Assembly (NCBI RefSeq): GCF_001441165.1
Contig: NZ_CP013126.1
Span: 3,129,551-3,193,550 of the forward strand
Reading direction: 5' to 3'
Source: Acidipropionibacterium acidipropionici
GTDB lineage: Bacteria; Actinomycetota; Actinomycetes; Propionibacteriales; Propionibacteriaceae
Length of the DNA: 64,000 bases
Shown here one piece after another: positions 1-64,000 of this stretch. A program made the translations under genes and the position numbers. Each line of letters starts with the position of its first letter. The stretch's first letter is position 1. The notes beneath the pieces were generated by a model, which made no database searches, was not told where the DNA came from, and saw nothing but the letters and a program-made list of their open reading frames with translations.

Positions 1-427
1 GATGCGCTTCGGCGTAGGCCAGGGCCAGGCAGGATCCCCAGGATCCGCCGAAGACCTGCCAGGTCTCGATGCCCAGTTCAAGGCGCACCCGCTCCAGGTC
101 GGCGACCAGGTTCCCGGTGGTGTTGGTGGCCATCTCCTCGGGGGTCCTGGCCTGTGCCATGTGCGGGGTCGACAGGCCGCATCCGCGCTGGTCCAGCACC
201 ACGATGCGGTACCGGTCCGGGTCGAAGAACTGACGCCGGGTGGTGCCGCCGCCTCCCCCGGGGCCGCCGTGGAGGAAGACCACGGGCTTCCCCTCGGGGT
301 TGCCGCACTGCTCGACGTAGATCTGCTGGCCCTCGCCGACGTCGACCATCCGGGTGTCATAGGGCTCGATCGGCGGGTACAGCCCCCGATCGGGAGTGAT
401 TCCGAATTCGGCCGTGGCAACGGTCAT
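1..427 (-). CDS. pip: Proline iminopeptidase (alpha/beta hydrolase), C-terminus outside window
   Basis: This is the N-terminal 142 residues of a prolyl aminopeptidase, a cytoplasmic serine hydrolase that removes N-terminal proline from peptides. The visible part holds the oxyanion-hole motif HGGPGGGG, the DQRGCGLS strand-turn typical of the family, and the nucleophile elbow GGSWGS near the cut end. The catalytic Asp and His lie beyond base 1. The ATG at 427 is preceded by AGGAGA at good spacing, so the start is well supported. It is transcribed divergently from the transporter gene beginning at 490. The family is clear; the substrate range is inferred. Confidence 0.85.
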   Translation of the reverse strand, partial: MTVATAEFGITPDRGLYPPIEPYDTRMVDVGEGQQIYVEQCGNPEGKPVVFLHGGPGGGGGTTRRQFFDPDRYRIVVLDQRGCGLSTPHMAQARTPEEMATNTTGNLVADLERVRLELGIETWQVFGGSWGSCLALAYAEAH

Positions 428-476
428 CACGATCTCCTAACGGTGGACCCCTGGCTGTTCCACGATCCTAGGCCGC

Positions 477-482
477 TACCAT
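477..482 (+). promoter_or_regulatory. -10 box for a leaderless transporter transcript
   Basis: TACCAT matches TANNNT and lies exactly 7 bases before the GTG at 490. No Shine-Dalgarno sequence precedes that codon. The upstream ATG at 481 falls inside this box, which argues against it as the start. Confidence 0.5.
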
Positions 483-489
483 GCGCCCC

Positions 490-1200
490 GTGACAGATGC
501 AGCCGAGAACTCCCGCCGAGCCGTCTACGCCGATCGAGGCTCCAGCCACTACGACATCATCCTCACCCTGATGTGCGTGGTCGTGATCATCTCCAATATC
601 GGAGGGTCGAAGGGCGTCCAGCTGGGCCCCATCACCACTGACGGCGGGTTCTTCCTCTTCCCGCTGGCCTATGTGCTGGGCGACATCACGACCGAGGTGT
701 ACGGGCTGAAGGCCGCCCGGCGCGGCATCCTGATGGGATTCCTCATGGCCATCCTGGCGGTGCTGTGCTTCTGGGTGATCATCGAGCTGCCCGGCCTCGG
801 GGACTCCTACTCCGCCTCCCACGACGCGGCGATCGCCGCGGCCCTGGGGCCGGTGTGGCAGATCGTGGCCGCCGGGCTGTGCGGATTCCTGGCCGGCCAG
901 ATGACGAACTCGCTCATCATGGTCCGGCTCAAGGCCCGCTATCAGGAGCGCGGCCTGGTGGGCCGCCTGATGGGATCCACGGGTGTCGGGGAGCTCGTCG
1001 ACACCGTCATCTTCTGCGCCATCGCCGCACCCGTGGTGGGCATCACCGGCTTCGGCCAGTGGGCCAACTACGCCTTCTTCGGCTTCCTGTGGAAGACGCT
1101 GGTCGAGTACGCCCTCATCCCGGTGACCACCCGGGTGATCGCCTGGATCAAGAAGCGCGAGCCGAGCTATCAGGAGCGTCTGGCGGCCTCGAGCAGTTGA
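490..1200 (+). CDS. yhhQ: Queuosine precursor transporter, YhhQ/VUT family
   Basis: This is a 236-residue membrane protein of the YhhQ (DUF165, vitamin-uptake-like) family, which imports queuosine precursors such as preQ0, preQ1 or queuine. About six hydrophobic segments are visible. Family-typical stretches include ISNIGGSKG near the N-terminus, GDITTEVYG, and the late GELVDTVIFCAIA segment. The GTG at 490 is chosen because TACCAT sits 7 bases upstream. The in-frame ATG at 481 would add three residues. A queuine tRNA-ribosyltransferase gene lies 5 kb away and no preQ biosynthesis gene is seen here, which fits salvage. The ligand is not decided by the sequence. Confidence 0.85.
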   Translation: MTDAAENSRRAVYADRGSSHYDIILTLMCVVVIISNIGGSKGVQLGPITTDGGFFLFPLAYVLGDITTEVYGLKAARRGILMGFLMAILAVLCFWVIIELPGLGDSYSASHDAAIAAALGPVWQIVAAGLCGFLAGQMTNSLIMVRLKARYQERGLVGRLMGSTGVGELVDTVIFCAIAAPVVGITGFGQWANYAFFGFLWKTLVEYALIPVTTRVIAWIKKREPSYQERLAASSS

Positions 1201-1215
1201 GAGACGCCGCAGCGC

Positions 1216-1258
1216 CGTCGTCATGTAAGAAGTCGGGTAAACTCCTTACATGACGACG
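1216..1258 (+). promoter_or_regulatory. Perfect inverted repeat operator over toxin-antitoxin promoter and start codon
   Basis: Two perfect 14-base arms (1216-1229, CGTCGTCATGTAAG, and 1245-1258) are separated by 15 bases. The spacer holds a -10-like TAAACT (1238-1243) placed 6 bases before the ATG at 1250, and the right arm covers that start codon. Such a palindrome over the promoter fits autorepression by the AbrB-type antitoxin encoded just downstream. Confidence 0.7.
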
Positions 1259-1528
1259 ATGTATTCGACCATCACATCGAAGGGGCAGATCACACTGCCC
1301 GCAGAGGCTCGTCGCGCCCTGGGGCTGCATGCGGGTCAGAAGGTCGCCGTCCACATCGAGGACGACCGCCTCGTCATCGACCGCCCCGACGACATCTCGA
1401 CGCTCCGCGCGCGGATCCGCTCCGAGGCCGAGAGGCGCGGGACCTGGGGCACCGTGCCGCATTCGGGAGACGGATGGGCGGCGCGCGCCCAGGACCGCCC
1501 GGTCCGGGACGACGATGCCCAGTCTTGA
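1250..1528 (+). CDS. AbrB/SpoVT-type antitoxin of a type II toxin-antitoxin pair
   Basis: This 92-residue protein has an N-terminal swapped-hairpin AbrB DNA-binding domain (TSKGQITLPAEARRALGL, residues 9-26, and the following VAVHIEDDRLVI strand region). Its variable polar tail probably binds and neutralises the toxin. It should repress its own promoter through the palindrome at 1216-1258, which overlaps its start codon. The transcript looks leaderless, with TAAACT 6 bases upstream and no ribosome binding site. Its last 14 bases overlap the PIN toxin gene in another frame, so the pair is translationally coupled. The class is clear; a mobile origin is not indicated by base composition. Confidence 0.85.
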   Translation: MTTMYSTITSKGQITLPAEARRALGLHAGQKVAVHIEDDRLVIDRPDDISTLRARIRSEAERRGTWGTVPHSGDGWAARAQDRPVRDDDAQS

Positions 1529-1904
1529 CACCAATGTCCTGCTGCGCTGGCTCATCCAGGATGTTCCCGAGCAGACCGCGCAGGTTGACGACCTCCTCGC
1601 CCGGGGCGGGCGGTTCCGGGTTGACGACGTCGCCATCATTGAGACCGTCTTCGTCCTCGAACGCGTCATGAAGCTGAGCCGCCGTACGGTCGGTGACTCG
1701 CTGGAGGTTCTCATCTCGACCGCCTGCCTGGATTTCGATCGCCGGCTGTGGAATGAGATCGCCCAGTCCTATGTCGCCCACCCGAAGGTGTCGGTCGCCG
1801 ATATCTTCCTGGCGCTGAGGGCCCGTGACGGCGGGGCGGCGCCATTGCTGACCTTCGACCAGAAGCTGGCCGGCCAGGTCGATGGCGCCGCCCTGCTCAC
1901 ATAG
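1515..1904 (+). CDS. PIN-domain ribonuclease toxin (VapC-like)
   Basis: This 129-residue PIN-domain protein is the expected ribonuclease toxin of the pair. The acidic metal-binding residues are visible: D5 in SLDTNVLL, E43 in IIETVFVLE, D96 in VADIFLA and D115 in TFDQKL. VapC-type toxins cut tRNA or rRNA; the target here is unknown. The ATG at 1515 lies inside the end of the antitoxin gene, a 14-base overlap that favours coupled expression. Translation ends two bases before the convergent ABC permease gene. No frameshift or missing catalytic residue is seen, so the toxin looks intact. Confidence 0.85.
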   Translation: MPSLDTNVLLRWLIQDVPEQTAQVDDLLARGGRFRVDDVAIIETVFVLERVMKLSRRTVGDSLEVLISTACLDFDRRLWNEIAQSYVAHPKVSVADIFLALRARDGGAAPLLTFDQKLAGQVDGAALLT

Positions 1905-1906
1905 AC

Positions 1907-3130
1907 CTACCTCACGACGTCGGTGCTGCGCCAGGCCCTGGCGATCGAGACCTTGCCGCCGGTCTGCAGGATCGCCCGCCGGTAGATCCGCTCGCCGGCC
2001 CAGATGGTCAGGCCCGAGAAGACCAGGGAGATGGCGATCGAGACGACCGGCTCCCACCACGCCGCGGACCCGCTCACCAGTCTGGTGGGCATCGCGATGG
2101 CCGAGGCCACCGGGATGTAGGAGGCGATCACCTGGGAGGATCCCGAGGCGAACAGGCCGTAGAAGTAGACCACCATCACCACCATGAGCAGCGGCATCGA
2201 GGTCGAGCTGACGTCCTCCGAGCGTCCGGCCAGTGCTCCGGCGGCGGCCCACAGGCAGGCCAGCGCCATGAATCCGACGACGAAGTAGACCAGGAACCAC
2301 AGCGCCGGGGCGGTCACCAGGTTGAGGTACTCCTTCCACGGGGAGAAGGAGAGCCCGGCCAGGGCCACGCCGACGATGAGGACCATCTGTCCCAGGGCCA
2401 GGACGGTGTTACCGAGGATCTTGCCGAGCAGCAGCTGGCGCGAGGGGATCGCGGTGAGCAGGATCTCGGCGATCCGGGACTGCTTCTCCTCGACCACGGA
2501 GTTGGCGATGGCGTAGCCGAAGATGATCATCGACAGGTAGAACAGGAATGCGAAGACGACGCCGAGCACCGTGGCGGTGGCCTCTTTCTCAGAGTCCTGG
2601 CTGGATCCCAGTGATCCCAGTGTCATGGTGGCACCGGCGGTCAGCCGTTGCGGGGAGACCCCGAGGGCCTTCGCGTTGGCGTTCATGGCGGCGCTCGAGA
2701 CCGCCTGGGCCAGCGCCCGGGTGGCGCCGTCGCTCTGGGAGGGGGCCGATTTCAGGCCCGCCAGCCGCCAGCCGTCGCCGTTGCGCTCCAGCAGCAGGTC
2801 GGCGTCGCCGTCGTCCATCTTCTGCCTGGCCTGATCGGTCGAGGCCACCTTGAGCGCCTCGATGGCGTCCTCGGACCCGGACTTCTTGTTGAGTTGCTGC
2901 GCCGAGGCGACCACCTGGGCGCCCTGGTCGTCGGTGACGGCGACGGTGGTGGTCTCGGAACGTCCGCTGAACACGACGGAGAGCGCCAGGGCGACGATCA
3001 TGACGCCCAGGGTCGAGAGGGTCGAGGCGATGAACGCCTTGTCGTGGAGTTTCGCCGAGATCTCGCGGCCCGTGACGATCTGCCACAGGCCCCCGGTCCG
3101 GTCGTCGGTGGTGATGTTCTGGCCGGTCAT
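1907..3130 (-). CDS. ABC exporter permease (ABC-2 type, NatB-like)
   Basis: This 407-residue membrane protein resembles NatB/YhaP-type ABC-2 permeases. It has one N-terminal membrane segment (about residues 32-55, ASTLSTLGVMIVALALSVVF), a large external domain of about 130 residues, and five or so membrane segments in the C-terminal half. The start ATG overlaps the stop of the ATPase gene by four bases (ATGA), so the two are coupled subunits of one exporter. The operon continues upstream to a two-component system, which probably senses the exported compound or cell-envelope stress. Substrate is unknown; sodium, peptides or antibiotics are possibilities from the family. Confidence 0.82.
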   Translation of the reverse strand: MTGQNITTDDRTGGLWQIVTGREISAKLHDKAFIASTLSTLGVMIVALALSVVFSGRSETTTVAVTDDQGAQVVASAQQLNKKSGSEDAIEALKVASTDQARQKMDDGDADLLLERNGDGWRLAGLKSAPSQSDGATRALAQAVSSAAMNANAKALGVSPQRLTAGATMTLGSLGSSQDSEKEATATVLGVVFAFLFYLSMIIFGYAIANSVVEEKQSRIAEILLTAIPSRQLLLGKILGNTVLALGQMVLIVGVALAGLSFSPWKEYLNLVTAPALWFLVYFVVGFMALACLWAAAGALAGRSEDVSSTSMPLLMVVMVVYFYGLFASGSSQVIASYIPVASAIAMPTRLVSGSAAWWEPVVSIAISLVFSGLTIWAGERIYRRAILQTGGKVSIARAWRSTDVVR

Positions 3131-4047
3131 GATGCGGCCGCCTCTCGGTAGATCTCGGACAGACTGGGAAGGATCCGGGCGAACTCGGTCACCGGTCCGC
3201 GGCCCAGCGCCGTCGACAGGACCTCCTGGTCGACGCCGTCGCGGGTGAACTCGAGGACCGCACTGGTGCCGTCCAGATCCACGACGTCGACCCCGGGGGT
3301 CCCGCGCAACCAGCCGAGATCGGTGCCGGCCGAGAGCCGGTATCGCACAGGTCCGCCGCCGCGCAGCTCGTCGGTGGAGCCGTCGGCCACGACCCTGCCG
3401 TGGTCGAGGATGACGAGGTTGTCGCAGAGCCGTTCGACCAGGTCGAGCTGGTGGGAGCTGAAGAGCACCGGGACGCCGGCGGCGCTCTGCTCGCGCAGCA
3501 CCTCGGCCATCGCGTCGACGGCCACCGGGTCAAGGCCGGAGAAGGGCTCGTCGAGGATGAGGGCCGCCGGGCTGCCGAGCAGGGAGGCGGTCACCTGGAC
3601 CCTCTGCTGATTGCCGAGGGAGAGTTTCTCGACGAGGTCCTTGGCGCGTTCGGCCAGGCCGAACCTCTCGAGGTAGCCCATGGCCTGGCGTCGTGCCACC
3701 TCGGCCGAGACTCCGTGGATCCGGGCCAGATAGACCAGTTGGTCGATGACCGGCTGCTTGGGGTAGAGACCGCGTTCCTCGGGCATGTAGCCGATCCGCC
3801 GGCGGTCCGCGGTGGTGATCGGATGGCCGTTGTAGTTCACGGATCCGGAGGTGAGGGCCAGCACCCCCACGATCATCCTCATGGTGGTGGTCTTGCCGGC
3901 GCCGTTGGCCCCGACGAAACCGGTCATGGCTCCGGGTCTCACCGAGAAGCTCACGGCGTCGGCGGCCACCAGGTCGCCATAGCGCCGGGTGAGCTCGATC
4001 ACCTCGATGCCCCGGCCGTCGTCGGTGTGGTCGCTGTTGTGAGTCAT
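3127..4047 (-). CDS. ABC exporter ATP-binding subunit (NatA-like)
   Basis: This 306-residue ATPase drives the adjacent permease. It shows Walker A GANGAGKTT, a signature-like LSLGNQQRV, Walker B ALILDEPF with a following D-loop, and a switch histidine in FSSHQLD. The C-terminal 80 residues form the extension typical of NatA/CcmA-type exporters. The ATG at 4047 is chosen because the conserved domain starts about 15 residues later; a longer reading from 4116 would add a cysteine-rich segment unlike the family. A GGAG lies very close to this start. It is separated by 52 bases from the response regulator and overlaps the permease by four bases. Confidence 0.85.
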   Translation of the reverse strand: MTHNSDHTDDGRGIEVIELTRRYGDLVAADAVSFSVRPGAMTGFVGANGAGKTTTMRMIVGVLALTSGSVNYNGHPITTADRRRIGYMPEERGLYPKQPVIDQLVYLARIHGVSAEVARRQAMGYLERFGLAERAKDLVEKLSLGNQQRVQVTASLLGSPAALILDEPFSGLDPVAVDAMAEVLREQSAAGVPVLFSSHQLDLVERLCDNLVILDHGRVVADGSTDELRGGGPVRYRLSAGTDLGWLRGTPGVDVVDLDGTSAVLEFTRDGVDQEVLSTALGRGPVTEFARILPSLSEIYREAAAS

Positions 4048-4099
4048 GACTCCATTGCAGCCTCCGCAGCCCGTGGGCACATCGGCCGCGGGAACCAGA

Positions 4100-4756
4100 T
4101 CAGCCCTCCCCCACACGGATGAGGCCGGCCTCGTAGGCGAAGGCCACCAGCTGCACGCGGTCGCGCAGGTCGAGCTTCGTGAGGCTGTTGGAGATGTGCG
4201 TCTTGACGGTGGCCTCGGAGACGAACAGCGCGGCGGCGATCTCGGCGTTGGACAGCCCGTGGGCCACCTGCACCACGACCTCCCCCTCCCGCGGGGTGAG
4301 CAGCTCGAGGCGGGGGTCGGACGCCGTGGCGCCGGTAGCGCCCTCGCCCAGTCGCGCCTCGATCACCCTGCGGGTGACCTCGGGGGCCAGCAGGGCGTAT
4401 CCCTCGTGGACCTGCCGCAGCCCGGCGACCAGGGAGTCGGCGTCGGCGTTCTTGAGCATGAATCCGCTGGCCCCGGCGGCCAGCGCGTCGAAGAGGTAGT
4501 CGTCGCGGTCGAAGGTGGTGAGCACCACCACCTTCACCGGGCTGTCGGCGGTGATCTCACGGGTCGCAGCGATCCCGTCGAGGACGGGCATCTGGACGTC
4601 CATGAGCACCAGGTCGGGCTGGAGCCGTGCGGCGGCGTCGACGGCCTGGCGCCCGTCGGCGGCCTCCCCCACCACCTCGATGTCGGGCTCCACCGACAGG
4701 ATGAGCCGGAATCCGGTGCGCACCAGCTTCTGGTCGTCGACCAACAGCACTCTCAT
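4100..4756 (-). CDS. LuxR/NarL-family response regulator
   Basis: This 218-residue protein has a receiver domain (residues 1-120) with acidic residues D7-D8, phospho-acceptor D53 in LMDVQMPVLDG, the conserved threonine in VVLTTFD, and the late lysine in FMLKNAD. A C-terminal LuxR helix-turn-helix follows (LTPREGEVVVQVAHGLSNAE and ATVKTHISNSLTKL). It is phosphorylated by the kinase encoded immediately upstream, whose gene it overlaps by four bases. It probably activates the ABC exporter genes that follow in the same direction. The family is certain; the regulon is inferred from position. Confidence 0.93.
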   Translation of the reverse strand: MRVLLVDDQKLVRTGFRLILSVEPDIEVVGEAADGRQAVDAAARLQPDLVLMDVQMPVLDGIAATREITADSPVKVVVLTTFDRDDYLFDALAAGASGFMLKNADADSLVAGLRQVHEGYALLAPEVTRRVIEARLGEGATGATASDPRLELLTPREGEVVVQVAHGLSNAEIAAALFVSEATVKTHISNSLTKLDLRDRVQLVAFAYEAGLIRVGEG

Positions 4757-6093
4757 GGTCGGTCCTCTCTCCCATCAGTCGCCAGCTCCGGCGGCGATGA
4801 CAGCCTGGCCAGCACCCGCCAGCCCCCGGTGGCCCGCGGGCCCGTCTCCAGGGTGCCGCCGTGGGCGGCCACCCTCTCTCTCATCCCGATCAGGCCCACC
4901 CCGGTGCCGGGGATCGGGGGCGCGCCGGTGGCCGCGGCTCCCCGGCCGTCATCGGTGACCTCCACCTCGACGCATCCGCTGGTGATCCTCACCGCGACGT
5001 GGGCGTGGGCGGCCAGACCGTGCTTGTCGACATTGTTGAGGGCCTCCTGGACGATCCGGTAGACACTGAGTGCCACCGGCGGAGGCACGGCCCGGCGGTC
5101 GCCGACCACATCCAGTGTGACGGCGGCGCGTCGCGGCTGGGCGCACAGCTCCTCCAGATCCTCCAGGCCGGGCTGGATCGCCGGGTCCGCCTCCTCGGAG
5201 GGGCGCAACGATCCCAGGAGGGAGTGCATCTCGGTCACGGCCAGCCGCGACTCCTCCTCCACCGTGCCCAGGGCCTCACGGGCCAGATCCGGAGCGACCT
5301 CCAGCGCCCGCCTGGCGCCGGCCGCCTGGATGCCGATGACCGACACGTGGTGGGCGACGGAGTCGTGGAGCTCGCGGGCGATGCGCAGCCGCTCGGCCAC
5401 CACGGCACGGTCTGCGAGCTGGGACCTCTGGACGGCGATGGTCCGGGCCTGGTCGCGGCTGCGAGCCAGATCCCGGGCGCCCCGCCAGGCGATCTGGCCC
5501 ATGGCCCCGGCGCCGAGGGTGAAGGCGACATTGATGACGATCTGGAGGAGGATGACGCGCGTGTACGCGGCGACATCGGCGCTCGCCCGCGGATTCATCG
5601 CCCTGAGCATCCCGGCCAGCGCGTTGGTCCGCGAGAAGGCCACCGCGAGCCAGCCGAGGAAGACGACCACGACGCCCGCGATGACTCCCCACGCGGCGCG
5701 ACGGCTGCGTCCCCAGGCCACGGTGGTGTGGAAGCAGATGAAGTAGAACACCTGCCCCACGTAATTGGTGGTCGCCTCGGGGGCCACCGCACCGCCCACC
5801 AGCAGATGCGCCGCCGCCAGGCAGCCCACCGCCGCCGGGAACCGCCGCCGCAGGGACAGGATCACGGCGAGGGTCGCGAGGATGATCCACCGCCGCCACC
5901 ACGAGGAGTGATCGTAGGCCGACAGCCCGTCGAGCAGCCAGATCATCCCGAGACCCAGGGGCACCGAGAGGAGGCCGACGAGGATGTCGGCCCCGCTGAC
6001 CCGCCCGACGAGCGGCACCCGGATGGTCCGGTGGGATGGCGCGGGCCGCTCCCAGGGGTCATCCAGATCCAGCAGATCGGTGAGGGAGGCCAT
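4753..6093 (-). CDS. Sensor histidine kinase, NarL-partner (HisKA_3) type
   Basis: This 446-residue membrane kinase has several N-terminal membrane helices (about residues 33-55, 68-105, 112-125, 132-152 and 180-200), a short coiled segment and a HisKA_3 dimerisation domain with phospho-acceptor H243 in ARELHDSVAHH. A HATPase domain follows, with N box QEALNNVDKHG, DDGRG and GVGLIGMRERV. The input seems to be sensed within the membrane, since no large external domain is seen; such kinases often watch envelope stress. A TAGCCT box (6100-6105) lies 6 bases before the ATG, so the operon transcript is probably leaderless. It heads the kinase, regulator, ATPase, permease operon. Confidence 0.9.
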   Translation of the reverse strand: MASLTDLLDLDDPWERPAPSHRTIRVPLVGRVSGADILVGLLSVPLGLGMIWLLDGLSAYDHSSWWRRWIILATLAVILSLRRRFPAAVGCLAAAHLLVGGAVAPEATTNYVGQVFYFICFHTTVAWGRSRRAAWGVIAGVVVVFLGWLAVAFSRTNALAGMLRAMNPRASADVAAYTRVILLQIVINVAFTLGAGAMGQIAWRGARDLARSRDQARTIAVQRSQLADRAVVAERLRIARELHDSVAHHVSVIGIQAAGARRALEVAPDLAREALGTVEEESRLAVTEMHSLLGSLRPSEEADPAIQPGLEDLEELCAQPRRAAVTLDVVGDRRAVPPPVALSVYRIVQEALNNVDKHGLAAHAHVAVRITSGCVEVEVTDDGRGAAATGAPPIPGTGVGLIGMRERVAAHGGTLETGPRATGGWRVLARLSSPPELATDGREDRP

Positions 6094-6099
6094 GGCCCG

Positions 6100-6105
6100 A
6101 GGCTA
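6100..6105 (-). promoter_or_regulatory. -10 box of the kinase-regulator-exporter operon
   Basis: On the minus strand TAGCCT (TANNNT) is followed by six bases and the ATG at 6093, with no Shine-Dalgarno sequence. This is the leaderless arrangement repeated throughout the window. Confidence 0.5.
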
Positions 6106-6176
6106 TCGGCCGGACGGGCGAGGATGCTTCGGCCGCGGGGATGAGACCGGCATCGGCCGCGGGGATGAGACCGTCG

Positions 6177-7439
6177 TCAGCCCTGCACCTGAGCGCGTCT
6201 CACCAGTCTGCCGCCGTGGGCGTTCCACCGTCCCATGAACTCGGCCTCCAGGGCGTCCAGATCGCCGCCGCGCATGGCCGCCCGGATGTCGTCGACCAGC
6301 CTCACCGTCCAGCGCTCGTTGTGAATGGTGGCCAGGGTGTTGGCGAGGAGCTCCTTGGCCTTGAAGAGGTGGTGGAGGTAGGCCCGCGAGTAGTGAGTGC
6401 AGGTGTAGCAGTCGCAGCCGGGTTCAAGGGGCCCGAAATCGGCCCGGAAGGGGGCGGTGTTGACGTTGTAGCGTCCGTCGGCGGTGTAGATGGCGGCGTT
6501 GCGGGCCACCCGGGAGGGGTTGACGCAGTCGAAGGTGTCGGCGCCGGCCCGGCAGGCCGCGAAGAGGTCGTCGGGCTCGGAGATGCCCAGCAGGTGGCGG
6601 GGCCGGTCCTCGGGCAGTTCCTCGGCGCACCAGCCGACGATCCTCCCGAGGTTCTTCTTCTCGATGGCGCCGCCGATCCCGAATCCGTCGAAGCCCTGCC
6701 CCTCAGACTCCATGGCGGCCAGATCCCGGCAGGCCTTGCGGCGGAGGTCCTCGTACTGGGCTCCCTGGATCACCCCGAACAGGGCCTGGTAGGGCTTTCC
6801 CGCCCTCTCGCCGGTGAGACGACGGTGCTCTGCCAGGCAGCGGGCGGCCCAGCGCCGGGTCCGCTCCAGGGCCTCCTCCTGGTAGGGACGGGTGTTCATC
6901 AGGGTGGTGAGCTCGTCGAAGGCGAACATGATGTCGGCCCCCAGCCGGTGCTGGATGCTCATCGAGAACTCGGGGGTGAACCGGTGCAGGTCGCCGTTGA
7001 GTGGGCTGCGGAAGGTGACCCCGTCGTCATCGACCATCGCCTTGCGGTCGGCGTCGGCGGCGATGACGTCGGCCTCGGTGAGCTGGGAGACGTCCATCGC
7101 GAGGGTCTTCTTAAATCCCGCGCCCAGGCTCAGCACCTGGAAGCCGCCGGAGTCGGTGAAGGTCGGCGCCGACCAGTTCATGAACCGTCCCAGGCCTCCC
7201 GCCTCGTCGATCAGGTCGGGCCCGGGTTGCAGGAAGAGGTGATAGGCGTTGGCCAGTACGGCCTGGGCGCCGAGCTCGGCGACGGATTCGGGCAGGACGG
7301 CCTTCACGCTGGCCTTGGTGCCGACGACGATGAATGCCGGGGTCTCGATGTCGCCGTGGGGGGTGTGGATGGTTCCCGTCCTCCCCAGGCCGTTGTCGAG
7401 GGTGGAGGTGACGTCGAAACCGAAGGGCATGGGCGACAT
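6177..7439 (-). CDS. tgt: Queuine tRNA-ribosyltransferase
   Basis: This 420-residue enzyme exchanges guanine 34 of GUN-anticodon tRNAs for queuine or a precursor. The sequence shows the proton-acceptor aspartate in FTDSGGFQ, the nucleophile region TFDCVNPSRVARN, and the C-terminal zinc site CDCYTC with a downstream histidine. The specificity loop reads DGFGIGGA, where preQ1-type enzymes have a GLSVGE-like sequence. By alignment from memory this loses a glutamate that contacts preQ1, so the natural substrate may be queuine itself. The start at 7439 is chosen over the longer reading because family homology begins at FGFDVTSTLD. It is transcribed away from the EamA gene. A YhhQ transporter lies nearby. 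Confidence 0.93.
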   Translation of the reverse strand: MSPMPFGFDVTSTLDNGLGRTGTIHTPHGDIETPAFIVVGTKASVKAVLPESVAELGAQAVLANAYHLFLQPGPDLIDEAGGLGRFMNWSAPTFTDSGGFQVLSLGAGFKKTLAMDVSQLTEADVIAADADRKAMVDDDGVTFRSPLNGDLHRFTPEFSMSIQHRLGADIMFAFDELTTLMNTRPYQEEALERTRRWAARCLAEHRRLTGERAGKPYQALFGVIQGAQYEDLRRKACRDLAAMESEGQGFDGFGIGGAIEKKNLGRIVGWCAEELPEDRPRHLLGISEPDDLFAACRAGADTFDCVNPSRVARNAAIYTADGRYNVNTAPFRADFGPLEPGCDCYTCTHYSRAYLHHLFKAKELLANTLATIHNERWTVRLVDDIRAAMRGGDLDALEAEFMGRWNAHGGRLVRRAQVQG

Positions 7440-7518
7440 TCTCTCATCCCCTGCGCCCCTCGCCGCGCCCATCGGTGCACGGGCCTCCGCCCGTGCCCCG
7501 CCGCCCGTGGGCAGGGCA

Positions 7519-7524
7519 TATGGT
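7519..7524 (+). promoter_or_regulatory. -10 box of the EamA exporter gene
   Basis: TATGGT is followed by 7 bases and the GTG at 7532, with no ribosome binding site. The ATG at 7520 lies inside the box and is therefore an unlikely start. Confidence 0.45.
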
Positions 7525-7531
7525 CTGTGCC

Positions 7532-8419
7532 GTGCCAGGTGTCGTCTACATGCTCGCCGCAATGCTCTCGGTCCAGTTCGGCGGCGCCTTCGCCGCCACC
7601 CTCATCCCCGAGATCGGGCCCCTGGGCACCGTCGCACTGCGTCTGACGATCGCGACCATCATCCTCATCCCCTTCGCCCGTCCCGGCCTGCACGACCGCC
7701 GCACCGGACGCCGGCACTCCCGCGGCGACTGGATCCGGGTGGTGGCCTTCGCGGTGACCCTCGGGGTGATGAACACCAGCTTCTACTTCAGCCTGCGCAC
7801 CCTTCCGATCGGCGTCGCGGTGACGATCGAGTTCATCGGCCCGATGACGATGGCGGCGCTGGGTTCGCGGACCTGGCGGGACAGCCTGGCGGTGCTCCTG
7901 GCGGCGGCCGGGGTGGTGGGCGTCTCGGGGGCGCTCAACGCCGACTGGTCCCAGGTGAGCCTGCCGGGGATCGGCTTCGCGCTGGGCGCCGGGGTGGCAT
8001 GGGCCCTCTACGCGAAGGCCTCCCAGGCGGTCGGGGCCCGCTGGGAGTCGCTGCGCGGCCTCACCTGGGCCATGATCATCTGCTCGGTGGTGATCCTTCC
8101 CTTCGGGATCGCCAGCGCCGGCGCCGAGCTGCTGCGGCCCCGTCACCTGCTGGTCGGCGCGGCGGTGGCCCTGATGTCCTCGGCGCTGCCCTACAGCCTC
8201 GAGATGTACGCCCTGCGCAAGCTCTCGACGAAGGCCTACGGCATCCTCACCGGCGGTGAACCGGCGGTCGCCGCGCTGGCCGGGCTGCTCGTCCTGAGTC
8301 AGGGGCTCCATCCGCTGCAGATCGTCGGGATGGTGTGCGTCATCTCTGCCTCGATCCTGGTGCTGGGCCATGAGCACCATGACAGGTCCGGCCGGGCCGC
8401 GGTGGCCGCCTCCGACTAG
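7532..8419 (+). CDS. EamA/RhtA-like amino-acid or metabolite exporter
   Basis: This 295-residue inner-membrane protein of the drug/metabolite transporter superfamily has ten hydrophobic helices formed by two EamA repeats (about residues 5-135 and 145-280). Landmarks are QFGGAFAATLIPEIGP at the N-terminus and the second-repeat segment SALPYSLEMYALRKLS, which resembles RhtA exporters of threonine and homoserine. The GTG at 7532 places the first helix directly at the N-terminus and has a -10 box at leaderless distance. Starts at 7520 or 7475 are possible but less likely. It runs divergently from tgt. The substrate is inferred only from family resemblance. Confidence 0.8.
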   Translation: MPGVVYMLAAMLSVQFGGAFAATLIPEIGPLGTVALRLTIATIILIPFARPGLHDRRTGRRHSRGDWIRVVAFAVTLGVMNTSFYFSLRTLPIGVAVTIEFIGPMTMAALGSRTWRDSLAVLLAAAGVVGVSGALNADWSQVSLPGIGFALGAGVAWALYAKASQAVGARWESLRGLTWAMIICSVVILPFGIASAGAELLRPRHLLVGAAVALMSSALPYSLEMYALRKLSTKAYGILTGGEPAVAALAGLLVLSQGLHPLQIVGMVCVISASILVLGHEHHDRSGRAAVAASD

Positions 8420-8470
8420 GCTTCGACCGCACGCGCGGTACCGCGACCGCACCGGAAGAAAGGATCCGCG

Positions 8471-9706
8471 ATGGAACTCAGACCCCGCGGTCTCGACAGG
8501 ATCGAGGCACTCATCGCCAAGGGCGCGACGATCCCCAACCCGTGGACGGTGGATCTGGACGACGACGTCGACATCGACCGGATCAGCGGCGACGGCGTCG
8601 TGATCCACCCCGGCTGTCGGATCCGCGGGTCCCGGACGGTGATCTCGGCCGGCTGCCGACTGGGCGCCGAGACCCCGATGACGATCGACAACTGCCAGTT
8701 GGGTCCCGGTGTGGAGCTGGCCGGCGGATTCGCCCAGGGGGCCGTCTTCCTGGCCGGGGCCTCGATGGCCTCGGGCGCCCATGTGCGCCCCGGCACGATC
8801 CTGGAGGAGCAGGCCTCCGGCGCCCACACCGTCGGCCTCAAGCAGACCATCCTCTTCCCCTTCGTCACCCTGGGCAGCCTCATCAACTTCTGCGATCTGC
8901 TGATGGCCGGCGGCACCTCCCGCCATGACCACTCCGAGGTCGGCTCCTCCTACATCCACTTCAACTTCACCCCCGACGGGGACAAGACCACCGCCTCGCT
9001 GTTCGGCGACGTGGCCCACGGGGTGCTGCTGGACCGTCCACCGATCTTCCTCGGCGGTCAGGGAGGAACCGTCGGGCCGGTGAGCGCCGGATTCGGCACC
9101 GTGGTGGGAGCCGGATCGGTGCTGCGCGACGACGTCGTCGAGGACGGTCAACTCGTGCTGCCGCCCGCCCCCCGCGAGGTGCACAGGCCGGTGACCCCGG
9201 CGTCCTACCGGCGGCTCCCCCGCATCCTCGCCCGCAACGTCACCTATGTCGCCAACCTCTCGGCCCTGGAGTCCTGGTACCGGCAGATCCGCCGCCTCTT
9301 CCTGACCCGCGAGGAGTTCGGCCCGCAGATCCTTGCCGGGGCTCTGGTGAACCTGGAGGACATCCGCGCCGAGCGCATCAAGCGGCTGCGGGCCCTGGTG
9401 GGACGGCTGCGTCCCACCGATGAGGGCCGCGCCCAGCTCATCGACCGTCTCGACGACCTCACCGAGGCCCTGGAGGTCGTCGACGGCCCGGCGCCGGCCG
9501 AGGTGGTGCGCACCATGGGCGCTGCCGCCAATGAGGGGGCCGGATACCTCGACGCCGTCGGCCGTCTCGACCCCGACCAGCGCGGAGAGGTCATCGAATG
9601 GCTCTCCGGGATCGTCACCACCCAGCAGCAGAATGTCGCCGACGTCCTCCCGGTGCTGCTCACCCAGGGATCCGACGCCCCCTTCGCCGACACCGTCTCC
9701 CGCTGA
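8471..9706 (+). CDS. Left-handed beta-helix protein, GlmU-acyltransferase-like, no nucleotidyl domain
   Basis: This 411-residue protein has a parallel beta-helix built of hexapeptide-like repeats (about residues 35-240, for example VIHPGCRIRGSRTVISAGC and TVGPVSAGFGTVVGAGSV), followed by an alpha-helical C-terminus. It resembles proteins often labelled UDP-N-acetylglucosamine pyrophosphorylase-like, but the N-terminal nucleotidyltransferase signature is absent, so pyrophosphorylase activity is unlikely. The HDHSEVGSSYIHFNF segment may line a ligand site. An AAAGGA ribosome binding site precedes the ATG. A TAGGCT box (8417-8422) and a perfect CGCGGTACCGCG palindrome (8434-8445) lie in the leader. 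Function is unknown; sugar or cell-wall acyl transfer is a guess from fold. Confidence 0.65.
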   Translation: MELRPRGLDRIEALIAKGATIPNPWTVDLDDDVDIDRISGDGVVIHPGCRIRGSRTVISAGCRLGAETPMTIDNCQLGPGVELAGGFAQGAVFLAGASMASGAHVRPGTILEEQASGAHTVGLKQTILFPFVTLGSLINFCDLLMAGGTSRHDHSEVGSSYIHFNFTPDGDKTTASLFGDVAHGVLLDRPPIFLGGQGGTVGPVSAGFGTVVGAGSVLRDDVVEDGQLVLPPAPREVHRPVTPASYRRLPRILARNVTYVANLSALESWYRQIRRLFLTREEFGPQILAGALVNLEDIRAERIKRLRALVGRLRPTDEGRAQLIDRLDDLTEALEVVDGPAPAEVVRTMGAAANEGAGYLDAVGRLDPDQRGEVIEWLSGIVTTQQQNVADVLPVLLTQGSDAPFADTVSR

Positions 9707-9743
9707 CCGCCGCGCTGTCGGTGGCGGCTGGCAGGGTGGAGGC

Positions 9744-11882
9744 ATGAGCGATCTGAGGAGTCAGGGCCTGGATATCCTGCGCCGTCTCACCGGCCGGAGC
9801 GACGCCGACTTCCATCCCGGCCAGTGGGAGGCGATCGAGGCCCTGGTGGCCGGGCACCGCCGGGCCCTGGTGGTGGAGCGCACCGGCTGGGGCAAGTCGG
9901 CGGTATACTTCGTCGCGGCCCTGCTGCAGCGCCGAGCCGGCTTCGGGCCCGCCCTCATCGTCTCCCCGCTGCTGGCCCTGATGCGCGACCAGGTGGCCGC
10001 CGCCGAACGCGCCGGGGTGCGGGCCGCCGCGATCTCCAGCGCCAACGTCACCGAGTGGGACGAGATCCGGGCACGCCTGGCCGACGACTCCGTCGACGTG
10101 CTGCTGGTCTCCCCCGAGCGGCTCATCAATCCGCGGTTCGCCACCGAACAGCTGCCCGAGCTGGTGGAGAGGATGGGCATGCTCGTCATCGACGAGGCCC
10201 ACTGCATCTCCGACTGGGGGCACGACTTCCGCCCCGACTACCGCCGGATCCGCGATCTGGTGGCCGGGCTGCCGGCCGACGTACCCGTCCTGGCGACCAC
10301 CGCCACCGCCAACTCGCGGGTGGTCACCGACGTAGCCGAGCAGATCGCCCCGGCCGATCGGGGCGGCGCCCCCGATGACGGCGTCTTCGTGCTGCGCGGC
10401 CCCCTGGCCCGCGACTCGCTGCGCCTGGGGGTGCTGACGCTGCCGCGCCCCGAGCTGCGACTGGCCTGGCTGTGCGAGCACCTGGGCGAACTCAACGGCT
10501 CGGGGATCATCTACTGCCTCACCATCTCCTCGGCCGAGGACACCGCACGGGCACTCACCGAGGCCGGACACGAGGTGCGCGCCTACACCGGCCGCACCGA
10601 CCCCGATGAGCGCACCGAGCTGGAGGGCGCGCTCAAGGACAACCGGGTCAAGGCGCTGGTGGCCACCAGCGCCCTGGGCATGGGTTTCGACAAGCCCGAT
10701 CTGGGATTCGTCGTCCACCTGGGAGCGCCGAGCTCCCCGGTCGCCTATTACCAGCAGGTGGGTCGCGCGGGCCGCGCCACCGACTCGGCGGACGTCCTGC
10801 TGCTGCCCGGCCCCGAGGACCGCGACATCTGGCGCTACTTCGCCACCTCCTCGATGCCCTCCCAGGAACGGGCCGACGCCGTCCTGGCCGCCCTGGCGGA
10901 GGGCAGCACGCTGTCCACCCCGGCCCTGGAGGCCCGGGTCGACATCCGTCGCAGCCCCCTCGAACTGCTGCTCAAGGTGCTGGCCGTCGACGGGGCCGTC
11001 GAGCGGGTGAGCGGTGGATGGCGGGCCACCGGGACTCCATGGGTCTACGACGCCGAGCGCTACGGGAGGATCGCGGCGGCCAGAACGGCCGAGCAGGACG
11101 CCATGGAGCGCTACGAGCATCTGGACAGCTGCCGGATGGCATTCCTCACCACTCAGCTCGACGACCCGGACGCGTCCGCCTGCGGACGCTGCGACGTCTG
11201 CGCCGGCCAGTGGTACCCCACCGATGTGGATCCCGATCAGCAGTCCCGGGCCCGGGACACCCTGGACCGGGTGGGCGTGCCGATCGATCCCCGGCGCAGC
11301 TGGCCCAGCGGACTGGACCGCCTCGGTGTGGCGCTCAAGGGGCGCATCCCGCCGGGTGAGCAGGCCGAGGAGGGGCGGGTCGTCGCCCGGCTGTCGGATC
11401 TGGGGTGGGGAGGCCCGCTGCGCGATCTGTTCCGCTCCGACGAGCAGGGCGTCCCCCTGGACACCGAGCTGCCGGCCCCGCTGGCCGGTGCCTGCCTGCG
11501 GGTCCTGGCGGAATGGGACTGGCCACGGCGCCCCGTCGCCGTGGTCTGCGTCCCCTCGGTGAGCCGCCCCCACCTGGTGAGTTCGGTGGCCGAGGGGATC
11601 GCCCGGGCCGGACGCCTGGCATACCTGGGAGCCCTGGATCTGGCCCCAGGAGCCGGTCTGCTGGACGCGCGGGTGAACTCGGCATTCCGGGTCCGCGACC
11701 TGTCTGACAGGTTCTGGGTCGGAGAGCAGCTCGCCGCCGGTCTGGAGGGACTGTCGGGCGCCCCTGTCCTGCTGGTCGACGACCTGGTCACCAGCCGCTG
11801 GACGATCGCAGTGGCCGCCCGCCTGCTGCGCTGTGCCGGTGCCGGGGCCGTCCTGCCCTTCGCCCTCGGGCTGTCGGGCTGA
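9744..11882 (+). CDS. recQ: RecQ-family DNA helicase with C-terminal phosphoribosyltransferase-like domain
   Basis: This 712-residue protein unwinds DNA from 3' to 5' in repair. Visible motifs are Walker A RTGWGKSA (K51), DEAH box IDEAHCISDWGHDFRPDYRR, motif VI QQVGRAGRA, and the RecQ zinc cysteines (DSCRMAFL and CGRCDVC). After a winged-helix-like stretch the last 200 residues differ from classic RecQ and end in VLLVDDLVTSRWT (about residues 675-687), the PRPP-loop pattern of type I phosphoribosyltransferases such as ComF. The helicase and tail are in one reading frame. GGTGGAGG precedes the ATG. It follows the beta-helix gene by 37 bases. The role of the tail is unknown. Confidence 0.88.
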   Translation: MSDLRSQGLDILRRLTGRSDADFHPGQWEAIEALVAGHRRALVVERTGWGKSAVYFVAALLQRRAGFGPALIVSPLLALMRDQVAAAERAGVRAAAISSANVTEWDEIRARLADDSVDVLLVSPERLINPRFATEQLPELVERMGMLVIDEAHCISDWGHDFRPDYRRIRDLVAGLPADVPVLATTATANSRVVTDVAEQIAPADRGGAPDDGVFVLRGPLARDSLRLGVLTLPRPELRLAWLCEHLGELNGSGIIYCLTISSAEDTARALTEAGHEVRAYTGRTDPDERTELEGALKDNRVKALVATSALGMGFDKPDLGFVVHLGAPSSPVAYYQQVGRAGRATDSADVLLLPGPEDRDIWRYFATSSMPSQERADAVLAALAEGSTLSTPALEARVDIRRSPLELLLKVLAVDGAVERVSGGWRATGTPWVYDAERYGRIAAARTAEQDAMERYEHLDSCRMAFLTTQLDDPDASACGRCDVCAGQWYPTDVDPDQQSRARDTLDRVGVPIDPRRSWPSGLDRLGVALKGRIPPGEQAEEGRVVARLSDLGWGGPLRDLFRSDEQGVPLDTELPAPLAGACLRVLAEWDWPRRPVAVVCVPSVSRPHLVSSVAEGIARAGRLAYLGALDLAPGAGLLDARVNSAFRVRDLSDRFWVGEQLAAGLEGLSGAPVLLVDDLVTSRWTIAVAARLLRCAGAGAVLPFALGLSG

Positions 11883-12000
11883 GGCGCCCGGCGCTCAACA
11901 GTCAGAGTCGATGACACGTCCCCGTCATGCGGTCTGGCTAAGGTCGTAGGTGCACGACATGCAGAGAACGGATCACAACAGCCACCCCAGAAGGAGAGAC

Positions 12001-12414
12001 ATGTCTTTGATGAAGTTCGTCGCCCGGTCGGCCCTGTCCGCCATGTTCATCAGCGGCGGCATCGGCGAGTTCAAGAATGCCGAGCATATGGCGCCGGCCC
12101 TCGACGCCGCCAAGGAGAAGCTGCCCGGATCGGTGCGCTCCGCGGCCGACGCCGCGGACTCGGCACTGCTGGTCAAGATCGACGGTGCCGTGATGACGGT
12201 GGCCGGGGCCGCTCTGGCGCTGGGCATCAAGCCGCGTTGCGCGGCCGCCGTCCTGGCGGCCCAGCTGGTCCCGGTGACCTTCGTCGGTCACCGTTTCTGG
12301 GAGGCCGAGGACGAGGCCAGGCAGGGCCAGCAGATCCACTTCCTCAAGAATGTGAGTCTTGCCGGGGGGCTTCTGCTCACCGCTCTGGGCGGTCCGGGCA
12401 AGAAGAAGGCCTGA
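12001..12414 (+). CDS. DoxX-family small membrane protein
   Basis: This 137-residue protein has three or four hydrophobic segments and matches the DoxX family (RSALSAMFISGGIGEFKN near the N-terminus, VAGAALALGIKPRCAA, late LLLTALGG). DoxX proteins are often linked to thiol or redox stress, but their activity is poorly defined. The central segment APALDAAKEKLPGSVRSAAD is polar and probably a loop. AAGGAGAG precedes the ATG, so this gene has a normal leader. TAAGGT (11939-11944) is a possible -10 box. A strong hairpin at 12451-12490 ends the unit, which appears monocistronic. Confidence 0.78.
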   Translation: MSLMKFVARSALSAMFISGGIGEFKNAEHMAPALDAAKEKLPGSVRSAADAADSALLVKIDGAVMTVAGAALALGIKPRCAAAVLAAQLVPVTFVGHRFWEAEDEARQGQQIHFLKNVSLAGGLLLTALGGPGKKKA

Positions 12415-12450
12415 GCGCTTCGCGTCTCTTCGGCCGGTTCGCGTCCGGCC

Positions 12451-12490
12451 CGACGGCCCGCATGGCACCATGTGTCCATGCGGGCCGTCG
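12451..12490. terminator. 15-bp hairpin terminator after the DoxX gene
   Basis: Perfect 15-base arms (12451-12465 and 12476-12490) enclose a 10-base loop. There is no T tract, as is common in high-GC actinobacteria. It lies between the DoxX stop and the mannitol promoter and insulates the two units. Confidence 0.65.
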
Positions 12491-12562
12491 TCACGTCCGG
12501 ATCTGTGGAATCGACTCCAGCTCCCCGTACCTCTGCCTCATAAACCCACATATTCCAACAAC

Positions 12563-12591
12563 TTGACAACCCAAACGGGCACGATCACACT
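12563..12591 (+). promoter_or_regulatory. Promoter of the mannitol operon
   Basis: A consensus TTGACA (12563-12568) is followed after 17 bases by CACACT (12586-12591). This predicts a start about 65 bases before the mtlA codon. No clear regulator palindrome or mtlR gene is seen nearby. Confidence 0.55.
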
Positions 12592-12663
12592 AGAGCACAG
12601 ATCGATGATGATCCCTGCCGACGACGACCGGTCGGCATCGGCAGCACACACACTGGAGATCAC

Positions 12664-14592
12664 ATGTCCTTACCTGACGCAAGCGTCAACAAGAACCTCG
12701 AAGGCAGAGGTGTCAGGGCCTCGATCCAGCGCTTCGGCGGGTTCCTGGCCGGCATGATCATGCCGAACATCGGCGCCTTCATCGCCTGGGGCCTCATCAC
12801 GGCCTTCTTCATCCCCGCCGGCTGGTTCCCCAACTCGGAGCTCGCCAAGCTCGGGGATCCGATGCTCACCTACCTGCTACCGCTCCTCATCGCCTACACC
12901 GGCGGCACCACCGTCAACGGGCGACGCGGCGGCGTCATCGGCGCCATCGCCGTGATGGGCGTCGTCGTGGGCGCCGACATCCCGATGCTGCTGGGCGCCA
13001 TGATCATGGGCCCGCTGGCGGCCTGGCTGCTCAAGCAGTGGGACAAGCTCCTCGAGGGCCACATCAAGGCCGGCTTCGAGATGCTCGTCGACACCTTCTC
13101 GATCGGCATCCTCGGCATGCTGCTGGCCCTGCTGGGCCATATCGGCATCGGCCCGATCGTCTCGGTGCTGATGGGCTGGCTGGCCTCCGGCGTGGCCTTC
13201 CTCATCCGTCACAGCCTGCTGCCCCTGGCATCGATCTTCGTCGAGCCGGCGAAGGTCCTGTTCCTCAACAACGCCATCAACCACGGCATCCTCACCCCGC
13301 TGGGCATCGAGCAGTCCAAGGCGGCCGGCAAGTCGATCCTGTTCATGGTCGAGTCCAACCCCGGCCCCGGCTTCGGCCTGCTGCTGGCCTACCTGGTCTT
13401 CGGGGCCCGCAAGATCAAGGAGTCAGTGCCCGGTGCGCTGATCATCCACCTGTTCGGCGGCATCCACGAGATCTTCTTCCCCTATGTGCTCATGAAGCCG
13501 AAGGTCATCCTGGCCACCATCGCGGGCGCCATGAGCGGCCTGCTGGTCGCCACCTGGACCGGTGCCGGACTGGTGGCCCCGCCGGCCCCCGGCTCGATCA
13601 TCGCCTGGTTCGCGATGTGCCCGCGCAACGGCTATGTCCCGATGATCCTGGACTTCCTCACCGCCACCGTCGTCTCCTTCGTCATCGCGGCACTGCTCAT
13701 CCGGCCCGACCGCAAGAAGGACGAGGCCGCCGATCTGGGCGGTGTGGGCACCGCGGCCGTCCCGGCCGGGGGCGCCGCCCCGGTGGCGTCGGCCTCCGGC
13801 ATCCTGGACGGCTCCCTCATCACCAAGGTCATCGTGGCCTGCGACGCCGGGATGGGCTCCTCGGTGATGGTCGCCTCCTCCATGAAGAAGAAGCTGGCCC
13901 CCTATGGCGTCGAGGTGGGCCACACGCCGGTCAACGACATTCCGCCGGACACCACCCTGGTGCTCACCCAGGACGGTCTGGTCGACCGGGTGCAGAAGAT
14001 GGTGCCCAACGCCCAGGTGGTCGCCTTCACCAATTACATGGGGGATCCGGCCTTCGACCGGGTCGAGGAGGCCGTCAAGGCCGCCCACGGAGACAGCGCG
14101 GCATCGGCTCCGGCCGCCGCGCCGACCCCGGCTCCGGCCGCCAGGAAGGCCAGCTTCGGCGACGGGGTGCTCACCGCCGAGGGCATCAGACTCGGCCTGA
14201 GCGCCGTCGACAAGGAGGACGCCGTCCGCCAGTCCGGGCAGGTGCTCGTCGATCTGGGCGCGGCCACCCCCGAGTACATCGAGGGCATGCTGGCCCGGGA
14301 GGATCAGATCTCCACCTATATGGGCGAGGGCGTGGCGATCCCCCACGGCGTCAACGAGGCCCGGGAGCACATCAGAAGGGCTGCGCTGGGATTCCTGCAG
14401 TTCCCCGACGGCGTCGACTGGGACGGCAACACCTGCTACGTGGCGATCCCGATCGCCTCCACCTCGGACGAGCATCTTGAGATCATGGCCTCACTGGCCC
14501 GGGTGCTCGCCGACTCGACCACGGCGGAGCAGCTCCGCACCGCCACCACCCCCGAACAGGTGCTGGATCTCCTGGCACCGGAACAGGATTGA
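12664..14592 (+). CDS. mtlA: PTS mannitol transporter, fused IICBA
   Basis: This 642-residue membrane permease takes up mannitol and phosphorylates it to mannitol 1-phosphate. The IIC channel spans about residues 20-345 (including FGGIHEIFFPY). IIB carries the phospho-cysteine C393 in VACDAGMGSS, and IIA carries the phospho-histidine H561 in GEGVAIPHGVNE. An Ala/Pro-rich linker (about 476-495) joins IIB and IIA. The length equals that of E. coli MtlA. A GGAG precedes the ATG. A zinc-dependent dehydrogenase gene follows after 4 bases and replaces the usual mtlD in this position. The mannitol assignment rests on the MtlA family; related hexitols are possible. Confidence 0.93.
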   Translation: MSLPDASVNKNLEGRGVRASIQRFGGFLAGMIMPNIGAFIAWGLITAFFIPAGWFPNSELAKLGDPMLTYLLPLLIAYTGGTTVNGRRGGVIGAIAVMGVVVGADIPMLLGAMIMGPLAAWLLKQWDKLLEGHIKAGFEMLVDTFSIGILGMLLALLGHIGIGPIVSVLMGWLASGVAFLIRHSLLPLASIFVEPAKVLFLNNAINHGILTPLGIEQSKAAGKSILFMVESNPGPGFGLLLAYLVFGARKIKESVPGALIIHLFGGIHEIFFPYVLMKPKVILATIAGAMSGLLVATWTGAGLVAPPAPGSIIAWFAMCPRNGYVPMILDFLTATVVSFVIAALLIRPDRKKDEAADLGGVGTAAVPAGGAAPVASASGILDGSLITKVIVACDAGMGSSVMVASSMKKKLAPYGVEVGHTPVNDIPPDTTLVLTQDGLVDRVQKMVPNAQVVAFTNYMGDPAFDRVEEAVKAAHGDSAASAPAAAPTPAPAARKASFGDGVLTAEGIRLGLSAVDKEDAVRQSGQVLVDLGAATPEYIEGMLAREDQISTYMGEGVAIPHGVNEAREHIRRAALGFLQFPDGVDWDGNTCYVAIPIASTSDEHLEIMASLARVLADSTTAEQLRTATTPEQVLDLLAPEQD

Positions 14593-14596
14593 GAAC

Positions 14597-15643
14597 ATGA
14601 AGGCACTGCGCTTCTACGCACCCGGAGACGTCCGCCTCGAGGACATCCCCGAGCCGGTCTGCGGCGACGACGAGATCAAGATCAAGGTCAAGAACTGCTC
14701 GACCTGCGGCACCGATGTCAAGATCTACAAGAACGGCCACCAGAACATCACCGGGGTCACCACGATGGGCCACGAGGTGGCCGGCGAGATCGTGGAGATC
14801 GGAAAGAACGTGGCCGGCGACTGGAAGATCGGCGACGGCGTCCAGTCCATCGCGGCGGTCCCCTGCGGCGAGTGCCACGAGTGCAGGAAGGGGTGGATGC
14901 AGGTCTGTGAGAACCAGACCAGCGTCGGCTATCAGTACGACGGCGGGTTCGCGGAGTACATGATCGTGCCCCAGCAGGTGCTCAAGGTCGACGGGCTCAA
15001 CAAGATCCCCGAGGGGGTCGGCTACGACGAGGCCTCGGCGGTGGAGCCCTTCGCCTGCGCCCTCAACGCCCAGGAGCTGCTGGGCATCGAGGAGGGCGAC
15101 TTCGTCGTCGTCTTCGGCGCCGGCCCGATCGGCTGCATGCACACCCGCATCGCCCGCGGGGTCTACAAGGCCGGCACCCTGGTGATGGTCGACATCAACG
15201 CCGAGCGGCTGAAGATGTCGGCCGACGCCGTCAAGCCCGACATCACGATCGACTCCTCGAGCGTCGACGTCGTGAAGAAGGTCATGGAGCTCACCGACGG
15301 TCGCGGGGCCGACGTCATCATCACCGCCACCCCGGCCAATGTCACCCAGGAGCAGGCCCTGGCGATGGCGGCCCGCAACGGCCGGATCTCCTTCTTCGGC
15401 GGCCTGCCGAAGACCGATCCGACCATCACCTGCGACTCCAACCTGGTGCACTACCGCCAGCTGCACATCCACGGCGCCAACGGCTCGGCCCCCGAGCAGC
15501 ACAAGCGGGCGCTGCAGTACGTGGCCTCCGGGCAGCTGCCGGTCAAGGACCTCATCACCCGCCACATCAAGTTGGAGGACGCCCTGCAGGCCTTCGACAT
15601 CGTGGCCAAGGGGGAGGCGATCAAGGTCACCGTCGAGCCCTGA
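14597..15643 (+). CDS. Zinc-dependent medium-chain dehydrogenase (polyol-phosphate candidate)
   Basis: This 348-residue MDR-family oxidoreductase has catalytic zinc ligands C37 (CSTCGTD), H59-E60 (GHE), structural zinc cysteines C90, C93, C96 and C104, and a Rossmann motif FGAGPIGCMHTRIA. It belongs to the sorbitol/threonine dehydrogenase group. It lies 4 bases after mtlA, so it probably oxidises the PTS product, mannitol 1-phosphate or another hexitol phosphate, to a ketose phosphate. The classic mannitol-1-phosphate dehydrogenase MtlD is a different fold and is absent here. The operon ends at the hairpin at 15660-15691. Family certain; substrate inferred from position. Confidence 0.85.
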   Translation: MKALRFYAPGDVRLEDIPEPVCGDDEIKIKVKNCSTCGTDVKIYKNGHQNITGVTTMGHEVAGEIVEIGKNVAGDWKIGDGVQSIAAVPCGECHECRKGWMQVCENQTSVGYQYDGGFAEYMIVPQQVLKVDGLNKIPEGVGYDEASAVEPFACALNAQELLGIEEGDFVVVFGAGPIGCMHTRIARGVYKAGTLVMVDINAERLKMSADAVKPDITIDSSSVDVVKKVMELTDGRGADVIITATPANVTQEQALAMAARNGRISFFGGLPKTDPTITCDSNLVHYRQLHIHGANGSAPEQHKRALQYVASGQLPVKDLITRHIKLEDALQAFDIVAKGEAIKVTVEP

Positions 15644-15659
15644 CTCGAAATGGTCACAC

Positions 15660-15691
15660 CGGCGCCGCGATCCTTCCGGATCGCGGCGCCG
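15660..15691. terminator. 14-bp hairpin between convergent mtl and rsmE units
   Basis: Perfect 14-base arms (15660-15673 and 15678-15691) enclose a TTCC loop. The hairpin sits between two convergent stop codons and can serve both strands. No T tract follows. Confidence 0.75.
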
Positions 15692-15697
15692 TCGCGT

Positions 15698-16429
15698 TCA
15701 GGCCAGGCTTGCGAGGGCCTGCAGCTGGGCCAGGCCGACCACCGGGGCGGTCGAGGCGCGCAGCACGGCGTCAGCCACCAGGACCGGACGGCCGCCGGCG
15801 TCGGTGAAGTCCTGGAGCTCCTCGGGGCTGATGCCGCCCTCGGGCCCGACGATCAGGATGACGTCTCCGGACGCCGGCAGGTCGCCCGGCCGGATCGGAT
15901 CGGTGGCCGACTCGTGGAGGATGAAGGCGGCGTCTCCGGCTCGGATCTGCGCCGCGACGTCGGCGGTGGTGGCGAATGCGACCTGCGGCACGGTGAACCG
16001 CCGTGACTGCTTGGTGGCCTCGCGGGCGGTGGCCCGCCACTTGGCCAGCCCCTTCTCCCGCTTCTCGGCGCTCCACCGGGAGATGGAGCGGGAGGCCTGC
16101 CAGGCGATGATCTCGTCGACGCCGAGCTCTGTGAGGGTCTCCACCACCAGGTCTGCGCGGGGCCCCTTGGTGAGCGCCTGCACGGCGATCCACCGGTGAG
16201 GCTTCACCGGGGCGACGAGGCGTTCGGCCACCCGGACGCGCACCAGGTTCTTGCCGATCTCGACCGCCGGGCCCCGCACGGCCGATCCGGCGCCGTCGGT
16301 CACCAGGACCGTCTCCCCGGACTCGATCCGCCTCACCGCCGCCGCGTGGTGGCCCTCGGGCCCGGAGATCTCGACGATCGACCCCGGCCCGGCGTCACCG
16401 ATGTCGGCGATGAAGCAGGGTTCGGTCAT
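15698..16429 (-). CDS. rsmE: 16S rRNA m3U1498 methyltransferase
   Basis: This 243-residue SPOUT methyltransferase methylates N3 of U1498 in 16S rRNA. The N-terminal PUA-like domain is followed by the knotted domain with [31 protein letters not shown], the SAM-binding [12 protein letters not shown], and the C-terminal [14 protein letters not shown]. The start ATG overlaps the dnaJ stop by four bases, so it is the last gene of the hrcA-dnaJ-rsmE operon. This order is common in actinobacteria and puts rRNA modification under heat-shock control. Confidence 0.94.
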
Positions 16430-17598
16430 CCGCCGAAGGCCTCCTTGAGGCGGGAGAACATGCCCTTGGAGCCGGTGGTGTGCACCGACGCGTTGGTCTC
16501 GGTCTCATCGCGGGCCTCGGCCAGTTGCCGCAGCAGGTCGCGCTGCTTGGTGTTGAGTTTCGTGGGGGTCTCGACGAGCAGGGTGACGCCCAGGTCGCCG
16601 CGGCCCTGGCCGCGCAGCTTCGGCACGCCGCGGCCGTGCACCACGATGCGCGTGCCCGACTGGGTGCCGGCGGGGATCTCGACGTCGACGCTGGCCTGGT
16701 CGGCGTCCATGTCCTCGCGATCGGCCTCAAGGGTCTGCACCGCGACGGTGGTGCCCAGCGCCGCGGCGGTCATCGGCACCGAGACGGCCATCTCCAGATC
16801 GGAGCCCTCACGGCGGAAGACCTCGTGGGGGGCGACGACCAGTTCGACGTAGAGGTCACCGGCAGGGCCGCCGCCGGGGCCGACCTCGCCCTGGGAGTCC
16901 AGGTGGATCCGGTTGCCGTCGGCCACCCCGGCGGGGATCTTGACGTTGATGGTGCGCGAGGTGCGCACCCGGCCCTCCCCGGAGCACTCCGGGCAGGGGT
17001 TGGGGATGACGGTGCCGTAGCCGCGGCAGGTGGGGCAGGGCTGGGTGGTGCGGATATTGCCGAGGAAGGACCTCTCGACGGTGGTCACCTCGCCGCGCCC
17101 GTCGCAGGTGGTGCAGGTGACGGGCTCGGAGTCCTTCTCGGCACCCTTGCCGTGGCACCGGGGGCAGACCACGGCGGTGTCGATGTCCAGCGGCTTGGTG
17201 ATCCCGAAGGCCGCCTCGGCCAGGGTGAGGCGCATCCGCACCAGGGCGTCCTGGCCGCGGCGCACCCGTGACTTGGGGCCGCGCGCCGAGCCGCCGAAGG
17301 GGCTGCCGCCGCCGAACATGGCGTCGACCAGGTTGGTGAAGTCGAATCCCCCGCCGAATCCGGCGTCTCCGAATCCGCCGCCGGCAGCATTGGGATCGCC
17401 TCCGCGGTCGAAGACGGCGCGCTTCTGCGGATCCTGGAGCACCTCGTAGGCCTCCTGGACCTTCTTGAAGGCCTCCTCGGAGCCCGGCCCGGCGACGTCG
17501 GGGTGGAGCTTCATGGCCTTCTTGCGGTAGGCCTTCTTGATCTGGTCGGCGCTGGCGTCGCGGGAGACGCCGAGCACCTCGTAGTAGTCATCGCTCAT
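16426..17598 (-). CDS. dnaJ: Chaperone DnaJ (DnaJ2 type)
   Basis: This 390-residue co-chaperone stimulates the DnaK ATPase and binds unfolded proteins. The J domain (1-70) contains the LHPD motif. A Gly/Phe-rich stretch follows (about 70-100), then four zinc repeats [24 protein letters not shown] and CPECSGEG, and the substrate-binding C-terminal domains. No dnaK or grpE gene adjoins it; in actinobacteria this copy beside hrcA is usually the second DnaJ. It begins 9 bases after hrcA and overlaps rsmE by four bases. Control is expected through the CIRCE element upstream of hrcA. Confidence 0.96.
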
Positions 17599-17607
17599 GT
17601 GATGAGG

Positions 17608-18627
17608 TCATCCTTCTGACAGGAACCGGCCCACGTACCGGGCGATAGCCCGCACCGCGGCCATGGTCGAGGGGTAGTCCATTCTCGTCGGGCCGACGAC
17701 ACCCAGGCCCGCCCGGCCACCGTCGTCACCATAGGTGCTGGCGACCAGCGACGTCGACCGGAAGTTCTCATCGGTGTTCTCGGTGCCGATGCGCACCGTC
17801 AGCCCCTCGGATCCCGAGGCGGTCGCCTCGCCGAGCAGCCGCAGCAGCACGACCTGCTCCTCGAGGGCCTCCAGCACCGGGCGGATCGAGGTCTCGAAGG
17901 CCGCCCCAAAGCCGGCCAGGTTCGGCACTCCGGCGACGACCACCCGGGCCGACGGGTCGTCGGCGAGGATTTCGAGCAGACCGGCGGCGACGGTGGTGGC
18001 GGCCGGCCTGGACTCGGGCTCTAACTCGTCGAGGAAGCCCGGGAGCGTGTCGGAGGCCTCGGCGTGGGTGAGACCGACCAGCAGCTGGTTGAGGCGCCTC
18101 TTCACCGAGGCGACCCAGTCCTGGGTGTGGCCGGGGATCTCGAGGATCCGCTGCTCGACGGTGCCCGAGGAGGTGATGAGGACGATGAGCACCCGGTCGG
18201 TCGACAGGCTCACCAGCTCGAGGTGGCGGATGGTCGCCGAGGAGGCCACCGGGTACTGCATGATCGCGACCTGGTGGGTGATCTGGGCGAGCAGGCGGAC
18301 GGTGCGGGCGACGATGTCGTCCAGATCGACGGCCCCGTTCATGAAGGACAGGATGGCGCGGCGCTCGGGGGCCGACAGCGGCTTGACGGTGGCGATCCGG
18401 TCGACGAAGAGGCGGTACCCCTTGTCGGTGGGGATGCGGCCGGCACTGGTGTGGGGATGGGTGATGTACCCCTCCTCCTCCAGGACGGCCATGTCGTTGC
18501 GGACGGTGGCCGGGGAGACCCTCAGGCCGTGCCTCTCGACCAGCGCCTTGGAGCCGACCGGCTCCTTGCTCGAGACGTAGTCGGTGACGATGGCCTTGAG
18601 CACGTCGAGTTTGCGATCGTCGAGCAC
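17608..18627 (-). CDS. hrcA: Heat-inducible transcription repressor HrcA
   Basis: This 339-residue repressor binds CIRCE elements and is kept active by GroE chaperonins; heat titrates GroE and derepresses the regulon. The N-terminal winged helix includes VSPATVRNDMAVLEEEGYI and HPHTSAGRIPTDKGYR, both typical of HrcA. The GTG start is preceded by a strong GGTGAGGAGG. A CIRCE element lies about 30 bases upstream, so the operon is self-regulated. It is divergent from the metallo-beta-lactamase gene across a 114-base gap. Confidence 0.96.
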   Translation of the reverse strand: MLDDRKLDVLKAIVTDYVSSKEPVGSKALVERHGLRVSPATVRNDMAVLEEEGYITHPHTSAGRIPTDKGYRLFVDRIATVKPLSAPERRAILSFMNGAVDLDDIVARTVRLLAQITHQVAIMQYPVASSATIRHLELVSLSTDRVLIVLITSSGTVEQRILEIPGHTQDWVASVKRRLNQLLVGLTHAEASDTLPGFLDELEPESRPAATTVAAGLLEILADDPSARVVVAGVPNLAGFGAAFETSIRPVLEALEEQVVLLRLLGEATASGSEGLTVRIGTENTDENFRSTSLVASTYGDDGGRAGLGVVGPTRMDYPSTMAAVRAIARYVGRFLSEG

Positions 18628-18657
18628 TGCCCCTCCTCACCTCGGATCCCGTGAATT

Positions 18658-18684
18658 CTGGCACTCTTACAGAGCGAGTGCCAG
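18658..18684. promoter_or_regulatory. CIRCE element (HrcA operator)
   Basis: CTGGCACTC and GAGTGCCAG form perfect 9-base arms around a 9-base spacer. This matches the CIRCE pattern TTAGCACTC-N9-GAGTGCTAA except at two symmetric outer positions per arm. It lies between hrcA and the divergent gene at 18742. Confidence 0.9.
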
Positions 18685-18741
18685 TCTATCGCGGCGGGCC
18701 GTCGTGTTCGCGCCCCGCATCTTCCGTGCCATGCTGGCGGC

Positions 18742-19539
18742 ATGGACATCACAGCCGAGGTCGAGTGGTCGCCGCTGACGGCGAGAGTGTGGACGACCCG
18801 CCTGGAGCCCTGCGCGGTGACCTGCGGGCTGGTGATCGGCGACGAGCACATCCTGCTGGTCGACACGGGTTCGACGCCGGAGCAGGGCCGCGCACTGGCC
18901 TGGGGAGCGGCGCGCGCGATCGGGCGTCCGGTGGACCGGGTGGTCGTGACCCATTCCCACGAGGACCATTGCGGCGGGCTGCCCGGGGTGGCCGACGCCG
19001 AGGCGTGGATGCACCGCGCGGCGCTCGCGCATCTGGCCGATCCCCCGGCCGTCGCCCATCCCATCTCGCTTCTGGCGTATGTGGATCTGGGCGGCCTGGG
19101 GGCCGAGGTGCTCCATCCCGGGGCCGGCCACACCGACGGGGATCTCGTGGTGCGGGTGGCCGGGGAGGACGTCACCTTCACCGGGGACCTGGTGGAGACC
19201 TCCGGGGACCCGCAGGCCGACGACTCGACGGACTTCTGGAACTGGCCCTCGGCGATCGGGTCGATGATCACCGCGACCGACGGCAAGGGGCGGTATGTGC
19301 CCGGCCACGGGGATCCGGTGGACGCCGACGCGGTGATGGCCCAGAATGCCGACATCGCGCGGTGCGTCGACCAGGTGAAGGCATCGATGGAGGCCGGGAC
19401 GCCGGTCGAGAAGATCCAGGCCGCCCACGAGTGGCCGTTCTCGAAGGACACGATCAGCGAGTGGATCCCCCGGATCGCCGATCAGCTGGCGGCCCGGGGA
19501 ATCACCCGGAAGAACCTGCTGCCACTGAGCAGACGCTGA
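18742..19539 (+). CDS. Metallo-beta-lactamase-fold hydrolase
   Basis: This 265-residue protein carries the zinc motif THSHEDHCGG (H71, H73, D75, H76), then GAGHTDGDLVV and FTGDLVE with the bridging aspartate, and a final PGHGDPV histidine. These mark a glyoxalase-II-like hydrolase or lactonase. The C-terminal 60 residues are helical and may gate the active site. CATGCT lies 6 bases before the ATG, a weak leaderless -10. Since it is divergent from hrcA across the CIRCE element it might also respond to HrcA. The substrate is not recognisable. Confidence 0.78.
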   Translation: MDITAEVEWSPLTARVWTTRLEPCAVTCGLVIGDEHILLVDTGSTPEQGRALAWGAARAIGRPVDRVVVTHSHEDHCGGLPGVADAEAWMHRAALAHLADPPAVAHPISLLAYVDLGGLGAEVLHPGAGHTDGDLVVRVAGEDVTFTGDLVETSGDPQADDSTDFWNWPSAIGSMITATDGKGRYVPGHGDPVDADAVMAQNADIARCVDQVKASMEAGTPVEKIQAAHEWPFSKDTISEWIPRIADQLAARGITRKNLLPLSRR

Positions 19540-19631
19540 TATTCAGGAGCTGCTGGACGACGGGGAAACCTGGGCGGGGGCATCTTGGCCCGGCCCGCCC
19601 GCGTAGCGCACGCGGTATCAGCTTCCGTCGA

Positions 19632-20441
19632 TTACCGAGCCGTCATGCCGAGCCCTATCAGGGCGTCGGCGACCGCCCGGTACGCCGGCTCGTCGGAGGC
19701 CACGATCAACGGGTCGCGATGGAATTCGTTCACCCCGAAATCGTGGCCCGACAACGTCCGCACCACCCCGCCGAGTTCCCGCAGCATCAATGCCCCGGGA
19801 AGATGATCCCACGGGTGGGAATGCAGATACACGGTGGCGTCCACCTCCCCGGTGAGCACCCGCGGATAATCCACCCCGCAGCACCACCGCGACCATCCCC
19901 AATCCAACCGCGGCCCCGAAACAGATTGCGGGGCCTGCTGAAAGGCCTTGTGCGTGGTCACCGCCATCACCGGATCCCCGGACGGCGCCCGGGTGACCTT
20001 CTCACCGTCGCGCCAAGTACCGGCTCCCGCCTCGGCGATGTACATGTGCTCGTGCCGCGGCTGATAGATCCAGCCTCGCACCGTCACCCCGGCCCGCACC
20101 TCGGCCACCATGACGGCGTGGTCGTCGGACCCGTTGACGAAGTTGCGGGTGCCGTCGATGGGGTCGATCACCCAGGCCAAGGGCGCCCCTGGCAGGCCCG
20201 ACAGGACGGCAGGGTCGGCGAAGACGGCCTCCTCCCCCACCGCGAGCCCGTCGCCGCGGCCCACCAGCTCGGCGCTCAGCGCCAGCTCGGCCTGCCGGTC
20301 GAAGTCGGTGACGAGGTCGCCGGGGTGGGTCTTCTCATGGACCTGGTCCGGATCCAGGTGGCGGAAGTGCGGCTCGACGATGCGCTCAGCCACTCCGCGG
20401 ATGATCTGCCCCACCTCGTCTGTATCGAGTTCTGCGGTCAT
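19632..20441 (-). CDS. Inositol monophosphatase-family phosphatase
   Basis: This 269-residue Mg-dependent phosphatase shows the family motifs GDLVTDFD, GEEAVF (in place of GEE), the metal-binding WVIDPIDGTRNFV, and a C-terminal segment HPWDHLPGALML. Family members hydrolyse inositol phosphates, fructose 1,6-bisphosphate, histidinol phosphate or PAP. The start ATG overlaps the DUF3097 stop by four bases, so the two genes are coupled. The start is taken at the overlap rather than at the longer reading to 20687, which would run through arginine-rich shadow sequence. Specificity cannot be read from the sequence. Confidence 0.85.
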   Translation of the reverse strand: MTAELDTDEVGQIIRGVAERIVEPHFRHLDPDQVHEKTHPGDLVTDFDRQAELALSAELVGRGDGLAVGEEAVFADPAVLSGLPGAPLAWVIDPIDGTRNFVNGSDDHAVMVAEVRAGVTVRGWIYQPRHEHMYIAEAGAGTWRDGEKVTRAPSGDPVMAVTTHKAFQQAPQSVSGPRLDWGWSRWCCGVDYPRVLTGEVDATVYLHSHPWDHLPGALMLRELGGVVRTLSGHDFGVNEFHRDPLIVASDEPAYRAVADALIGLGMTAR

Positions 20442-21295
20442 CCGGCGTCCTCCATGTGGTCGCAGGTGACGAAGTCGATGAGCCGCTCCATCTCGGTGTT
20501 GAAGCGCGGGTCCAGGTCGTGCCAGTCGCGCACCCGGGCCAGCATGGCCTGCCAGGCCTTGCCGACGTCGGACTGGCCCTCGTGGGGAAGCCCGAGCCTT
20601 TTCAGGGTGCCGAGCTTGAAGTCCTCGTCCATCGGCACCTCGGGCCAGGCCTTCCGCCCGATCCGCTCGGGCTTGATGGCCTGCCACACGTCGATGAAGC
20701 GGTGGCCGGTGATCATGACGTAGTCGCCGTAGCCGCCCTTGGCGACCTGGGCGGCGACCCGCGACTCCTTGGTTCCGGCCACCAGGTGGTCGACGAGCAC
20801 GCCGAGGCGGTGCCCGGGGCCGGGCCGGAACTCGGCGACGATACCCACCAGATCGTCCATGCCGCCCATGAACTCCACGACGACGCCGACGTGGCGAAGG
20901 TCATCCCCCCAGATCTTCTCGACCAGTTCGGCGTCGTGGCGTCCCTCGACGTAGATGCGGCTGGGCAGCGCCACCCTCGCGGCCTCGTGCTCGGGGCTGC
21001 TGAGGGAGCCCGACGCGGTGTGGGTGCGCCGGGCGGTGCCCTGGCGAGGGGGGATGCACAGGTTGACCGGTTCGCCGTCGATCCAGAATCCCGGGCCGAC
21101 CGGGAAGGCCCGCCGGGCGCCACGGCGGTCCTCGAGGATGACCAGGCCGTTCTCCCAGGCCACCACGGCGCCGACGTAGCCGGTGGAAGGGTCCTCCACC
21201 ACCATGTCGAGCTCCAGCGGCACGTCGACGCTCTTCCTGCGCCCCTGCTGCTGCCAGCCGGGGCTCAGAACGTCCTTGCGGTAACGATCGGTCAT
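20438..21295 (-). CDS. DUF3097 protein, TOPRIM-like
   Basis: This 285-residue protein belongs to the actinobacterial DUF3097 family, commonly found next to hemW. Its middle part resembles a TOPRIM nuclease/primase fold: E117 in RIYVEGRHDAE, a hydrophobic strand with VVVEFMGG, then D169 in LGVLVDHLVAGTKESR. Small TOPRIM proteins such as RNase M5 act on RNA or DNA, but no activity can be assigned. The N-terminal 100 residues form a beta-rich domain. TAGTCT lies 7 bases before the ATG, a leaderless promoter. It is followed by the phosphatase gene with a four-base overlap. Confidence 0.75.
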   Translation of the reverse strand: MTDRYRKDVLSPGWQQQGRRKSVDVPLELDMVVEDPSTGYVGAVVAWENGLVILEDRRGARRAFPVGPGFWIDGEPVNLCIPPRQGTARRTHTASGSLSSPEHEAARVALPSRIYVEGRHDAELVEKIWGDDLRHVGVVVEFMGGMDDLVGIVAEFRPGPGHRLGVLVDHLVAGTKESRVAAQVAKGGYGDYVMITGHRFIDVWQAIKPERIGRKAWPEVPMDEDFKLGTLKRLGLPHEGQSDVGKAWQAMLARVRDWHDLDPRFNTEMERLIDFVTCDHMEDAG

Positions 21296-21302
21296 GGGAA
21301 CA

Positions 21303-21308
21303 AGACTA
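21303..21308 (-). promoter_or_regulatory. -10 box of the DUF3097-phosphatase unit
   Basis: On the minus strand TAGTCT is followed by seven bases and the ATG at 21295, without a Shine-Dalgarno sequence. Confidence 0.5.
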
Positions 21309-21317
21309 TTCGGAGGC

Positions 21318-22508
21318 TCAGACGAGCAGCTCTGTGATGATCCGGTCGGCCAGCAGCCGGCCGTTCAGATTGAGCCGCAGCATGCCGTCGGACTCGACCC
21401 CCAGCCCGTCGGCCACGACCTTGGCCGCACGGGGAACCTCCTCCTGGCGCAGCTCCGCCAGCGGCAGGCCGTCGGCGAGCCGCAGCCTCAGCAGCACGGT
21501 CTCCTCGTGGCGCTCCTCGGAGCCCAGCACCTCCCCGTCGTCGACGGGCAGCTCGCCGTCGGCGCACAGAGCCGCGTAGCGCGCAGGGTGCTTGACGTTC
21601 CACCAGCGGGCCTCGCCGATGTGGGAGTGGGCGCCGGGACCGATCCCCCACCAGTCGTCGCCCACCCAGTAGGCCATGTTGTGCTCGGCGCGATGCGGGT
21701 CCGGGCCGTCGGGGCCGGCGGTGGGCCGGGCCCAGTTGGACACCTCGTAGTTGACGAATCCGGCGCCGGTGAGGATCTCCTCGGCCGCCAGATACTTGTC
21801 AGCCAGGTCGTCCTCGTCGGTCATCGGCACCTCCCCGCGCCGGATCCGCGCGGCCAGCCGGGTGCCCTCCTCGACGATGAGCGAGTAGGCCGAGATGTGG
21901 TCGGGGCTCGCCTCCAGGGCGGTTTCAAGGCTGCGTCGCCAGGAGTCGAGGGTCTCCCCGGGGGTGCCGAAGATGAGGTCCAGTGAGATGTCCTCGAATC
22001 CCCTCTGCCGGGCCAGCCGGGCCATCTCGACCGCCCGGCCCGGGGTGTGCACCCGGTCCAGCAGCTTCAACACTCCGCGATCGGCCGACTGCATGCCCAT
22101 CGACAGCCGGTTGACGCCGGCGGCCAGCAGACCGTCCAGCACCGGGGCGTCGAGGGTCTCCGGATTGGCCTCGGTGGTCACCTCGGCGTCCTCGGTCAGC
22201 CCCCAGGTGTCCCTGACGTGGTCGATGAGCCCTCCGAGCTGCTCGGGGGTCAGCATGGTCGGCGTCCCTCCCCCGAAGAAGAGCGTCCGCGCCGGGCCAG
22301 GATCCGGGAACTGCCCGGCGGCCGTCTCGATCTCGGTGTGGGCGGCGTTCAGATAGGTGGCGACGGCGTCGGCCCCCATGGAGCCGAGGACATAGGTGTT
22401 GAAGTCGCAGTAGCCGCACCGGGCGGCGCAGAAGGGCACGTGGATGTACACGCTGAACGGGCGTTCCGCCAGCGGCTGACCCACGGCGTCCGATGGATGA
22501 AATCTCAC
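21318..22508 (-). CDS. hemW: Heme chaperone / radical SAM protein HemW
   Basis: This 396-residue radical SAM protein is a coproporphyrinogen oxidase homologue that binds and delivers heme. The 4Fe-4S motif reads HVPFCAARCGYCDFNTY, followed by LFFGGGTPTML, and a C-terminal HemN-like domain. It carries the HemW-type HNMAYW segment. The GTG at 22508 is preferred because a TAGGGC box lies 7 bases upstream. A longer start (ATG at 22553) is possible and would overlap the divergent lipoprotein gene. It ends 23 bases before DUF3097 in the same direction. Confidence 0.88.
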   Translation of the reverse strand: MRFHPSDAVGQPLAERPFSVYIHVPFCAARCGYCDFNTYVLGSMGADAVATYLNAAHTEIETAAGQFPDPGPARTLFFGGGTPTMLTPEQLGGLIDHVRDTWGLTEDAEVTTEANPETLDAPVLDGLLAAGVNRLSMGMQSADRGVLKLLDRVHTPGRAVEMARLARQRGFEDISLDLIFGTPGETLDSWRRSLETALEASPDHISAYSLIVEEGTRLAARIRRGEVPMTDEDDLADKYLAAEEILTGAGFVNYEVSNWARPTAGPDGPDPHRAEHNMAYWVGDDWWGIGPGAHSHIGEARWWNVKHPARYAALCADGELPVDDGEVLGSEERHEETVLLRLRLADGLPLAELRQEEVPRAAKVVADGLGVESDGMLRLNLNGRLLADRIITELLV

Positions 22509-22515
22509 AGTCCCA

Positions 22516-22525
22516 GCCCTAAGCT
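22516..22525. promoter_or_regulatory. Overlapping divergent -10 boxes for hemW and the ABC importer
   Basis: Plus-strand TAAGCT (22520-22525) lies 7 bases before the ATG at 22533. Minus-strand TAGGGC (22516-22521) lies 7 bases before the GTG at 22508. The boxes overlap by two bases in a 24-base gap, so the two promoters should exclude each other. Confidence 0.45.
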
Positions 22526-22532
22526 CATCCTC

Positions 22533-23828
22533 ATGAACCTCTCCCGACGTCATTTCTTCGGGGCCGCGACCAGTCTCGCCGCTGCCGCCGTCCTGTCCGC
22601 CTGCGGCTCAAACTCCGGTGGGGTGGACACCGGATCCAGCTCGAGCGCGGCCGCTTCCGGGGGCTCCGGAAAGCTCATCCAGTGGTACCACGAGTACGGC
22701 GAGAAGGGCGTCCAGGAAGCGGTCAAGCGCTACGCCAAGGACTACAAGGACGCCTCGATCACGGTGAAGTGGAATCCGGGCACCGACTACATGAAGCTGC
22801 TGGCCACCACCCTGCTGTCGGGCAACGGCATCCCCGACGTCTTCGAGTCCGAGAACGGCGCCACCCTGGACATGATCCAGCAGGGCCAGGTGGTCGATCT
22901 CACCGACGTCATCGGCGACGACAAGGACAAGTTCTCCAAGCCGGTGCTCGACCGGATGACCTATCAGGGCAAGATCTGGGCCATCCCGCAGGTGCTCGAC
23001 ATGCAGCTGCTCTACTACCGCAAGTCGGTGCTGGAGAAGGCCAAGGTGGACCCGCCGAAGACCTTCGCCGATCTGGTCAAGGCCGCCAAGGCCGTCAAGA
23101 CCTCCGACATGGGCGGCTTCTTCGCTGGCAATGACGGCGGCCTGGGCGTGCTGGCGAACTTCTTCATCTGGAGCGCCGGCTTCGAGCAGCTCAACGACGA
23201 GGGCACCGACGTCGGCTTCATGGAGTCGAACTTCTTCGACGCCGTCAACGCCTACCGCGACTTCTCCACCTCCGGCGGCCTGCTCACCAGCGCCTCCAAG
23301 GACTGGTTCGACGGATCCCCCTTCGTCAACGGCGAGACCGCCATGCAGTGGACCGGCCTGTGGGCGCTGGGCGACATCAAGAAGAAGTGGGGCGACGACT
23401 TCGGCGTCCTGCCCTTCCCCGCCTTCGGCGACAAGGGCCGCCAGGCCGTCGTCTTCGGCGCCTACGGCTCCTGCGTGGCCGCCAAGGGGGCCAGTTCCAA
23501 TGTGGAGGGGGCCAAGAAGTTCAACAAGTGGCTGTGGGTCGACCAGACCGACAAGCAGGTCGACTTCGCCAACTCCTACGGCACCCACATCCCCTCGCGG
23601 ACCGACCTGGTCTCCAAGGCCTCCCAGATCTCCTCGGGGCCCGGCAAGGAGGCCGCCGACTTCGTCGACAAGATGGGCCACGCCTCCGAGCTGCTGTGGA
23701 CCTCCACCATCGGCGACGCCTTCAACGCGGCGGTGACCAACGTCGTCAAGAAGAAGGCCGACGCCAAGAAGGAGTTCGCCTCCGTGCAGAAGACCGCCCA
23801 GAACGAGCTGAAGCGCATCAAGAAGTGA
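22533..23828 (+). CDS. Sugar ABC importer substrate-binding lipoprotein (Tat-type signal)
   Basis: This 431-residue extracellular binding protein of the carbohydrate uptake family 1 has a twin-arginine signal LSRRHFFGAA and a lipobox LSAC at about residue 23. It is therefore probably exported folded by Tat and lipid-anchored. The mature protein starts with a Ser/Gly/Ala-rich linker. Features such as WYHEYGEKG, GIPDVFE and GETAMQWTGLWAL are usual in sugar-binding proteins. A leaderless -10 (TAAGCT) is present. Its stop overlaps the first permease gene by four bases. The sugar is unknown; no glycosidase or LacI regulator adjoins. Confidence 0.88.
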   Translation: MNLSRRHFFGAATSLAAAAVLSACGSNSGGVDTGSSSSAAASGGSGKLIQWYHEYGEKGVQEAVKRYAKDYKDASITVKWNPGTDYMKLLATTLLSGNGIPDVFESENGATLDMIQQGQVVDLTDVIGDDKDKFSKPVLDRMTYQGKIWAIPQVLDMQLLYYRKSVLEKAKVDPPKTFADLVKAAKAVKTSDMGGFFAGNDGGLGVLANFFIWSAGFEQLNDEGTDVGFMESNFFDAVNAYRDFSTSGGLLTSASKDWFDGSPFVNGETAMQWTGLWALGDIKKKWGDDFGVLPFPAFGDKGRQAVVFGAYGSCVAAKGASSNVEGAKKFNKWLWVDQTDKQVDFANSYGTHIPSRTDLVSKASQISSGPGKEAADFVDKMGHASELLWTSTIGDAFNAAVTNVVKKKADAKKEFASVQKTAQNELKRIKK

Positions 23829-24784
23829 GCACACCGGCAGACCTCACCGGGAGCGGCACCCGGCGCACCCTGTGGCAGCGGATCCGCGGCCGGCAGGGCC
23901 GCAACCTCTGGTTCGCGCTGTTCGTCGCACCGTTCCTGGTGGGGCTGCTGGTCTTCGTCTACATCCCGATCGTCTGGAGCGCCTACCTGTCATTCTTCGA
24001 CGCCCGGGCGACCATCCGGCCGACCAGATTCGTCGGCCTGGCCAATTACCAGTACCTGCTGGGAGACCAGCTCTTCCGCGACTCGATGCTCACCTTCATC
24101 GTCTTCGCGATCGTCATTGTCCCGCTCACCTACGCCTGCTCCCTGGCGCTGGCGCTGATGCTGGACAATGTGGGCCGGTTCCGGGCCTTCTTCCGCTCGG
24201 TCTTCTTCATCCCGACCGCCTGCTCATACGTGGTGGCCTCGATGGTGTGGCGGCTGTCCTTCTTCAACGGGGCGCGGTTCGGGTTCATGAACTCGCTGCT
24301 GCGCCGCCTCGGCCTCGATGACGTCGACTGGCTGGGCGGGACGAACAACTGGTACTGGGTGGCCCTGGTGTCGCTTCGGCTGTGGCTGCAGGTGGGCTAT
24401 TACATGATCCTGCTCATCGCCGGGCTCAACCAGATCCCCACCGACACCTATGAGGCCGCCGCCATCGACGGCGCCTCGGGCTGGCGGCGGCTGCGGTACA
24501 TCACCATTCCTCAGCTGCGCGCCACCAGCGCCGCCGTGCTCATGCTGCTGCTCATCGGCGCCTTCCAGGCCTTCGACGAGTTCTACAACATGATGTCGAC
24601 GGCCGGCTCCTACCCGCCCTACGCCCGCCCGCCGCTGGTCCACCTGTACATGATCAGCGTCGGCGGGTCCCAGCAGGACCTGGGGCTGGGCGGTGCGGGC
24701 ACCATGATCCTCACCGCGATCATCGTGGTCTTCGGGGTGCTGCAGAACTGGTGGGTCACCCGCGCGGATCGGAGCCGGGCATGA
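23825..24784 (+). CDS. Sugar ABC importer permease 1 (MalF-like)
   Basis: This 319-residue membrane protein has six helices and the EAA loop YEAAAIDGASGWRRLRYITI, which contacts the ATPase. It pairs with the next gene to form the channel. The GTG start lies within GTGA overlapping the binding-protein stop, so the unit is translationally coupled. No ATPase gene follows, so the ATP-binding subunit must be supplied from elsewhere, as with MsiK-type shared ATPases. The substrate is unknown. Confidence 0.9.
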   Translation: MSTPADLTGSGTRRTLWQRIRGRQGRNLWFALFVAPFLVGLLVFVYIPIVWSAYLSFFDARATIRPTRFVGLANYQYLLGDQLFRDSMLTFIVFAIVIVPLTYACSLALALMLDNVGRFRAFFRSVFFIPTACSYVVASMVWRLSFFNGARFGFMNSLLRRLGLDDVDWLGGTNNWYWVALVSLRLWLQVGYYMILLIAGLNQIPTDTYEAAAIDGASGWRRLRYITIPQLRATSAAVLMLLLIGAFQAFDEFYNMMSTAGSYPPYARPPLVHLYMISVGGSQQDLGLGGAGTMILTAIIVVFGVLQNWWVTRADRSRA

Positions 24785-25641
24785 GTGAGCAGAACTCCTC
24801 GGCACGGATGGTGCGGGGCCGCGGCGGTCGGGCGGCGCACACCGCGAAACTCGTGCTGCTCTTCGTGCTGGCGGCGATCTTCCTGCTGCCCTTCTACGTC
24901 ATCTTCCGTAACGCCTTCACCTCCGACCAGGGATTCGTCTCCCCGCAGTGGAAGTGGCTGCCCGACAACCTCAGCGGCTCGGTCCTGAGTTCACTGTTCA
25001 CCGGCTCCGACCTGGGGCTGCTGTCGGCCATGGGCCACTCGGCGATCCAGTCGGTGGGCCAGACCCTGCTCACCGTGGTGGTGAGCTTCATGGCCGGCTA
25101 CGGTCTGGCGCGGTTCCGCAACCGGGCGGCCGGGGTGGTGCTCAAGCTCACCGTGCTGACGCTCATGGTGCCCACCGCGGTCACCTTCGTGCCGAGCTTC
25201 ATCATGACCAGCCAGTTCGGGTGGATCGATTCCTACCGCGGGCTCATCGTCCCGGTGATGTTCTCGGCCTTCGCCACCTACCTGTTCCGCCAGTCCCTGC
25301 TCGGCTTCCCTCGTGAGCTCGAGGAGGCCGCCGAGCTGGACGGCGCCAATCCGTGGACGGTGATGTGGCGGGTGGTGCTGCCCAACTCGATGGGCATCGT
25401 CGCCGCGGTGTCCACCATCACCTTCATCGGGGCCTGGAACGCCTTCCTGTGGCCGTTGCTGGTGGCCCGCGACAACACCCGCACCGTGCAGCTGACGCTG
25501 AGCCGGTTCATGACCAGCCAGGGGGTCGACTACGCCCAGCTCTTCGCCGGGGCGCTGGTGGCCATCGTCCCGGTGGTACTGGTGTTCCTGTTCCTCCAGC
25601 GCTACCTCGTCCAGGGGATGACGACCTCGGGTCTCGACTGA
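24781..25641 (+). CDS. Sugar ABC importer permease 2 (MalG-like)
   Basis: This 286-residue membrane protein has six helices and the EAA loop EEAAELDGANPWTVMWRVVL. It begins at an ATGA overlap with permease 1 and is the last gene of the importer operon. The final GMTTSGLD matches the usual MalG-like C-terminus (a short GLTxGAVKG-type tail). The next gene has its own leaderless promoter, so transcription of the importer probably ends in the 46-base gap. Confidence 0.9.
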   Translation: MSEQNSSARMVRGRGGRAAHTAKLVLLFVLAAIFLLPFYVIFRNAFTSDQGFVSPQWKWLPDNLSGSVLSSLFTGSDLGLLSAMGHSAIQSVGQTLLTVVVSFMAGYGLARFRNRAAGVVLKLTVLTLMVPTAVTFVPSFIMTSQFGWIDSYRGLIVPVMFSAFATYLFRQSLLGFPRELEEAAELDGANPWTVMWRVVLPNSMGIVAAVSTITFIGAWNAFLWPLLVARDNTRTVQLTLSRFMTSQGVDYAQLFAGALVAIVPVVLVFLFLQRYLVQGMTTSGLD

Positions 25642-25674
25642 TCGGCCGGCCCCGTCCTCCCTGAGGAGAGGTTC

Positions 25675-25680
25675 TAAAGT
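25675..25680 (+). promoter_or_regulatory. -10 box of the flavin oxidoreductase gene
   Basis: TAAAGT is followed by exactly seven bases and the ATG at 25688, with no ribosome binding site at the usual distance. It is one of the clearest leaderless promoters in the window. Confidence 0.6.
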
Positions 25681-25687
25681 CGGGACC

Positions 25688-26827
25688 ATGACCAGTGCCG
25701 ACATCACCGCACTCCTGAAGCCCTTCGATGACGGCTCGCGCCACCTGCGCAACCGGATCGTCATGGCGCCGATGACCCGGCGCTTCTCGCCCGGCGGCGT
25801 CCCCGGCCCCGATGTGGCCGCCTACTACGCCAGACGAGCGTCCAGCGTGGGCCTCATCATCACCGAGGGGGTGCTCATCGACCATCCCTCCGCAGGGTCG
25901 GATCCCGACGTGCCGCACCTCTACGGCGACCGGGCGCTGGCCGGCTGGCGACAGGTGACCGACGCCGTCCACGAGGCCGGCGGGAGGATCGCCGCCCAGC
26001 TGTGGCATGTCGGGCTGGCCAGGGATCCCGAGGGGCCGCTGTACCCGGGATATCCGGCGCTGAGTCCTTCAGGGATCGACGGCGCCGGCCGACCGGCCGG
26101 GACGGCCGCAACCTCCGAGCAGCTCGCCGGGATCCGTGACGCCTACGCCCGGTCCGCGGCGGCGGCCAGGGATGCCGGGTTCGACGGGGTGGAGGTTCAC
26201 GGGGCCCACGGCTACTTCCTCGACCTGTTCCTGTGGGAGGCGACGAACCGCCGCGACGACGAGTTCGGCGGGTCCCTGGAGGCCCGGGTGCGCTACCCGG
26301 CCTCGGTGGTCGCAGCCGTACGCGACGCCGTCGGTCCGGATTTCCCGATCATCTTCCGTTTCTCGCAGTGGAAGAACGGCTTCTGGGACGCCCGGATCGC
26401 CCGTACCCCCGAGGAGCTCGGGCGGTTCCTCGGACTGCTGGCTCAGGCCGGTGTCGACGCCTTCCACCCCTCCACCCGCCGCTTCTGGCTGCCGGGGTTC
26501 GAGGGATCGGATCTCACCCTGGCCGGCTGGACCCGCCGTCTCAGCGGCCTGCCGACGATCGCCGTGGGGGGCGTCGGCGTCCCGCCGCGGCCCGAGGACC
26601 CCGGCACCGTCCTGCCCGAGAATGTGCCGCCCACCGAGAGGGTCGCCGACGCCGCCGCCGCGATCGGCGCCGGGGAGTTCGACCTGATGGCCGTCGGCCG
26701 CGCCCTGCTCACCGATCCCGACTGGGTGACCGAGCTCCAGGAGGACCGCATCGGGGAGATGACCGCCTATCGCAAGCCCGACGAGGATCTCCTCGACGGT
26801 GCGGCCAGGGGCGGCGCCATCGGTTAG
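25688..26827 (+). CDS. Old yellow enzyme-family NADH:flavin oxidoreductase
   Basis: This 379-residue FMN-dependent TIM-barrel ene-reductase has family motifs RIVMAPMTRR, AQLWHVG, the ligand-binding pair in VEVHGAHGYFLDLFLWEATNRR is shortened here to HGAHGYF, then DDEFGGSLEARVRYP, and C-terminal GRALLTDPDW. Such enzymes reduce activated alkenes of quinones, enones or nitro compounds. The -10 box TAAAGT lies 7 bases upstream. Its TAG stop overlaps the TAA stop of the convergent MFS gene by four bases. The physiological substrate is unknown. Confidence 0.88.
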   Translation: MTSADITALLKPFDDGSRHLRNRIVMAPMTRRFSPGGVPGPDVAAYYARRASSVGLIITEGVLIDHPSAGSDPDVPHLYGDRALAGWRQVTDAVHEAGGRIAAQLWHVGLARDPEGPLYPGYPALSPSGIDGAGRPAGTAATSEQLAGIRDAYARSAAAARDAGFDGVEVHGAHGYFLDLFLWEATNRRDDEFGGSLEARVRYPASVVAAVRDAVGPDFPIIFRFSQWKNGFWDARIARTPEELGRFLGLLAQAGVDAFHPSTRRFWLPGFEGSDLTLAGWTRRLSGLPTIAVGGVGVPPRPEDPGTVLPENVPPTERVADAAAAIGAGEFDLMAVGRALLTDPDWVTELQEDRIGEMTAYRKPDEDLLDGAARGGAIG

Positions 26828-28179
26828 GCCCGGGCGGCACCTCGGCGCAGACCGGCCTCGAGCAGCTGGGACCTCTCCCGGGCCCGCACGTGCCGGGCCG
26901 TGATGAGCAGCCCCACCAGGGTGAGCAGGCCACCGACAGCCACATAGACCGAGACTCCCGAGGAGTCGCCGAAGTGGCGCAGCAGGGCGGTGGCGATGGA
27001 GGGCGACAGGCCGCCGCCGAGCACCGCACCGAGGTTGTAGGAGAAGGCCACACCGGAGTAGCGGTGCTCGGGGTTGAACAGGTTCACGTAGTAGGCGGCC
27101 ATCGGCCCGAAGACGAAGCTCAGCCCCACGTAGCCTCCGATGACGGCCAGGTACAGCGCCCCGACCGAGCCGGTGTTGACGAGCCAGAAGTAGGGGAAGG
27201 CCCAGATCACCTGGAACAGCGCACCCGCCGACATCACCCGGACCAGCCCGAACCGGTCGGCGAGCCGCCCGGCCACGAAGACCGCGATGAGCATTCCCCC
27301 CGACCCCGCCAGGCCCGACAGCAGCACGTCGCTCTGGGCGAAGCCGATCGTCTTGGCGGCGTAGGAGGTGGTGAAGGAGTTGACGATGAAGATGAACTGG
27401 TTGAAGCCCAGATTCACCAGGATGCCGGCGATCAGGAAGGGCAGGGCGTGGGCGAAGACGCCGGCGAGCGGCACCTTCCGGGTACGCGACTCGGCCTGCA
27501 TCTTCTGGAACTCTGGGCTCTCACTCATCCCGATGCGCACCCACAGCCCGATGCCGATGAGCACCGCCGAGGCCAGGAAGGGGATCCTCCAGCCCCACTG
27601 CGCGAAGGCGTCTCCGGTCGCGAGGGCGACGACCTGGAAGGCGCCGATGCCCAGCAGGCTGCCGATCGGGGACCCGGCGGTCACCGCGGCGCCCAGAACC
27701 GCCTTGTGACCGGCCGGTGCGTGTTCGGTCACCATGATGAAGGCACCGCTCTGCTCACCGCCCATGAAGACCCCCTGGAGCACCCTCAGGCTCACCAGGA
27801 GCACCGGGGCCCACGCGCCGACGGTGGCGTAGGTCGGCAGGAGGCCCATCGCGACGGTGCAGGTTCCGGTGGCGAGCAGAGTGATGACGAGCATGGTCTT
27901 GCGCGAGACGCGGTCGCCGAAGTGCCCGAAGATGATGCCTCCCAGAGGCCGGGAGATGAACCCGGCGCCGAAGGCCATGAAGGACTGCAGGGTGCCCATG
28001 AGCGGGTCGGCCTGGGGGAAGAAGACGTGGGGAAAGACGAGGCCCGAGGCCAGGCCGAAGATGAGGAAGTCGTAGAGCTCGATCCCGGTGCCGAATGCGC
28101 CGGCCAGCGCGATCCTGCGCATCTCGCCCGGCGGTGTGGGTCTCCTCTGCGAGACCTGCCCGGGCGCGAGTGTGGTCAT
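26824..28179 (-). CDS. MFS transporter, metabolite:H+ symporter (ShiA/ProP-like)
   Basis: This 451-residue transporter has 12 predicted helices and the MHS-subfamily motifs GTGIELYDFLIFG in helix 1, RPLGGIIFGHFGDRVSRK between helices 2 and 3, and RVLQGVFMGGEQSG in helix 4. MHS members import organic acids, shikimate or betaine. AAGGAGA precedes the ATG at 28179. A minus-strand TATCCT box (28320-28325) lies inside the TetR operator, so the divergent TetR protein probably controls it. The substrate is unknown. Confidence 0.88.
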   Translation of the reverse strand: MTTLAPGQVSQRRPTPPGEMRRIALAGAFGTGIELYDFLIFGLASGLVFPHVFFPQADPLMGTLQSFMAFGAGFISRPLGGIIFGHFGDRVSRKTMLVITLLATGTCTVAMGLLPTYATVGAWAPVLLVSLRVLQGVFMGGEQSGAFIMVTEHAPAGHKAVLGAAVTAGSPIGSLLGIGAFQVVALATGDAFAQWGWRIPFLASAVLIGIGLWVRIGMSESPEFQKMQAESRTRKVPLAGVFAHALPFLIAGILVNLGFNQFIFIVNSFTTSYAAKTIGFAQSDVLLSGLAGSGGMLIAVFVAGRLADRFGLVRVMSAGALFQVIWAFPYFWLVNTGSVGALYLAVIGGYVGLSFVFGPMAAYYVNLFNPEHRYSGVAFSYNLGAVLGGGLSPSIATALLRHFGDSSGVSVYVAVGGLLTLVGLLITARHVRARERSQLLEAGLRRGAARA

Positions 28180-28295
28180 GGGGTTCTCCTTGCTGTTCTG
28201 GTCGCCACAGTCTGCCGGACCGGCCACCATCCGGACCCCCGTCTCATATGCCAGGCCAGCCCCGGATGCCTCGCAGATCCTCGGGGCGGTCCCTC

Positions 28296-28340
28296 TTGAC
28301 AGGGACTGAACTCACGTTCAGGATACTGAACGTGAGTTCA
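28296..28340. promoter_or_regulatory. TetR operator-promoter with two dyads between divergent genes
   Basis: TGAAC-N4-GTTCA occurs twice (28307-28320 and 28327-28340) as perfect mirror copies around GGATAC, with centres 20 bases apart. A consensus TTGACA (28296-28301) and, 17 bases later, CAGGAT (28319-28324) lie 7 bases before the GTG at 28332. The second dyad covers the start codon. Minus-strand TATCCT serves the MFS gene. One regulator can close both promoters. Confidence 0.75.
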
Positions 28341-28964
28341 AACACTGCTGATCTCCTGCCCCGGGCGCGCATCCGCCTGGCGGCCCTGGAGTTGTTCGGT
28401 CAGCAGGGCTTCGACAGGACGACGATCCGCCAGATCGCCTCACGCGCCGGCGTCTCCCCCGGACTTGTCATTCACCACTTCGGCAGCAAGAAGGAGCTCA
28501 AGGAGGCGTGCGACGCCCACGTGCTGGAGCTGTTCAGCGATGAGCGGGTGTATCTGGAGAACTCGGGGCCGTTGCCGAGCCTGGCCGGTTTCATGGCCGA
28601 CCATGCCGACGCGCAACCGATGCTGACCTATCTCGCACGAGTTCTGTCGGACGGCGGTGAACTGGCCCAGACGATCTTCGACCGGTTCTGCGAACTGTCC
28701 GAGGGGACCATCGACGAGGCCGAGGGCAAGGGCCTCCTGACCCTGCCCGAGGACCGGCAGGCCGCCATCGCACTGACCTTCGCGTGGAGCGCCGGGCTCA
28801 TGATCGTGGGGGACCTCTTCGCCCGACGACTGGGCGGCGAGCATCTCACCGACCCCCAGGTCATCGCCCGCTACGGCGACGTCTCGATCGAGATGCTCAC
28901 CCACGGCGTCATCACCGAGAGCTACTACGAGCTGCTCCGAGGTGTTCTCCACCACCATCCGTGA
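28332..28964 (+). CDS. TetR-family transcriptional repressor
   Basis: This 210-residue regulator has an N-terminal TetR helix-turn-helix ([20 protein letters not shown], with preceding [15 protein letters not shown]) and a helical ligand-binding domain. The GTG start sits inside the right half of its presumed operator, and the promoter elements predict a leaderless transcript. It heads an operon with an ABC ATPase and a permease, so it probably senses a compound that the exporter removes. It may also repress the divergent MFS gene. Confidence 0.92.
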
Positions 28965-28984
28965 TGACCGGCAAGGAGTCGGAC

Positions 28985-29908
28985 ATGAATGACGACGTCA
29001 TCGAGATCCACGATCTCGTCAAGACCTTCGGAAAGGTGCGAGCCCTCGACGGGCTCGACCTGACCGTCCCCCGGGGATCCGTCAGGGGATTCCTCGGCCC
29101 CAACGGGGCGGGGAAGTCCACCACCATCAGAGTGCTGCTCGGCCTGATGCGGGCCGACTCCGGCACCGCGCGGCTGCTCGGCGGCGACCCGTGGTCGCAG
29201 GCGGCCGAGCTGCACCGCCGGATCGCCTACGTGCCCGGGGAGGTGAGCCTGTGGCCGAACCTCACCGGAGGCCAGACGATCGACCTGCTGGGCCGCACCC
29301 GGGGCGGCCTCGACCGTGCCCGCCGCAAGGAGCTCATCGAGCGCTTCGACCTCGACCCGCGCCGCAAGGCCCGGGCCTACTCCAAGGGCAACCGGCAGAA
29401 GGTGACCCTCATCGCCGCCCTGGCCTCCGACGCGGAACTCCTCCTGCTGGACGAGCCGACGTCGGGCCTCGACCCGCTCATGGAGCGGGTCTTCACCGAG
29501 GCGATCCGAGAGGAGGCCGGGCGCGGCCGCACGGTGCTGCTCTCCAGCCACATCCTCTCGGAGGTCGAGGAGCTGTGCGACTCGGTGTCGATCATCAAGG
29601 ACGGCAGGGTCGTGGAGACCAGCACCCTGGAGCAGATCCGCCACCTCCACCGGCTCGACGTCACCGCCGAGCTCGACCGGATCCCCTCCGGCCTGGAGGG
29701 TATGAAGGGCGTCCAGGACGTCTCTGTCGAGGGATCAACGGTGCGCGTCCACGTGGAGGCCGACGGACTGTCGGCGCTGATGGGCGAGTTCTCCCGGTGC
29801 GGGCTGCGGTCGCTCACCTCGACACCGCCGAGCCTCGAGGAACTCTTCCTGCGTCACTACGACGGCACCTCGAGCGCCTCCTCCGCCCGTGCGGAGGCCC
29901 TGCGATGA
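28985..29908 (+). CDS. ABC exporter ATP-binding subunit (drug-exporter type)
   Basis: This 307-residue ATPase has Walker [10 protein letters not shown], a signature-like YSKGNRQKV, Walker [14 protein letters not shown] and switch SSHILSE, followed by a C-terminal extension. It resembles DrrA-like ATPases of antibiotic exporters. AAGGAG lies at good distance before the ATG at 28985; an in-frame ATG at 28964 touching the TetR stop is an alternative. Its stop overlaps the permease start (ATGA). The partner permease is frameshifted, so the exporter may be non-functional in this strain. Confidence 0.88.
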
Positions 29909-31496
29909 GGACCGTCGCAGGCACCTGGACACTGCTGCGCACCGCCGTGCGCCGAGACCTGCTGTTCTGGATCTGCTGGATCGTCGTGCTGGCCGCCATG
30001 CCGCCGTCCACCGCCGTCAAATACGACCAGCTGGTGCCGGCCGGCACCGATCCGCACACGGCCCTGGCCCCCCTGGCGTCGAACCCGTCCCTCGTCGCAC
30101 TGCTGGGGCCCGCCTTCAACCCCTGGACGAAGGGCGGGTTCACGTTCTGGCGGGTCGGTGGATTCACGGCCATGTTCGCCGGGATGATGGCCGGCTTCGC
30201 GATCATCCGCGCCACCCGCGCCGAGGAGGAGGACGGCCGCCTCGAACTCATCCGCGCCGGGGCGGTCGGGCGTCACGCGCCTCTCATGTCCGCCCTGGTG
30301 GAATCGGCACTCGGCTGTCTGGTCGCCGGCCTGGTCACCGCCCTCGTGTGCATCGGCGACGGTCTGGGGGTCCGAGGCTCCCTGGCCGGCGGCCTGGCCG
30401 TGACGGTGTGCGGGCTGGTGGTCGCCGGGCCGGGAGCAGCCATCGCCCAGGTCTTCGCCAGCGCACGCACCGCCCGAGGCTGGACCCTCGGCGTCCTGTT
30501 CGGCGGCATGTTCCTGCTGCGGATGATGACCGACGCCGCCGGTGACGCCGACGCGGCCCTGCGGTGGGCCGTCCCTCTGGAGTGGGGGATCCTCATCCGC
30601 CCCTGGGCCGGGGAGCGCTGGTGGGTCGCCGCCCTTGCCGTCGCCCTGTTCCTGGTGACCTCGGCGCTGGCACTGCGCCTGGAGTCGATCCGCGACCACG
30701 GCGCCGGGCTGAGAACCGCCCGGCTTCGGCCGCCGGCTACCTGTCGGGGCCCTTCGGGCTGTCCTGGCGGCTGCAGCGCAACGGGATCATCGGATGGGCG
30801 GCGGGCCTGCTGATCGGTGCGATCGGCAGCGGCTCGATCATCTCCCAGACCGGATCCTCGCTGGCCAACAACCGTCAGCTCACCTCCTACCTCGACCACA
30901 TGGGCGGCTCCGACAACTTCCTCATCTCCTTCTTCGCAACCATGCTCGTCATCCTGTTCGGCATCGCGGCGATCATGGTGATCACGGTGCTGGGGCATCT
31001 GCGCACCGAGGAGTCCCGGGGCCGGATCGAGCCGATCCTCGCCGGGGCGATGACCCGTGCGAGGGTCTCGGGATCCCATCTCACCTGGGCGGTTCTCGCG
31101 CCGGTCGTCGTGATGGTCGCTGCGGGTGGGCTGCTCGCCCTGCCCCGTGCCCGGTCCAACTCCGACTGGTCTCTGCCCGGCCAGTACGCCGCCTCGGCCC
31201 TGGCCCTGGCCCCCGGCCTGCTGCTCGTGTGCGGGATCGCCCTGCTGCTGGTGGCCTGGGCCCCCAGGCTCTACGGACTGGCCTGGGCGGTGATCGGATG
31301 GACGCTGTTCACCACCTGGTTCTCGGCGATCATCGACATGCCGGGGTGGATGGTGCGCCTCCAGCCCTGGGGCCATCTGTCGCTGCCTCCCCGCGACCCG
31401 ATGCACTGGACGCCCTTCGTGGTGGAGACGGGGATCGCGATCGTCCTGCTGGGCCTCGGGATGATCGGCTACCGCAGGCGCAACATCCCGGCCTGA
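29905..31496 (+). pseudogene. Frameshifted 12-helix ABC exporter permease
   Basis: The intact product would be a permease of about 530 residues. The 5' half starts at the ATG at 29905 and has about six helices (for example LLFWICWIVVLAAMPPSTAV). The 3' half is read in a different frame through YLSGPFGLSWRLQR to the stop at 31496 and has another six helices. The frame changes between about 30700 and 30730, which equals loss of one base (or a -1 shift). The 5' frame runs on to a stop at 30813. No slippery heptamer is seen there, so a mutation or sequence error is more likely than programmed frameshifting. Confidence 0.78.
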
Positions 31497-31519
31497 CGGC
31501 GTCCGCGAATCCCTGGACG

Positions 31520-31558
31520 CGACGGCGCCCGGCCACTGTCCGTGGCCGGGCGCCGTCG
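31520..31558. terminator. 17-bp hairpin between exporter operon and acs genes
   Basis: Perfect 17-base arms (31520-31536 and 31542-31558) enclose a 5-base loop, between convergent genes. It should stop transcription from both sides. Confidence 0.8.
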
Positions 31559-31591
31559 TCGCTCCGCAATCGTCGTTCCGAGGGCCTTCCC

Positions 31592-33481
31592 TCAGTCGTT
31601 CTCGAGGGTCGACAGGTCTCCCTCGTCCTCGCCCAGGGCCCGGGCCCGGAGCACCCGGCGCATGATCTTGCCCGAGCGGGTCTTGGGCAGCTTGTCGACG
31701 AAGTCGACGGCCTCGGGCTTGGCGATCGGCGAGAGGTGCTCGGAGACGTGGGCGCGGATGTCGGCCACCAGCTCCCGGGATCCTTCGTAGCCGTTGGCCA
31801 GCACGGCCACGACGTGGATCGCATTGCCCTTGACCTCGTGCGGCAGCCCGATCGCCGCGCACTCCGCGACCGCCGGATGAGAGTTCACCGCCGCCTCCAC
31901 CTCCGCGGTGCCGATCCGGTGCCCCGAGACCTTGATGACGTCGTCGGTGCGGCCAATGATCCACACATAGCCGTCCTCGTCGACCCTGGCCGAGTCCCCG
32001 GTGAGGTAGTAGCCCGGATACTTCGACCAGTAGGTCTCCACGTAGCGCTCCGGCTCCTTGAACAGGGTGCGCAGCATCGAGGGCCACGGGTTCTTGAGCA
32101 CCAGGAAGCCGTCGGTGCCCGGCGGCACCTCATTGCCCGCCTCGTCGAGCACCGCCACCGCCTGGCCGGGGATCGGCCGCCCGGCCGATCCCGGCTTCTT
32201 CGGCATGGCGGGCAGGCTGGTCACCTGCATGGCCCCTGTCTCGGTCTGCCACCAGTTGTCGATCACCGCGCACCGCCCGCCGCCGACGACCTCGTGGAAC
32301 CACCGCCACGCCTCCGGGTTGAGGGGCTCCCCGGCGCTCACCAGGATCCGCAGGCTGGAGATGTCGTGCTTGGTGACCCAGGCGTCGCCGAACCGCATGA
32401 GGGTGCGGATCGCCGTCGGGGCGGTGAACAGTCCGTTGATGCCGTAGCGCTCCACCAGCTGCCACCACACGTCCGGGTAGGGGTAGACGGGGCTGCCCTC
32501 GGCCATGAACGCGGTGGCCCCGCGCAGCAACGGGGCGTAGATGACGTAGGAGGTCCCGGTGATCCAGCCCGGATCGGCGGTGCACCACCACCGGTCGGCC
32601 TCGTGGATGTCCAGACAGTTCTTCATCGTCGAGGACAGGTGCACCTGGTAGCCGCCGTGGGTGTGCACCGCGGCCTTCGGCTTTCCGGTCGACCCGGAGG
32701 TGTAGAGGATGAACAGCGGATCCTCGGCGTCGACCTGCACCGTCTCGCAGTGTCCCTGGGCGATCGGCAGCCGGCCCAGTTCGTGGTACCAGTGGTCCCT
32801 GGTCGGGTCCATCGTCACCTCGGTGCCGGTGTTGCGGATCACGATGACGTTCTCGACGCTCGGGGAGAACTTCACGGCGTCGTCGACGATGTGCTTCATC
32901 GGGAAGACCGACCCGTTGATCCACGACCCGTCGACGGTGATCACCAGTTTCGACTCGGAGTCGTCGATGCGGGCGTTGAGGGCCTCCGAGGAGTAGCCGG
33001 CGAAGACCACCGAGTGGATGGCGCCGATCTTGGCGCAGGCCAGCATCGCGAAGTAGATCTCCGGGATCCGCGGCAGGTAGATGGTGACGACGTCGCCCTT
33101 CTCCACACCCATCGAGCGCAGGATGTTGGCCATCTTCTCCACCTCGCGGTTGAGCGAGAAGTAGGAGAAGGTGCGGACCTTCGAGGTGTCCTCCCCCACC
33201 CAGATCAGCGCCAGCTTGTTGCGCCGCGCGGTGGTGAGATGACGGTCGACGGCGTTGGTGACGATATTGGTCCTGGCGCCGGTGAACCAGTGGTAGAAGG
33301 GGGCCTGCGAGTCGTCGAGCACCTTCTCCCAGGGCTTCGACCACTCCAGTTCGGCGGCCTCCTGCTCCCAGAAGGCGACCGGATCGGCTCCGGCGGTCTC
33401 CAGCAGGCCCTCCCAGTCCTGGACGTTGGCCTCGTCCAGCACCTCCTGGGGCGGGCGGATCAGGGCGTTCTCATCGGTCAT
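31592..33481 (-). CDS. acs: Acetyl-CoA synthetase, second copy
   Basis: This 629-residue AMP-forming acyl-CoA synthetase makes acetyl-CoA from acetate, ATP and CoA. It shows the phosphate loop YTSGSTGKPKAAVHT, the acyl-pocket motif NWWQTETG whose second tryptophan restricts the substrate to acetate or propionate, the hinge YYLTGDSARVDEDGY, and the C-terminal catalytic lysine in PKTRSGKIMRR, a usual target of protein acetylation. GAGGAGG precedes the ATG. It lies 73 bases downstream of a close paralogue in the same direction, and no separate promoter or Crp site is evident between them. Confidence 0.93.
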   Translation of the reverse strand: MTDENALIRPPQEVLDEANVQDWEGLLETAGADPVAFWEQEAAELEWSKPWEKVLDDSQAPFYHWFTGARTNIVTNAVDRHLTTARRNKLALIWVGEDTSKVRTFSYFSLNREVEKMANILRSMGVEKGDVVTIYLPRIPEIYFAMLACAKIGAIHSVVFAGYSSEALNARIDDSESKLVITVDGSWINGSVFPMKHIVDDAVKFSPSVENVIVIRNTGTEVTMDPTRDHWYHELGRLPIAQGHCETVQVDAEDPLFILYTSGSTGKPKAAVHTHGGYQVHLSSTMKNCLDIHEADRWWCTADPGWITGTSYVIYAPLLRGATAFMAEGSPVYPYPDVWWQLVERYGINGLFTAPTAIRTLMRFGDAWVTKHDISSLRILVSAGEPLNPEAWRWFHEVVGGGRCAVIDNWWQTETGAMQVTSLPAMPKKPGSAGRPIPGQAVAVLDEAGNEVPPGTDGFLVLKNPWPSMLRTLFKEPERYVETYWSKYPGYYLTGDSARVDEDGYVWIIGRTDDVIKVSGHRIGTAEVEAAVNSHPAVAECAAIGLPHEVKGNAIHVVAVLANGYEGSRELVADIRAHVSEHLSPIAKPEAVDFVDKLPKTRSGKIMRRVLRARALGEDEGDLSTLEND

Positions 33482-33554
33482 GCGTCCTCCTCGTTGCGAA
33501 TGCGTGGTGATGGCGGTACGGGTGCGGTGGGGCGGGTGGCGGGTCGGCGGCCGC

Positions 33555-35447
33555 TCACCCGTTCTCCAGGGTGGACAGGTCTCCCTCGTCCTGGCCGAGG
33601 GCCCGGGCCCGAAGCACGCGTCGCATGATCTTGCCGGACCGTGTCTTGGGAAGCTTCTCCGGGAAGTCGAAGCCGTCGGGCTTGGCGATCGGCGAGAGTG
33701 TCTCGGCGACATGCTGGCGCAGCGACTCCTCGAGCTCCTTGCTGGGCTCGTAGCCGGTGTTGAGGATCACCGCGCAGTGGATCGCGTTGCCCTTGACCTC
33801 GTGCGGCAGGCCGATGGCGGCCGCCTCGGCCACCGCCGGATGCGAGGCCAGGGCGGACTCCACCTCCGCGGTGCCGAGCCGGTGGCCCGAGACCTTGATG
33901 ACGTCGTCGGTACGTCCGATGACCCAGATGTAGCCGTCCTCGTCGCGCTTGGCCGCATCGCCGGTGAGGTAGACCCCCGGGTACTTCTCCCAGTAGGTCT
34001 CCACGTAGCGGTCGGGATCCTTGTAGAGGGTGCGCATCATGGCGGGCCACGGGTTCTTCAGCACCAGGAAGCCCTCGGTGCCGTCGGGCACCTCATGGCC
34101 GGACTCGTCGTAGATGGCGGCCTCCTGGCCGAAGACCGGGCGCCCCGCCGAACCGGGTTTCTGCGGCATCGTGGGGACGGTGGTGATCTGGAACATGCCG
34201 GTCTCGGTCTGCCACCAGGTGTCGATGATCGGGCAGCGGCCCTTGCCGACGACGTGATGGAACCAGCGCCAGGCCTCCGGATTGATCGGCTCCCCCACCG
34301 ATCCGAGCAGCCGCAGGCTCGACAGGTCGTGCCTGTTGACCCAGGCGTCGCCGAAGCGCATCAGGGTGCGGATGGCCGTCGGGGCGGTGTAGAGGGCGGT
34401 GATCCCGTAGTACTCGACGAGCTGCCAGAAGACGTCCGGATAGGGGTAGGTGGGGCTGCCCTCGGCCATGAAGACGGTGGCGCCGTTGAGCAGCGGACCG
34501 TAGACAAGGTAGGAGTGACCGGTGATCCAGCCCGGGTCGGCGGTGCACCACCACCGGTCGGACTCCTTGATGTCGAAGGAGTACTTCAACGTGGTGTAGG
34601 TGCCGACCTGGTATCCGCCGTGGGTGTGCAGGATGGCCTTCGGCTTCCCGGTCGACCCGGAGGTGTAGAGGATGAACAGCGGATCCTCGGAGTCCAGCTG
34701 CGCGGTCTCGCAGTGCCCCTTGGCGATGGGCAGCTTGGCCAGATCGTCGAACCAGTGGTCGCGCACCGTGTCCATCGTGACGTCGGTGCCCGTGTTGCGC
34801 ACCACGACGACGTTCTCGACGCTCGGGGAGAACTTCACCGCGGCGTCGACGATGTCCTTGAGCGGGAAGACCTTCCCGTTGACCCAGGAGCCGTCGGCGG
34901 TGATGACGAGTTTCGACTCGGAGTCGTCGATCCGGGCGTTGAGGGCCTCTGAGGAGTAGCCGGCGAAGATCACCGAGTGCACCGCGCCGATCTTGGCGCA
35001 GGCCAGCATCGCGAAGACGATCTCGGGGATCCGCGGCAGGTAGATAGTGACGATGTCACCCTTCTCGACGCCCATGGCCAGCAGGATGTTGGCCCACCTC
35101 TCGACCTCCCGGTTGAGGGCGAAGTAGGAGAAGGTGCGGACCTTCGAGGTGTCCTCCCCCACCCAGATCAGCGCCAGCTTGTTGCGCCGCGCGGTGCGCA
35201 GGTGACGGTCGACGGCGTTGGTGACGATATTGGTCCTGGCTCCGGTGAACCATTTGTAGAACGGCGCCCCCGACTCGTCGAGCACCTTGTCCCAGGGTTT
35301 CGACCATTCCAGTTCCCCGGCCCTGGCCTCCCAGTAGGCCTGCGGGTCCGCGGCGGCCGCGGCCTCCGTGGCCCTCCAGTCCTTCACCCAGGCGTCGTCG
35401 ATGATCTCGGCGGGCGGTTCGAACACTTCCTGCTGCTCAGTCTTCAT
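33555..35447 (-). CDS. acs: Acetyl-CoA synthetase, first copy
   Basis: This 630-residue AMP-forming synthetase is closely similar to the downstream gene throughout. It has YTSGSTGKPKAILHT, DTWWQTETG, YLTGDAAKRDEDGY and the catalytic lysine in PKTRSGKIMRR. Both copies keep the pocket tryptophan, so neither looks adapted to long acyl chains; one might prefer propionate. AAGGAGG precedes the ATG. A perfect Crp/GlxR-type site lies about 70 bases upstream, which suggests control by cAMP or carbon status. The two copies probably arose by tandem duplication and may be co-transcribed. Confidence 0.94.
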   Translation of the reverse strand: MKTEQQEVFEPPAEIIDDAWVKDWRATEAAAAADPQAYWEARAGELEWSKPWDKVLDESGAPFYKWFTGARTNIVTNAVDRHLRTARRNKLALIWVGEDTSKVRTFSYFALNREVERWANILLAMGVEKGDIVTIYLPRIPEIVFAMLACAKIGAVHSVIFAGYSSEALNARIDDSESKLVITADGSWVNGKVFPLKDIVDAAVKFSPSVENVVVVRNTGTDVTMDTVRDHWFDDLAKLPIAKGHCETAQLDSEDPLFILYTSGSTGKPKAILHTHGGYQVGTYTTLKYSFDIKESDRWWCTADPGWITGHSYLVYGPLLNGATVFMAEGSPTYPYPDVFWQLVEYYGITALYTAPTAIRTLMRFGDAWVNRHDLSSLRLLGSVGEPINPEAWRWFHHVVGKGRCPIIDTWWQTETGMFQITTVPTMPQKPGSAGRPVFGQEAAIYDESGHEVPDGTEGFLVLKNPWPAMMRTLYKDPDRYVETYWEKYPGVYLTGDAAKRDEDGYIWVIGRTDDVIKVSGHRLGTAEVESALASHPAVAEAAAIGLPHEVKGNAIHCAVILNTGYEPSKELEESLRQHVAETLSPIAKPDGFDFPEKLPKTRSGKIMRRVLRARALGQDEGDLSTLENG

Positions 35448-35515
35448 AGGTCCTCCTTGACCGAACACGTAGGCATCTCGTGATGACTCCGAGGAAACCA
35501 CAGTCCGCACCCGGA

Positions 35516-35531
35516 TGTGAAGTAATTCACA
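35516..35531. promoter_or_regulatory. Crp/GlxR-type binding site upstream of acs
   Basis: The 16-mer TGTGAAGTAATTCACA fits TGTGA-N6-TCACA exactly and, on the minus strand, the GlxR pattern TGTGANNTANNTCACA. It lies 69 bases before the acs start at 35447 and about 100 bases before the divergent rhomboid gene. Confidence 0.75.
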
Positions 35532-35617
35532 AAAGAGGTTCGCCGACAGCGTGACATCTTCTCCCCGCTCCGGCACAATCAGGGCCCGTTCAGGGAACGA
35601 TGCGACCGTCGGCCGCG

Positions 35618-35623
35618 CACACT
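35618..35623 (+). promoter_or_regulatory. -10-like box of the rhomboid gene
   Basis: CACACT, the same hexamer as in the mtlA promoter, lies 7 bases before the ATG at 35631. No ribosome binding site is present. Confidence 0.4.
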
Positions 35624-35630
35624 GGACGGT

Positions 35631-36281
35631 ATGAGTGAGCTGCAACCGCGTCGACGAGGACTCCCCACCACGACCAATCCGGCCGGCCGATCGGCCGTCG
35701 TCATGGTCGGTGTGGTCGGGGTGATGTGGCTGCTCGAGGTGATCGACACCTTCGCGGGCGGCGCCCTGGACAGCCTCGGCATCCACTCCTGGAGCCTGCA
35801 GGGGCTCTGGGAGATCTTCACCGCCCCCTGGCTGCATCACGGCTGGGCGCATCTGGCCGGCAACACCATCCCACTGCTGGTGCTGGGCTGGCTGGTCCTG
35901 GTCGACTCCACCCGCACCTGGGTGGTCTCCGGGCTGGTCATCACCGTCTGCTCCGGTCTGGCGGCCTGGCTGGGATCGGGCCCGGGGACGGTGACTCTGG
36001 GCGCCTCGGGCATCATCTTCGGCTGGCTGACCTTCCTGCTGGTCAAGGGCGTGTTCACCCGCAGCATCGGAGACATCGTGCTCGCCGTCATCGTCTTCCT
36101 CATCTACGGCGGGGTGCTGTGGGGGGTGCTGCCCGGCGCCACCGGCATCTCCTGGCAGGGGCACCTGGGCGGGGCGGTCGGCGGGGTGATCGCCGCCTGG
36201 CTGCTCACCCGGCGCGACCGGCGGGAGCGCAGGGCCCGCAAGGAGGCGATCTCCGCCCGGTCCACCGGCGAGGCCTGGTGA
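35631..36281 (+). CDS. Rhomboid-family intramembrane serine protease
   Basis: This 216-residue six-helix membrane protein has the catalytic serine S126 in LGASGIIFG and histidine H178 in WQGHLGGAVGG, with the oxyanion residues H74 and N78 in HHGWAHLAGN. Rhomboids cleave membrane-spanning substrates within the bilayer. The ends are charged and cytoplasmic, with a basic C-terminus. It lies 13 bases before menB, but menB has its own -10 box, so the two may not share one transcript. Substrates are unknown. Confidence 0.9.
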   Translation: MSELQPRRRGLPTTTNPAGRSAVVMVGVVGVMWLLEVIDTFAGGALDSLGIHSWSLQGLWEIFTAPWLHHGWAHLAGNTIPLLVLGWLVLVDSTRTWVVSGLVITVCSGLAAWLGSGPGTVTLGASGIIFGWLTFLLVKGVFTRSIGDIVLAVIVFLIYGGVLWGVLPGATGISWQGHLGGAVGGVIAAWLLTRRDRRERRARKEAISARSTGEAW

Positions 36282-36287
36282 TAACTT
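36282..36287 (+). promoter_or_regulatory. -10 box of menB
   Basis: TAACTT begins at the rhomboid stop codon and lies 7 bases before the menB GTG. No Shine-Dalgarno sequence is present, so menB is probably leaderless. Confidence 0.5.
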
Positions 36288-36294
36288 CGCGGGC

Positions 36295-37284
36295 GTGAGC
36301 AGCCTGCCCTTCGTCTCAGACACCTTCGATCCCGACCGCTGGCGCGACGTCGACCTGACCGGCGAGCCCCTGACCGACATCACCTACCACCGGCTCATCT
36401 CCCGCGGCCCCGACGACGGCGCCGATCCCGGGCAGGACCTTCCGGTGGTGCGGATCGCCTTCGACCGGCCCGCCATCCGCAACGCCTTCCGCCCCCACAC
36501 CGTCGACGAGCTCTACCGGGCCCTCGACCACGCCCGCTGCACGGCCGACGTCGCCGCGATCATCCTCACCGGCAACGGCCCCTCCCCCCGCGACGGCGGC
36601 TACTCCTTCTGCTCGGGCGGCGACCAGCGGATCCGCGGAGCCGCCGGATACCAGTACGAGACCGCAGAGGCCGCCGGCGACGAGGCCCTGTCGACCGACT
36701 CCCGCCACGAGAGGCTCGCCAAGGGACGGCTGGGACGGCTGCACATCCTGGAGGTTCAGCGCCTTATGCGCGCCACCCCCAAGCCGATCATCGCCGCCAT
36801 CCCCGGCTGGACCACCGGCGGCGGGCACTCCCTCATGGTGGTCGCCGACCTGGCGGTGGCCAGCCGCGAACACGCCCGGTTCAAGCAGGTGGACGCCAAC
36901 GTCGGCTCCTTCGACGCCGGCTACGGATCGGCACTGCTGGCCCGCCAGATCGGCGACAAGCGCGCCCGCGAGATCTTCTTCCTGGCCGACACCTACGACG
37001 CCGAACAGGCGGAGCGCTGGGGGGTGGTCAACCGGGCCGTCGCCCACGCCGACCTGGAGACGACCGCCATCGACATGGGCCTGTCGGTGGCCCGCCGCTC
37101 CCCGCAGGCGATCCGGATGCTCAAGTACGCCTTCAACATGGTCGACGACGGCATCGCGGGCCAACAGGCCTTCGCCGGGGAGGCCACCCGGCTGGCCTAC
37201 ATGACCGAGGAGGCCCAGGAGGGCCGCGACGCCTTCCTGGAGCACCGGGCCCCCGACTGGTCCTCCTACCCCTACTACTACTGA
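36295..37284 (+). CDS. menB: 1,4-dihydroxy-2-naphthoyl-CoA synthase
   Basis: This 329-residue crotonase-fold enzyme closes the second ring of the naphthoquinone from O-succinylbenzoyl-CoA. The oxyanion hole segments FCSGGDQRIRG and IPGWTTGGGHSLMVVADLAVAS are present, as is the active-site VGSFDAGYGSALLARQIG and the MenB-type C-terminal tail ending PDWSSYPYYY. The GTG start has a leaderless -10. menE follows after 13 bases. The menaquinone made here is the respiratory quinone of actinobacteria. Confidence 0.95.
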   Translation: MSSLPFVSDTFDPDRWRDVDLTGEPLTDITYHRLISRGPDDGADPGQDLPVVRIAFDRPAIRNAFRPHTVDELYRALDHARCTADVAAIILTGNGPSPRDGGYSFCSGGDQRIRGAAGYQYETAEAAGDEALSTDSRHERLAKGRLGRLHILEVQRLMRATPKPIIAAIPGWTTGGGHSLMVVADLAVASREHARFKQVDANVGSFDAGYGSALLARQIGDKRAREIFFLADTYDAEQAERWGVVNRAVAHADLETTAIDMGLSVARRSPQAIRMLKYAFNMVDDGIAGQQAFAGEATRLAYMTEEAQEGRDAFLEHRAPDWSSYPYYY

Positions 37285-37297
37285 TCGGGCCGAGATC

Positions 37298-38515
37298 GTG
37301 AATCTGCTGTCGAACGCACGGGTGGTGCGGGTGGAGCGCTCCACCGAGGACGTCTCCTGGCTGATGGGCCGGCTGGAGGCCCTGTTCACGGGGGCCACGA
37401 CGTCGGTCCTGGTGCCGGCCGGAGGAGAGGAGATGCCCCCGGCGGTGGTGACCGACGTCGAGAAGCGGGCGGTCCGCGACCTGGACGACGTCCGGCTCGT
37501 CGTGCGCACCTCCGGCTCGACCACCGGCCACGGCCGGCTGGTCGGGCTGTCGGCCGATCAGTTGCGGGCCTCCATCGAGGCCACCTACGAACGGATCGGC
37601 GGCCCCGGCACCTGGGTGCTGGCGCTGCCTCCCCATCACATCGCAGGCCTGCAGGTGGTGGCCCGCTCGGTCCTGGCCGGCACCACCCCGCAGGTCCTAG
37701 CCGGCTCCTTCTCGCCGGACAATCTGGCCGACGGCGTAGAGGAGGCGCTGTCCCGCGACCGGACGGTCCACGTGTCACTGGTCCCCACCCAGCTCCTCGA
37801 CGCGCTGGCCTCCCGGCGCGCCACCGACTCCCTGGCCCGATGCACCTCGGTGCTGGTCGGCGGGGCCGCCGCCGACCCGGCACTCGTGGAGCGGGCCCGG
37901 GAGGCGTCGATCCCGGTCCTGCTCACCTACGGGATGAGCGAGACCTGCGGCGGCTGCGTCTACGACGGCAGCCCGCTGACCGGTGCCCGGGTCGCCCTCG
38001 GGCAGGGCCCGGGTTCGGGCGACTCCTCGGGCCGGGTGTGGCTCGGCGGGCCGATGGTGATGAGCGGATACCTCGACGGGGAACTCGGGGTCACCGTCGC
38101 CGACAGCACCAGGTGGCTGGCCACCAGCGACCTGGGACACCTGGAGAGCGGCCGGCTGGTGATCGACGGACGGATCGACGACGTCATCATCACCGGCGGC
38201 CTGAAGGTCAACGCCTCCGAGGTGGCCGCGGCGGTCCGCACCACGGGGATGGTCGAGCACGCCACCGTCGTCGGGCTGCCCGACCCGCGCTGGGGTCAGG
38301 TCGTCACCGCGATCGTGGTGCCCTCCACGGCCTGGGACGGCCCCGAGGCCCTTCGCGAGGCGGTGGCCGAGCGGCTGCCGCGCACCCATGCCCCGCGCCT
38401 GGTCGTCACCGTCGCCGACATCCCGATGCTCGAGTCCGGGAAGGTCGACCGGATATCGGCGGGCGCGGCGGCCCGCAGGGCTCGCGATGAGGGCCGGGCC
38501 TGGCATCGGGACTGA
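37298..38515 (+). CDS. menE: O-succinylbenzoate-CoA ligase
   Basis: This 405-residue AMP-forming ligase activates O-succinylbenzoate for MenB. It is shorter than typical ligases, as usual for actinobacterial MenE. Motifs are the phosphate loop RTSGSTTGHGRLV, LPPHHIAGL, the adenylate motif LTYGMSETCGG, hinge TSDLGHLESGRL and the C-terminal lysine region ESGKVDRIS. A GTG start follows menB closely; a clear ribosome binding site is not seen, so translation may rely on the upstream gene. Confidence 0.92.
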   Translation: MNLLSNARVVRVERSTEDVSWLMGRLEALFTGATTSVLVPAGGEEMPPAVVTDVEKRAVRDLDDVRLVVRTSGSTTGHGRLVGLSADQLRASIEATYERIGGPGTWVLALPPHHIAGLQVVARSVLAGTTPQVLAGSFSPDNLADGVEEALSRDRTVHVSLVPTQLLDALASRRATDSLARCTSVLVGGAAADPALVERAREASIPVLLTYGMSETCGGCVYDGSPLTGARVALGQGPGSGDSSGRVWLGGPMVMSGYLDGELGVTVADSTRWLATSDLGHLESGRLVIDGRIDDVIITGGLKVNASEVAAAVRTTGMVEHATVVGLPDPRWGQVVTAIVVPSTAWDGPEALREAVAERLPRTHAPRLVVTVADIPMLESGKVDRISAGAAARRARDEGRAWHRD

Positions 38516-38532
38516 CCTGCGCGGGACCGCCA

Positions 38533-38538
38533 TAGAAT
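38533..38538 (+). promoter_or_regulatory. -10 box of menF
   Basis: TAGAAT lies 8 bases before the GTG at 38547, which has no ribosome binding site. menF can therefore be transcribed apart from menB-menE. Confidence 0.5.
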
Positions 38539-38546
38539 CGGGTATC

Positions 38547-39776
38547 GTGCCCGATCTTGACGTCGCCTCCCTCACCGGCGGGGTGCTGCCCGGTTCCTCG
38601 GCCCTGGCGGACCTGTCCGGGGCCCGCTGGCTCGCGGAGGTCTCGGCCCTCCTCCCGGCGGACGCCGAACGCCCCCGGGTATGGATCGCCCCCGACGCCG
38701 ACGACGCCCCCTGCATCCTCGGATGGGGGACGGCGGCCCGGTTCAGCGGGACCAGCGCGGGCGGGGTGCACACCGCATGGGAACAGTTCCGCTCCTGGGC
38801 AGCGGGGGCCGACGCCGAACCCGTCGCACTCGGCTCCTTCCCCTTCGCCCGAGACCGGGCAGGAGACCTCGTCGTCCCCGCCGTCACCGTGATACGCCGC
38901 GCCAGAGGCCGCCGGACCGAGGTGCTGTCGGCCCCCGGCGAGCCGATGCCCCGCCGCGTGCCGCGTCCCCACCGGGAGCCGGCCTCCCTCGCCGAACTCC
39001 CCCAGCCCGGCGCCGAGCGGGCCTGGCGCACCGCCGTGGAATCGGCCGTGGCGGCCCTGGACGACGACTGCCGGGTGCAGAAGGTGGTTCTGGCCAGGAC
39101 CGTCGAACTGCTCGCCCCCCACCCGATCGACCAGATGGCGGTGGCCACCGCACTCGCCGCACGGTTCAGCGGCTGCTGGACCTACGCCCACGACGGGCTG
39201 ATCGGGGCCACCCCCGAACTGCTGGTCGATCTGCGCGGCGGCCGGTTCCGCAGCCGGGTGCTGGCCGGCACCCGCAAGCCCGCCTGGTCCGAGGAACTGC
39301 TCAGCGACCCCAAGGAGCAGCGCGAGCACCAGCTGGCGGTCGCATCGGTGACGCAGGTGCTCGAGGCCGACGGCGTCAGCCCCACCGTCGAGGGACCGTT
39401 CCTGCTCAGGCTGCCCAATGTCACCCACCTGGCCACCGACATCACCGCCCGGGTCGGTTCGCGCACCGACGCCGCCAGGGTGGTGGACGCCCTCCACCCC
39501 ACCGCCGCCGTGTGCGGCACCCCCCGCGAGGACGCGTACCAGATCATCGAACGGGTCGAAGGACTCGACCGAGGCCAGTTCTCCGGCCCGGTCGGGTGGA
39601 TGACCGCCGACGGCTCCGGCCAGTGGGGAATCGGGCTGCGCTGCGGCCAGTTCGCCCCCGGTTCCCGCCGCGTGACCGTGTACGCCGGGGCGGGCATCAT
39701 GCCCTCCTCCGACCCGGCGAAGGAGTGGCTCGAGACAGGGGCCAAGATGGAGGCGTTCCTGTCTGCGCTGCGCTGA
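38547..39776 (+). CDS. menF: Isochorismate synthase
   Basis: This 409-residue chorismate-utilising enzyme converts chorismate to isochorismate, the first committed step of menaquinone synthesis. The C-terminal catalytic domain shows KVVLARTVEL, GATPELLV, VLAGTRKPAW with the SDPKEQREHQ segment, the HPTAAVCGTPRE motif and GPVGWMTADGSGQWGIGLR. The N-terminal 140 residues are more variable. The start is set at the GTG with TAGAAT upstream; longer readings run into the menE frame. An isochorismate synthase for a siderophore cannot be excluded, but the men context makes MenF likely. Confidence 0.92.
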   Translation: MPDLDVASLTGGVLPGSSALADLSGARWLAEVSALLPADAERPRVWIAPDADDAPCILGWGTAARFSGTSAGGVHTAWEQFRSWAAGADAEPVALGSFPFARDRAGDLVVPAVTVIRRARGRRTEVLSAPGEPMPRRVPRPHREPASLAELPQPGAERAWRTAVESAVAALDDDCRVQKVVLARTVELLAPHPIDQMAVATALAARFSGCWTYAHDGLIGATPELLVDLRGGRFRSRVLAGTRKPAWSEELLSDPKEQREHQLAVASVTQVLEADGVSPTVEGPFLLRLPNVTHLATDITARVGSRTDAARVVDALHPTAAVCGTPREDAYQIIERVEGLDRGQFSGPVGWMTADGSGQWGIGLRCGQFAPGSRRVTVYAGAGIMPSSDPAKEWLETGAKMEAFLSALR

Positions 39777-39784
39777 CGAGGGGT

Positions 39785-39922
39785 CAACCCCCTTCGAACC
39801 CCCGGCGGTCAGACCGCACAGATCAGGTCTGCGCCGCGGGCCTGGGCAACCCCCTTCAATCCCCCGGGCGGTAGGTCCGGATCGGGACCGGTCCGCGTCG
39901 CCGGCCAGGGGCAACCCCCTTC
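39785..39922. repeat. Three short direct repeats between convergent men genes
   Basis: The 11-mer CAACCCCCTTC occurs at 39785, 39847 and 39912, about 62-65 bases apart. The first two copies continue into a similar C-rich tail. They fill the 147-base gap between menF and menD, which contains no gene. Confidence 0.6.
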
Positions 39923-39923
39923 G

Positions 39924-41513
39924 TCACAGAGCCGGCAGGGTCACCTCGATGATGCTGCGGCCGCGGATCGGGGCCCCCAGCACAGCGTCCAGACCGTTGG
40001 CGTCGACCCGCTGGAAGGCCGCGCCCAGCGCCCCTGCCAGATCCTCCAGATCCAGGATCTGAGGGGTGAGGAAGAAGCGCTCCAGGACCGGCCTGGGAGC
40101 GCTCGCGTGCTCCAGGCCGCCGAAGATCGCGCCGCCGGCGTCGTTGAGAACGATCACCTGGACGTCGGGTTCCGACTCGCATCGACCGGTCAACAGGCCG
40201 GTGGCGTCATGGGCGGCGGTCACATCACCCACCACGACCCGCACCGGACGCCGTAGTCCGGCCGCCAGGCCCACCGCCGTCGAGACGGTGCCGTCGATGC
40301 CGGCCAGGCCGCGGTTGGCGACCGCGATCGGCGCCCGGTCGCCGGCCCGGGCGAAGCGGTCGAAGGAGCGGATCACCGCCGAGGCCCCGATCACCAGGGC
40401 CGGGGCCTGCGGGCCGTCGGCTCCGCGGCAGGCGTCCTCCCAGATCATGGCGCATGCACGGTCCTTGCCGTCGGCACCGCCGCCGCGGTCGGCGTCCTTC
40501 CACCGCCGCAGCCAGGAGGGGTCCCGCGGTTCGGGGCAGACCACCTCTCCGGGAGTCGTCATGATCGATGCACGGCCGGCCACATCGGCCCATCGCGGCG
40601 AGTCGGTGATGACCACGATGTCGGCGCTGGCCCCTGTCAGCAGCCGGGAGACCGGCCGGGAGAGGGTCGGGTGGCCGAGCACCAGGACCGTCCCGATCTC
40701 ATCGGCCAGACCGGTCCCCAGAATCGTCTGGTAGTCGGTGATCGCATTGGGGCCCGAGCGCGCCCCCGAGGTGGGCTCTGCCAACAGCGGCCAGCCCGCG
40801 GTCTCGGCGATCCGCGCGGCCGTGGGACCGGCGGCGTCACCGGCGACCACGACGCCGCGGGCCGGCAGGCTCAACCTCCCGGCCCCGGGCGTGCCCCCCG
40901 ACACATGGATGCCGGTCGGCTCCGGCGACGGGCCCACAGCCGGGTGCTCGACCGGGACGAGCGGGTCCCGGAAGCACACATCCAGGTGCACCGGCCCCGG
41001 GTCCCGCGTGATGACCCCCGATGCGGTGGCGAAGGCGCGGCCGACCAGACCCTCCAGACGGGAGTCCGAGGGGTACTCGGCGGGGATCGTCGCCGAGAAC
41101 CGGGCGGCCCGGCCGTAGATGTTGGACTGCAGGGTGGTCTGGTTGGCACCGGTGTGCCACATCTCGTGGGGCCGGTCCGAGGTGAGCACGAGCAGCGGGA
41201 TACCGCTGGCGTCGGCCTCCAGGACGGCCGGGTGCAGGTTGGCGACCGCCGTTCCGGAGGTGGTGACCACGGCGGCCGGGACACTGGCGCCGGCCTGCAC
41301 CGAGGCACGTGAGAGGCCCAGCGCCATGAAGCCGGCCGAGCGCTCGTCGATGCGCACATGGACCCGCAGCCACCCGGCCTCCTCGGCCGCCGCGAGGGCG
41401 TAACCCAAGGGGGCGTCGCGGGAGCCCGGGCAGTAGACGACGTCGCGCAGCCCCTGAGCCACCAGCGCTCTCACGAGCCGACGCGATCGCTGCGCCGATT
41501 CCGCCTCAGTCAT
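39924..41513 (-). CDS. menD: SEPHCHC synthase
   Basis: This 529-residue thiamine-diphosphate enzyme joins 2-oxoglutarate and isochorismate (2-succinyl-5-enolpyruvyl-6-hydroxy-3-cyclohexene-1-carboxylate synthase). It shows CPGSRDAPL at the N-terminus, the activating glutamate in [27 protein letters not shown], and the cofactor motifs [13 protein letters not shown] and [14 protein letters not shown]. Usual ThDP-binding acidic residues are kept. The ATG at 41513 overlaps the menC end by eight bases. It converges on menF. Confidence 0.94.
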
Positions 41514-42504
41514 CGAGGGCCTCCGCCATCTCATCCAGGCGGGCGGCCCATCGGCCGCACAGCTCCCGGCCCCCCTCGGTGACGCCGGAGGTGTCGACCG
41601 TGACCCGACGGACCGGGATCGAGCCGTTCTGGGGCAGGAGCGGATCCGGCGTGACATCGCCGGTGAACAGCCGGGTGGTGGCCAGCCCGCAGGCGTGGTC
41701 CAGACGCGGCATGGCGGCCGCCAGGTGGGCCGCCAGACCGATGCCGACGCTGGTGTCCAGGGCCGAGGAGACGACGGCGGGCAGCCCGGCCTCCTCGACG
41801 ACCTGCAGGGCCCGCAGCACCCCGCCCAGGGGCTGGGCCTTGACGATGATGAGATCTGCGGCCCCCGCGCGGGCCACCGCCAAGGGGTCCTCGGCCCGGC
41901 GCACCGACTCGTCGGCGGCGATCGGCACGTCGACGCGGCGCCTCACCGCGGCCAGATCGGCGATGCTCGGACAGGGCTGCTCGGCGTACTCCAACTCCCC
42001 GGCCGCCGCGGCCAGTTCGGTGATCGCAGCGACAGCCTCATCGACCGTCCAGGCCGCGTTGGCGTCGATCCTGATGCGCCCGCCCGCCCCCAGGGCGTCG
42101 CGGACCGCCTCGACGCGGGCGCAGTCCGCCGACAGCCGGGAGCGCGGATCGGCGACCTTCACCTTGGCCGTGGCGCACCCCGAGGAGGAGACGATGCGGT
42201 ACGCCTGCCCGGGGTCGACGACGGGGACGGTGACATTGACGGGGATGCTGTCGCGCAGCGGGTCCGGAAGCGACGACGTCGCCCCCTCGATGCCGGCCCG
42301 CAGCCAGGCCGAGGACTCGGCGGCGTCGTAGTCCCAGAACGGCGAGGTCTCGCCCCAGCCGGACGGGCCGTGGAGCAGCAGGCCGTCACGCACGTCGATG
42401 CGACGGAACCGGACGGTGAGCGGCACGCGGTAGACCAGCAGGTCGTCGATCCCCCTGTCGACCATAGATGCGGGTACGGGGAGCCGGTGGAGGGTCAGTG
42501 TCAC
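41506..42504 (-). CDS. menC: O-succinylbenzoate synthase
   Basis: This 332-residue enolase-superfamily enzyme dehydrates SHCHC to O-succinylbenzoate. Catalytic features are the lysine pair in AKVKVAD, metal ligands in DANAAW, EQPC and AADES, and the second lysine in [10 protein letters not shown]. The GTG at 42504 is chosen because TACGAT lies 6 bases upstream. An ATG at 42465 gives an N-terminus closer to typical family members and cannot be excluded. It is the first gene of the menC-menD pair. Confidence 0.9.
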
Positions 42505-42510
42505 GGCGCC

Positions 42511-42516
42511 ATCGTA
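42511..42516 (-). promoter_or_regulatory. -10 box of menC-menD
   Basis: On the minus strand TACGAT lies 6 bases before the GTG at 42504 with no Shine-Dalgarno sequence. Confidence 0.45.
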
Positions 42517-42621
42517 GGACGGATCACCGGCCCGCCAGCCGTTCCAGGGTGGCAGAGTATGTGGATCGATCCTGTCCGCGATCATCGGCACAGTGCTCCC
42601 CGCGACGACGAGAGGACGATC

Positions 42622-43203
42622 ATGACCACCACATCGAGATCCTGGCCCGACCAGCTGGCCGCCCAGCTGCGGTGGCACTGGGACCACCAGCTCAGCGCCC
42701 GGCTCGCCGGCCTCACCGACGAGGAGTATTTCTGGGAGCCCGTCGCCGACTGCTGGAGCGTGCGCCCGCGCGGCACCAGCACCGCCCAGATGCAGGCCGG
42801 ATCGGGGGCGATGACGATCGACTTCGCGTTCCCGGAGCCCTCCCCCGCCCCGTTCACCACCATCGCCTGGCGGCTGGGCCATGTGATCGTCGGGGTGCTC
42901 GGGGCGCGCAACGGCGTGCACTTCGGCCACGAGCAGGTCACCTACGACTCCTTCGAGTACGCGCCCACCGCGACGCAGGCGCTTGCCCAGCTGGAACGGG
43001 AGTACCGGCGATGGACAGACGGCGTCGCGGCGATGAGCGAGGATGAGTTCTGGGCTCCCTGCGGCCCCGGCGAGGGAGGCTGGGCCGATCATCCGATGGC
43101 CGAGCTCGTGCTGCACATCAACAGGGAGGTCATCCACCATCTCTCGGAGGTCTGCCTGCTGCGCGACCTCCATCTCCACACCATCAGACAGGACGCATCA
43201 TGA
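42622..43203 (+). CDS. DinB-superfamily protein
   Basis: This 193-residue four-helix-bundle protein has the histidines expected for the DinB metal site in WRLGHVIVG and in INREVIHHLSEV. DinB-like proteins in actinobacteria include mycothiol-dependent transferases and enzymes of unknown function. GAGAGGAC precedes the ATG. Its stop overlaps the following VOC-protein gene by four bases, so the two are co-translated; together they may act in thiol-linked detoxification, but that is a guess. Confidence 0.75.
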   Translation: MTTTSRSWPDQLAAQLRWHWDHQLSARLAGLTDEEYFWEPVADCWSVRPRGTSTAQMQAGSGAMTIDFAFPEPSPAPFTTIAWRLGHVIVGVLGARNGVHFGHEQVTYDSFEYAPTATQALAQLEREYRRWTDGVAAMSEDEFWAPCGPGEGGWADHPMAELVLHINREVIHHLSEVCLLRDLHLHTIRQDAS

Positions 43204-43658
43204 GCAGACCATTCCAGGTGACCTTCGACACCCACGACCCGATCGCCGTGTCCAGATTCTGGGCCGAGGTGCTCGGCTACATCATCCCTGGGCCGCCCGG
43301 GGTGGAGCTGACCCCCGACGAGGACCCCTATGACGCCTGGGAGACCTTCATCACCGGGCTGGGCATGGACTTCGCCGGGAGCATCGCCGGGGCCGCCGAG
43401 GACCCGGACGGCACCGGTCCCCGGCTGTACTTCCAGAAGGTCCCCGAGGACAAGACCGTCAAGAACCGGGTGCATCTGGATGTGCGGGTGGCACCCGACC
43501 TGGACGGCGACGAGCGGATGGCGGCCCTGGAGGCCGAGAGCCGGCGTCTGGAGGAGCTGGGAGGCCGTCGTCTGCGGCGCTTCGACCCCGCACCCCCGCT
43601 CGACCGGGGCCACATCGTGATGGCCGACCCGGAGGGCAACGAGTTCTGCCTCGACTGA
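43200..43658 (+). CDS. VOC/glyoxalase-fold protein
   Basis: This 152-residue protein has the paired beta-alpha-beta-beta-beta arrangement of the vicinal oxygen chelate superfamily. Family-like segments are TFDTHDPIAVSRFWAEVLGY at the N-terminus, KNRVHLDVRVA in the middle and MADPEGNEFCLD at the end. Such proteins include glyoxalases, dioxygenases and antibiotic-binding proteins. It overlaps the DinB-like gene by four bases. No specific substrate can be named. Confidence 0.82.
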   Translation: MSRPFQVTFDTHDPIAVSRFWAEVLGYIIPGPPGVELTPDEDPYDAWETFITGLGMDFAGSIAGAAEDPDGTGPRLYFQKVPEDKTVKNRVHLDVRVAPDLDGDERMAALEAESRRLEELGGRRLRRFDPAPPLDRGHIVMADPEGNEFCLD

Positions 43659-43665
43659 ATCCCGT

Positions 43666-43677
43666 ATTGGTACCAAT
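43666..43677. promoter_or_regulatory. Perfect 12-bp palindrome upstream of the RHH gene
   Basis: ATTGGTACCAAT is a perfect palindrome ending 5 bases before the ATG at 43683. It is a likely operator for the ribbon-helix-helix protein encoded there. Confidence 0.6.
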
Positions 43678-43682
43678 CTGGT

Positions 43683-43883
43683 ATGACTGCTCAGATCGCG
43701 GTCAGACTTCCCGATGCCCTCGTCTCCTGGGTCGATTCCCAGGTGAGCGGCGGCGCGGCACCCAGTCGTGCCGTCGTCTCTCACGCCCTCGAACGAGAGT
43801 TTCGCCGTGCCGCGGCCGAACGCGATGCACAGATCCTCCGGGAGCATCCGACCGTCGACCTGGACCTCCCTCTCCTCAGCTGA
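43683..43883 (+). CDS. Orphan ribbon-helix-helix (CopG/ParD-like) regulator
   Basis: This 66-residue protein starts with the beta-strand AQIAVRLPDALVSWVDSQV and continues into helices as in ribbon-helix-helix antitoxins of the MazE/ParD/CopG type. The acidic-hydrophobic tail (PTVDLDLPLLS) resembles a toxin-binding extension. No toxin gene follows, since lepA ends 23 bases downstream on the other strand. No ribosome binding site is present; the palindrome just upstream suggests autorepression. It may be an orphan antitoxin or a stand-alone regulator. Confidence 0.72.
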   Translation: MTAQIAVRLPDALVSWVDSQVSGGAAPSRAVVSHALEREFRRAAAERDAQILREHPTVDLDLPLLS

Positions 43884-43906
43884 ACAATGATGAGCAATGA
43901 GGGGCC

Positions 43907-45760
43907 CTACTTCTTCTCCGACCCCTCGCCGGTGCGCAGGGCCGCGACGAAGGCCTCCTGGGGCACCTCCACCGAGCCGACGACCTTCATCCGCTTCTTG
44001 CCGGCCTTCTGCTTCTCCAGCAGCTTCCGCTTACGTGAGATGTCGCCGCCGTAGCACTTGGCCAGCACGTCCTTGCGGACCGCCCGGATGGTCTCGCGGG
44101 CGATGACCCGGGCCCCGATGGCGGCCTGGATGGGCACCTCGAACTGCTGACGGGGAATGAGCTCCTTGAGCTTCCCGGCCATCGCCACCCCGTAGGCGTA
44201 GGCCTTGTCGCGGTGGACGATCGAGGAGAAGGCGTCCACCGGATCGCCGTTGAGCAGGATGTCGACCTTCACCAGGTCGGAGGCCTGCTCACCGGCCTCG
44301 TGATAGTCCAGCGAGGCGTACCCCTTGGTCCTGGACTTCAGCACGTCGAAGAAGTCGAAGACGATCTCCGAGAGGGGCATCGTGTAGCGGATCTCCACCC
44401 TGCTCTCCGACAGGTAGTCCATCCCCTTCTGGACGCCGCGCCGCTGCTGGCACATCTCCAGGATCGGGCCGATGAACTCGCTCGGGGTGAGGATGGTGGC
44501 GTCGACCACCGGCTCGTAGACCTCGGCGATCCTGCCCTCGGTGGGGTACTCGGAGGGGTTGGTGACGTGCACCTCGGTGCCGTCCTCCATCACCACCCGG
44601 TAGACCACCGAGGGGGCGGTGGAGATGAGATCCAGATCGAACTCGCGCTCCAGTCGCTCGCGCACGATCTCCATGTGCAGAAGGCCCAGGAACCCGACAC
44701 GGAAGCCGAATCCCAGGGCGGTGGAGGTCTCCGGCTCGTAGCTCAGGGAGGCGTCGTTGAGCTGCAGCTTGTCCAAGGCGTCGCGCAGCTCGGGGAAGTC
44801 ATTGGCGTCGATCGGGAAGAGCCCGGAGTAGACCATCGGGCGCGGCGGCGCGTAGCCACCCAGGTCCTTCGGGGAGGGGTCGGCGGCGCGGGTGACGGTG
44901 TCGCCCACCCGGGACTGGCGCACATCCTTGACGCCGGTGATGACATAACCCACCTCGCCGGCTCCCAGCCCCTCGGCGGGCACCATCTCCGGTGAGATGA
45001 CGCCCATCTCGAGCACCTCGTGGGTGGCGCGGGTACTCATCATGAGCACCTTCTCGCGGGGGCGCAGCTCCCCGTCGACCACCCGGACGTAGGTGACGAC
45101 GCCACGGTAGGTGTCGTAGACGGAGTCGAAGATCAGCGCGCGGGCCGGGCCGTCGTCGACCCCCTCGGGTGCAGGTATCCGCGAGACGATGGTGTCGAGC
45201 AGCTCGGGGACGCCGTCGCCGGTCTTGGCGGAGACCTTCAGGACGTCGGACGGGTCGCATCCGATGATCCCGGCGATCTCGGCGGCGTGCTTCTCGGGTT
45301 CGGCGCCCGGCAGGTCGATCTTGTTGAGGACCGGGATGATCTCCAGGTCCGCCTCCAGGGCCAGGTACAGGTTGGCCAGTGTCTGGGCCTCGATGCCCTG
45401 GGCGGCGTCGACCAGCAGCACCGCCCCCTCGCAGGCCTGCAGTGAACGCTCCACCTCGTAGGTGAAGTCGACGTGGCCGGGGGTGTCGATCATGTTGAGG
45501 ATGTAGGCGCTGCCGTCCACATGCCAGGGCATCCGTACCGCCTGGGACTTGATGGTGATGCCCCGCTCCCGCTCGATGTCCATCCGGTCGAGGTACTGGG
45601 CGCGGGCGCTGCGCTCGTCCAGGACGCCGGTGAGCTGCAGCATCCGGTCGGCCAAGGTGGACTTGCCGTGGTCGATATGGGCGATGATGCAGAAGTTCCG
45701 GATCATCGAGGGTTCGGTCGCCCCCGGCTGTGGGACATTCGCAACGGTGGGCGCGGGCAT
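43907..45760 (-). CDS. lepA: Elongation factor 4 (back-translocase LepA)
   Basis: This 617-residue translational GTPase back-translocates or remodels stalled ribosomes. The G domain has [10 protein letters not shown], the switch region [20 protein letters not shown] and NKIDLPGA. Domains similar to EF-G follow, with the LepA-specific C-terminal domain ([20 protein letters not shown]). It starts with a 19-residue extension before [16 protein letters not shown] precedes the ATG. It is divergent from the amylosucrase gene. The position near rpsT and holA is the usual actinobacterial order. Confidence 0.96.
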
Positions 45761-45838
45761 CTGCTCCCTCGGTCTGGTCGGTCGGTGATGGACGCCGCCC
45801 AGTCTCTCACGGATGGCCTCGGCCCACCTGCGGGCCGA

Positions 45839-45844
45839 TACGCT
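45839..45844 (+). promoter_or_regulatory. -10 box of the amylosucrase gene
   Basis: TACGCT lies 6 bases before the ATG at 45851, without a clear ribosome binding site. Confidence 0.45.
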
Positions 45845-45850
45845 GAGGCC

Positions 45851-47767
45851 ATGGCCTCACCCTTCCGCGACGCCGCGGACCTTCTGAGCGAGCCCGCCCG
45901 CCAGACCTTCGAGTTGCGATGGTCGCGATACCTGCCGGATCTGGAGTCCGGCCTGCGGGCGGTCTACGGGGAGCGCACCGGGGAGATCGTCGAGCGGCTG
46001 CGCCCGATCCTGGAGCGCCGGGCCGCCGAGCGCAGCCCGGAGCTGCGGTGTCTGGACGAGGCCAGGCTGCTCACCCCGGGATGGCTGCAGTCCCCGACGA
46101 TGATCGGCTACGCGGCCTACGCCGACCGTTTCGCCGGCACCCTGTCCGGGATCGTCGACCATCTCGACCATCTGGAGGCCCTGGGCGTCACCTATCTTCA
46201 TCTGATGCCCTTCCTGGAGCCCCGCCCCGGCGATTCCGACGGAGGGTATGCGGTCGCCGACCACCGCGCCGTGAGGCCGGACCTGGGCAGCGTGGCCGAT
46301 GTGGAGTCGCTGACCGCGCAGCTGCGCCGGCACGGCATCAGCCTGGTGATGGATCTGGTGGTCAACCATGTGGCCGCCGAGCACGACTGGGCGGTCAGGG
46401 CGCGGGCCGGTGAGCAGCGCTACCGGGACTACTTCCACATCCTGGCCGACCGGCATGAGGTCGATCGCTGGGAGGAGAGCCTGCCGGAGGTCTTCCCGGA
46501 TTTCGCGCCCGGCAATTTCACCCTCGACGACGCCGCCGGCGGCTGGGTGCGCACCACCTTCAACTCCTGGCAGTGGGATCTCAACTGGGCCGATCCCGAC
46601 GTCTTCTGCGAGTTCGTCGACCTCATGTCCTGGTGGGCCAACAAGGGGGTGGAGGTCTTCCGCCTCGACGCCACCGCCTTCATCTGGAAGGAGCTGGGCA
46701 CCTCCTGTCAGAACCGGCCCCAGGTCCATGACATCACCCAGGCACTGCGGCAGGCGATGCGGATCGTCGCCCCGGCGGTGGCCTTCAAGGCCGAGGCGAT
46801 CGTGGGACCCACCGATCTTGTGGGCTATCTGGGCACCGATGAGCACAGCGGACTGGTGGCCGACATGGCCTACCACAACGCCCTCATGGTGCACCTGTGG
46901 AGCGCCCTGGCGGCGCGGGACTCGTCACTGGCCGAGGTGGCGCTGCGCAGATTCCCCGACAAGCCGACGGGCACGACGTGGGCCACCTACGCCCGGTGCC
47001 ATGACGACATCGGCTGGGCGATCGACGATCCGGACGCCCGGGACGCCGGCCTGGATCCGGTCGCGCACCGGCGATTCCTCTCGGACTTCTACTCGGGGCA
47101 GTTCCCCGGCAGCTTCGCCCGCGGCCTGGTGTTCCAGGAGAATCCGGCGACCGGCGATCGCAGGATCTCCGGCTCGCTGGCCAGTCTGGCCGGCCTCCAG
47201 GCCGCACTGGAGGCCGGGGACCCCGCACGGACGGCGGACGCCGTGGCACGGATCCTCCTGCTTCACACCGCGATCCTGGGGTTCGGGGGTGTGCCGCTGC
47301 TGTGGATGGGAGACGAGATCGGCACCCTCAACGACGACTCCTGGGCCTGCGATCCCGACCATGCGGGGGACAACCGGTGGGTGCACCGTCCCCGGATGGA
47401 TTGGCGGGCCGCTGATGAGGCCCGGGAGCATCCGAGGTCGGCGGCGGGGCGGATCTGGTGGGGGATCCGCCACGTCATCGGGGTGAGGCGCGCCACCCCG
47501 GAGCTCGACGCCGCGGCGGAGACCGTCGTTCTGCCGAGCCCCGACACCCGCATCATGATGTGGGGACGGGACCATCCCCGCGGCCGGATGGTCCAGCTGT
47601 ACAACCTCAGCGAGCAGGTGGTGTGGTTCCCCATGCATGCGCTGCGCCAGGAGCTGGGAGATCGCGCCACCGAGCTGCTGAGTGGGTTCCAGTACGATCT
47701 GACGCCGGCCGTGCTGCGCATCGATCCGTTCCAGAGACTGTGGTTCACGACCCGCGGGCTTCCCTGA
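45851..47767 (+). CDS. Amylosucrase-like glycoside hydrolase family 13 enzyme
   Basis: This 638-residue enzyme has the amylosucrase plan: a helical N-terminal domain (1-85), a TIM barrel, and a C-terminal beta domain. Catalytic residues are visible as D273 in [13 protein letters not shown]315 in FKAEAIVG and D385 in [10 protein letters not shown], the last motif being characteristic of amylosucrase and sucrose hydrolase. Such enzymes split sucrose and either build alpha-1,4-glucan or release glucose and fructose. No signal peptide is seen, so it acts in the cytoplasm. The transcript looks leaderless. Whether it polymerises or hydrolyses cannot be told. Confidence 0.88.
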
Positions 47768-47794
47768 CCCGGTGATGCGGCCGGGCACACTGAT

Positions 47795-47824
47795 TTGGCC
47801 GGGCGATGGGGGCGCTGGTAACCT
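47795..47824 (+). promoter_or_regulatory. Promoter of rpsT
   Basis: TTGGCC (47795-47800) and TAACCT (47819-47824) are 18 bases apart, giving a leader of about 55 bases before the rpsT GTG. Confidence 0.5.
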
Positions 47825-47886
47825 TTCCTGTCGCGCCGTCAGTCGGCGTCTGCCCAATACATCTCAAGGAAACACGAGGCTGCCCA

Positions 47887-48153
47887 GTGCCCAACATCAA
47901 GTCCCAGGTCAAGCGCGTCAAGACGAACGAGAAGGCCCGTCAGCGCAACAAGGCCGTCAAGTCGGCCCTGCGCACCTACGTGCGCAACTTCCGTCGCGCC
48001 GCCGAGGCCGGCGACCAGGACAAGGCTGTCGAGTACGCGAAGATTGCCAATCGGCAGCTCGACAAGGCCGTGTCGAAGGGTGTCATCCACAAGAACCAGG
48101 CTGCGAATCGCAAGTCGGCCATCTCCAAGAAGCTAAACTCGCTGGCCGCCTGA
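47887..48153 (+). CDS. rpsT: 30S ribosomal protein S20
   Basis: This 88-residue basic protein binds 16S rRNA during early 30S assembly. It shows [17 protein letters not shown] at the start, and the late segment [19 protein letters not shown] typical of S20. The start is GTG with GAGG 7 bases upstream; GTG starts with a cytosine-rich second codon also occur for this gene in relatives. It is monocistronic and converges on holA. Confidence 0.97.
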
Positions 48154-48249
48154 GCACCCCGCGCATACAGCGCCTCGACCCACTGGGTGGTCGGGGCGCT
48201 TGTTGTGCTGCCGCCGTGACAGCGGCGGGCTCTGGCGGAGCCCTGCTGT

Positions 48250-49305
48250 TCAGCGGGTGCGCGAGGGCAGGGCGGCGCGGCGGGCGGCGTCGACCTCCAG
48301 CAGCACAGCCTCCAGGGCGTACTCGGCGTCCACGGAGGCGCCCTTGACGCCGGCGTCGGCGCGGGCGACGGCGATGATCGCCTCGGCCAGGCCCGCCTTG
48401 TTCCAGCCGCGGCAGATCCGCGAGTACTCCTTAACGTTGCCGGGGTAGGTGCCGATCGCCTTGGCGATGTCCATGTCACTCATCCGGGCGGTGCGCAGGT
48501 CCAGATACAGCCCCAGACCGCGCAGTCCGAAGGACAGGGCGCTGGTGACCTGCACCGGGGCGGTGCCGGTCGCAATCGCCCAGCGCAGCTGTTCGAGGGC
48601 GCGGGGCAGATCGCCGGCCAGCAGGGCGTCGCTCACCGCGTAGCCCTTCACCTCGGCGCGTCCGCCGAAGTAGGTGGTCACCGTCTGGGCGTCGATCCGG
48701 GGGTCCTCGGTGTCGGACCTGAGCTGGTGCAGGGCCGAGGCCAGCGTCCGCAGGTCGTTGCCGAGGGCCCGGTGAAGGGCCTCGGCGGCCCGGTTGTCCA
48801 TCTGCAGGCCCTGGGCGCGGGCCTCGTCGCGGATGAATTCGGGGACCTTGAACGGCTTCAGCGCGCTGGCGTCGGCCTTCTCGACGCCGGCCTTGCGGAG
48901 CTTGTCCAGCAGCCCCTTGCCCTTCACCCCGCCGGGATGGACGAGCACCAGGCAGAGTTCCTCGGGGGGGTTCGCCGCGGTGGCGGAGACCATGTCGAAG
49001 AGGTCCTTGTCGACGTCGCAGAGCTCGCTGACGACCAGGACGGTGGCCTGGCTGAACAGGGAGCCGCCGCTGGCCTCCAGGAAGGCGGCGCCGTCCATCC
49101 CGGTGCCGGACAGCCTGACGATCTCGGCCTGGGGGTTCTCGGCCTGCGCGGCGGAGATCCGCCGGGCCACGGCCCGGTCGGACAGCAGGGTCTCGGGTCC
49201 GTGGACCAGGAGGGTGCGGCCGAAGACCGATTCACCGCCGTCCCGGCCTCTTGCCGCCGAACGGGACGCTGTCCTGCCACCTCGACCAGTCACGGCGTCC
49301 AGCAT
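48250..49305 (-). CDS. holA: DNA polymerase III delta subunit
   Basis: This 351-residue clamp-loader subunit opens the sliding clamp. The N-terminal part (LLVHGPETLLSDRAVARRI) is the inactive AAA+ domain; the central VLVHPGGVKGKGLLDKLRKAG and LRTLASALHQL segments and the C-terminal collar domain fit HolA. The ATG at 49305 is chosen; a GTG at 49293, with CATGCT 7 bases before it, is an alternative. It lies downstream of comEC in many actinobacteria, but here a helicase gene separates them. Confidence 0.88.
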   Translation of the reverse strand: MLDAVTGRGGRTASRSAARGRDGGESVFGRTLLVHGPETLLSDRAVARRISAAQAENPQAEIVRLSGTGMDGAAFLEASGGSLFSQATVLVVSELCDVDKDLFDMVSATAANPPEELCLVLVHPGGVKGKGLLDKLRKAGVEKADASALKPFKVPEFIRDEARAQGLQMDNRAAEALHRALGNDLRTLASALHQLRSDTEDPRIDAQTVTTYFGGRAEVKGYAVSDALLAGDLPRALEQLRWAIATGTAPVQVTSALSFGLRGLGLYLDLRTARMSDMDIAKAIGTYPGNVKEYSRICRGWNKAGLAEAIIAVARADAGVKGASVDAEYALEAVLLEVDAARRAALPSRTR

Positions 49306-49359
49306 GCCAGTTCCGGGTGACAGGAGCGAAAGGGGTCGCAAGGGGTCGTCCCTTTGCCC

Positions 49360-51072
49360 CTAATGCCTATGCAGCCAGGTTAGCCGCTTCTGCAGCAGGG
49401 TCATCGGGGCGGCGTCGTTCTTCTCCCCGGGGATCTCCCGGTAGAGCTGCCCCCATGCGGCCTGGGGCGACAGCGCGTGGTCGCGGGCGAAGTCCAGCAG
49501 GGCGGTGGAGATCTCCCGGCGCATCTCGTGGGGATCGTCGATCTCGTCGTAGACCGAGCCGCCGGACCGTAGCAGGGCGACCAAGTCGTCGCGGCGCTCC
49601 TGACGCTCCTCGGCCTCGCGTGCGGCCCGGGAGCGGCGTCTGGCGGAGGCCACGGCCTTGGCCTGCTCGGCGCGGGCCTTCTCGTCGCGGGCGAACAGCG
49701 CCCGTTCCTGATCGGGGGTGAGCAGCCCGTCGAGAGCGAACAGTCCCCCGTCCTCAGCCGGTTCGGAGTAGGTGTCGATGACCTCGCCGAGGATGGCGTC
49801 GGAGGCGACCGCCCGCCAGCCCTGGCCCTCGGGCCCGGGCTCGCTGCGCTCCCGGGCGGCCTCCTCGAGCGGGTCGGCCTCCTGGGGCGGCCCGATGACG
49901 TGGTCGCGCTGCTCCTCCATCTCGGAGGCCAGGGCGAGCAGCCGGGTGACGGTGGGCAGGAAGACGGTGGCCCTCTCGCCGCGGTTGCGGGCACGGACCA
50001 CCCGCCCGACCATCTGGGCGAAGAAGAGCGGTGTGGAGGCGGTGGTGGAGTAGATGAGGACGGCCGCGTCGGGCACGTCGACGCCCTCGGTGATGAGGCG
50101 GACGCAGACCGCGCAGATCTTCTCGGGATCGTCGCGGTACTCGGCCAGCTTGCGGGCCGAGGCGGCGTCCTCGGACAGGATGACGGCGGGCGCGTCACCG
50201 GTGACCTGGGTCCAGACCTCGGCGTACTCCTTGGCGATCTCCTGGTTGGAGGCCGGGATGAGCACCTTGGCGTGGGGGATCTGCCCGGAGTCGCGGAGCC
50301 GGTTGACCCTGGCCCAGGCCGCCGCCATGACGTGGGCGATCCACTCGCCGTCGGAGTCCAGGGCGGTGCGCCAGGCCATCTCCTCGGAGGTCTTGGTGAG
50401 CTCGGCGTCCCCCAGGATGGCGGTGTGCTCCTCCCCCGCCGAGTCGTTCCAGGTGGACCGGCCCGAGTAGGTGGCGAAGGTGACGGGGCGCACGACGCCG
50501 TCGCGCAGGGCGTCGGCGTAGCCGTAGTTGTGGTCGGAGACGGACTCGAGGATCCCCTCGCCCACGTCCTCGTAGCGGACGTGGGCGATCTTCGCCTCGT
50601 CGGAGCGGAACGGGGTGCCGGTGACGCCGATCCGGCGGTTGGCCCCGGAGAAGGCGTCGATGACGGCCGAGCCCCAGCTCATCTGGTCCCCGGCGTGGTG
50701 GATCTCGTCGAAGATCACCAGGGTGCGGTGGCTGGTGGCCCGGCCCGCGTGCACCGCGGGCTTCTGGGCCACCTGGGCGTAGGTGACGACGCATCCGTGG
50801 GCGTCGGCCGGCAGCTTCTCGGAGTTGGGGGTGTCGCGCAGGTCGAAGCCGAGGGCGGCGGCCGCCCCGATCCACTGGGTGCGCAGGTGGTCGGTGGGGC
50901 ACACCACGATGACCCGGTTGATGATGTGGGTCTGCCACAGGTGCGCGGCGACCGCCAGGGTGAAGGTCGTCTTGCCCGCGCCGGGAGTGGCGCATTCCAG
51001 CCAGTCCCTGGGATCGGCGGCGATGTACTTGTCCAGCGCCTCTCGCTGCCATGCGCGCAGTCGGACGGGCAT
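49360..51072 (-). CDS. Superfamily 2 DEAD/DEAH-like helicase
   Basis: This 570-residue SF2 ATPase has the entry motif RLRAWQREAL, Walker A ATPGAGKTT, DEIH box VIFDEIHHAGD, motif III GVTGTPFR, and motif VI QMVGRVVRARNRGE. A charged, coiled C-terminal region (about 450-520, rich in Arg, Glu and Ala) is followed by a domain of unknown role. It resembles type III restriction or XPB-like helicases, but no nuclease or methylase partner adjoins. The ATG at 51072 has AAGGG upstream; a GTG at 51105 with AAGGGG is an alternative. It lies between comEC and holA. Its substrate is unknown. Confidence 0.82.
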   Translation of the reverse strand: MPVRLRAWQREALDKYIAADPRDWLECATPGAGKTTFTLAVAAHLWQTHIINRVIVVCPTDHLRTQWIGAAAALGFDLRDTPNSEKLPADAHGCVVTYAQVAQKPAVHAGRATSHRTLVIFDEIHHAGDQMSWGSAVIDAFSGANRRIGVTGTPFRSDEAKIAHVRYEDVGEGILESVSDHNYGYADALRDGVVRPVTFATYSGRSTWNDSAGEEHTAILGDAELTKTSEEMAWRTALDSDGEWIAHVMAAAWARVNRLRDSGQIPHAKVLIPASNQEIAKEYAEVWTQVTGDAPAVILSEDAASARKLAEYRDDPEKICAVCVRLITEGVDVPDAAVLIYSTTASTPLFFAQMVGRVVRARNRGERATVFLPTVTRLLALASEMEEQRDHVIGPPQEADPLEEAARERSEPGPEGQGWRAVASDAILGEVIDTYSEPAEDGGLFALDGLLTPDQERALFARDEKARAEQAKAVASARRRSRAAREAEERQERRDDLVALLRSGGSVYDEIDDPHEMRREISTALLDFARDHALSPQAAWGQLYREIPGEKNDAAPMTLLQKRLTWLHRH

Positions 51073-51223
51073 TCTCGGACCCTTGACCGCAAACCGTGAA
51101 ACCACCTGTCCCCTTCCCTCAGACGGGCACAACCCCTGACCGGGCCCCCGGTCCGGGCGGGCCAGGGGTGCCAGCGGACAACCGTAGCCCACCCGGCCGA
51201 CATCTCCGCAAACATTCCGTTGC

Positions 51224-53563
51224 TCAGCGCCTGGTGCGCACGGTCACGGAGTCCCCGGTGCGAGACAGCACGACGGCGCCCTGCTGGTCGGTGCGGGCCA
51301 CCTTCATGCCCATCCGCGAGGCCATCGTCAGGGCGGCCCGGGAGGGGTGCCCGTAGCTGTTGTCGACGCCGGCCGAGGCCACCGCGACGCGCGCCCCGGT
51401 CCGCCCCCAGAAGAGCTGGTCCTGCCGCGATGATCCGTGGTGGGGCATCACGATGACGTCGGCCTGCAGCGTCTCCCCGGTGCGCCGGGCCCTGGCCTGT
51501 CCGTCGGGCTCGGCGTCGCCGGGCAGCAGTACCGTCAGTCCGCCGGAGGTGGCGCGGATGATGACCGAGGAGTCGTTCTCGGCCGATGACTCCTCCGAGG
51601 CCCCGTCGTCGGGCTGCGGATCGCCGGGGTCCCCGGAGCCCGCCACCGCGATCCGGGCCTGCCCGACGGTCAGGGCGTCCCCGGGCGCGGCGGGACGCAC
51701 CACGGCACCGACGGCCCGCGCCTGGGCGGCGACCCTGGCGGCCTCGCCGGCCGGGGAGGCCAGTGGGGAGACGAGGAGGAGTTTGACGCCGTGGGACAGT
51801 GCGGCCTGCAGGCCCCCGATGTGGTCGGCGTGGTAGTGGCTCGCGACGATCACCGGCACGTTCCGGATCCCGAGCTCCTCCAGGCAGTCGGCCAGCGGGC
51901 CCGGGTCGGGGCCGGTGTCGACCAGGACCGCCGAGGCCCGGTCGGCGCGGACCAGCGCGGCGCTTCCCTGGCCGACGTCGCAGATCGCCACCTGCCAGGG
52001 GCCCGGCCAACCCGGCACCGGCGGCCTGATGACCGATGCCGCCAGCACCACCACTCCGGTGAGGACGGCTCGCCACGGCGAGCTCAGCAGCCAGGGCGTC
52101 ACGAGTGCCAGCCCGAGGCACAGTCCGGCGAGAACCGCCAGCGTCGCGGGCCGGGCGGGCCAGCTCAGCGCGGCGGCAGGTGCCCGGGCTCCGGCCGAGG
52201 CGATCAGGAGGATCGGCTGGACGCACCATCCCGCCAGCCATCCGGGAATCACCCCCAGAGGCGCCCATACCGCACCCAGCAGGGCGGCGGCCATCCCCAG
52301 TGCGGTCGCGGGGGCGACGAAGGGGGCGGCCGTGACGTTGGCGATCAGTCCGGTGGTGCTCACCTGACCGGACAACCAGGTGATCAGCGGCTGGGTGGCG
52401 AGCTGCGCGGCCCAGGGCACCACGACCACGCGGGCCAGATTCTCCGACAACCAGCCCGACATCGCCCGCGCCCAGCCGGTGGTCCACCACAGGATGCCGG
52501 TGGTGGCGCACACCGACAGCCAGAAACCCACCGACCGGCTCAGCCAGGGGTCCACCAGCATGAGGGACATGACGGCCACGCACAGCGCCCGCAGGCCCGC
52601 GGCGCGGTCGAAGGACAGCCCTGCCGCCGCCAGCGTCACCACCCCCATCGCGGCCGCGCGCACCACCGAGGGCTCAGACCGGCAGACGATGACGAAGCCG
52701 GCCACCGCGACCACCGACAGGGCCCGCAGCGGACGCCGTCGCAGGCCCAGCCAGGACCCGGCCCACCACATCAGGGCGGTGGTGGAGGCCAGGTTGGCCC
52801 CCGAGACGGCCATCAGGTGGGTCAGGGCGGTGGCCCGGAACGCCTCGTCGATCTCCTCGCTGACCGCCGAGGTGTCCCCCACCACCAGGGAGGGCACCAG
52901 CGCGCGCTGGTCGGCGCTGTTGAACCGGACCGAGGCGACCAGCGCCTCCCTGATCCGGTTCACCCCCCGGTCCAGGGCCCGGGGGCCGGCCACCACGCGC
53001 GGGGGCGACCGGAGTCTCAGCACCCCCGCCGTCGGGTCGCTGCGCTCCGCGGGCGCCAGCACCCCGGCCAGCTCGACCCGCTCCCCCACTGACAGGTGCG
53101 CGGCCGCGCCCCTGGTGGCGCCGGAGGCTGTGACCAGGACGGCGGAGGACTGCCGGACGCGCAGGCCCCGACCGCTCACCTGATCGGCGGTGACGTGGAT
53201 GAGCACCGCATCGGGCCGGGCACCGCGGGCCGCCAGGATCCGAGGATCCGAGGCGACCCGGCCGGTCACGGTGACGGCGGCCCGGTCCCGGGCCAGGACG
53301 GCGATCGCCGAGTCGTGCAGTCGATCGGCCCGCACCCATGCGGTGACGGCCACCACCGCGAGGACCGCCAGAGCGGCGCCGGCCTTCCAGTGGCGCCGCC
53401 ATGCCGCGATCAGGCAGGCGGCCAGGGCCGTGGTCACCAGTGCCGTCATGACGCGGCCGGAGGCGACGGTGGCCACCAGCGCGGCGACCACCGCGGCCAC
53501 CGCCAGGGGGAGGGTTCTCAGGTCCGGTCGGGGAGCCGGGTCGGGCGGATCAGACCCGGACAT
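51224..53563 (-). CDS. comEC: DNA uptake channel protein ComEC
   Basis: This 779-residue polytopic membrane protein forms the inner-membrane channel for transforming DNA. It has N-terminal helices and an external oligonucleotide-binding-like domain, a competence domain of about eight helices (including MAVSGANLASTTALMWW), and a C-terminal metallo-beta-lactamase domain with ASHYHADHIGG and MPHHGSSRQ. All three parts are in frame, so the protein looks functional. The start overlaps the comEA end by 14 bases, which indicates coupled translation. The presence of comEA and comEC suggests natural competence; pilus genes would have to lie elsewhere. Confidence 0.93.
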   Translation of the reverse strand: MSGSDPPDPAPRPDLRTLPLAVAAVVAALVATVASGRVMTALVTTALAACLIAAWRRHWKAGAALAVLAVVAVTAWVRADRLHDSAIAVLARDRAAVTVTGRVASDPRILAARGARPDAVLIHVTADQVSGRGLRVRQSSAVLVTASGATRGAAAHLSVGERVELAGVLAPAERSDPTAGVLRLRSPPRVVAGPRALDRGVNRIREALVASVRFNSADQRALVPSLVVGDTSAVSEEIDEAFRATALTHLMAVSGANLASTTALMWWAGSWLGLRRRPLRALSVVAVAGFVIVCRSEPSVVRAAAMGVVTLAAAGLSFDRAAGLRALCVAVMSLMLVDPWLSRSVGFWLSVCATTGILWWTTGWARAMSGWLSENLARVVVVPWAAQLATQPLITWLSGQVSTTGLIANVTAAPFVAPATALGMAAALLGAVWAPLGVIPGWLAGWCVQPILLIASAGARAPAAALSWPARPATLAVLAGLCLGLALVTPWLLSSPWRAVLTGVVVLAASVIRPPVPGWPGPWQVAICDVGQGSAALVRADRASAVLVDTGPDPGPLADCLEELGIRNVPVIVASHYHADHIGGLQAALSHGVKLLLVSPLASPAGEAARVAAQARAVGAVVRPAAPGDALTVGQARIAVAGSGDPGDPQPDDGASEESSAENDSSVIIRATSGGLTVLLPGDAEPDGQARARRTGETLQADVIVMPHHGSSRQDQLFWGRTGARVAVASAGVDNSYGHPSRAALTMASRMGMKVARTDQQGAVVLSRTGDSVTVRTRR

Positions 53564-54428
53564 GGTCCTTGATCCGGGCGTACGTCTTGGGGCCGATCCC
53601 GTCGATCTCCTGGAGCTCGGAGACGTCGGTGAACCGGCCATGGGTCTGCCTCCAGGCCAGGATCTTGGCTGCGGTGGCCGGGCCGACCCCGTCGAGGGTC
53701 TGGAGCTGCTCGGAGGTGGCTGAATTGAGGTCGATGCGCGCATCCTGCCCGCCGGTCCCCGGGGCCGTCGTCGCGCCCGAGGCGCCCGGCTGCGGGCCGG
53801 GGGTCGCCGACGCGGCCCCGGAGGCCCGGGCGTCCGGACCGATGACCCGTCCGTTGCCCGATCCGGGGATCTGCACCTGGCATCCGTCGCACACGGGTGC
53901 TGCCAGGTTGAGGTCTCCGGGGTGGGCTCCCCGCGACAGGCCGCCCGCGGCTCTCAGGGCGTCGACCACCCGTGCCCCGGCGGTGAGTGCGTAGACGTCG
54001 GGGCGCACCACCTTTCCGGTGACGTGCACCCTGATGGTCGCCGCGGGGCTGGTCCGGGCTGCGGGCACGGGAGAGCCCGACGCCGAGACCGGCGAGGAGG
54101 GGGAGGCCGAGGCGGGGGTCATCGACGCGGCCAGCGGGACGACGGTGGCCCGGGAGCGCAGCAGCATGACCGCCACCACGGTGAGGACGAGCACCAGGAT
54201 GATGCCCAGGGCCGACAGATGCGAGCGGCCAAGGGTCACCGGTGGCCGGGCTCCGGGTTCGGAGGCCCGGCCGGCGCCGGTGGAGCTGTCCTCGAGGCCG
54301 GCCTGAGGATCGGCGGGGGTGTCGGGGCCGTCCCGCCCTGAGGCACGGCGAGGGCCGGCGTCCCGGGTCGGCAGCCCGGCCAGCAGGTCCTCGAGGCGGT
54401 CCCGGTAGGAGTCGTGTGCGGTCTTCAC
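53550..54428 (-). CDS. comEA: Competence DNA receptor ComEA
   Basis: This 292-residue membrane-anchored protein binds incoming double-stranded DNA. It has a cytoplasmic N-terminal stretch (1-67), one membrane helix (about 70-92), a Ser/Pro-rich linker, a SLBB-like domain (IRVHVTGKVVRPDVYAL to VQIP), another linker, and a C-terminal double helix-hairpin-helix (LNSATSEQLQTLDGVGPATA and IDGIGPKTYARI). The GTG start has a GATAAC box 6 bases upstream within a composite element also found before the DUF4192 gene. It is the first gene of a comEA-comEC operon. Confidence 0.93.
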   Translation of the reverse strand: MKTAHDSYRDRLEDLLAGLPTRDAGPRRASGRDGPDTPADPQAGLEDSSTGAGRASEPGARPPVTLGRSHLSALGIILVLVLTVVAVMLLRSRATVVPLAASMTPASASPSSPVSASGSPVPAARTSPAATIRVHVTGKVVRPDVYALTAGARVVDALRAAGGLSRGAHPGDLNLAAPVCDGCQVQIPGSGNGRVIGPDARASGAASATPGPQPGASGATTAPGTGGQDARIDLNSATSEQLQTLDGVGPATAAKILAWRQTHGRFTDVSELQEIDGIGPKTYARIKDHVRV

Positions 54429-54487
54429 ACCTCAGTTATCGCTGTCGGGCACCCCGATTTGTTCGATCGCCGGGAGCCTGTGGAAAC
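54428..54487 (-). promoter_or_regulatory. Composite comEA promoter shared with the DUF4192 gene
   Basis: Read on the minus strand it runs from a DnaA-box-like GTTTCCACA (54479-54487), through ATCGG (54454-54458), to GATAAC (54435-54440) and the GTG at 54428. The same blocks at one base different spacing precede the start at 58287. GATAAC is placed like a leaderless -10 box. Confidence 0.6.
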
Positions 54488-54508
54488 AGCGGGCGCCGGA
54501 CCCGCGAG

Positions 54509-54517
54509 TTGTCCACA
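54509..54517 (+). promoter_or_regulatory. Exact actinobacterial DnaA box
   Basis: TTGTCCACA matches the consensus DnaA box of mycobacteria and streptomycetes. It is a single box in the comEA-leuS gap, so it is not an origin, but it may modulate comEA. Confidence 0.5.
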
Positions 54518-54584
54518 GGTCCGGCGCCCCGCTCAGTTCACTCCGGCACGGCTCACGTCACGTCGGGATCACGTCACACCGGCA

Positions 54585-57068
<2,484 letters not shown>

Positions 57069-57139
57069 CGTCACACCTCTCGTCGAATGGCTGCCAGGTC
57101 TCAGCAGCCACATACCCGACGAATCCTAGCGAAGACGCC

Positions 57140-57165
57140 GTGGCGGGCGGAGATCCGCCCGCCAC
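57140..57165. terminator. 12-bp hairpin after the DUF4192 gene
   Basis: Perfect 12-base arms (57140-57151 and 57154-57165) are separated by two bases. They lie between the DUF4192 stop and leuS, and should keep their transcription separate. Confidence 0.65.
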
Positions 57166-57174
57166 CCGGTCGGC

Positions 57175-58287
57175 TCACCTCCTGCGCTGCCGCCGGTCGC
57201 GGCGCCTGCGGGGCCGCCCGGAGCCCCGACTCCGGTCCGGGCCGGGGATGCCTTTCTGCGGCGGCCGGTTCGGCCAGTTCGAGGGGTTTCCGCCGCTCGG
57301 GAGCTGGGTCAGGATCCCGGCGGCGAGCACCTCGGGATCGGGGTTGATGTCCAGCCACTCGACAGGATGGAGGACGCTGCGCTGCAGGAAGTCCAGAGCT
57401 CCGAAGAGGGTGTCGGTGGGATCCAGGGCGGCCGCCCTCTCCAGGCAGCAGCTCTCCAACGCTCCGTCCCCGGCCAGCCAGGCCGCCAGCCCGCAGAGCA
57501 TGAGGGGCCGGGTGGCCAGCTCGTCGGGGGCGTGGGCGAGCACCGCGGTCCACACCTCCAGCAGCGGGCGGGCCGCGCTCTGGCAGGTGGAGACCCACAC
57601 GGTCGTGGCGAGGCGGTCGTGGGTCAGCAGGCAGGCGATCCGCAGCGCCGCCTCGGGGCCGGGCGGGGTCTGTGTCCCGAAGGCCTGCCCGATGATCTCG
57701 GTGAGGGCCTCGGTCGCCTCGTCGTTGGTGAGACCGTCGGAGAAGGCACGGGCCTGTTCGAGGAGCTGGGACTCCGAGGCGAGCAGCTCGGCACCGGGGC
57801 CGGCGACGGTCGCGGCCAGCGTGCTGCGGTCGGCGAGGACGCCGAGTCCCCGGTACACGGCCTCGGCCTGGACGACGGAGTCGGTGAGCACCCGATGGCC
57901 CTCGGCGCACTCGGGACGGTCCTCGCAGTACAGGCTCCACCAGCGCTCGCCGTCGGTGGCGATGGCGTCGCAGATCCGGCCGGCGCCCAGGCCGGCCTGG
58001 GCGACCATGAGGACGGCGCGCGCCCGGTCGGTGTCCCGGGAGTAGGCGATCACCAGGAATTCGGCGTCGGGGAATCTCAGCGCGACCGGGCCCAGGTGGT
58101 GGGCGAACCCGATCGGGTCGTCGACCTGGTCGAGGGAGGCTCGCACCGTGACCTCCAGCGTGGGGCCGACCACCAGGACGACCAGGTCCTCGTCGGGCCG
58201 GTAGCCCAACAGGTGGGGGACGATGCTGATGGCCTGGTCGACTGATCGGATGCGGACGGGGGGCATGGAATCTGTATCTGTTCTCAC
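57175..58287 (-). CDS. DUF4192-family protein
   Basis: This 370-residue protein belongs to the actinobacterial DUF4192 family of unknown function. Family-like parts are the N-terminal IVPHLLGYRPDEDLVVLVV, the central LVIAYSRDTDRARAVL, and WLAGDGALESCCLERA, followed by a low-complexity basic tail of about 30 residues rich in Arg, Gly and Pro that could bind nucleic acid. The GTG at 58287 lies at the same place in the shared promoter element as the comEA start. An ATG at 58266 is an alternative. It is divergent from a secreted anchored protein. Co-regulation with DNA uptake is inferred. Confidence 0.78.
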   Translation of the reverse strand: MRTDTDSMPPVRIRSVDQAISIVPHLLGYRPDEDLVVLVVGPTLEVTVRASLDQVDDPIGFAHHLGPVALRFPDAEFLVIAYSRDTDRARAVLMVAQAGLGAGRICDAIATDGERWWSLYCEDRPECAEGHRVLTDSVVQAEAVYRGLGVLADRSTLAATVAGPGAELLASESQLLEQARAFSDGLTNDEATEALTEIIGQAFGTQTPPGPEAALRIACLLTHDRLATTVWVSTCQSAARPLLEVWTAVLAHAPDELATRPLMLCGLAAWLAGDGALESCCLERAAALDPTDTLFGALDFLQRSVLHPVEWLDINPDPEVLAAGILTQLPSGGNPSNWPNRPPQKGIPGPDRSRGSGRPRRRRDRRQRRR

Positions 58288-58345
58288 ACCCCAGTTATCG
58301 TGGCCGCGCAGCCGATCTGTCGGCCCGCGGCAAATCTGTGGATAA
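58287..58345 (-). promoter_or_regulatory. Composite DUF4192 promoter with exact DnaA box
   Basis: On the minus strand TTATCCACA (58337-58345), ATCGG (58312-58316) and GATAAC (58294-58299) precede the GTG at 58287. Distances equal those upstream of comEA within one base. The DnaA box is an exact match to the E. coli consensus. Confidence 0.6.
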
Positions 58346-58401
58346 CTTCTTGGAATCGGCGTGAACGGCCCGGCCTGTGGACGACGTATCGTGTGAGCCC
58401 T

Positions 58402-58986
58402 ATGACATCGCCCCAGTGGCCCGGCCCCGATCAGCGGCCGCAGGCCAGCATCGACCAGTACGCGCCGCCACGGCGGCGCGGCGGGTGGATCTTCGTCGTG
58501 ATCGTCGTGGTGGTCGCGGTCGGTCTGGTGCTGGCGGTCAGGCAGCTCAACCGCGACCCTCGACCCCCGACCGCGGTCTCGTCCCCCGCCTCGGCCTCCT
58601 CCCCCGCCTCCTCCATGCCTGCGGTGCCCACCCCCGGTGCCACCGCCAGCTCCATCCCCTTCGTGTCCAGCAGCGACGGCGCCGAGGGCGTCTGGACCAT
58701 CACGAAGGTGAGCTGGTCGGACTCCGGAGCGGAGATCTCGATGACCATCAAGGTCACCAAGGGCACCCTCTACGGATATTCCTTCTATGTGATGGAGAAC
58801 GATTCGACCCGCATCCATGAGGCCGAGCCGCAGGGCTGGCCCGACGACATCTCCGGGGGCTCGATCCGGTCGGGGCAGACGGTGTCGGGACGCATCTTCG
58901 TCGACATGGCGAAGGTGGAGTCCACCGTCGTGCTGGCCCACGACAACGGGATGAGCCCGATCACCGCGCTTCTCCTACCGGTCTGA
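58402..58986 (+). CDS. Membrane-anchored extracellular protein of unknown function
   Basis: This 194-residue protein has a Pro/Gln-rich cytoplasmic start (residues 1-32), a single membrane helix (about 33-55, GWIFVVIVVVVAVGLVLAV), a Ser/Pro/Ala linker (about 62-95) and an extracellular domain of about 100 residues. The latter looks beta-rich, with EGVWTITKVSWSDSGAE and alternating hydrophobic strands as in DUF4352-like folds. A TATCGT box (58387-58392) lies 9 bases before the ATG. It is divergent from the DUF4192 gene. No function is recognised. Confidence 0.68.
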   Translation: MTSPQWPGPDQRPQASIDQYAPPRRRGGWIFVVIVVVVAVGLVLAVRQLNRDPRPPTAVSSPASASSPASSMPAVPTPGATASSIPFVSSSDGAEGVWTITKVSWSDSGAEISMTIKVTKGTLYGYSFYVMENDSTRIHEAEPQGWPDDISGGSIRSGQTVSGRIFVDMAKVESTVVLAHDNGMSPITALLLPV

Positions 58987-59018
58987 GCAGGGTACGGCGG
59001 GTAGCATCGACGGGGACC

Positions 59019-59036
59019 GGTCGGGCCGCCCCGACC
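59019..59036. terminator. 7-bp hairpin between convergent genes
   Basis: GGTCGGG and CCCGACC enclose a CCGC loop in the 51-base gap between the anchored protein gene and the FrnE-like gene. It may serve both strands. Confidence 0.5.
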
Positions 59037-59037
59037 C

Positions 59038-59739
59038 TCAGTCGCAGCCGTCGACGCCGCAGGACTCCCCCGCCGCGCCACTCACCGGGACCAGCGGGGT
59101 CTTCTCGGTGAGTGACCACACCTGGTCGAGAACGTCTACCAGCGTGTCGACGGGCTGGGCGCCCGAGACCGAGTACTGGTCGGCGAGCACGAATGTCGGC
59201 ACCGCGGTGATCCCGTAGACCTGTGCCTGGGACTCGTCGGCCCTCACCTGGTCGGCGTACCGGTCCGATGACAGGACGTCGTCGACCTCGTCTGCGTCCA
59301 GTCCGATGCCGATTGCCAGATCGCGCAGCACCTGATGGTCGCCGATCGCCCGCCCGTCGGTGAAGTAGGCCTTCTTGAACGCCGTCTGAGCCTGATCCGA
59401 CAGTCCTCGCTCGGCGGCCAGATGGGCCAGCCGGTGGGCGTCGAAGGTGTTTGCCGGGTGCGCGTCGCGCCAGTTGAACTCGAGTCCGACGGCCTCCATC
59501 GCCTCCCCGACGCGCTGCTGATTGGCCTCGGCCTGGTCGCGGCTCATGCCGTACTTTGCGGCGAGCTGTTCGGTGAGATCGGCGTGCGGGTCCTCGACCG
59601 GCCGCGGGTCGAGCTCGAAGCTGCGCCACACCACCTCGACCTCCTCGGCGTGGTCGAAGCGCTCGAGCGCGAGCTGGAGGTGGCGTCCCCCGATGTAGCA
59701 GAAGGGGCACACGATGTCGGACCAGATGTCGATTCTCAC
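59038..59739 (-). CDS. FrnE-like DsbA-family thiol oxidoreductase
   Basis: This 233-residue cytoplasmic DsbA-fold protein has the active-site motif C11-P-F-C14 in SDIVCPFCYIG and the cis-proline loop GITAVPTFVL. The C-terminus has a second cysteine pair C227-x4-C232 (ESCGVDGCD), an arrangement reported for Deinococcus FrnE. FrnE proteins act as disulfide isomerases in oxidative stress. The start is GTG with GATGAG nearby. No signal peptide is present. It is probably transcribed alone. Confidence 0.88.
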   Translation of the reverse strand: MRIDIWSDIVCPFCYIGGRHLQLALERFDHAEEVEVVWRSFELDPRPVEDPHADLTEQLAAKYGMSRDQAEANQQRVGEAMEAVGLEFNWRDAHPANTFDAHRLAHLAAERGLSDQAQTAFKKAYFTDGRAIGDHQVLRDLAIGIGLDADEVDDVLSSDRYADQVRADESQAQVYGITAVPTFVLADQYSVSGAQPVDTLVDVLDQVWSLTEKTPLVPVSGAAGESCGVDGCD

Positions 59740-59828
59740 CTCATCGCAACGCTGCCGGGCGGCCCGGGATTCCCGGCCGGCTCTAGGCGGCGGTTGACGC
59801 CGTGGCGGCGACGGCGTGTGCTGGGGTC

Positions 59829-60846
59829 ATGTTCGGAGCCGTCATTCATGCCCCCGGGGACGTCCGCTACGAGGAGCGTCCCGATCCGGTGATCCTCGAA
59901 CCCACCGACGTCGTGGTGCGCACGGTGGCCGCCTGCGTGTGCGGTTCGGACCTGTGGAGGTACCGCGGGATCAGCCCGGTGCCCGAGCCCGCGCCGATCG
60001 GCCATGAGTTCTGCGGTGTCGTCGAGGAGGTCGGCGCCGACGTGGTGAGTGTGCGGCCCGGAGACTTCGTCGTCGGAGGCTTCAACCCGTCCGACTACAC
60101 CTGCCCGGTGTGCCGCAAGGGCGCCCAGGCCAACTGCCTGCACGGTGCGCACTACGACGGCGCCCAGGCCGAGCGGATCCGGATCCCCTGGGCCGACGGC
60201 ACTCTCGTGCCCACTCCCGGAATGCCCGATGAGAGCCTCGTCCCGAGCCTGCTGTCCCTCTCCGACGTCATGTGCACCGGCTGGCACGTGGCGGTGAGCG
60301 CAGGCGTGAGGCCGGGGGACGCCGTCGCCGTGGTGGGCGACGGGGCCGTAGGCCTCTCGGCGGTCCTGGCCGCCGTCCAGCTCGGCGCCGGCACCGTCAT
60401 CGCGATGAGCCGCCACGAGGACCGGTCGCGGATCGCCCGCGTCTTCGGTGCCACCCACGTCGTCGCCGAGCGCGGCGAGGAGGGCATCGCCGCGGTCCGC
60501 GATCTCACCGAGGGGATCGGCGCCGACCGGGTCCTCGAGTGCGTGGGCACCGAGGCGGCCCGGGCCCAGGCCGTCGGTGCCGTGTGCCCGGGCGGCACCG
60601 TGGGACTGGTGGGGCTGCCCCACGGCGACCTGCCGATGCAGGACCTGTTCTGGCGCAACGTGGGGATCAGGGGCGGGCCGGCCCATGTGCGGTCGGTCCT
60701 ACCTTCCCCACCTGATGGATCTCGTGCTGGCCGACACCATCGAGCCGGGCCTGGTGTTCGATCTCGAGCTGCCGCTCTCGCAGGTGGCCGAGGGCTACGC
60801 CGCCATGGATCAACGCCGCGCGATCAAGACCCTGTTGCGTCCCTGA
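59829..60846 (+). pseudogene. Frameshifted zinc-dependent alcohol dehydrogenase
   Basis: The 5' part (MFGAVIHAPGDVRYEERP, catalytic C in CVCGSDLWRYRG, GHEFCGVVEEVG, VVGDGAVGLSAVLAA) reads in one frame as a medium-chain dehydrogenase. The C-terminal part (YLPHLMDLVLADTIEPG to KTLLRP) is in the next frame. The break coincides with a tandem CGGTCGGT at 60690-60697: removing one CGGT restores VRSYLPHL and a full-length protein of about 337 residues. As written, the first frame runs on to 60977 through unrelated sequence. Loss of the C-terminal part of the coenzyme domain should inactivate it. Confidence 0.85.
60690..60697. repeat. 4-base tandem duplication causing frameshift
   Basis: CGGT occurs twice in a row. 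Deleting one unit joins the two dehydrogenase reading frames exactly. Confidence 0.8.
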
Positions 60847-60853
60847 CCTCCGA

Positions 60854-61357
60854 TCAGTACTCGACCCTGTTCGGCTGCGCGCTCCAGGCGTCGAAGGGCT
60901 CGGTGCGATTCCGGGACGGTTCCTCAATGACCACAGGCAGGTGCCAGGTTCCCGGGTCGGTCTCGAAGAGGTCGTAGAAGGCCCGGTCGTCGAAGCCGGC
61001 GTAGGCGGCGTCATTGCGGCTGGCGGCGAACACGATCCGGTCGACCCGTGCCCACAGGGCGGCCGCCAGGCACATCGGGCACGGTTCGCAGGATGCGTAG
61101 AGGGTGCATCCGGTGAGGGCGAAGGTCCCTAGATCCTCGCAGGCCGCCCGGATCGCCACGATCTCGGCGTGGGCGGTGGGGTCGTTGACGCGGGTCACCG
61201 CGTTCTGCCCGACGGCGATCACCCGGGAGTCCCGGGCGACCAGCGCCCCGAACGGCCCGCCGCCTGCCGCGACGCTGGCCGTCGCGGCGTCGATCGCCCG
61301 CTCCAACAGGTCCCGGTCTGTCCCGCTGAGGCGTCGTTCGACCTGCCTGGCACCCAT
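60854..61357 (-). CDS. guaD: Guanine deaminase (cytidine-deaminase fold)
   Basis: This 167-residue enzyme converts guanine to xanthine. The zinc site is H63 with E65 in TAHAEIVAIR and C93, C96 in SCEPCPMCLAA. The C-terminal region (AGFDDRAFYDLF, and the end FDAWSAQPNRVEY) matches Bacillus GuaD rather than tRNA adenosine deaminase TadA. A GGGGAG ribosome binding site precedes the ATG. It ends 8 bases from the convergent dehydrogenase remnant. Function in purine salvage is inferred. Confidence 0.88.
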   Translation of the reverse strand: MGARQVERRLSGTDRDLLERAIDAATASVAAGGGPFGALVARDSRVIAVGQNAVTRVNDPTAHAEIVAIRAACEDLGTFALTGCTLYASCEPCPMCLAAALWARVDRIVFAASRNDAAYAGFDDRAFYDLFETDPGTWHLPVVIEEPSRNRTEPFDAWSAQPNRVEY

Positions 61358-61454
61358 CGTGGCCGCTCCCCTGCCCCGGCGATCATCTCCGGTCGGCCGA
61401 GGTGGTCGACGGGATCGCAGAGCTGCCCCTCCAGTGTGCCCCGCCGGGCCGGGC

Positions 61455-61916
61455 TCAACGGCTCGTCGCCGGCCGGCCGGCTATGAGGTAGGCCGGCACG
61501 GCGATCACGATGACGACCACGTGCATCACCATCAGCCCGAGCGCTCCGGGCCAGGTGGCGCCGGGAATGAATCGCAGCAGGCCCAGGGCGACGTCCGGTA
61601 CGAAGGAGAGCACACCGACCACGGGCACCAGCCATCCGAGGAGCCGACCGGGGCGCGCGGACCGGTGCTCGATGATCCGCCACCCGGCCCAGCCGACGAG
61701 GACTCCCACCAGGGTGAAGGCGCCGAACACAGGCACCGTGAGCGGCGGGAAGCCGGGCGTCGCTCCCGCTCCCCTCGCCACCCACGCCACGACCGCATTG
61801 ACGGCGACCGCCACGATGACGGCGAGAACCAGCACGAGGCCCGTGCGGGCCACCGGCACGCTGCCGGCGGCGTGATCGGGTGTGTGCGTCTGCGTTGTGT
61901 GCGTCTGGGTTGTCAT
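61455..61916 (-). CDS. DUF6069-family four-helix membrane protein
   Basis: This 153-residue protein has four hydrophobic helices (about 23-45, 55-77, 87-105 and 118-145) after a Thr/His-rich start. It matches DUF6069-type membrane proteins often paired with TetR regulators in actinobacteria. AGGAGGTG precedes the ATG. A minus-strand TAATAT -10 box (61954-61959) is followed at once by a perfect TGGAACT-N4-AGTTCCA operator, so the divergent TetR protein probably represses it. Function is unknown; a role in resistance is possible. Confidence 0.75.
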   Translation of the reverse strand: MTTQTHTTQTHTPDHAAGSVPVARTGLVLVLAVIVAVAVNAVVAWVARGAGATPGFPPLTVPVFGAFTLVGVLVGWAGWRIIEHRSARPGRLLGWLVPVVGVLSFVPDVALGLLRFIPGATWPGALGLMVMHVVVIVIAVPAYLIAGRPATSR

Positions 61917-61936
61917 GATGACCACCTCCTGAAATG

Positions 61937-61959
61937 TGGAACTGATGAGTTCCATATTA
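61937..61959. promoter_or_regulatory. TetR operator at the DUF6069 promoter
   Basis: TGGAACT (61937-61943) and AGTTCCA (61948-61954) form a perfect dyad with a 4-base spacer. It abuts the minus-strand -10 box TAATAT (61954-61959), covering the expected start of transcription. Confidence 0.7.
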
Positions 61960-61988
61960 AAACGAGACCAGCCAGTTCCGGAATGCGT

Positions 61989-61994
61989 TAGGAT
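61989..61994 (+). promoter_or_regulatory. -10 box of the TetR gene
   Basis: TAGGAT lies 6 bases before the GTG at 62001, with no ribosome binding site. Confidence 0.5.
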
Positions 61995-62000
61995 GATGCC

Positions 62001-62585
62001 GTGAGCGAACACGAGACGGCCCCCGGCCGGCCCCAGGACCCCGCCATCGATCACGCGATCCTGCGGGCGACCCAGGACCTCCTCATCGAGCGCGGGGTCG
62101 CCGCAACCACGGTCGACGCCGTCGCCCGGGCCGCAGGATCTGGCAAGGCGGCGGTCTACCGACGTTGGCGGAGCAAGAACGCCCTGGTCGTGGCGGCGGT
62201 CCGGGACCTCTACGATCCGCCGGAGATCCCGGACACCGGATCACTGCGCGACGATCTCATCGCCTGCGCACGCCACTACGCCAACGAGGACCATCGCGCC
62301 CTGCTGATCCTGGGCAGCGTGCTGAGCGAGCTCGGCAACGACGACGAGCTGGCGAGGGCCGCCTATGAGGCGATCGGCTCCCCTCCGGCCAGGATGCTCG
62401 AGGCGGTCCTCGAGAGGTGGACGTCGGCCGGCGTCATCCCCCCTACTGCGCCGACAGGGCTGGTGGCGTCCGTACTGCCGTCGATCGCCTTCACCAATGT
62501 GGTGCTGCGTCGCGAGACCTTCGACGCCGCGACGGCCCTGGACCTGGTCGACCGGGTCATGCTTCCCGCACTGCTGGGGAGCTGA
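62001..62585 (+). CDS. TetR-family transcriptional regulator
   Basis: This 194-residue repressor has the TetR DNA-binding region (ATQDLLIERGVAATTVDAVA, then AAGSGKAAVYRRWRSKNALV) and a C-terminal domain of the TetR_C_11-like type. The GTG start follows a leaderless -10. It is divergent from the DUF6069 gene, whose promoter carries a dyad that is its likely target. No other target is visible. The inducer is unknown. Confidence 0.9.
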   Translation: MSEHETAPGRPQDPAIDHAILRATQDLLIERGVAATTVDAVARAAGSGKAAVYRRWRSKNALVVAAVRDLYDPPEIPDTGSLRDDLIACARHYANEDHRALLILGSVLSELGNDDELARAAYEAIGSPPARMLEAVLERWTSAGVIPPTAPTGLVASVLPSIAFTNVVLRRETFDAATALDLVDRVMLPALLGS

Positions 62586-62596
62586 CCGCCCGGCCC

Positions 62597-63961
62597 TCAG
62601 ACATTGCGGATCACGGCACGGGCCACCACCGCCACGGAGGGATCGTCGTCGCGAGGGGGCCATCCCGAGGTGCGCGACCAGCCGCTGAGATCCCTCAGAA
62701 CGTCGAGAGTGGGGTTCTGCCCGGACGGCGGCGAGAACCTGTCCCGGCCGTCCCTCCACCCCAGATCCGCCAGGAAGCCGCTGACAAGGCCGGGGCAGTC
62801 ATGGAGCGTCACTCCCCCGGCCACCAGAGCCAGGGTGAGCCAGCCGGCCTCCTGCTCATGCCGACGCCGCCCCACCGGGAGATGCCCCAGAACGTGACCC
62901 AGCAACTCCTGGGCATCGCCCCGGGCCCTCCTCGCGGCAGCCGTCGGCGAGAGCCGGCCCTTCCGGATACTCACGAGTCCCAGACCCTGGGCATTCTCGC
63001 GAATCCTCAGGACCGGGATAGTGCGGTCCTCCCGATCGGCCTTGCCGACCCACCAGGACGTGACGCCGCAGCGCTCGGCGACCTGTTCCACCACCGTGGG
63101 CGGAAGGTAGCCGGCACCGGTGAGATCCACGCCGTCCCCGATGACGTCCAGGAAGACCGAGAACACCTCGGTGAGTCTGCGGGCCTCCTCCTCGGTCACC
63201 GTCGTGGCGCCGTGGGCGGCATCGGAGCCCAGGATCTCGCGCAGCGTCCGCGGCCCCTGCCGCTCGATCCGTTCGGCCAGCGCCGCCAGCTCCTCGCGCA
63301 CCTCGACAGGCGCGGCCAACGCGGCATCGAGCGCGTCGTTGACCCGGTCAGGGTCGAACCGGTCGGGATCCCAGCCGTCCGGCAGCCAGGCCCGGACATC
63401 CTCGGCGTCCTCGAAATTGGTCGGCAGCTGGGACTCGTCATATCCGCTGCGCACCCAGGCGGACAGTTCGGCAAATCCGTAGATCCCTCCGCTGTCCTCG
63501 GGAGGGCAGGCCATCCGTCCACCGGTGCAGCGAACAGTCTCCGGCACCTCATCGAGGACCTTCTCCACTCTCAGCAGGTGGTGCCAGGAATCACCGAAGT
63601 CGTACTCGTAGCACAGCGCATCGCCCTTCTTCGCGACGACCTGGTCGAGGCGCACCTCACCCTCGGGTATTCCGTCGTCGCCCTCGGACAGATCGAACTC
63701 GGTCCTGAAATACGGCGCCCAGCGTGAGGCTCCCGCGCTGAACCGGTGGAGGTGGCAGTCCTGCCAGCCCATCGCGATCTGGAGGATGTAATGCAGGTCG
63801 AGCAGTGTGAGATCCCCGCGCAGCTCGAGCCGCCGCCACACCGGAGGCCGGACGTCGCGCAGGTCGAGACGCACGACGAATCCCCGCAGGTGCTCCGGGA
63901 CGGGACGTAGGTCCGGATCAGGTTCCGGGCGGTAGGCCTCGAAGGCGTCGGGGATCCTCAT
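62597..63961 (-). CDS. Plasmid pRiA4b ORF-3 family protein
   Basis: This 454-residue protein has an N-terminal pRiA4b ORF-3-like domain (about 25-215) with the hallmarks VRPPVWRRLEL, LLDLHYILQIAMGW and YEYDFGDSWHH. The C-terminal half is helical with a segment YLPPTVVEQVAERCGV resembling a helix-turn-helix, and is not recognised. The domain family is scattered on plasmids and chromosomes and has no proven function; some copies travel with IS1096-type elements, but no transposase is seen here. The ATG lacks a clear ribosome binding site, though TGTGCT lies 6 bases upstream. It ends 11 bases after the TetR gene on the other strand. Confidence 0.78.
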   Translation of the reverse strand: MRIPDAFEAYRPEPDPDLRPVPEHLRGFVVRLDLRDVRPPVWRRLELRGDLTLLDLHYILQIAMGWQDCHLHRFSAGASRWAPYFRTEFDLSEGDDGIPEGEVRLDQVVAKKGDALCYEYDFGDSWHHLLRVEKVLDEVPETVRCTGGRMACPPEDSGGIYGFAELSAWVRSGYDESQLPTNFEDAEDVRAWLPDGWDPDRFDPDRVNDALDAALAAPVEVREELAALAERIERQGPRTLREILGSDAAHGATTVTEEEARRLTEVFSVFLDVIGDGVDLTGAGYLPPTVVEQVAERCGVTSWWVGKADREDRTIPVLRIRENAQGLGLVSIRKGRLSPTAAARRARGDAQELLGHVLGHLPVGRRRHEQEAGWLTLALVAGGVTLHDCPGLVSGFLADLGWRDGRDRFSPPSGQNPTLDVLRDLSGWSRTSGWPPRDDDPSVAVVARAVIRNV

Positions 63962-64000
63962 GCACCCAGCACATCAGCACCCGGCACGTCTGTCCACAAC

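Follow-up and report, generated by a model that had tools for sequence, protein, structure and literature searches.

The promoters of comEA and of a neighboring DUF4192 gene in Acidipropionibacterium acidipropionici are, very probably, members of one competence regulon of the Actinomycetes. The complete account that we favor, in which this regulon is controlled through paired boxes, appears likely on the strength of the promoter sequences. The constant part of these promoters is a pair of YYGTCCACAG boxes, with the near box at about –57 from the start codon; a second box often lies ~30 or 40 bp farther upstream, facing the same side of the helix. The pattern points to a hitherto unrecognized control switch that is common to DNA uptake and DUF4192 in Actinomycetes.

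The comEA and DUF4192 promoters share a block and a pair of boxes

The window analyzed here is a 64,000-nucleotide stretch of the A. acidipropionici genome (3.65 Mb, one contig). comEA, which encodes a competence protein with SLBB and DNA-binding helix-hairpin-helix domains (Pfam SLBB 7e-9, HHH_3 8e-20), occupies positions 53550–54428 of the minus strand. The DNA uptake channel gene comEC lies downstream on the same strand at 51224–53500 (Pfam Competence 5e-46, and Lactamase_B); its start codon is uncertain, the open frame reaches 53743, and the Pfam scan used 51224–53743. The DUF4192 gene (57175–58287, minus strand) matches Pfam DUF4192 (PF13830) at 9e-35, with a score of 121.5 bits compared to a curated cut-off of 27.8. 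A first-pass annotation had described comEA and the DUF4192 gene as unlinked. In fact the two share the minus strand, a distance of 3.86 kb separates their starts, and between them lies leuS (54585–57113, minus strand; Pfam tRNA-synt_1_2 5e-62), which is outside the regulon, and the two promoters are close neighbors in four other genomes of the genus too.

The annotation had also claimed that the same blocks stand upstream of both genes, and this was borne out: CGATAACTGRGGTGTGA occurs exactly at 54425–54441 and at 58284–58300, both on the minus strand, far above chance. With up to three mismatches, the window contains 3 matches compared to 0.08 expected, and none of 100 shuffles reached 3. 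At comEA the block consists of a predicted –10 element, GATAAC (54435–54440, minus strand; –12 to –7 from the GTG), together with TGAGGT, in the same register as the TAnnnT of comEA promoters of the class. It is preceded by a putative –35-like element, GAACAA (54459–54464, minus strand), followed by ATCGG, and this column is kept as CGACAGATC in promoter alignment A1. The corresponding predicted elements of the DUF4192 promoter, also on the minus strand, are GATAAC at 58294–58299 and CCGACA at 58318–58323, the latter followed by GATCGG. The GTG start of the DUF4192 gene is probably leaderless.

The TCCACA cores of the near boxes begin at –56 from the GTG in comEA and at –55 in DUF4192, so the one-base offset given in the first-pass annotation was right. 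The DnaA-box-like 9-mer that it had named is present at both genes, although the comEA near box, GTTTCCACAG (54478–54487, minus strand), is a weak one; the DUF4192 near box is TTATCCACA (58337–58345, minus strand), followed by GAT. A second box in each promoter had been overlooked. At comEA it is a perfect TTGTCCACA in inverted orientation (54509–54517, plus strand), 30 bp from the near box, and the same inverted-plus-direct pair at 30 bp is found in four further genomes (G027, G063, G047, G013). At DUF4192 the far box is TCGTCCACA (58376–58384, minus strand), 39 bp from the near box in the same orientation; the spacing is 39 bp in G003 and 40 bp in G027 and G063. The box logos at the two genes are alike: the boxes open with YY in 17 of 20 comEA and 14 of 17 DUF4192 cases, and the core is followed by G in 18 of 20 comEA and 14 of 17 DUF4192 cases.

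The likeness of the promoters could in principle reflect a recent duplication or a mobile repeat, considering that several copies exist in one genome and that one ssb promoter (in G003) does contain a tandem 39-bp duplication. Only the functional blocks agree while the spacers differ, as the annotation had argued against duplication, and orthologous promoters in other genera retain the layout. We consider this origin extremely unlikely.

The DUF4192 protein ends in a strongly basic, arginine-rich tail (window 57178–57300) that is seen in the proteins of the genus (alignment A2) and could bind nucleic acid. An AlphaFold2 model built from five sequences (mean pLDDT 71) has an N-terminal alpha/beta part and a C-terminal helical part. 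No PDB entry matched this model in Foldseek at E ≤ 0.001; the hits were weak, and many were to TPR proteins.

The composite motif marks a set of genes in A. acidipropionici and its relatives

The motif had been presented as a feature of two genes. Genome-wide, GATAACTGRGGT occurs eight times exactly, and 16 times with at most one mismatch compared to six for the reversed pattern. The genes behind the exact occurrences are comEA-comEC, DUF4192, an SSB gene, yraN (followed by comM and dprA), DUF559-like genes, and a DUF4244 Flp pilin gene with TadE-type genes. Three-mismatch matches located inside genes, before yidC or with no fitting gene (L011, L012, L016, L017, L018) were dropped. Nine sites were used to build a profile, R1; among them were the promoter of an M23 peptidase gene and a site that now lies before an IS256-type transposase gene. 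R1 gave 11 genome hits at E ≤ 4e-9, of which nine were the training sites; of the other two, one (E 1e-14) precedes a CpaE/TadZ-TadA-TadB-TadC operon and one (4e-9) a short DUF559-like frame. In this search the yraN site scored only 5e-3.

Taken as a whole, the gene set comprises comEA-comEC, DUF4192, yraN-comM-dprA, ssb, Tad/Flp pilus operons, an M23 cell-wall peptidase gene and about ten scattered, loosely DUF559/AbiEi-like genes with a box (L004, L005, L008, L009, L013, L066, L069, L077, L146, L148). The composite-motif search in this genome and its relatives, which the annotation had proposed, also marks dprA/comM, ssb, DNA-processing genes and the Tad pilus. The name DUF559-like is used loosely: among six proteins scanned, two exceeded the Pfam DUF559 cut-off, one matched a related model below its cut-off, and three were unmatched. 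From its promoters, the DUF559/AbiEi-like set looks like a large competence-linked family. The cpaB-like gene at 29.5 kb is named by resemblance and had no Pfam or NCBIfam match. At one DUF559-like locus (L069, G000:C1 383631–386102), an IS256-type transposase gene separates the gene from its com-type promoter.

At E ≤ 0.001, R1 matched 15 of 77 genomes of the family, namely all five of the genus and ten others. All 37 hits in the four other genus genomes precede comEA, DUF4192, ssb, M23, tadZ, flp or DUF559-like genes, with gene families assigned by BLAST to the proteins of the present genome. Outside the genus, eight of the 16 hits in the ten genomes were read; five of these precede regulon genes (three in G053 and one each in G013 and G060) and three do not. 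The full composite is thus nearly limited to the genus.

The boxes are paired at helical-turn spacings

Among 40 same-orientation box pairs from the five genus genomes, 13 were spaced 29–32 bp apart, 25 were spaced 39–41 bp apart, and two were at 17 and 23 bp; this count omits opposite-orientation pairs (comEA, cpaB), sites where a single box was recognized and a surplus copy at ssb in G003. Orthologous sites in this set are not independent, and in the present genome alone 12 of 12 same-orientation pairs fall within 29–32 or 39–41 bp. The G003 ssb promoter (L108) carries a box-holding 39-bp unit duplicated in tandem, which results in three boxes at 39-bp steps. In a second tad-like locus (L149, G000:C1 1004000–1009600), which starts with a SAF-domain gene (Pfam SAF 6e-8), two boxes are only 18 bp apart.

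The promoters fall into two classes. In class I, the near box is followed by the –35-like CGACAGATC and by a –10 element at –12 to –7, and the start codon mostly coincides with the expected transcription start, except at ssb and flp, whose starts lie 31 and 66 bp downstream of where the motif begins. Class II promoters (yraN, the cpaB-like gene and two DUF559-like genes) have the near box in inverted orientation and at a shorter distance. Because a housekeeping-like –10 element lies ~6 bp ahead of the start codon in most regulon members, most of the messages are probably leaderless.

Within the genus, the –10 block varies between species and genes (CGATAACTGRGG, CGAGAAGTTCAG, CGATAACTAGTGG, CTAGAACTGGG). 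Across the class, it reads TAnnnT in 19 aligned comEA promoters, and the twentieth (G126, left out of the alignment) has no TAnnnT there. This variation bears on the dedicated sigma factor that the first-pass annotation had offered as a possible driver. A ComX/SigX-like factor recognizing the CGATAACTG block would be consistent with G000 and G003, two genomes in which the stretch between –13 and the start codon is nearly constant. The block nevertheless changes between species of one genus while the boxes stay, and TAnnnT is present in 19 of the 20 class comEA promoters considered. Since the –10 drifts, a sigma factor is disfavored, and we judge it very unlikely. What stays fixed is the pair of upstream boxes, and this points to an activator.

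Boxes are conserved at many comEA and DUF4192 promoters across the class

Conservation at the orthologous promoters, which if poor would have counted against the first-pass proposal, is seen at many comEA and DUF4192 genes across the class. Among 35 comEA promoters of the family, TCCACA begins at –57 or –56 in 19 and at –88 to –85 in eight; in 13 comEA promoters of other families it is found at –58 to –56 in six. Among 40 DUF4192 promoters from across the class, it lies at –58 or –57 in 13 and at –88 to –85 in eight. The family set started with 40 regions, from which four without the frame (G010, G002, G068, G033) and one with too short an upstream region (G005) were removed, and the class set with 20 regions, seven of them without the frame. 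Of the 125 genomes that have a DUF4192 hit, 40 supplied promoters; they were selected so as to be diverse and to match DUF4192 nearly in full.

When the whole interval from –64 to –50 was considered, a box was present in 21 of 35 comEA promoters within the family, 7 of 13 outside it and 18 of 40 DUF4192 promoters, compared to means below 0.1 and a largest value of 2 for letter-shuffled sequences. Only exact TCCACA was counted, with variants unscored, and on this basis the remaining 14 of 35, 6 of 13 and 22 of 40 promoters have no exact core in the interval.

Our control consisted of 20 regions of ~20 kb around comEC (ten from the family, ten from elsewhere), holding 232 genes with noncoding upstream DNA. 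The core was located at –64 to –50 in 22 of these genes: 15 comEA genes, identified by sequence motif and overlapping partly with the promoter set, five DUF4192 genes, each identified by Pfam, and two genes that matched nothing in Pfam. A rule, the same for controls and targets, set the start codons, which are uncertain, and several candidates per gene were allowed in the control and later comEA sets.

Genomes without a DUF4192 hit retain the comEA box in 16 of 18 promoters, a count that includes at least two (G086, G171) counted only through an internal start codon; 20 of the 23 such genomes were taken, and two (G085, G110) had no frame. Because the comEA boxes persist without it, DUF4192 would be a member of the regulon, neither its regulator nor required for it, and we rejected it as a candidate regulator. 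In a further set of comEA promoters from other genomes, the box was present in 8 of 13; here 30 genomes yielded loci from 14, one of them without a frame (G099), and the rest gave a different long helix-hairpin-helix protein. DUF4192 is present in 125 and ComEC in 145 of 148 sampled genomes, and since both are near-universal their co-occurrence is uninformative. DUF4244 promoters, read at 25 of 30 fetched loci, gave a mixed picture with an upstream box in part of them, perhaps because this pilin is often within an operon.

A promoter model built from comEA alone recovers other regulon families

A second model, R2, was built from 19 of the 20 class comEA promoters (G126 left out), in which TCCACA, TA...T and TG are invariant. 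It was run on six distant genomes, three of which were sources of training sequences, and its E-values are rough. There were more than 150 matches; 15 of the 30 loci that were read belong to regulon families, or 12 of 27 once the three training sites are set aside. These 15 loci are comEA (four, including the three training sites), CpaB-type genes (four: two by model and two by eye, one with a broken frame), M23 (two), AbiEi/DUF559 (two, one of them below the cut-off), and DUF4192, recA and ssb (one each). The recA and ssb loci have a double box, and M23 has three boxes.

The other 15 loci are five small WXG100/EspC-like proteins, one FHA protein and nine other genes or places with no gene. 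The WXG100/EspC-like genes stand behind com-type promoters in four distant genomes (L379, L390, L392, L396 and L397; G156, G158 twice, G187 and G116). L396 alone among the five proteins passes the Pfam WXG100 cut-off. These promoters hint at a possible link between type VII secretion and competence.

Candidate readers of the box

In the present genome, TTRTCCACAG occurs 41 times compared to five for the reversed pattern. Regulon loci account for 24 of these boxes, recA for one, the origin/par region (1139–1153 kb) for six and other places for ten. The figure of 24 is a generous reading that includes three boxes in the second tad locus, one of them apparently inside a gene, and two at genes that are DUF559-like by eye. 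With regard to the concern, raised in the first pass, that the motif might sit at many unrelated genes, only two other genes among the 232 controls carry it, yet 10 of the 41 genome boxes are at genes without a known competence link. At recA (L156, G000:C1 3023306–3023500) a TTATCCACAG box is accompanied by TTGTCGGTG-N8-TACAGT right before the gene; the latter resembles a PafBC damage promoter, and such a motif was noticed by eye at recA only.

Directly upstream of dnaA are two copies of GTTGTCCACAG and one each of GCTGTCCACAG, GTTATCCACAG and GTTGTCCACAT. In its letters, the com box YYGTCCACAG is indistinguishable from the boxes beside dnaA in this genome. A review table gives TTGTCCACA as the DnaA box with high affinity in both M. 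tuberculosis and S. coelicolor (PMC4285127, in excerpt). DnaA is the simplest candidate because the box letters match the DnaA box, and from the letters we give it an even chance of being the reader. DnaA in this role would couple DNA uptake to the replication state and the nutrient status of the cell.

Whichever protein binds, the fixed position, mostly fixed orientation and helical phasing of the boxes upstream of an ordinary –10 argue for a cooperative activator that works with the housekeeping polymerase. It would bind the two boxes cooperatively, recruit ordinary RNA polymerase and switch the whole set on together. DUF4192 would then act in DNA uptake or processing.

A dedicated competence activator other than DnaA, conserved in the class and reading a site that has grown DnaA-box-like, with paired boxes in the style of ComK, is a real possibility, though we lean slightly against it. 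The strict position, orientation and phasing of the boxes would be expected of such a protein, and the com boxes of the genus extend to GTTGTCCACAGAT while origin boxes vary past the tenth letter. An HTH-17 protein of M. luteus, Mlut_14660, is implicated by mutants with raised com expression: excerpts of PMC8467076 place this small protein beside a CpaB-type gene, report that it or its 5' UTR is mutated in most of the com-raised mutants, and state that the missense change R64W alone restored the phenotype. Here, however, the box agrees with the DnaA box letter for letter, down to the YY with which it opens. Among the sites read, none was noticed to have a regulator gene behind it, and reading the neighborhood of the cpaB-like gene in this genome by eye revealed no HTH-17 gene.

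Alternatively, these could be DnaA sites with a role in replication or DnaA titration that lie near competence genes by accident, since oriC/par, the region upstream of dnaB and other places have boxes as well. Against it, the boxes keep a constant distance and orientation relative to start codons across dozens of genomes, and 20 of the 22 promoter-positioned boxes in the control regions are at comEA or DUF4192. Such a coincidence is highly improbable.

Returning to DnaA as the activator, the fullest form of this proposal would have DnaA sitting on two boxes in phase, at about –57 and –87/–97, and directly activating natural competence throughout the Actinomycetes, so that uptake is linked with replication and nutrients. 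The switch would extend to DUF4192, DUF559 nuclease-like proteins and small secreted proteins of the WXG100/ESX type, with type VII secretion tied to DNA exchange. This remains tentative, and we place it somewhat short of even.

Discussion

The interpretation given in the first-pass annotation is partly supported. One control element common to the DNA-uptake genes and DUF4192 finds support in the regulon-wide promoter matches and in the conservation at orthologues; a dedicated sigma factor does not, as the –10 block varies between the species and genes of the genus and the upstream box pair is the fixed part.

In Bacillus subtilis, the ComK regulon is controlled by paired activator boxes at helical-turn spacings and unites late com genes with ssb, dprA and recA. 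The regulon described here resembles it in the paired boxes with such spacings and in the com, ssb, dprA and recA genes, and differs in having YYGTCCACAG in place of AT-boxes and a Tad/Flp pilus. DnaA serves as a transcription factor in E. coli and B. subtilis, where its 9-mer is located near promoters of DNA-metabolism genes, and the same 9-mer is near DNA-metabolism promoters here. We know of no competence regulon under DnaA. Among the papers listed in a search of titles and the first lines of abstracts, with subscription papers and preprints outside its scope, none linked DnaA or a promoter motif with competence. As in the streptococcal ComX/SigX regulon (PMC8467076, in excerpt), one short signal marks nearly all of the transformation genes. 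Unlike that system, the conserved signal here is a predicted upstream activator site, and the –10 is ordinary and drifting.

Among Actinomycetes, competence is described for M. luteus, where according to excerpts of the published reports it is Tad-dependent and nutrient-responsive with an unidentified regulator (PMC4322843, PMC12849477, PMC8467076). The excerpted text of PMC4322843 states that tad genes are needed for transformation and that M. luteus has no ComK homologue; in that of PMC8467076, loss of the CpaB-type gene costs 10^4-fold in transformability. As far as these excerpts go, comEA/EC and Tad genes are needed there, the CpaB-type gene is critical and induction is linked to growth, and the same types of genes are found in the regulon here. 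Competence in M. luteus is also linked to nutrients and (p)ppGpp (PMC6667448, in excerpt), which would fit control through DnaA. The abstract of a 2026 M. luteus paper still lists the upstream signals or regulatory cascade of competence as to be identified (PMC12849477).

With a promoter code legible in the sequence itself, the control of competence becomes testable, and the code would predict which Actinomycetes have a working competence program. It also names a parts list, with DUF4192, ssb, the M23 peptidase and the DUF559 proteins. For DUF4192 it is the first functional lead, and it provides one predicted binding site as bait for finding the regulator.
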